The notes under the pieces: model-generated
Databases searched by the model: none
What the model was told of the DNA's origin: nothing
What the model saw: the letters and a program-made list of their open reading frames with translations, nothing else
Translations under genes and position numbers: made by a program
Origin: a virus
Strand: one strand, 5' to 3'
IMG/VR virus record: IMGVR_UViG_3300043395_001531
Coordinates: 1-20,279 of that record
DNA: 20,279 nt
Shown here: piece after piece, positions 1-20,279 of the stretch
Position numbering within the stretch: position 1 is the stretch's first letter
How the letters are laid out: the number at the start of each line of letters is the position of its first letter

Positions 1-109
1 ATGAAGGGGTTGTGCATTCTACTCCACCATTTACATAAGTGTAAATAGCATTGTCTGTTAGGTAGGCACCATCTCCCTGGTCCTTACCTGTGTTTAGAGG
101 TTTATCCAT
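1..109 (-). CDS. Hypothetical protein, N-terminal part only (runs off left edge)
   Basis: An open leftward frame begins at ATG 109-107 and continues through the window edge with no stop, giving 36 residues that begin MDKPLNTGKDQGDGAYLTDN. Its start overlaps the stop of the upstream 81-aa gene by eight bases (ATGGATAA), the compact coupling seen elsewhere in this leftward gene block. No domain can be recognised from so short a piece. The real protein extends left of the window. Confidence 0.5.
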   Translation of the reverse strand, partial: MDKPLNTGKDQGDGAYLTDNAIYTYVNGGVECTTPS

Positions 110-347
110 CTTTTTTATTGATTGGTACTTTTTCTATAACTTGTGCCGCAATAATAATAAATAGCTTTTTCAATGCTGCTTTTAGTTGCTCATCAAAATC
201 ATCCTGGTCAGCAATAGGTGCTAAGTTTTTGTCATAGTATGCTTCTGAACCTTCTTTAACAATCTCATCAACACTGCTGAGACATATCAAAAAATACAGC
301 TCTTTCAAAGCTTCAAGAATATTGGGTTCTTTCTTTTCTTCTTCCAT
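102..347 (-). CDS. Hypothetical acidic/helical 81-aa phage protein
   Basis: The 81-aa product begins MEEEKKEPNILEALKELYFL. It is mostly charged helix-forming sequence with a short hydrophobic stretch (LFIIIAAQVI) near residues 62-71. No catalytic motif or known family is recognised. It lies 13 bp downstream of the 117-aa gene ending at 361 and overlaps the next gene at its 3' end, so it is probably co-transcribed leftwards. The ATG at 347 follows an A/T-rich leader with no Shine-Dalgarno sequence. Function unknown. Confidence 0.6.
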   Translation of the reverse strand: MEEEKKEPNILEALKELYFLICLSSVDEIVKEGSEAYYDKNLAPIADQDDFDEQLKAALKKLFIIIAAQVIEKVPINKKDG

Positions 348-360
348 GGTGTTTGGAGAA

Positions 361-714
361 TTAAATTAGCTTTATACAATGAGCAAACTGTGCAAGTTCC
401 AACTGACTATCGTTGAAACCATTGATAAGATCCAGAATACCTACTTTAAGAATGATTTCATAGTTTTCCATACCATCGTACTCTGTGATTTCAAAGTCAA
501 GATCTTCAGGAATGATAACAATTTCAAGTTCAGCATTAAAACCATCAGCTTTTTCACCAAGGGTTTCTACTACTTGAACAAGAAATGGGTCATCTCTGTC
601 AATGTCATAGGAGTAAGCTAGACTCTTCTCAGAAAGAGAGTTGTACAAATTAAGTCCTTCTTCTGAAAGACCAAAACCACCATAGCAGCGGTTGATTACA
701 AATTTTTTTGTCAT
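361..714 (-). CDS. Conserved phage hypothetical protein (VINRCYGGFGLSEE type)
   Basis: I choose the ATG at 714, giving 117 aa (MTKKFVINRCYGGFGLSEEG), over the upstream in-frame ATG at 738. The sequence before 714 ends TTCAAATG, matching the TCAAATG start context of the leftward genes starting at 3360, 4054, 4407 and 4929. The opening motif VINRCYGGFGLSEE and the later IPEDLDFEITEYDGMENYE segment resemble a phage protein of unknown function that I have seen widely in tailed phages. No enzymatic motif is evident. It heads the leftmost small gene block, immediately downstream of the structured gene-free region 739-1465. Confidence 0.75.
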   Translation of the reverse strand: MTKKFVINRCYGGFGLSEEGLNLYNSLSEKSLAYSYDIDRDDPFLVQVVETLGEKADGFNAELEIVIIPEDLDFEITEYDGMENYEIILKVGILDLINGFNDSQLELAQFAHCIKLI

Positions 715-738
715 TTGAAAAAATTTTGGGTTAGACAT

Positions 739-1465
739 AAACTCAAAAGCATAGAGTTCTGGAGACGCTAGGGTCCCTGCAATAGATATTCTAGGTACAT
801 CCAGAACTCACAGCTTTATGTAATGTCAAGGTTGTAGTACTTGACTCCTTCTGCTATGTTGACATGAACCATCATTCAACCATTGAATCCAGAAACCTAC
901 GTTCTGGAGTGCAAAAGACTAGCAGGCTTCACTGACTGTACAGTACTAAGGATAAGGTTCTCCTATACTGCAAAGTAGATCTTACTCTTTAAGATCGTTT
1001 CCCCCTGCTATGTTATCTTCAATGTAATTGTGTCAAAGGAATCCCTCTGCACTCAGTTGTACTTATATCATAGTAATAAGGGATAACCCATGATATAATT
1101 CTTTTTATAGTTACTACATTGCCTTATGTAATAGTAACAAATACTTGCTTCCTTCCACACTGTTTGAAAGTGCTTCGGTAGTTCAAAATAGGTGCTCAAC
1201 AGCTCAACTCCTACAATAAAAAACTACAATTCGAGTATTAGAATAGTACAACTGTTCACCCTTGGGAGAATGATTAACATGGTGACTCGCAATATTATAT
1301 CTTTACCAATAAAGGATTATCCAGATATAACAATAGTCAATTAATCATTGTGGTTTTACATCTTACACTTATATAACCATTTCCACTCAGCTGTGGGGTT
1401 AGATTGTTATGGTAGTAAGAAGTCTTTTACCCACCCTAAGGGTTAGTACATTGGGAACTTTTATC
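739..1465. other. Gene-free region dense in inverted repeats (possible structured RNA)
   Basis: About 730 bp with no credible ORF on either strand. By eye it holds many perfect or near-perfect stems: 754-763 with 800-809 (10 bp); 823-829 with 859-865 (7 bp) or, mutually exclusively, 825-830 with 840-845; 888-894 with 902-908 (7 bp); 978-984 with 990-996 (7 bp, 5-nt loop); 1063-1071 with 1090-1098 (9 bp) enclosing GGG-ATAA-CCC; 1110-1116 with 1132-1138; 1163-1168 with 1182-1187 around a C(TTCG)G loop; 1269-1277 with 1341-1349 (9 bp) enclosing 1295-1302 with 1323-1330 (8 bp); and 1374-1378 with 1397-1401 stacked on 1383-1386 with 1393-1396. TTCTGGA/TCCAGAA recurs in two of the stems. No tRNA fits. 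It could be one or more noncoding RNAs or a leader of the leftward genes. Confidence 0.5.
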
Positions 1466-1708
1466 TTAATCTGCATAGTGGTCAACGACCTGCTGGAGTT
1501 CATCATCATTTAATCTGAACCTATCAGCTGCATCAAGAATCGCGGTGGTGATACACTCATCAGTAACATCATCATATATAAGACCTAAAGAATCTATATA
1601 GGAGATAGTATAACTGACTTTGTTGACAGTATTATTGTGTGTCCATTCGTAAGGACTAGTGTAACTAAGAAGTGTTATTAGTCCTGTGAGAAGTAGTATT
1701 TTAGCCAT
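1466..1708 (-). CDS. Small putative secreted or membrane-anchored protein, 80 aa
   Basis: The product starts MAKILLLTGLITLLSYTSPY, a short basic start followed by a hydrophobic core of about 14 residues, consistent with a signal peptide or a single membrane segment. The remaining 60 residues are polar and acidic (DDVTDECITTAILDAADRF), ending VVDHYAD. No family is recognised. It stands alone between two gene-free regions (739-1465 and 1709-2124). The ATG at 1708 is the only sensible start because the hydrophobic segment begins directly there. Export is an inference from the N-terminus only. Confidence 0.6.
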   Translation of the reverse strand: MAKILLLTGLITLLSYTSPYEWTHNNTVNKVSYTISYIDSLGLIYDDVTDECITTAILDAADRFRLNDDELQQVVDHYAD

Positions 1709-1823
1709 CTAGTGACAATTTTTGGGGTTAATGTACTGTGTTTTAGGGAGTTATGTGTGTTTAGGAGGGGTTTTAACCACCCACAAACACACTCTCTTAC
1801 ATATGTTTCACAACGTAAAAACT

Positions 1824-1843
1824 ATTGTTTCACGTGGAACAAT
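1824..1843. promoter_or_regulatory. parS-like ParB-binding palindrome
   Basis: The 16-mer TGTTTCACGTGGAACA (1826-1841) fits the bacterial chromosomal parS consensus TGTTNCACGTGNAACA. It is one base from the B. subtilis form TGTTTCACGTGAAACA. The symmetry extends to 20 bp (ATTGTT.CACGTG.AACAAT) with one non-complementary pair. A second half site, TGTTTCAC, lies at 1804-1811, exactly 22 bp (about two helical turns) upstream in the same orientation. No parB gene lies in the window, so the binder would be host ParB or a phage protein encoded elsewhere. Confidence 0.6.
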
Positions 1844-2061
1844 ATGTTAACAACTGTTAAAATTAGTACAACTACAGAACAAAAAACAAGTACAAAGTGC
1901 GGTTTGTCCATCGGTGGAATACCAGTGTTTACTGGGTTTTTGCATTTTTGCACCTGTTTTTTGTTGAGTAGAGGGTTGAGTACAGAAAGAATTGTGGTTG
2001 CACTTCAGGTATTATAATGTGCATTAGTTGTGGTGAACTGAGAAGAGTAACGCTTGCGCTG

Positions 2062-2106
2062 AAAAAACTAATAGATAGGGTGTATCTGGAGTTAGACACA
2101 CCCTAT
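2062..2106 (-). terminator. Rho-independent terminator of the 2125-2640 gene
   Basis: On the minus strand a 9-bp stem, ATAGGGTGT/ACACCCTAT (plus-strand arms 2075-2083 and 2098-2106), lies about 20 bases after the stop of the leftward gene. It is followed a few bases later by a run of six T (plus-strand A-run 2063-2068). Position and orientation fit termination of that gene. Confidence 0.65.
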
Positions 2107-2124
2107 TACTATCAGTTCAGGGGA

Positions 2125-2640
2125 TTAGTTACCCCCTGGCAGACCCGCTGCATTCGCTGCAACGCTGTCACGCCACGCTTTCACCTCATCCTGGTTGTCA
2201 TGCTCTATCTTGCTATCAACCGCAGTACCCATTCTATCATAGAATGCATAGCGGATGATTCTCTCACCACCACATAACAATTCAGGACCATCTTCACCCG
2301 CACGCTTTACAGAGTTCTCATAGTCCCCTGTCTTGCTGTTGGTGATTGCCTTCGCAACATGTGCAGGCATATCTGATTCCAGATACTCCTGAACACACAC
2401 TCTACCTGGTAATGACAAGTCGCCATCCTTGTCCTTACTAGCAGTAGCTACCACCTTCATTAGCAACGCAGTCTCACCCCTTACAAGAGTTGAACGCTTC
2501 TTCTCGCGCATCCACCCGTTAGTGGTATACTCGATTGTACTTTGGTACACTTGCATGTACCCATTCTTGCCACCATTTGTAGCAAAGGCAGTTACACAGC
2601 TCCCAGCTGCATTAACCGCAATTTTAACTGATTCTTGCAT
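2125..2640 (-). CDS. Hypothetical phage protein, GC-richer paralogue of the 2896-3360 gene
   Basis: 171 aa from ATG 2640 (MQESVKIAVNAAG). An in-frame TTG at 2670 would add 10 residues but is the weaker start. It aligns along most of its length with the product of 2896-3360: GYMQVYQSTIEYT with GYIILEQSQIDYS, GRVCVQEYLES with GRIVVREYLES, YENSVKRAGEDGPEL with YESSIKKTAKDGIEL, and EHDNQDEVKAWR with DHDNNDEVKEWR. Function is unknown. The coding sequence is visibly richer in G and C than its neighbours, especially the 3' part (AANAAGLPGGN), and it has its own terminator and an upstream repeat pair. This suggests a separate history from its paralogue rather than a recent tandem copy. Confidence 0.75.
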   Translation of the reverse strand: MQESVKIAVNAAGSCVTAFATNGGKNGYMQVYQSTIEYTTNGWMREKKRSTLVRGETALLMKVVATASKDKDGDLSLPGRVCVQEYLESDMPAHVAKAITNSKTGDYENSVKRAGEDGPELLCGGERIIRYAFYDRMGTAVDSKIEHDNQDEVKAWRDSVAANAAGLPGGN

Positions 2641-2729
2641 AGTTAATATAGATTTATAATGCTGAATCAAATGGGAGGTGGAATTTGGTTTGTGTATAAT
2701 TTTGTTGGACGTTGGGTTGTGTAGCGTTA

Positions 2730-2803
2730 TGAACTGCGCATTATACTTACTATGGACATAATGTAAAAATTAGTGTTGAACTGCGCATTACACACACTAC
2801 GGT
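2730..2803. repeat. Direct repeat pair upstream of the 2125-2640 gene
   Basis: TGAACTGCGCATTA occurs at 2730-2743 and 2777-2790, 47 bp apart in the same orientation. The similarity continues after the core (TACTTACTATGG versus CACACACTACGG). The copies lie 90-165 bp upstream of the leftward ATG at 2640, so they could be operators or part of its promoter region. No TAnnTTTG match was found nearby. Confidence 0.5.
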
Positions 2804-2805
2804 AA

Positions 2806-2842
2806 AACCTGAAAAGAAAGAACTAATAATTCCTTTCAGGTT
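2806..2842 (-). terminator. Hairpin, second of a tandem pair after the 2896-3360 gene
   Basis: Arms AACCTGAAA (2806-2814) and TTTCAGGTT (2834-2842) form a perfect 9-bp stem. Read leftwards, it is followed by TTACC rather than a long T-run, so termination strength is uncertain. It may instead be part of the leader of the gene starting at 2640. Confidence 0.4.
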
Positions 2843-2846
2843 AATT

Positions 2847-2883
2847 AAATGACAGATCCCTATATAATAGAGACCTGTCATTT
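2847..2883 (-). terminator. Hairpin directly downstream of the 2896-3360 gene
   Basis: Arms AAATGACAG (2847-2855) and CTGTCATTT (2875-2883) form a 9-bp stem that extends with partial pairing inside the loop and outside on the A/T-rich flanks. It begins 12 bases after the leftward stop at 2896-2898, the expected place for a terminator, though the T-run is short. Confidence 0.5.
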
Positions 2884-2895
2884 TAATAGTGGAGA

Positions 2896-3360
2896 TTATT
2901 TGTTTGATCTCCATTCTTTTACTTCATCATTATTATCATGGTCTATAAACCTGTCTTCCACCAATCCAGTTGGATCATAGGTTGAGAATCTAAAGATTAA
3001 CTCACCATCCCTAGTGAGTTCTATTCCATCCTTAGCAGTCTTCTTGATTGAGGACTCATAGTTCTTCTCATTCTCCAGATACTTTTGGATTTCTAGAGGT
3101 ATTATATCACCATCCTCAATCTCACTCTCTAGATACTCCCTTACCACTATCCTTCCTCTGAGAGGTGTGTTGATAATCTGTTCAAGCAACTCAATGTTTG
3201 CTTTCAGGGTGCAGGTTCTGATTTCTGCATTTGCCCACCCCATAGAGTAGTCTATCTGACTCTGTTCTAGGATGATATAACCCTTTCCAGGTTTATTCTT
3301 GAATGGGTTAATCTTTTCTTGTGTTTCTGCGTTAACGCGGATTGTGATTTGATTTTTCAT
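2896..3360 (-). CDS. Hypothetical phage protein, paralogue of the 2125-2640 gene
   Basis: 154 aa beginning MKNQITIRVNAETQEKINPF. Shared blocks with the 171-aa neighbour are the central GRIVVREYLES motif (about residues 89-99), the YESSIKKTAKDGIEL block and the C-terminal FIDHDNNDEVKEWR. Charged residues and the DHDNxDEVKxWR ending are the best conserved parts, so the C-terminus is probably functionally important. No known fold is recognised. Base composition is A/T-rich like the rest of the arm, unlike its paralogue. The start lies in a TCAAATG context shared with the genes starting at 4054, 4407 and 4929. Two hairpins follow the stop. Confidence 0.75.
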   Translation of the reverse strand: MKNQITIRVNAETQEKINPFKNKPGKGYIILEQSQIDYSMGWANAEIRTCTLKANIELLEQIINTPLRGRIVVREYLESEIEDGDIIPLEIQKYLENEKNYESSIKKTAKDGIELTRDGELIFRFSTYDPTGLVEDRFIDHDNNDEVKEWRSNK

Positions 3361-3409
3361 TTGACTTTATTTATTTAATTATTGATTTTTTACTTGGTGA
3401 TGGAATTTA
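3361..3409 (-). repeat. Repeated intergenic spacer and start-context element, copy 1
   Basis: The spacer between the stop of the 3407-4054 gene and the ATG at 3360 nearly repeats the spacer at 4055-4104. On the minus strand both read TAAATTCCA, a C-rich patch, AAAAATCAATAATTA, a run of AAATAAA and TCAAATG. A looser copy lies at 4408-4455. The start-proximal part probably acts as the ribosome-loading region in place of a Shine-Dalgarno sequence. Confidence 0.5.
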
Positions 3410-4054
3410 AAATGGTAAGTTATAAAAGCTAATGTAGTGATTTGGCTCTGTTTCAGCACATGCTACACTATAATGGACAAACTTAAATTTTACATCAAGG
3501 GATGATCTTGAGTAATCATAATTGCTATCTATGTTACAAATATCATATTTAGTCATATCAAATCCTTTTTTCCTCATATACTCGTAAATATGACTATATA
3601 CACTGAACGTATCTCCATCAATTCTATCATCACTTACACAATTGTCTCCATAGAAACGATCATTGCGGACTGCCATTTTAAAGTCATCAAGTTCAGCAGT
3701 TGCTTTACCTGTTTTTAACCATGCATCCTCAAGTCTTTCCTTTAATTTTTCTATCTGATCTTGAAGATTGCTAATTATAGGATTAGCAGAATACTCATAA
3801 TGATTCTTAAAGTTTCTGAGATCTGTCAATTCATCTAGGACATCACTTGCCCTAAATACTTCATCCCATGGATAGTATTTTCTGTATTGGTCATGAAATC
3901 CACCTATGTAGACTTCACCTACCACTGTAAATTTACAGCCAGCATCGTAAGGTTTGCTGATTAACACTACGTCACCTGGCATTGCAGGTTTTCTTTTCTT
4001 CACTAGTTTTCCATTAAGGTAATAGTACCATGGGTTGTTTCTTTTCTTTTCCAT
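3407..4054 (-). CDS. Hypothetical protein with a central coiled coil, 215 aa
   Basis: The product starts MEKKRNNPWYYYLNGKLVKK. Residues about 25-70 are rich in beta-forming segments (PGDVVLISKPYDAGCKFTVVGEVYIGGF), suggesting a small barrel-like domain. Residues about 95-125 (ISNLQDQIEKLKERLEDAWL) look like a coiled coil. The C-terminal 80 residues are Tyr/Asp-rich (SNYDYSRSSLDVKFKFVHYS). I do not recognise the family. The gene sits in a leftward run whose intergenic spacers are near-copies of one another, implying co-expression with its neighbours. Confidence 0.7.
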   Translation of the reverse strand: MEKKRNNPWYYYLNGKLVKKRKPAMPGDVVLISKPYDAGCKFTVVGEVYIGGFHDQYRKYYPWDEVFRASDVLDELTDLRNFKNHYEYSANPIISNLQDQIEKLKERLEDAWLKTGKATAELDDFKMAVRNDRFYGDNCVSDDRIDGDTFSVYSHIYEYMRKKGFDMTKYDICNIDSNYDYSRSSLDVKFKFVHYSVACAETEPNHYISFYNLPF

Positions 4055-4104
4055 TTGATTTGTTTATTTATTAATTATTGATTTTTACGGGGTGTTGGAA
4101 TTTA
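4055..4104 (-). repeat. Repeated intergenic spacer and start-context element, copy 2
   Basis: Nearly the same sequence as 3361-3409, including the plus-strand blocks AATTATTGATTTTTAC and TGGAATTTAA and the TCAAATG start context on the minus strand. Copy 3 at 4408-4455 keeps the AATCAAATG end and a CCACCACC patch, but the middle has drifted. Confidence 0.5.
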
Positions 4105-4407
4105 ATGATTTGACCAGTCAATGTACTGAGCAACTGTAGGAGGGATTTCAATGAATCCCCTCCCAGTTATCATATAGCAAATTTGTTCATCTAAGTCAAT
4201 GATTATATCACCAACAGATGTACTCCTTTTATTTAAGTCAGCGTATGATTTGTTAAAATCATTTTGACATCCTCTAAATGCATGTGGCAATGATTTAGCT
4301 TCAATGTCATAAATGACTTCATATTCATACAAACCTCTTTTGAGGTCATGGTTTAATGCACCACCTACAGGGTGCATGATTCTAAATAATTTTTTGATTT
4401 GTTTCAT
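4102..4407 (-). CDS. Conserved phage hypothetical protein (SVGDII motif), 101 aa
   Basis: The 101-aa product begins MKQIKKLFRIMHPVGGALNH. Near residues 61-90 it contains STSVGDIIIDLDEQICYMITGRGFIEI. This pattern (ST/LSVGD-I/V-I, then a Tyr and GF) recurs in short uncharacterised proteins of many tailed phages. That is a memory-based resemblance, not a search result. No catalytic residues stand out. The stop lies in a repeated intergenic element, and the gene probably belongs to the same transcript as its neighbours. Confidence 0.7.
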   Translation of the reverse strand: MKQIKKLFRIMHPVGGALNHDLKRGLYEYEVIYDIEAKSLPHAFRGCQNDFNKSYADLNKRSTSVGDIIIDLDEQICYMITGRGFIEIPPTVAQYIDWSNH

Positions 4408-4452
4408 TTGATTATTTATTAATGATTATTTGATTTTAAAGGTGGTGGACTG

Positions 4453-4929
4453 TTATTTGTTTACCGTGTGTCTAATGATTGTTGATTTGATTTCTTCCTC
4501 AAGGATGTCAAGTTCATTCTTTTTACCCTCAGTATACATCTTGGTGAGTGCATCAGTACCCCCAACTCTACGTATGAGTCTATCAGCTACTGTTCCTTCA
4601 TACATCATATCATACCAAGCTTGCATGACTGAAGGATATGCACACACTGTAAATGCTAGTTCATAATTGTAATACTCATTTAGGTGAATGCATTCTAGAT
4701 CTTTCACCATTTCTCTGACTTGATCTCTCTTATCAGAGTGACTAGATCCGCTAGACAATACAAACCCTTGGACCATATATTCCTTGGGTTCTGTGTCAAA
4801 CTGTCCTACAGCTTTCACTGTAGTGTCTGATAGGAATGATAGTTTAATCTCTTTGCCTAGTAATAGGGTAAGACGTGATGCAAGGATGCTAACTTCATCC
4901 TGCCATTTATAACCTAAGTAGTTATTCAT
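4453..4929 (-). CDS. Hypothetical protein, 158 aa
   Basis: The product starts MNNYLGYKWQDEVSILASRL and is a mixed alpha/beta soluble protein with no signal peptide or membrane segment. The C-terminal 40 residues (TKMYTEGKKNELDILEEEIK) are strongly helical. No motif was recognised. The ATG at 4929 follows AAATCAA, the start context shared with the genes at 3360, 4054 and 4407. Function unknown. Confidence 0.7.
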   Translation of the reverse strand: MNNYLGYKWQDEVSILASRLTLLLGKEIKLSFLSDTTVKAVGQFDTEPKEYMVQGFVLSSGSSHSDKRDQVREMVKDLECIHLNEYYNYELAFTVCAYPSVMQAWYDMMYEGTVADRLIRRVGGTDALTKMYTEGKKNELDILEEEIKSTIIRHTVNK

Positions 4930-4952
4930 TTGATTTGTTTTTAATTGTTATT

Positions 4953-5270
4953 TTACCTGTTTACTTCATACCAGCTACGTGCTGTATAATTATTTTGCAA
5001 ATACTTGATGATGGGCATGATATACTGCAATTCATCTTCCCAGATATCATTTGTCCAATAGTAATTGCTAACGCTATTCTCTCCATTCTCAAGGGTTTTC
5101 CCCATAGCTAGTTGAAATCCTATTGTATCATGCCAGTTAAATACCCCACCTCCCCAGTGTACAGGATCAATAGGTATGTTTAGGACTTTTTCACAGATGA
5201 GTTCATCTATGTTGATTAGAGACACAGCTTCATTTGTCTCTTTGCTGATTAATTTGAAACAGTTTGGCAT
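4953..5270 (-). CDS. Conserved phage hypothetical protein (MPNCFKL type), 105 aa
   Basis: The product starts MPNCFKLISKETNEAVSLIN, followed by IDELICEKVLNIPIDP, a WHDTIGFQLAMG segment near residues 46-57 and a Tyr/Trp-rich end. The N-terminal C-F-K-L pattern, the IDEXIC segment and W-x-D-x-IGF-x-LA-x-G correspond to a small family of unknown function that I recall from many phages. No active site is known to me. The gene is 15 bp downstream of the Csx16/Csx20-like gene and 23 bp upstream of the 158-aa gene. Confidence 0.7.
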   Translation of the reverse strand: MPNCFKLISKETNEAVSLINIDELICEKVLNIPIDPVHWGGGVFNWHDTIGFQLAMGKTLENGENSVSNYYWTNDIWEDELQYIMPIIKYLQNNYTARSWYEVNR

Positions 5271-5285
5271 ATTGTTATTGTTTAT

Positions 5286-5690
5286 TTAGATTGACATAAA
5301 TTTTACATGCTTAAACTCTGAGACTTTCGTCACTGATCCATCAGGATTATGTTTATCTACAGAAACCCTCTCAGAGTGACTGTATACTAATTCAATATTT
5401 GAATTTCCTAATTGCCTTTCTATTGCTAAGTTCATACCTAGCAGAACTTGAAATGGTTGTGAACCTGCTGGTTGTACAATCCACTTTAGACTGTTTTGTT
5501 TGAACCAATCTATTAGTTCAAATGCTGCAATTGATAACTCTCGTTCATTATCAGCACTCTGACAGATTTTATCAAAGAGTTCGCTGTTTAGACTTTTTAA
5601 GTAAGCAATCTTTGAAATGCCACCAGCTAATAGCTGTTGTTTTTGAACCTCTGTTGGGGTGTGAGGAGAACACCATACAAATATTTCCAT
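5286..5690 (-). CDS. Csx16/Csx20-like protein, candidate cyclic-oligoadenylate ring nuclease
   Basis: 134 aa beginning MEIFVWCSPHTPTEVQKQQL. The layout matches what I recall of the CRISPR-associated Csx15/Csx16/Csx20 group: an N-terminal strand followed by S8-x-H10-T-x-T13-x2-Q16; a YLKSLNSEL segment (30-38); IVQPAGSQPFQVLL (71-84) in place of the family's VQGdfGaty-like loop; YSHSER (103-108); an acidic turn DGSV (117-120); and the ending FKHVKF (126-131). Members of that group have been reported to degrade cyclic oligoadenylates made by type III CRISPR systems. A phage copy would therefore be a plausible anti-defence protein. No cas genes are in the window. The assignment rests on motif memory. 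Alternatively it is a phage hypothetical with the same fold and another ligand. Confidence 0.5.
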   Translation of the reverse strand: MEIFVWCSPHTPTEVQKQQLLAGGISKIAYLKSLNSELFDKICQSADNERELSIAAFELIDWFKQNSLKWIVQPAGSQPFQVLLGMNLAIERQLGNSNIELVYSHSERVSVDKHNPDGSVTKVSEFKHVKFMSI

Positions 5691-5706
5691 AGTTAATTTA
5701 ATTGTA

Positions 5707-5730
5707 GAGGTGGAGTATTGACCCCACCTC
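5707..5730 (-). terminator. Hairpin between lipoprotein gene and Csx16/Csx20-like gene
   Basis: Arms GAGGTGG (5707-5713) and CCACCTC (5724-5730) pair perfectly around a 10-nt loop. The stem lies 10 bases after the leftward stop at 5741. No T-run follows on the minus strand, so it may be a processing or attenuation hairpin rather than a full terminator. Confidence 0.4.
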
Positions 5731-5740
5731 CTGATTGATA

Positions 5741-5893
5741 TTAGTGTTTGTAACGGTTACATTTACCATAGCTTCCCTTCTGAAAGTCTAAGGTTGCCTT
5801 TTGTTTTGCTTTGTGGTAATTAGCATTTCTGCTATTACTCACGCATCCCACCATCATGATGGCAGTGATGCAGATTAGAATTAACTTTTTCAT
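5741..5893 (-). CDS. Small predicted lipoprotein, 50 aa
   Basis: A short gene starting at ATG 5893, two bases after the stop of the 61-aa membrane protein. It encodes 50 aa: MKKLILICITAIMMVGC followed by a polar, basic tail ending KCNRYKH. The MKK start, a hydrophobic core of about 12 residues and MVGC with Cys at position 17 form a convincing lipobox, so the mature protein would be a lipid-anchored peptide of about 34 residues. Its position after three small two-segment membrane proteins raises the possibility of a lysis-related outer-membrane spanin. It is short for that role and the basic tail has no coiled coil, so this remains a guess. It could equally alter the host surface. Confidence 0.65.
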   Translation of the reverse strand: MKKLILICITAIMMVGCVSNSRNANYHKAKQKATLDFQKGSYGKCNRYKH

Positions 5894-5895
5894 AA

Positions 5896-6081
5896 TTATT
5901 CTTCTTCAATTGCGTATACTGCTAAAATCATCGAGATCATTAACATAATTGCCACGTAACCTCCACATGTGACTACATCATGAAATGCAACATTCCAGAT
6001 TATGGAGATAAGACACGCTGGTGTTGAGAAGATGATAGCAACTGCTACCATATACTTAATAACTTGAATTAGATTTTTCAT
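5896..6081 (-). CDS. Small membrane protein with two predicted TM helices, 61 aa
   Basis: The sequence starts MKNLIQVIKYMVAVAIIFST. Two hydrophobic stretches are seen, at about residues 9-30 (YMVAVAIIFSTPACLISIIW) and 40-57 (GGYVAIMLMISMILAVYA), with an acidic tail EEE. It is third in a run of small membrane proteins transcribed leftwards and is followed within two bases by the lipoprotein start. Size and topology would suit a holin, antiholin or superinfection-exclusion protein, but no family is recognised. The start follows a TAATTAAAAATAAACAAAA-type A/T-rich leader. Confidence 0.65.
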   Translation of the reverse strand: MKNLIQVIKYMVAVAIIFSTPACLISIIWNVAFHDVVTCGGYVAIMLMISMILAVYAIEEE

Positions 6082-6100
6082 TTTTGTTTATTTTTAATTA

Positions 6101-6298
6101 TTAGTTTCTGTATTCCTCTAAGAGGTGTGCGATGATCGTTAATGCAGTGATGACACCATATATTGATGCCATGAAATAGCAGAAGTTCCCCAATCTAGGG
6201 GAATCTTCTGAGTATGCCATTAGCGATACAATTGTTAATATCAATGTGATAGTCATCATTACTGCGATGATTTTTTCTGTCATGTTTAATGGTTTCAT
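6101..6298 (-). CDS. Small membrane protein with two predicted TM helices, 65 aa
   Basis: The sequence starts MKPLNMTEKIIAVMMTITLI. Hydrophobic segments span about residues 9-28 and 40-59 (FMASIYGVITALTIIAHLLE), joined by a short charged loop SEDSPRLGN. Its ATG overlaps the stop of the upstream 59-aa gene by one base (TAATG), implying translational coupling. Like its neighbours it is a candidate for a phage membrane protein (holin-like or exclusion), without a recognised family. Confidence 0.65.
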   Translation of the reverse strand: MKPLNMTEKIIAVMMTITLILTIVSLMAYSEDSPRLGNFCYFMASIYGVITALTIIAHLLEEYRN

Positions 6299-6477
6299 TA
6301 CTTTATTGGTTTTAATAATTGATATAATACGTATGTAGACAACATTACTGCTTCAGTGCTTGCTATGTACAGCACTGTGTCTGAGTGCTTTAATCCTGCA
6401 AACTCCATGATGAGTGCTATAGACATTAGTGATACCCACACTAATGCCCCAATTACTACAATTGTTTCTCTTCTCAT
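6298..6477 (-). CDS. Small membrane protein with two predicted TM helices, 59 aa
   Basis: A leftward frame from ATG 6477 to TAA at 6300-6298 gives 59 aa starting MRRETIVVIGALVWVSLMSI. Two hydrophobic segments are seen, at about residues 6-25 and 36-54, and the end is LLKPIK. The start overlaps the upstream stop as ATGA and the stop overlaps the next start as TAATG, so it is coupled on both sides. These junctions are strong evidence that this short frame is real. No family is recognised. Confidence 0.65.
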   Translation of the reverse strand: MRRETIVVIGALVWVSLMSIALIMEFAGLKHSDTVLYIASTEAVMLSTYVLYQLLKPIK

Positions 6478-6635
6478 TTTCTTTTGATTTTAGAGTTGAT
6501 AATGTAAATGATTTCTAATGATTCATCCATTTCAATGGATTCCTCATACTTGAACTTGAAGCTGTGACGCTCTTCCTGCGTCAAGCTTGACCACACTCCC
6601 ATGGTCATAGCTTGATTGTTGGTGTTATTACACAT
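6474..6635 (-). CDS. Hypothetical 53-aa protein at head of leftward operon
   Basis: ATG 6635 to TGA 6476-6474 gives 53 aa beginning MCNNTNNQAMTMGVWSSLTQ, with a soluble charged middle (EERHSFKFKYEESIEMDESL) and a basic end KIKRK. The stop overlaps the next start as ATGA. Internal Met codons at residues 10 and 12 are alternative starts. The EESIEMDESLEIIYIINSKI segment is likely helical. It is the first gene after the long regulatory region 6636-7170. Function unknown. Confidence 0.5.
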   Translation of the reverse strand: MCNNTNNQAMTMGVWSSLTQEERHSFKFKYEESIEMDESLEIIYIINSKIKRK

Positions 6636-6697
6636 ATATTTATTATTATAAATATTACTAACTAAGCTTGGAGGTGGAGGTTGTGTGCATTAGATAC

Positions 6698-6719
6698 ACA
6701 TGTAGTATGTACTAGATGT
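6698..6719. promoter_or_regulatory. Operator-like dyad upstream of the leftward membrane-protein operon
   Basis: ACATGTAGTA (6698-6707), a 2-bp centre and TACTAGATGT (6710-6719) form an inverted repeat with nine of ten positions complementary. It lies 63 bp upstream of the ATG at 6635, a reasonable place for repressor binding. The flanks (TACACA and ACACACAC) add partial symmetry. No regulator gene is visible nearby. Confidence 0.45.
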
Positions 6720-7035
6720 ACACACACCACACTCCCCAGCAGCATGACACACTGCATAACACATATCTTCCCTCACAAAATTTTGAGGTATGCATATGAT
6801 ATGATGCATCACGCTGGATTTGATGGGGGGTGGAGGGTTGACGCGATGAGTGGCGGGGCGTCTGCAGTAGGGATTCCACACATTCACACCCTCATACATT
6901 TTTCAGTCCCTGAGGTAGGGGGGGATGTTCACACATACATTAAAATAGGGGGATGTGTGTAACGGGAGTTCCTAGTGGGGGAAGGGTGTTCCGCAGAAAG
7001 GTGTCCAGTTTTTATTGTAAAAAACTTGACATTTG

Positions 7036-7099
7036 TGCATGAAAAATTTGGAAAAATTCATGCAGATTTTGTCGCATATTTTGCAAACATTTGCGACAA
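7036..7099. other. Two adjacent perfect hairpins next to iterons
   Basis: TGCATGAA (7036-7043) pairs with TTCATGCA (7057-7064), and TTGTCGCA (7069-7076) pairs with TGCGACAA (7092-7099). Each is a perfect 8-bp stem. They sit immediately before the 12-bp tandem repeats and in an A/T-rich patch. Neither has a T-run, so termination is unlikely. Confidence 0.5.
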
Positions 7100-7135
7100 C
7101 TTAATCGGTGACTTAGTCGGTTACTTGTACGGTGA
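7100..7135. repeat. Three tandem 12-bp iteron-like repeats
   Basis: CTTAATCGGTGA, CTTAGTCGGTTA and CTTGTACGGTGA follow each other without spacers, with a degenerate fourth unit (CTTGTAACAAAT) from 7137. The constant positions are CTT and CGGT-A. A stop codon in frame argues against a coding repeat. Iterons like these commonly bind replication initiators or repressors. Confidence 0.6.
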
Positions 7136-7170
7136 TCTTGTAACAAATCCTTAGGTAAAAATGTGACAAC

Positions 7171-7197
7171 AAAAAACCCCAACTAACTGTTGAGGTT
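7171..7197 (-). terminator. Rho-independent terminator of the 8010-7252 operon
   Basis: On the minus strand, AACCTCAAC and GTTGGGGTT (plus-strand arms 7189-7197 and 7175-7183) form a stem with eight of nine pairs around a 5-nt loop. It is followed by a T-run (plus-strand A-run 7171-7176). It lies 55-80 bp after the last stop of the operon at 7252. Confidence 0.75.
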
Positions 7198-7251
7198 TCT
7201 GTCCTGCACATTTGCCACGGTGTAACATCCCAGGTAGCGATCGGGAAACTC

Positions 7252-7455
7252 TTAATTATCTGAAAAGTTGATAATGTCTTTTGTGTCTGATATCTCTACT
7301 CCATAATGCCATTGTTCTGACATGTTAATAGCAAGTTTATAGAGGATACCTCCATCTGCTGTTATTTGGATACCTACAACAATACGCATGTATTGATCAG
7401 GGTCTGTTTTTAGATATACAGCTTGCCCTAGTGTGAACTCAGTTTGAATAGTCAT
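7252..7455 (-). CDS. Conserved small phage protein (FTLGQAVYLKTDP type), 67 aa
   Basis: I choose ATG 7455, giving 67 aa beginning MTIQTEFTLGQAVYLKTDPD, rather than the frame's upstream extension to 7590, which reads through the membrane-protein gene. The ATG overlaps the stop of that gene as ATGA. The pattern FxLGQxVYLKTDPDQ, then RIVVGI, GGILYKLAI and GVEIS, resembles a small beta-rich protein of unknown function that recurs in Bacteroidota phages. It is the last gene of the short leftward operon and is followed by a clear terminator. Confidence 0.75.
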   Translation of the reverse strand: MTIQTEFTLGQAVYLKTDPDQYMRIVVGIQITADGGILYKLAINMSEQWHYGVEISDTKDIINFSDN

Positions 7456-7721
7456 AGTATGTTTTGTATTAGTTGGGTTAATATCTTGGAGGTTGCTAGT
7501 CCCGCAACACTCCCTATCGTCGCCCCCAGGGAGTATAGCACCCTGTCCATCAGAGTACCAAAAGCAATTTTTTTTATGTTGTAACTCCATACCATTGATA
7601 TCATAAATGCTGCAATAATAACGCCTAGGTAAATCTCCTTACTAAGAAAGTATGTGTTGATTGCAATAAAGTAAACTTGAATTGCTCCTGTAATTACCAA
7701 TTTAATCTTCTCGTTTACCAT
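7452..7721 (-). CDS. Conserved phage membrane protein, 89 aa
   Basis: The sequence starts MVNEKIKLVITGAIQVYFIA. Three hydrophobic stretches are seen: about residues 7-25, 31-47 (YLGVIIAAFMISMVWSY) and 62-80 (LYSLGATIGSVAGLATSKIL). Between the second and third lies KKIAFGTLMDRV, a motif I recall from small membrane proteins of Bacteroidota phages and prophages. A holin role is possible, but I know of no proof. The start lies inside the 3' end of the upstream gene (20-bp overlap) and the stop overlaps the next start as ATGA. Confidence 0.75.
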   Translation of the reverse strand: MVNEKIKLVITGAIQVYFIAINTYFLSKEIYLGVIIAAFMISMVWSYNIKKIAFGTLMDRVLYSLGATIGSVAGLATSKILTQLIQNIL

Positions 7722-8010
7722 GCTTGTCAGTTAAAAGATACGTAGAGTTTTTGGTTTTAAAAAGGATTCTGCATGGTGTTTTTTTAATTATCTCTACGAC
7801 GCTTGATGTCATCCAGGTAAATGAACCAAAAAATGGGTCTAACACAATAGATCTTTCTACTGCAGGTTCATCATGAGATGTCTTATATGTTCCATCTTCA
7901 TTCCATTCTACCCAGAAGACTTTATTAGCATATCTTACTAACCCATCATCCTTACGGGTTAGTTTATAACGTGGTTTTTTTGAAAACCTTTTTAGATTAT
8001 CTTTTTCCAT
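7702..8010 (-). CDS. Conserved phage hypothetical protein, 102 aa
   Basis: I choose ATG 8010, giving 102 aa beginning MEKDNLKRFSKKPRYKLTRK. An upstream non-ATG start at 8097 would cross the divergent promoter region and overlap the rightward gene at 8089. The C-terminal half (TSSVVEIIKKTPCRILFKTKNSTYLL) matches a pattern I recall from small phage proteins: a T/SSVVEI strand, then F-K-T-x-N-S-x-Y. A TATATTTG promoter element ends six bases before the ATG, so the message may be leaderless or nearly so. First gene of a three-gene leftward operon. Confidence 0.75.
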   Translation of the reverse strand: MEKDNLKRFSKKPRYKLTRKDDGLVRYANKVFWVEWNEDGTYKTSHDEPAVERSIVLDPFFGSFTWMTSSVVEIIKKTPCRILFKTKNSTYLLTDKHGKRED

Positions 8011-8016
8011 ACAATA

Positions 8017-8047
8017 CAAATATACGTTTAAATTTTTTGAAGTTAAA
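8017..8047 (-). promoter_or_regulatory. Bacteroidota-type promoter, leftward
   Basis: On the minus strand TTTA (plus 8044-8047), a 19-bp spacer and TATATTTG (plus 8017-8024) match the Bacteroidota primary-sigma pattern TTTG-N19-TAnnTTTG with one mismatch in the upstream box. The downstream box ends six bases before the ATG at 8010. Confidence 0.65.
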
Positions 8048-8065
8048 CTTTTTTGTATATATTTG
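8036..8065 (+). promoter_or_regulatory. Bacteroidota-type promoter, rightward
   Basis: TTTG (8036-8039), an 18-bp spacer and TATATTTG (8058-8065) match TTTG-N(18-21)-TAnnTTTG. The start codon of the first rightward gene is 23 bp downstream of the box. It interleaves with the leftward promoter: each upstream box lies between the two downstream boxes, so the two polymerases would compete. Confidence 0.65.
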
Positions 8066-8071
8066 TAGTGT

Positions 8072-8091
8072 AAAACCAACTTAATATTATG
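8072..8091 (+). promoter_or_regulatory. AAACCAACT translation-leader motif, copy 1
   Basis: AAAACCAACTTAATATTATG ends in the start codon of the gene at 8089. Near-identical leaders precede the scaffold gene (TAAACCAACTAAAATTTTATG, 16986-17006) and the gene at 20189 (AAACCAACTAAAAATTTTTATG-type, 20169-20191). No Shine-Dalgarno sequence is present, so this may be the ribosome-loading element of the late module. Confidence 0.5.
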
Positions 8092-8331
8092 AGTCAAGAC
8101 AAAGAAAAAGAAGTTTCACGCGAAGAAGTTATTGCGTGGTACAAAGATCAGATTGAATTAGCAACCTTGCGTGCTGATTTAGCAGAACAGCAATCACGCG
8201 CTGCAAAAGCAGATGCTGAAAGAATGCAAGCAACAATCTTCATGGCACAGGTACAAGCAAGTAAACCTGGAGAAGATTTTGATGAGGAAGAAGAGGACGC
8301 ACCAAAACAAACTTTAAAACGTAAGAAATAA
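8089..8331 (+). CDS. Small coiled-coil protein, first gene of the rightward module, 80 aa
   Basis: The product starts MSQDKEKEVSREEVIAWYKD. Residues about 10-60 form an uninterrupted, probably coiled-coil helix rich in Ala, Gln and Glu (ATLRADLAEQQSRAAKADAE). The end is acidic then basic (FDEEEEDAPKQTLKRKK). No family is recognised beyond that. It is preceded by a good promoter and the AAACCAACT leader, and its TAA overlaps the next ATG by one base (TAATG), so it is translationally coupled to the GroES-like gene. A structural or assembly-adaptor role is plausible from position only. Confidence 0.75.
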   Translation: MSQDKEKEVSREEVIAWYKDQIELATLRADLAEQQSRAAKADAERMQATIFMAQVQASKPGEDFDEEEEDAPKQTLKRKK

Positions 8332-8612
8332 TGGAATTTAAAAAACTAAGAGGTAGACGCATTTTGATTGAGAAACCAGTGCGTCCAGAATCTCCAATTG
8401 AATTGACTGAAGAAGTTAAGATGTCTTTGGATCATGAGTTCATGAAGAAATGGAGCAGATTGAAAGTATTTGCTGTTGGAGAAGATGTTACAGATGTAGC
8501 AGTAGGAGATGAGGTATATGTAGGTTCTGCATTGACCACCTCTGAGATTCTTGAAATTGAAGGTAAACATTTTTTAATGATTGGTGAACACGAGGTAGCG
8601 ATCGTGTGGTAA
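8331..8612 (+). CDS. GroES-like co-chaperonin, phage-encoded, 93 aa
   Basis: 93 aa, close to GroES length (about 97). It starts MEFKKLRGRRILIEKPVRPE, corresponding to the LxDRVLVKPxxxE opening strand. Residues about 18-38 form a polar mobile-loop-like insertion. Then comes KVFAVGEDVTDVAVGDEVYV, the position of GroES VVAVGxG...VKVGDxVLF, followed by ILEIEGKHFLMIGEHEVAIV, matching the EVxxDGxxYLILxExDILAVI end. A phage GroES replacement such as T4 gp31 pairs with host GroEL to fold the capsid protein, and this gene heads the module that includes the capsid gene. Sequence identity to true GroES is low, so the call depends on pattern and length. Confidence 0.65.
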   Translation: MEFKKLRGRRILIEKPVRPESPIELTEEVKMSLDHEFMKKWSRLKVFAVGEDVTDVAVGDEVYVGSALTTSEILEIEGKHFLMIGEHEVAIVW

Positions 8613-8624
8613 TGTTACATGGAT

Positions 8625-8698
8625 AGCGGGGTGGTAGCAGATGGTAGCTCGTCAGTCTCATAAGCTGAAGGTCAGTGGTTCGAGTCCACTCCCCGCTA
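8625..8698 (+). tRNA. tRNA-Met (CAT anticodon)
   Basis: Acceptor AGCGGGG (8625-8631) pairs perfectly with CCCCGCT (8691-8697). The anticodon stem 8652-8656/8664-8668 encloses CTCATAA, with CAT at 8659-8661. The T arm AGTGG/CCACT (8674-8678/8686-8690) carries TTCGAGT. The D stem is irregular: G8634-C8650, a bulged T8635, then AGC/GCT. The 3' CCA is not encoded. There are no three G-C pairs below the anticodon loop and position 1-72 is paired, so it looks like elongator rather than initiator Met. A lysidine-modified Ile tRNA cannot be excluded. Confidence 0.85.
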
Positions 8699-8705
8699 CA
8701 AATTA

Positions 8706-8832
8706 GTGTTCTTTCTGGATGAAGCGTTAAATAGAGTCACATCTGTTGAGGTTTTGGTGGTAAACAAGCTGTAAGTTACGCAAGACTTACATTTAGGGAT
8801 GGCATCTAGGTGAAAGTCCTAGGGAAGAACAC
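8706..8832 (+). ncRNA. Structured RNA element of unknown class after tRNA-Met
   Basis: A perfect 10-bp closing stem (one G-U pair), GTGTTCTTTC (8706-8715) with GGAAGAACAC (8823-8832), encloses about 107 nt. Inside are a possible GATG/CATC stem (8718-8721/8740-8743), an 8-bp hairpin (8770-8777/8784-8791) and CTAGG-TGAAAGT-CCTAG (8806-8822). That last hairpin has a 5-bp stem and a 7-nt loop, and its 3' arm runs straight into the closing stem, as a tRNA T arm runs into the acceptor. It is not a canonical tRNA. No ORF crosses it. It lies 7 nt after the tRNA and 15 nt before the next ATG, so it could be an independent RNA or a 5' UTR element. Confidence 0.6.
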
Positions 8833-8847
8833 AAACCCTTTTTTAAT

Positions 8848-9243
8848 ATGGAAGTAAAAAGAGTAAGTAAAAAACTAAGAATGACTCAGCATGATTTGGT
8901 TAAGTACCAGATTATGACTGAACTTGTATTCTTTAAAAAGGAGAATGTTATTCCATTTGATATGGAGGTACTTACTCTTTTGGGTACATGGGGTTCTATG
9001 GAGCTAGGTGTGTTTTGCACTAAAGCTGCCAAGGTTTTGTATCCTGATATGAAACCTGAAGAAATTGCTGTACGTGCGCAGAATGTACGTAACAGAGTTG
9101 TAAAACTTGAGAAACGAGGTTTGATTGAAAAGAGCAAGCGTGGTAAGAAAATCATAGGAATTTCTCCTGCCATAACTCTTGAATCAAAAGGTAATGTGTT
9201 GTTGGATTATAATTTCTTAGCAGTTGAGACCAGTAAAGCGTAA
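8848..9243 (+). CDS. Putative winged-helix-like DNA-binding protein, 131 aa
   Basis: The product starts MEVKRVSKKLRMTQHDLVKY. The central part (VRAQNVRNRVVKLEKRGLIE, about residues 75-96) has the form of a recognition helix followed by KLEKRGLIEKSKRGKKIIGIS. This is typical of winged-helix proteins, where RV-x-KLE-x-RGLI leads into the wing. The ending ITLESKGNVLLDYNFLAVE is probably strand-rich. The gene follows the structured RNA and overlaps the HU/IHF-like gene by 20 bp. A role as regulator of late genes or as a DNA-organising protein would fit, but no named family is recognised. Confidence 0.65.
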   Translation: MEVKRVSKKLRMTQHDLVKYQIMTELVFFKKENVIPFDMEVLTLLGTWGSMELGVFCTKAAKVLYPDMKPEEIAVRAQNVRNRVVKLEKRGLIEKSKRGKKIIGISPAITLESKGNVLLDYNFLAVETSKA

Positions 9244-9619
9244 AGTAATTATAGAGAAAACAGCTAACAAGTTGGAATTACCACCTGAGTTAGTTGAAGA
9301 TATAGTGTCACATTATTATACGACACTACGTAAAGAAATGAGTTATGGTAATCTGCATGCTATTACGGTCCCTAATCTAGGAACATTTGTAGTAAAGTAT
9401 AAATCACTACAGATTAAGATTAAGAATTACAAGCAAAAGCTTTTGACTCACACAGATGAAATCTCTATGATAACATTTGAGAATAAGATGATGGTCCAAA
9501 GTGAGTTAGATAGGTTTCACACCATGTTAGGAGTTATGGAGGGTGAAAAAGAAAAGAAACAAAAAATACGTCAATCTAGAATAAATAATGAAAACGCTCG
9601 TACAAATTTGGAAAAATAA
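9224..9619 (+). CDS. HU/IHF-like DNA-binding protein, 131 aa
   Basis: The frame begins at a TTG (9224) inside the previous gene. No ATG occurs in frame until about residue 39, and a start there would remove the conserved N-terminal helices. Residues about 8-60 (KVIIEKTANKLELPPELVED, then ISHYY-type helix and ITVPNLGTFVVKYKS) fit the HU/IHF fold: a two-helix dimer body followed by the first strands with the N-L-GTF turn. The C-terminal 70 residues are a long charged helix rather than the classic DNA-clamping arm plus short helix. IHF-like genes are a known feature of crAss-like phages. It would bend or compact phage DNA. Overlaps on both sides suggest strong translational coupling. Confidence 0.65.
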   Translation: MRPVKRKVIIEKTANKLELPPELVEDIVSHYYTTLRKEMSYGNLHAITVPNLGTFVVKYKSLQIKIKNYKQKLLTHTDEISMITFENKMMVQSELDRFHTMLGVMEGEKEKKQKIRQSRINNENARTNLEK

Positions 9620-9902
9620 ATGGTTGATTCTTGAGGGAGTTATAGGTTATTATTTTACCAAGAAAAAACACCAAAAAATTGCAGCATACAGAATGGATAT
9701 ATGCATGCATTGCCCATTGTTTGATGTAATAGGTACAAAATGTTTAGTGCCAGGTACACAACCTTGTTGTGGTAGCTGCGGATGTTCTTCAAATCTTAAG
9801 GTTCATAGTATGTCATCATCCTGTCCAGAGGGACACTGGGATGCGATTATGACTGAAGAACAAGAAGACGCTTTAAATGAGAAAATAAATAATAGTAAAT
9901 AA
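9588..9902 (+). CDS. Cys-rich, probable metal-binding small phage protein, 104 aa
   Basis: It starts MKTLVQIWKNKWLILEGVIG, a weakly amphipathic N-terminal stretch. Then come Cys39-x2-Cys42, Cys52, Cys60-Cys61-x2-Cys64-x-Cys66 and Cys79 in CPEGHW. Eight Cys in 41 residues strongly suggest zinc or iron-sulphur binding. The layout (ICMHCPLF, KCLVPG, CCGSCGC, SSCPEGHW) resembles a short protein I recall next to packaging genes in Bacteroidota phages, but its role is unknown. It overlaps the HU/IHF-like gene by 32 bp and precedes the nuclease gene by one base. Confidence 0.7.
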   Translation: MKTLVQIWKNKWLILEGVIGYYFTKKKHQKIAAYRMDICMHCPLFDVIGTKCLVPGTQPCCGSCGCSSNLKVHSMSSSCPEGHWDAIMTEEQEDALNEKINNSK

Positions 9903-9903
9903 T

Positions 9904-10752
9904 ATGGCATTAGTATTTGAACCCAAAACACACTCGTATAAATCAATAGATTCTTCTGATGATACTGTATGGGTTAGTGTGACAACTTTGCTAGGACATC
10001 TTAAGCAGCCTTTTGATAGTGATGCTATTGCTAAGAAAAGTTCTAAAAGTAAGAGTAGTAAGTGGCATGGAATGACTATTCAAGAAATACAAGATGTATG
10101 GAAGAAAGAGTCAGAAAGAGCATGCACCCTTGGTAACTGGTATCATGATCAACGCGAAGCAGACATTACAGGATGCACCACAATTAATAGACATGATAAA
10201 GAATTACCAGTTATTAGACCTATGTTTGATGAACATGGTCAGAAAACTGCACCTTCTCAGAAGATGATTGAGGGTATTTATCCAGAACACATGGTGTATT
10301 TACGTTCTGTAGGAATATGCGGTCAATCAGATTTGGTAGAGGTTGCTAATGGTGAGGTTCATATTACAGATTACAAGACCAATAAAGAAATCAAAAAAGA
10401 GAGTTATAAAAACTGGGAAGGACAATCACAAAAAATGCTATTTCCAGTTTCTCATTTAGATGATTGTAACTTGATGCATTATAATCTGCAGTTGAGTATT
10501 TACATGTATATGATTATCAAGCATAACCCTAATCTTAAACCAGGTAAGCTAACGATACATCATATCATATTTGAAGAGGAAGAAGAAAAGGATAAGTATG
10601 GATATCCTATTACAAAACTTGACAGTAATGGAGATCCTATTGTAAAGGAAATCGTACAATATGACTTACCTTATTTAAAAGACGAGGTTGTTTCTATTCT
10701 TAGTTGGTATAAAGAAAATGCAACAATGCTTCAAAAAAAGAAAAAGAAATGA
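9904..10752 (+). CDS. PD-(D/E)XK (RecB/Cas4-like) nuclease, 282 aa
   Basis: Motifs seen in order: FEPKTHSYKS with the VSVTTLLG segment at the N-terminus (residues 5-31); GNWYHDQRE (77-85), the helix-borne His motif of RecB-type nucleases; GQSDLVEV (140-147) supplying Asp143; ITDYKTNK (154-161), the D-x-K core with Asp156 and Lys158; and QLSIYMYM (196-203), the Q-x3-Y motif. Together these support an active metal-dependent DNA nuclease of the RecB/Cas4 superfamily. Such a gene is a recurring member of crAss-like late modules, probably for DNA processing before packaging. The stop overlaps the next start as ATGA. Confidence 0.8.
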   Translation: MALVFEPKTHSYKSIDSSDDTVWVSVTTLLGHLKQPFDSDAIAKKSSKSKSSKWHGMTIQEIQDVWKKESERACTLGNWYHDQREADITGCTTINRHDKELPVIRPMFDEHGQKTAPSQKMIEGIYPEHMVYLRSVGICGQSDLVEVANGEVHITDYKTNKEIKKESYKNWEGQSQKMLFPVSHLDDCNLMHYNLQLSIYMYMIIKHNPNLKPGKLTIHHIIFEEEEEKDKYGYPITKLDSNGDPIVKEIVQYDLPYLKDEVVSILSWYKENATMLQKKKKK

Positions 10753-11261
10753 AAAATTTAAACGTATCAAGAAGCGATGAAAAAAATGCTATTTTCAATA
10801 TTGAAAATAAAATAGAAAAAAAATATTCACAACTAAGTGCTGTTAATACTCTTGTATTAATGGTTAGTCCTGATTATTCAGCAACTGCAGCTATGCATGT
10901 AGCTCATGCGTTAAGTAAAAATGGAGAAATGTGTGACATACTTCCTATACATATACCATATCCTGATGAAGATAAAAGTAAATACATTTTAAAAGCTGCA
11001 GATGATATAAAACAATGGCATAACTTTTCTGATAAAACTTATGAAAACTATTTATTAGTTGAGGCAGGTGTTATAAAAGGTGGCACTTATACATGGTTAA
11101 CATCTGTTTTAAAAAATGAAGTTAATGGTGAAATTATTACAAGTACTTTGTATGAAAATATTCATAGTATTTTTAAAAGTGATATAGTAGGTTATTACTA
11201 TGATGCTGAAGTTGTAGATCTTACTTTTTATTATGAACGTGAAAATAATCATTGGAAATAA
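10749..11261 (+). CDS. Putative phosphoribosyltransferase-like fold protein, 170 aa
   Basis: The product starts MKNLNVSRSDEKNAIFNIEN. Residues 34-70 (NTLVLMVSPDYSATAAMHVA, then DILPIHIPYP) look like a Rossmann-type strand-loop-helix-strand. Residues 100-120 (NYLLVEAGVIKGGTYTWLTS) resemble the PRPP-binding loop of phosphoribosyltransferases, in which VDDVxxTGxT binds the ribose phosphate. Here the acidic pair is E105-A106, so the usual DD/ED is incomplete and activity is doubtful. The end (VGYYYDAEVVDLTFYYERENNHW) may carry a substrate-loop aromatic. The gene is coupled by ATGA and TAATG overlaps within the packaging operon. It may be a degenerate enzyme reused structurally. Confidence 0.45.
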   Translation: MKNLNVSRSDEKNAIFNIENKIEKKYSQLSAVNTLVLMVSPDYSATAAMHVAHALSKNGEMCDILPIHIPYPDEDKSKYILKAADDIKQWHNFSDKTYENYLLVEAGVIKGGTYTWLTSVLKNEVNGEIITSTLYENIHSIFKSDIVGYYYDAEVVDLTFYYERENNHWK

Positions 11262-11776
11262 TGGTAAAACTATTTGATATACATGAGGGTGCAATTGTTC
11301 CAAGTGATCATTGCTATACTCTTAAATTTTTAAAGGATATCATAGATCAGTACCCAGATGATCACATGCAGATATTCCTCTATCTATTTTATATGACTTG
11401 TCCTAATCCAGACATGAATCCATTTTTTGATGTAGTAGAGAATGATAAAGAAGAATTGATTCTATCTCAGCTTACTGCAACATTTTCTACAGAAGATGAG
11501 TGTATTATTCATGGATTAGAAATGTGTAAGAAGTTATATGAAACTCCCACGTATCGCGCGTACATAGGTATGAAACACATGCTTGATCGTTTAGCAAGAT
11601 ATATGGAGGTTACTCCTATAGAACATGGTAGAGATGGTAATATTAACTCTCTGGTAAATGCTGCAGCAAAGTTTGAAGCAATACGCATGAGTTTTAAAGG
11701 AGCCTACAAAGATTTAATGGAAGAGCAGAAAGGACAAGCAAGGGGAGGACAACAATTAGGATATGATCAGTTATGA
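11261..11776 (+). CDS. Hypothetical protein upstream of terminase, possible small-terminase candidate, 171 aa
   Basis: I choose ATG 11261 because it overlaps the previous stop as TAATG. A TTG at 11252 would add three residues. The sequence is MVKLFDIHEGAIVPSDHCYT, then a largely helical middle (MCKKLYETPTYRAYIGMKHM) and a Gly/Gln-rich tail (KGQARGGQQLGYDQL). The position two genes before terL and the all-helical character would suit a small terminase subunit or packaging partner. No HTH or TerS motif can be identified, so this is inference from context. The stop overlaps the next ATG. Confidence 0.7.
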   Translation: MVKLFDIHEGAIVPSDHCYTLKFLKDIIDQYPDDHMQIFLYLFYMTCPNPDMNPFFDVVENDKEELILSQLTATFSTEDECIIHGLEMCKKLYETPTYRAYIGMKHMLDRLARYMEVTPIEHGRDGNINSLVNAAAKFEAIRMSFKGAYKDLMEEQKGQARGGQQLGYDQL

Positions 11777-11988
11777 TGCCACCAAATACAAATAATTTAT
11801 TAAGTGTACAAATTCATCTTACGTATTTGAATCCTAATACGTCAATGGGTATTGTATTTATGAGAGAAGTTCCTCGTAGAAATGAACATTTGATATATCA
11901 AGATAAAATGTTTGTTATAAAGGATATTATTTGGCAAGCTGATAAAGAAAAGAAAATAGTAGTAGTATTAGGAGAAATTGAAGATTAA
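11773..11988 (+). CDS. Hypothetical small protein just upstream of terminase, 71 aa
   Basis: The start is ATG 11773 (overlapping the previous TGA) or the adjacent ATG 11776, giving 71 or 70 aa beginning MMPPNTNNLLSVQIHLTYLN. It is strand-rich with alternating hydrophobics (MFVIKDIIWQADKEKKIVVV) and ends LGEIED. This suggests a small beta-sandwich or barrel. No family is known. Its stop overlaps the terL start as TAATG, so the two proteins are probably made together. Confidence 0.65.
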   Translation: MMPPNTNNLLSVQIHLTYLNPNTSMGIVFMREVPRRNEHLIYQDKMFVIKDIIWQADKEKKIVVVLGEIED

Positions 11989-14162
11989 TGTATAAGTCAG
12001 TCCCAACATATAATTGCGAGTCTAAAGAGTGGACTAAAACAGACTTTGAAGAAAGAGAGTCTTTTGTAGACTTTTTAAAAGAGATATTTAAAGAACCTGG
12101 TAAATATGAGTTTGATGAGTGTAGTTTAGAATTTAACTCACAAGCTAGAAAGTTTAATAAAGATAAGTTCTATTGCCCATTTCCTCCAAAGAGTAAAGAT
12201 TTTGTAAAATATTGGGATACTGAAAAAGACAAGTGTCGCAATGGTGTAATCTACAAAAGTGGTGATAAAAATTGGTATTTAACCAGGGATTATTACATGT
12301 GGTTAAATTTCTTACCAATTTATAATAAAGAGGTTAGTAAGTTTACTTTCCCTGATGTACGCGATGCTCAGTATCATATGGCACTTTATGAGGAGTTAGC
12401 AAAACATACTTACAAGCATGCAGCAATTTTAAAGAAACGTCAGATTGCATCCTCTTATTTTCATTCTGCTAAGATGATTAATCTTTACTGGTTTGAAGAG
12501 GGCGCTATTAGCAAGATGGCAGGATCTCTTAAAGACTACGTTGCAGAAAAAGGTACATGGCGTTTCTTAGAGGAGTATCGTAACTTCTTGAATACTCATA
12601 CAGCATGGTACAGACCATCAACCCCTGACAAGGTTCTTAACTGGGAGCAAAAGATTGAGGTTAACCAAGGAGGTAGAAAACGAGATGTGGGTTTAAAATC
12701 TGTACTTATTGGATTAGTACTTGAGAAAGACCCAACAAATGGAGTAGGGGGACCTTGTACTTTGTTCTTTCATGAGGAAGCTGGTATTGCCCCACACATG
12801 GGTAAGACACTGGAGTATTTGCTACCAGCCATGAAATCAGGTATGATTTATACTGGTCAATTTGTAGTAGCAGGATCTGTGGGGGATTTGGAACAATGCG
12901 AACCACTTAAAGAACTTATACATAATCCTGATTCTAAAGATGTATTAGCTGTTGAGACTAATCTTATGGATGAGAATAACCAAACAGGAATGTGTGGTTT
13001 GTTTATTCCAGAACAATGGAGTATGATTCCTTGCATAGATCAGTGGGGTAACAGTAAGGTTGAGGAAGCTATGGATATGATACGTGCAGAAAGAGAAATC
13101 TGGAAAAAAACTCTGAGACCTGATGAGTATCAACTTCGTGTTTCTCAGAAACCTATGTACATCTCAGAAGCGTTTTCATCACGTGAAGACAGTGTTTTTC
13201 CTTTACACTTGGTTGCAAAACAGTTACGACGTATCCAAGACAAGACTTATTTTACTGAATACTTAGATCTTAGTAGGGATGAACAAGGTAAAATAGTAGC
13301 TAAGGAGTCTAAGAAGATTCCTATTATGGAGTTTCCTATAACTGCTAAAACTCAGGATAAAGAAGGTGTAGTATGCGTTTATGAAAGACCTGTAAAAGAT
13401 CCCACATTTGGAATGTATTATGCGTCTATTGACCCTGTTGCAGAAGGTAAGACCACTACTTCAGAATCTTTGTGTTCTATATATGTTTATAAAACAGCAC
13501 AGGAGGTTACACGTCACAAGAAAGATGGTACTATTGAGCAGATTATAGAACGCGATAAAATTGTTGCTAGTTGGTGTGGTCGTTTTGATGACCTACAAAA
13601 AACACATGAACGTCTAGAAATGATTATAGAGTGGTATAATGCTTGGACTATTGTGGAAAATAACATTAGTTTATTTATACAATATATGATTTCTAAAAGA
13701 AAACAGAAGTATCTTGTACCCAAAAATCAGATACTTTTCTTGAAAGAGATTATGAGTAACACAAACGTATATCAAGAATATGGTTGGAGAAACGTAGGTA
13801 ATATCTTTAGAGGTCACTTAGTTTCTTATGCTGTACAGTTTTTAGAAGAAGCCTTAGATCATGAAACTAAGTCTGATGGAGAGATTGTAAGAACCACTCA
13901 TGGTGTAGAACGCATACCAGATCCTATGTTATTAAAAGAGATGCAAGCTTACCGCAAGGGTCTTAACGTGGATAGATTAGTAGCATTTTGTTCTTTAGTT
14001 GCATTTGCTAAGGTTCAAGAGTCAAATAGAGGTTATTCCAAGCGTGTAGAGAAGGAAGAAGGTTTGGATAATACAAATAAAATGCGTACATTATTTAGTA
14101 AGACGTCCTTTCGTAATATAGGGGGGATGAAACCTAGAAGTCCTTTTAAAAATTTTAGATAA
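11988..14162 (+). CDS. terL: Terminase large subunit (ATPase and nuclease), crAss-like
   Basis: 724 aa, the length range of crAss-like large terminases. The N-terminal ATPase domain shows a diverged Walker A region, KKRQIASSYFHSAK (149-162), in the position of R-Q-x-G-x-S/T; a Walker B strand TLFFHEEAG (258-266), with the HEE acidic pair; and the coupling motif VVAGSVGDLE (293-302). The C-terminal RNase H-like nuclease domain shows SIDPVAEG with Asp482, VENN with Glu557 and NVDRLVAF with Asp662, the expected D-E-D metal triad. The protein would bind the portal, translocate DNA and cut concatemers. It starts in a TAATG overlap and is followed one base later by the portal gene. The lysine-poor Walker A is normal for many terminases of this type. 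Confidence 0.9.
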   Translation: MYKSVPTYNCESKEWTKTDFEERESFVDFLKEIFKEPGKYEFDECSLEFNSQARKFNKDKFYCPFPPKSKDFVKYWDTEKDKCRNGVIYKSGDKNWYLTRDYYMWLNFLPIYNKEVSKFTFPDVRDAQYHMALYEELAKHTYKHAAILKKRQIASSYFHSAKMINLYWFEEGAISKMAGSLKDYVAEKGTWRFLEEYRNFLNTHTAWYRPSTPDKVLNWEQKIEVNQGGRKRDVGLKSVLIGLVLEKDPTNGVGGPCTLFFHEEAGIAPHMGKTLEYLLPAMKSGMIYTGQFVVAGSVGDLEQCEPLKELIHNPDSKDVLAVETNLMDENNQTGMCGLFIPEQWSMIPCIDQWGNSKVEEAMDMIRAEREIWKKTLRPDEYQLRVSQKPMYISEAFSSREDSVFPLHLVAKQLRRIQDKTYFTEYLDLSRDEQGKIVAKESKKIPIMEFPITAKTQDKEGVVCVYERPVKDPTFGMYYASIDPVAEGKTTTSESLCSIYVYKTAQEVTRHKKDGTIEQIIERDKIVASWCGRFDDLQKTHERLEMIIEWYNAWTIVENNISLFIQYMISKRKQKYLVPKNQILFLKEIMSNTNVYQEYGWRNVGNIFRGHLVSYAVQFLEEALDHETKSDGEIVRTTHGVERIPDPMLLKEMQAYRKGLNVDRLVAFCSLVAFAKVQESNRGYSKRVEKEEGLDNTNKMRTLFSKTSFRNIGGMKPRSPFKNFR

Positions 14163-14163
14163 G

Positions 14164-16896
14164 ATGCCAAAAATTTACAACGCATTACAGTTAAAAAATG
14201 GTGCAAGAGCAGAGTATAATCGTATGGGTACAATTACCCAACCTGTTCAATTCTTACTAAGCGATGAAAAGGATGAGTCTTGGGGTGCATGGAATATGGA
14301 CTGGTTGGAGATGCAAGGATTGAAACAAATTCGCAGAAATGCACGCAGACTCTTAAAGAACTATAAACTTGCTAATGGAATTATTGACAGAACAGATTAT
14401 TTAGTAGAGGAAGATAATGAAGCTGCTGATTTAATTGAAACTCTTACAAAAGATGATTCTGGTGCATTTGAATTAAAGTTTTTCCCCATTATTCCTAATG
14501 TTGTTAATGTCATGCTTGGTGAATTTGCTAAGCGTAATGATAAGATTTCCTATCGTGCAGTAGATGACACCTCCTTTAATGAGATGTTAGAAGCTAAAAG
14601 AAAAATGGTTGAAGATAACCTTTTAGCGTATGCTGAACAAAAGATGATGCAAACCATTGAACAGATGGGATTAAACATGGAAGATGAACAACAGGCGCAG
14701 CAAGCACAGCAAATGATGGCTCCTGAAAATTTAAAGAGTCTTCCTGAAATTGAACAATTTTTTAAGAAAGATTACAGATCTTTAGTAGAACAGTGGGCAA
14801 CACATCAACATAACGTGGATGAAGAAAGATTCATGATGCGTGAGTTGGAGAATATTGCATTCCGTGATATGTTGATTACTGATAGGGAGTTCTGGCATTT
14901 TAAAATGAATGAGGATGACTTTGATATTGAAGTCTGGAATCCCGTTCTTACATTCTATCATAAGTCTCCTGAAGCAAGATACATTTCTCAATCTAACTGG
15001 GTAGGTCGTTTAGATCTTATGACTTTATCTGACATCATAGATAAGTATGGTTGGATGATGACAGGAGATCAATTAAAATCTCTTGAGTCTATTTATCCTA
15101 CAAAAGCTGCAGGATACATGCTTCCAGGTGTACAAAATGACGGTAGTTTCTACGATGCTACTAGATCTCATGAATGGAATACACAAGGTCCTTCACTTGG
15201 AATGCGTCAATTTTTGAGTGCTAGAGATACTTTTGTAAATACAGGTGACGACATTTTATTTAGGATCTTAAATGAGTCTGAAGACTTGTCTGACTTATCT
15301 AATATGAATCTTTTACGTGTTACTACATCATATTGGAAGTCTCAGAGAATGGTTGGACATCTCATAAAAATTGATGAGGATGGATTTGTTACAGAAGAAA
15401 TTGTTGATGAAAATTATTTAGTTACAGAAAAACCTATATACGATACTTCTATAATGAAGAAAAAGTGTCGTGAAACTTTAATGTATGGTGAACATATTGA
15501 TTGGATTTGGATTAACCAAGTATGGGGAGGAATTAAGATTGGTCCTAACAGACCAAGTTTTTATGGAAACATTGATGCTAATGGTTTTCAGCCTTTGTAT
15601 CTAAATGTAAAACCTATTCCATTCCAGTTTAAAGGTGACTTTAGTTTGTACGGATGTAAACTTCCTGTAGAAGGTTCTGTATTTAGTGATCGTAATACTA
15701 AGAGTACATCTCTTGTAGATAAGATGAAACCTTATCAAATTGGATATAATCTAGTAAATAACCAGATTGCAGATATTCTTATTGATGAGTTAGGTACAGT
15801 TATCATGTTGGATCAGAATGCTTTACCTAAACATTCAATGGGTGAAGATTGGGGACATGATAATTTTTCTAAAGCATATGTTGCTATGAAGAATTTCCAG
15901 ATGTTACCTTTGGATACTTCTATTACTAATACAGAGAATGCCCTTAACTTCCAGCATTATCAAGTTCTAAATCTAGAACAGACTCAAAGATTAATGTCAC
16001 GTATTCAGCTTGCTAATCACTTTAAACAGCAAGCGTATGAAACTATTGGGGTAAATCCTCAACGCATGGGTCAGGTAATTGCACAAGAAACTGCAACAGG
16101 TGTACAGCAAGCAGTAAACGCATCTTATGCTCAGACTGAAATGTATTTTGTACAGCATTCTGAACAACTGATGCCTCGTATACATCAAATGCGTACAGAC
16201 TTAGCACAGTATTATCACTCTACTAAACATAGTGTAAGATTGCAATATGTAACATCTCTTGATGAAAAAGTTAATTTTGAGATGAATGGTACTGATTTAT
16301 TGTCTAGAGAACTAAACATTTTTGCTTCTACTAAGGTGAATCAAAAAATGTTGCTAGAACAGATTCGTCAGTTAGCAATGAACAATAATACTGCTGGTGC
16401 GTCTATTTATGATTTAGGTAATATTCTTAAAGCAGATTCTCTTGCTGAGATTACTCACACTATGAAAGGTATTGAAGAGAAGGTTAATGCAGCAAAACAA
16501 CAAGAACAACAAGCAATGCAAGAAACTGAGAAAATGAGGCAAGATGCTGAAACTCAACGTCAAGAAGCAATGCTTAAGTTCCAAGCAGAACAAAAAGCTA
16601 TGGATCGTCAAAATGATGTTCAGATTGCTGAGATACGTTCTGCAGGATATACAGGAATGGTTGACCTTAACAAAGATCAGCAAAGTGATTACATTGATAC
16701 TCTTGAATACCTTGATAAAAAGAATGCGCAAGAACAAGGAACAGCTCTTGCAAGAGAGAAGGAACTTAACAAAAATGCAATAGATCAACAGAAGGTAAGT
16801 CTACAAAGACAAGAGTTACAAACTCGTAAAGAGATTGCAGATAAACAGCTTCAAGTAGCTCGTACAAATAAGAATAAGTACGACAAAGAAAAATAA
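14164..16896 (+). CDS. Portal protein, crAss-like
   Basis: 910 aa, starting MPKIYNALQLKNGARAEYNR. It follows terL by a single base, the standard place for a portal. The N-terminal region (LEMQGLKQIRRNARRLLKNY) and the long segment with EFAKRNDKISYRAV and the aromatic-rich wing (EHIDWIWINQVWGGIKIGPN) agree with the large portal proteins of crAss-like and P22-like podoviruses. Residues about 540-680 contain QTQRLMSRIQLANHFKQQAY and GVNPQRMGQV, stem and crown-like helices. From about residue 772 to the end the protein is a Gln/Glu/Lys-rich coiled coil, consistent with an extended barrel at the capsid interior. It forms a dodecameric DNA gate at one capsid vertex. Confidence 0.88.
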   Translation: MPKIYNALQLKNGARAEYNRMGTITQPVQFLLSDEKDESWGAWNMDWLEMQGLKQIRRNARRLLKNYKLANGIIDRTDYLVEEDNEAADLIETLTKDDSGAFELKFFPIIPNVVNVMLGEFAKRNDKISYRAVDDTSFNEMLEAKRKMVEDNLLAYAEQKMMQTIEQMGLNMEDEQQAQQAQQMMAPENLKSLPEIEQFFKKDYRSLVEQWATHQHNVDEERFMMRELENIAFRDMLITDREFWHFKMNEDDFDIEVWNPVLTFYHKSPEARYISQSNWVGRLDLMTLSDIIDKYGWMMTGDQLKSLESIYPTKAAGYMLPGVQNDGSFYDATRSHEWNTQGPSLGMRQFLSARDTFVNTGDDILFRILNESEDLSDLSNMNLLRVTTSYWKSQRMVGHLIKIDEDGFVTEEIVDENYLVTEKPIYDTSIMKKKCRETLMYGEHIDWIWINQVWGGIKIGPNRPSFYGNIDANGFQPLYLNVKPIPFQFKGDFSLYGCKLPVEGSVFSDRNTKSTSLVDKMKPYQIGYNLVNNQIADILIDELGTVIMLDQNALPKHSMGEDWGHDNFSKAYVAMKNFQMLPLDTSITNTENALNFQHYQVLNLEQTQRLMSRIQLANHFKQQAYETIGVNPQRMGQVIAQETATGVQQAVNASYAQTEMYFVQHSEQLMPRIHQMRTDLAQYYHSTKHSVRLQYVTSLDEKVNFEMNGTDLLSRELNIFASTKVNQKMLLEQIRQLAMNNNTAGASIYDLGNILKADSLAEITHTMKGIEEKVNAAKQQEQQAMQETEKMRQDAETQRQEAMLKFQAEQKAMDRQNDVQIAEIRSAGYTGMVDLNKDQQSDYIDTLEYLDKKNAQEQGTALAREKELNKNAIDQQKVSLQRQELQTRKEIADKQLQVARTNKNKYDKEK

Positions 16897-16906
16897 TAGC
16901 GATATA

Positions 16907-16983
16907 GTGTTCAAAAATTATAGCTTACCTCTGAGGGATGTAAATTTTTGAAATTTATATTGTACATTATATATGAAGAACAC
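16907..16983 (+). ncRNA. Structured intergenic element before the scaffold gene
   Basis: GTGTTC (16907-16912) and GAACAC (16978-16983) can close a domain that contains the 7-bp hairpin TAAATTT-TTG-AAATTTA. The same closing sequences, also followed by A-rich leader and an ATG, bound the element at 8706-8832. The interior sequences differ. Located between portal and scaffold genes in the only gap longer than 100 bp of this operon, it may be a processing site, attenuator or leader element. Confidence 0.4.
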
Positions 16984-16985
16984 AC

Positions 16986-17006
16986 TAAACCAACTAAAAT
17001 TTTATG
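16986..17006 (+). promoter_or_regulatory. AAACCAACT translation-leader motif, copy 2
   Basis: TAAACCAACTAAAATTTT directly precedes the scaffold ATG, nearly identical to the sequence before the gene at 20189 and similar to that before 8089. The constant part is AAACCAACT followed by an A/T run of 7-9 bases and ATG. Confidence 0.5.
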
Positions 17007-18272
17007 AGTACTGATAAAAACGGAGCAGCTATTGATAGCGTCACAATTGACAATATTGATGACTTCTTACCAATGCCAGGTGCAGATAGTATTGTTACTG
17101 CAGATGAAGAAGGTGTAAAAGCACCAGCAAATGTCTTTAGTAAAGGTACAAAAGCTGCAGATTTGAGTTTCTTGGATAATGATGATTCAGATGATGATTC
17201 AGATGATTCAGGTGAACCAAAGAAGATTAATGTTGATAAAGCATTAGCAGCATTGGATGAAGATTTAGCAAATGGAGATGATGACAATCAAGACCCTGCT
17301 GCAAACAAGGGAAGAAAAAAAGTAGATAAGAGCGGTCTTATTGATACTTTTTCTAAACTTATTGAAGAAGGTTTGATTATGCCTTTTGAGGATGACAAAC
17401 CTTTAGAGGAGTATTCTATGAAGGATTGGAAGGAGTTGATTCAAGCAAACTTTGAACATCGTGAAAATTCTATAAGAGAACAAACTCCAAAAGAGTTCTT
17501 TGAATCACTGCCAGGCGAATTGCAGTATGCTGCAGAGTATGTCGCTAGAGGTGGTACTGACATGAAAGGTTTGTTTAGAGCACTTGCTGCTGTAGAAGAA
17601 ACTCGTTCTCTTGACGCAGGAAATCCTGATCATCAAGAAATGATTGTGCGTCAGTATCTACAAGCTACTAACTTTGGTAACGGAGATCAAGATTTGATTG
17701 AAGAACAAATTGAAGAATGGATTGATGCTGGAACCTTAAACAAAAAAGCACAACAATTTAAACCAAAGTTAGATCAAAAAGAAGAAGAGGTTCTTCAAAT
17801 GAAACTTGCACAGCAAGAACAATTCCGTCAACAACAGCAACAGCAAAAAGAAGCTTACATGTCTAACATCTATCACACCCTTAAACCAGCTGAGTTAAAT
17901 GGTGTAAAGATTGATGCTAAACGTCAGAAGTTCTTGTGGGATGAATTAACCACTGTAAAGTATGGTTCAATGACAGGAAAACCTACAAACTTACTAGGTA
18001 AGCTTTTGGAAGAGTATCAGTTTGGTAAAGAACCAAGATATGATTTGATTGCAGAAACTCTTTGGTTATTGTCTGATCCAGATGATTATAAAGAGAATCT
18101 TCGCAAACAAGCAAAGAATGAGGTTGCTGCAGAAACTGCACGCAAACTTAAAACAGAGGAAGCACGTAAAATTTCATCTTCAGTATCAAATGATGATGAT
18201 GATGACAGTGTAAGACCTCAACGTAGACAACAAGGTGGTTTGAAAAAACCAGTTAACATATTTAAACGATAA
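17004..18272 (+). CDS. Putative head scaffold or assembly protein, acidic, 422 aa
   Basis: The protein sits between portal and capsid genes, the usual scaffold position. It starts MSTDKNGAAIDSVTIDNIDD, has an Asp/Ser-rich low-complexity stretch at residues 58-70 and another acidic patch (DDDNQD, 92-97), then a helical middle. A Gln-rich coiled coil lies near residues 255-290 (EEEVLQMKLAQQEQFRQQQQ), followed by a second acidic run and the basic tail RPQRRQQGGLKKPVNIFKR. Scaffold proteins are typically acidic, helical and end in a basic capsid-binding tail, which fits. No sequence family was confirmed. The Asp/Ser region is encoded by a GATGATTCA-type codon repeat. Confidence 0.7.
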   Translation: MSTDKNGAAIDSVTIDNIDDFLPMPGADSIVTADEEGVKAPANVFSKGTKAADLSFLDNDDSDDDSDDSGEPKKINVDKALAALDEDLANGDDDNQDPAANKGRKKVDKSGLIDTFSKLIEEGLIMPFEDDKPLEEYSMKDWKELIQANFEHRENSIREQTPKEFFESLPGELQYAAEYVARGGTDMKGLFRALAAVEETRSLDAGNPDHQEMIVRQYLQATNFGNGDQDLIEEQIEEWIDAGTLNKKAQQFKPKLDQKEEEVLQMKLAQQEQFRQQQQQQKEAYMSNIYHTLKPAELNGVKIDAKRQKFLWDELTTVKYGSMTGKPTNLLGKLLEEYQFGKEPRYDLIAETLWLLSDPDDYKENLRKQAKNEVAAETARKLKTEEARKISSSVSNDDDDDSVRPQRRQQGGLKKPVNIFKR

Positions 18273-18307
18273 CACACTTTATATTAACTTTTAATTTTTA
18301 AAAACAG

Positions 18308-19969
18308 ATGAGTACACCAGTTTTAAACAACGGTCTCTTTTTACGCGACACTAACTACAAGGTTAGTTCTCACGTAGACAGCTACCATTTGGTGAACATG
18401 CTTAAGTCTTCTGAACCCATGGATTTGGGTCCTGTTGATTTGTGGGCAATGTCACAAAAGGTAGAAATGCCTCTTTATCAGATGGCATCTTTTGGTGGTA
18501 AGAACACCATTTTAGTAGACAATCCACGCGGAGAGTACAAGTGGCAAACTCCTGTAGTACAGGATCTTCCTTACATTGTTGAGGATATTGAAGCTGCTTC
18601 TACAATTTTGGGTCAAGATGGTACTACTTTCAAAATCAAGTTGAACAAGCGTTCTTTTGGTCATGGTGATATTATCACTTATGATAAGTACAAAGGAGAG
18701 GAATTGTTCATCACTGCTGATGATATCTTGCCTGCTGGCGATGGTTTCATCTACACTGTACAATTGGTTAACAAAAATAACACTGCTCAACTAGAGCATA
18801 AGTATTTGAAACCAGGTACTAAGTTCTTCCGTAAAGGTTCTGCACGTGGAGAATATGGTGAGAAGTTTTCTGACATTGGTGAATTGAATGCAGGTTTCCG
18901 TGAGTACTACAACTTTGTTGGTGGTGCTGAAGCTCACGTACACTACTCTGTATCTTCTCGTGCAGAAATGATGATGAAAGGTGGAATGAATGCTGATGGT
19001 ACAGTTCCTGTAACTGAAATCTGGCGTTCATTTGATGCTAACATCGCTAAAGATCCTTCTTTGACTAACATTGATGCAATGGTTAGCAAGATGGGTAAAG
19101 ACTATATCAAGAAAGCTTATGACAATGGTGATTTGAGTCGCACTTTCGTTACTAAGATGGAAGCTGCTCACTTGAGTAAAATTGCTAATGACATTGAGAC
19201 ATACTTGATGTGGGGTAAAGGTGGTCGCATTAAGCAAGATGGACCAGATGATATCCGTTTGTCTGTAGGTTTGTGGGATCAGTTGGATAACTCATTCAAG
19301 CGTATCTACAACAAGAGTGGATTTAACTTGGAGTTGTTCCGTTCTGAAATCTTCAACTTCTACAATGGTAAGGTTGAATTTAAAGGACCAGATCCTTCAC
19401 GTCAAATCATTGTTCAAACTGGTATGGCTGGTATGAAGATGGTTAATGAGGCTATCAAGAAAGAAGCATTCAATATTGCTGGTGCAACAATGGGACAATC
19501 TAACGCTTTGTTCACTGACATGTCTAAAGCAGGTATTGGTGCTATCTCTGGTAACAACGCTATGGATTTGAACTTTGGATTTGCTTTCACAAGTTACACA
19601 ATTCCTTTCTTGGCAAATGTGAAGTTTGTATTGAATCCTGCGTTTGATAACGTACACACCAATGACATTGAGAACCCAATCATCGATGGTTTCCCATTGT
19701 CTTCTTATAACTTTATTGTATTCGATATCACTGATAACACTAATGACAACATCTTCTTGTTGAAAATGAAGTGGGATAGTGAATTGAAATGGTTCTATCA
19801 GAACGGTACTATGGACTACATGGGACGCTCACAAGGGTTTGCCTCTGTTGGTAACTTCAATGGTTACAGAGTGTTCATGAGTCAGATGATGCCTTCTATC
19901 TGGGTTAAGGACCCAACCAAAGTTCTTAAAATTGTGATGCGCAACCCCATCACAGGTGGTTCATTCTAA
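18308..19969 (+). CDS. Major capsid protein, crAss-like (HK97 fold)
   Basis: 553 aa beginning MSTPVLNNGLFLRDTNYKVS. It follows the scaffold-like gene by 35 bp and is the expected size for a crAss-like capsid subunit. The composition is balanced, with many short strands and no low-complexity sequence. Segments such as FRKGSARGEYGEKFSDIGEL and PFLANVKFVLNPAFDNVHTN resemble what I recall of crAss-like capsid proteins. Codons look optimised compared with the leftward genes (many TTC, AAC, GGT), as expected for a highly expressed gene. Its stop lies within a short inverted repeat GGTTC/GAACC, followed by strong hairpins from 19987. Folding may depend on the GroES-like protein encoded at 8331. Confidence 0.88.
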   Translation: MSTPVLNNGLFLRDTNYKVSSHVDSYHLVNMLKSSEPMDLGPVDLWAMSQKVEMPLYQMASFGGKNTILVDNPRGEYKWQTPVVQDLPYIVEDIEAASTILGQDGTTFKIKLNKRSFGHGDIITYDKYKGEELFITADDILPAGDGFIYTVQLVNKNNTAQLEHKYLKPGTKFFRKGSARGEYGEKFSDIGELNAGFREYYNFVGGAEAHVHYSVSSRAEMMMKGGMNADGTVPVTEIWRSFDANIAKDPSLTNIDAMVSKMGKDYIKKAYDNGDLSRTFVTKMEAAHLSKIANDIETYLMWGKGGRIKQDGPDDIRLSVGLWDQLDNSFKRIYNKSGFNLELFRSEIFNFYNGKVEFKGPDPSRQIIVQTGMAGMKMVNEAIKKEAFNIAGATMGQSNALFTDMSKAGIGAISGNNAMDLNFGFAFTSYTIPFLANVKFVLNPAFDNVHTNDIENPIIDGFPLSSYNFIVFDITDNTNDNIFLLKMKWDSELKWFYQNGTMDYMGRSQGFASVGNFNGYRVFMSQMMPSIWVKDPTKVLKIVMRNPITGGSF

Positions 19970-19986
19970 GGAACCCTGAAGGTACA

Positions 19987-20023
19987 GTAATCCAGGAGGG
20001 CATTAAAATCCTCCTGGAATTAC
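19987..20023 (+). terminator. Strong hairpin after the capsid gene
   Basis: GTAAT plus CCAGGAGG (19987-19999) pairs with CCTCCTGG, a bulged A and ATTAC (20010-20023), giving a 13-bp stem around a 10-nt loop. It begins 18 bp after the capsid stop. No T-run follows, so it may protect the 3' end or reduce read-through rather than fully terminate. Confidence 0.5.
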
Positions 20024-20027
20024 ACTA

Positions 20028-20155
20028 AGATACTCCACCTCCCACCTGTACATGAGTAATGTACAGTTCCCCTGGTAAAACAGGGGGTATCTCCTATAAG
20101 TAACAACCTTGACGTGGTTTAGGAGCTTAAAGCAGAAATGCTGACTAACTGTTAC
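20028..20155 (+). ncRNA. Two multibranched RNA-like structures between capsid gene and next gene
   Basis: First structure: AGATAC/GTATCT (20028-20033/20087-20092) closes a three-way junction with the perfect 8-bp hairpin CTGTACAT/ATGTACAG (20046-20053/20059-20066) and the 6-bp hairpin CCCCTG/CAGGGG (20069-20074/20081-20086); the last stacks directly on the closing stem. Second structure: GTAACA/TGTTAC (20100-20105/20150-20155) encloses AACC/GGTT around a 7-nt loop, TTAG/CTAA, and AGCA-GAAA-TGCT with a GNRA-type tetraloop. No ORF is present. It is a likely leader or processing region for the gene at 20189. No known riboswitch class was recognised. Confidence 0.5.
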
Positions 20156-20168
20156 AAAGAAGAAAAAA

Positions 20169-20191
20169 CAAACCAACTAAAAATTTTTATG
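20169..20191 (+). promoter_or_regulatory. AAACCAACT translation-leader motif, copy 3
   Basis: AAACCAACTAAAAATTTTT leads directly into the ATG at 20189, differing from the scaffold leader mainly by the length of the A and T runs. It supports 20189 as the real start. Confidence 0.5.
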
Positions 20192-20279
20192 GAAGTCACA
20201 ATTATTGAGAAACACAACTCATTAAAACGCGGTGCATCAGTAAGCATTCGCCCTTTTGTTAACAGTACCATAGATAATA
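20189..20279 (+). CDS. Start of next late gene (runs off right edge)
   Basis: ATG 20189 opens a frame that stays open to the window end, giving 30 residues beginning MEVTIIEKHNSLKRGASVSI. The start is supported by the AAACCAACT leader shared with the scaffold gene. In crAss-like phages structural genes normally follow the capsid gene, so a head or tail-connector protein is likely, but 30 residues are not enough for identification. Confidence 0.55.
   Translation, partial: MEVTIIEKHNSLKRGASVSIRPFVNSTIDN

Follow-up and report, generated by a model that had tools for sequence, protein, structure and literature searches.

The window analysed here is the whole 20,279-nucleotide stretch of the IMG/VR virus record IMGVR_UViG_3300043395_001531, and the gene under study, which encodes the protein P0001, lies on its minus strand (Table 1). 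The open reading frame starts with an ATG at position 5690 and contains no internal stop. On the upstream side the frame stays open beyond this ATG, to 156 codons in total; the ATG at 5690 is favoured over the longer frame because the first strand of the protein then starts where the relatives begin. All of the motifs that the earlier note had picked out are found in the translated frame, i.e., H10-T-x-T-x2-Q16, VQPAGSQPF (residues 72–80), YSHSER (103–108), DG (117–118) and FKHVKF (126–131).

Table 1. Coordinates of the Csx20-like gene, of its key codons and of the surrounding island in the window
Feature	Position	Strand	Description
Csx20-like gene (P0001)	5286..5690	-	134 aa, stop codon included
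H10 codon	5661..5663	-	Invariant His of the loop between beta1 and alpha1, at the CARF motif I position; predicted catalytic/ligand residue, by analogy with CliCsx15 H13 (PMC13148439)
Q16 codon	5643..5645	-	Invariant Gln at the start of helix alpha1
G76 codon	5463..5465	-	AGSQP loop after strand beta3; counterpart of G in QGDFG / GGAP
R108 codon	5367..5369	-	Invariant Arg within YSHSER
FKHVKF motif	5298..5315	-	Residues 126–131, with invariant F126 and H128
Variable accessory island	3361..7251		Small minus-strand genes including the Csx20-like gene; 0.7–1.5 kb in four relatives

A variable island in a crAss-like phage contig

The TerL, portal and major capsid proteins of the window match crAss-like phage families, TerL being ~25% identical to that of named crAss-like phages and the capsid being nearest (28%) to that of Leptolyngbya phage Lbo-JY46. 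Among the window proteins scanned, no match to a cas family was found, in accordance with the earlier remark that no cas genes surround this gene, and the contig is that of a crAss-like phage. A weak PADLOC match of the ORF at 3407–4054 to Csx1/Csm6 (E 0.0085) was judged to be noise.

Two conserved genes (2896–3360 and 7252–7590) flank the region and are 3.9 kb apart in the window, and the same interval, taken between match ends, measures 0.73 kb in relative L124, 1.28 kb in L129, 1.27 kb in L130, 1.54 kb in L132 and 3.6 kb in L126. This difference in size between relatives places the Csx20-like gene in a variable accessory island, and such islands often house counter-defence genes. Scanning with TerL yielded 80 contigs of crAss-like relatives at 62–85% identity; an HMM search of their available DNA found no Csx20-like gene in any of them, and the gene is therefore dispensable in the lineage. 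Nor was one found in 32 whole records; this search was run without a separate positive control, although an HMM of the same kind does detect P0001. AcrIII-1 (PF08960), which was sought in 32 relatives as an alternative ring nuclease, was found in none.

The island holds further small minus-strand genes. Three of them (4102–4407, 4453–4929 and 4953–5270) have no significant family match, and only 4102–4407 has a homologue, in one relative (L126). The earlier note had proposed 4453–4929 and 4953–5270 as counter-defence candidates, for which their location in the island and the missing family matches are indirect support; all three genes may have an accessory or counter-defence role. Three consecutive small minus-strand ORFs (5896–6081, 6101–6298 and 6298–6477), immediately upstream of the Csx20-like gene, are rich in hydrophobic stretches and probably encode small membrane proteins. 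Between the minus-strand island and the gene at 7252, the intergenic segment 6640–7010 carries runs of G on the plus strand and only short, dubious ORFs. We note that the minus-strand genes 2125–2670 and 2896–3360 encode paralogue-like proteins, which have in common the pattern REYLES / QEYLES ... DGxEL ... DHDN(N/Q)DEVKxWR, are kept in several crAss-like relatives and have no family match.

Profile similarity of P0001 to Csx20

By profile comparison, P0001 and the CRISPR ring nuclease Csx20 are homologues, P0001 being a divergent relative. The NCBIfam model CAS_Csx20 (NF040559) matches with E=2.1e-7 and 31.3 bits, residues 10–132 of P0001 being aligned with model positions 7–122 of 124. A significant match over so much of the protein places it in a Csx20-like superfamily. 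The curated cut-off of this model is 70 bits; because P0001 scores only 31 bits, it is named Csx20-like and not a Csx20 equivalog. The Csx20 models of PADLOC match at 2e-5 and its combined Csx15/20 model at 2.6e-4, and searches by sequence gave no significant match in Pfam, PHROG or the PDB. The earlier note had likened the protein to the ring-nuclease group of Csx15, Csx16 and Csx20; profile search confirms homology to this group and narrows it to Csx20, as neither the Csx15 nor the Csx16 model of NCBIfam matches (Csx15 is absent at E<=5), and an identity as Csx15 or Csx16 is rejected.

As a control, P0001 and 2000 shuffles were scored with three HMMs. The CRISPR-type HMM, built from 31 Csx20 proteins, gives 22.2 bits for P0001 and 12.4 bits for the best shuffle, the signal coming mostly from the C-terminal 36 residues, whereas the HMM of the NLTQH/mobile-element branch gives 43.9 bits (best shuffle 10.5) and the phage HMM 50.6 bits (best shuffle 9.0). 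P0001 thus falls outside the curated Csx20 family as a divergent variant, and its neighbour is a large branch of stand-alone proteins encoded by mobile elements.

Conserved residues and predicted fold

In an alignment of 43 family members five positions never vary, and P0001 has the invariant residue at each of them: H10, Q16, R108, F126 and H128 (in one residue listing of the same 43 sequences, the glutamine column is numbered Q19 owing to a gap and corresponds to Q16). Conservation is also high, though not complete, at Y103, D117, G118 and F131 in each of the three groups (CRISPR-type, NLTQH and phage). The C terminus is less well kept: in the 31 CRISPR-type Csx20 proteins the F[KR]HxxF motif is followed by an arginine (100%) and a tyrosine (90%), but P0001 has M132 and I134 instead. 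Residue 130 is basic in P0001 and in CRISPR-type Csx20, and glycine in the other phage groups. In the tree alignment, P0001 is at most 33% identical to any relative, and its branch is 4.5 substitutions long; owing to the length of this branch, its placement within the family tree is not used as evidence.

P0001 was modelled by AF2 from the 43 sequences, and a canonical Csx20 (L016) was modelled in the same way, from the same single alignment, as a control. The P0001 model (pLDDT 79.5, pTM 0.65) has the element order E-H-E-H-H-H-E-H-E-E, with H31–34 as the first short helix, and its first strand leads into the loop that carries H10. The model of the canonical protein (pLDDT 84.5) has its main strands and helices in the same order. 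A Foldseek comparison of the P0001 model with the PDB gave nothing at E<=0.001 and only weak CARF matches (Cam1 and Csm6, E 0.04–0.3). The canonical control fares equally weakly, and cA4-bound Cam1 and Thermus Csm6 are in both lists (E 0.016–0.3), amid other Rossmann-like folds; one viral protein matches P0001 by structure comparison at 1.6e-6. The predicted fold is thus consistent with, but not decisive for, a CARF-like protein.

CRISPR-type and stand-alone relatives

Among 249 genomes from the phylum of a Campylobacteraceae MAG, 30 carry a Csx20 above the cut-off. The profile of the 31 CRISPR-type proteins aligns end to end with that of 46 mobile-element proteins (E=2.4e-15); a comparison of alignments A5 and A1 was discarded, as P0001 is present in both. 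The two kinds of gene were surveyed for their neighbours. Within 1.5 kb of 21 CRISPR-type genes lie 36 neighbour proteins, including 10 Csx1/Csm6 CARF-HEPN proteins, 5 Cas6 and 7 WYL regulators. Around six genomic mobile-type genes (flanks up to 8 kb), the 57 neighbours include methyltransferases, transposases, a single-strand annealing protein, exonucleases and a Mu Gam-like protein, and no type III cas gene is among the 25 defence families listed; one protein listed there as Cas12f/Csx1 has a transposase as its best PHROG match. These results cover the first 25 of 90 and of 78 families, so that rare matches may be hidden. P0001 likewise has no cas family match beside it among the window proteins scanned and lies on a crAss-like phage contig, not in a type III CRISPR locus, as expected for a phage copy.

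The closest relatives were collected by tblastn of a phage collection and by scans with alignments A1 and A3. Annotated phages found by tblastn are the Manatee Spring circular phage (MW202458), several Fusobacterium phages, Rhodothermus phage RM378 and a Pasteurella phage. All whole proteins tested match CAS_Csx20 and all score below its cut-off, and two plasmid proteins group with them. When three of these relatives were aligned and used for scanning, viral contigs yielded 45 loci and genome contigs 9, most of them with the signatures NLTQH, GGAP and YAFSxR. P0001 used alone against the viral contigs (single-protein scan), or leading alignment A4 against the genome contigs, found no relatives.

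The NLTQH...GGAP branch comprises L017–L061 (viral contigs), L065–L073 (genome contigs) and L009, L010 and L204 (plasmids), all of them stand-alone; every member tested falls under the curated Csx20 cut-off, and the annotated records call the protein hypothetical. Another phage contig, IMGVR_UViG_3300026382_000071 (L016:5722-6105), bears a canonical Csx20 (163 bits) near a terminase-like gene, with no CRISPR genes among the nearby ORFs. A degenerate homologue (L203:3995-4369, and about 95 Enterobacterales plasmid records) has tyrosine in place of H10 and lysine in place of R108, keeps Q16 and H128, and is possibly a sponge or an inactive copy. A tentative proposition, which we judge slightly less likely than not, is that P0001 lies at the edge of a large Csx20-like branch of phages and plasmids, most of it unannotated, which would serve as a general defence against cyclic oligonucleotide signalling, in crAss-like phages among others, and be far commoner than the phage Csx20 so far reported.

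Proposed function and its alternatives

The earlier note had stated that members of this group are reported to cleave cyclic oligoadenylate (cOA), which holds for Csx20: the enzyme degrades cA4 in vitro with multiple turnover, and cA3 fully at high enzyme concentration (PMC12409355). Bacteria use Csx20 to destroy the molecule by which type III CRISPR immunity raises the alarm, and since the phage carries a divergent cousin of this enzyme, it probably silences that alarm. P0001 is most likely an anti-type III factor that degrades (or binds) cOA, with cA4 as the main ligand. Put more specifically, we think it probable that P0001 is a small stand-alone CARF-like (derived Rossmann) Csx20 homologue that degrades cOA, most likely cA4, against type III CRISPR.

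Once made in the infected cell, P0001 would act as a dimer and bind cOA, most likely cA4, released by a presumed type III CRISPR complex of the host. The bound cA4 would be cut to linear products, with H10 of motif I assisting the attack of the ribose 2'-OH on the scissile phosphate, and R108, H128 and the glycine loop holding the phosphates; the AGSQP loop at G76 is the predicted phosphate-binding loop (motif II-like). Csx1/Csm6-type effectors would then stay inactive and infection would proceed. The ring nuclease CliCsx15 requires its motif-I histidine, H13 (PMC13148439), motif I of Crn1 positions the 2'-OH for in-line attack (PMC10018336), and Csx20 is matched to Crn1 by DALI (PMC12409355). 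AcrIII-2 offers a precedent in which a viral protein makes use of a cOA-binding domain acquired from the host; its own paper calls an anti-CRISPR role plausible but unproven (PMC12751052). Against the proposed function of P0001 stand its low score on the curated Csx20 model, the replaced Arg and Tyr at the C terminus, the very long tree branch with low identity to all relatives, and the weak PDB fold matches, although these were as weak for the canonical control.

Two alternatives keep cyclic nucleotides as the ligand. P0001 might sequester cOA without cutting it, as does the related orphan PfCsx15, a sponge for cA4 with little if any ring nuclease activity (PMC13148439); the great divergence of P0001 and its missing C-terminal Arg and Tyr are in line with this. 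We nevertheless hold it unlikely, since P0001 keeps the invariant His and Arg, the counterparts of which (H10 and R108) are lost in the Enterobacterales plasmid homologue, and since Csx20 turns over cA4 repeatedly (PMC12409355). It is also improbable, in our judgement, that the target is a cyclic nucleotide of another system, e.g., the cA3 of CBASS, and not the cA4 of type III. Mobile-element homologues are present on enterobacterial plasmids, whose hosts seldom have type III CRISPR. The action of concentrated Csx20 on cA3 likewise speaks for such a target, but in type III loci Csx20 and the other extrinsic ring nucleases accompany cA4 effectors (PMC12409355), and the enterobacterial homologue, having lost the key residues, says little about P0001.

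The remaining alternatives leave only ancestry or chance. A house-keeping or regulatory phage protein of Csx20 descent would fit with relatives of which most stand-alone ones are unannotated and several adjoin phage replication genes; it is very improbable, given that the gene is dispensable among the crAss-like relatives and that the retained residues are those common to the enzymatic family. Chance resemblance of a short unrelated ORF, suggested by the low identity in the tree alignment and by the empty Pfam, PHROG and PDB searches, is scarcely credible and is contradicted by the HMM results: an independent curated model matches over nearly the full length, the scores lie well above those of the shuffles, and the five invariant residues are kept.

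If P0001 is active, crAss-like phages would have to be counted among the ring-nuclease-bearing viruses, which would imply that type III CRISPR signalling presses on these very abundant phages. P0001 also points to a larger stand-alone Csx20-like branch on mobile elements, hidden by the curated Csx20 cut-off, which offers a set of candidate anti-CRISPR or anti-CBASS proteins.

Comparison with known systems

P0001 resembles Csx20 (NF040559) in homology over nearly the whole length, in the predicted order of strands and helices, in the invariant H, Q, R, F and H and in FKHVKF; it differs in scoring 31 bits against the 70 required, in lacking the C-terminal R/Y, and in being a lone phage gene, whereas Csx20 genes neighbour those of Csx1 and Cas6. 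Csx20 has been reported in 4 of 28,114 phage genomes, which the text does not name (PMC12409355). With these P0001 shares a Csx20-related phage gene and a presumed anti-CRISPR role; P0001 itself lies on a crAss-like phage contig and is very divergent, and the four phages may overlap the relatives found here. AcrIII-1/Crn2 (DUF1874, PF08960), a small phage-encoded cA4 ring nuclease and anti-CRISPR, is likened to P0001 in function by analogy but is a different family, P0001 having no Pfam match to PF08960.

Like Csx15, including the orphan sponge PfCsx15, P0001 is a small, putatively CARF-superfamily protein with a histidine at the predicted motif I position, and it matches the PADLOC Csx15/20 model; unlike Csx15, it scores better on Csx20 models and is not matched by the NCBIfam Csx15 model at E<=5. 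By HMM, the nearest large group is that of the stand-alone NLTQH proteins (43.9 bits; e.g., that of Rhodothermus phage RM378, unannotated), which have a mobile-element context and bear the NLTQH and GGAP signatures that are absent from P0001. Phage ring nucleases, and even phage Csx20, are already known; what is new is a divergent member in a crAss-like phage, together with indications that phages and plasmids share a larger branch of stand-alone Csx20-like proteins.
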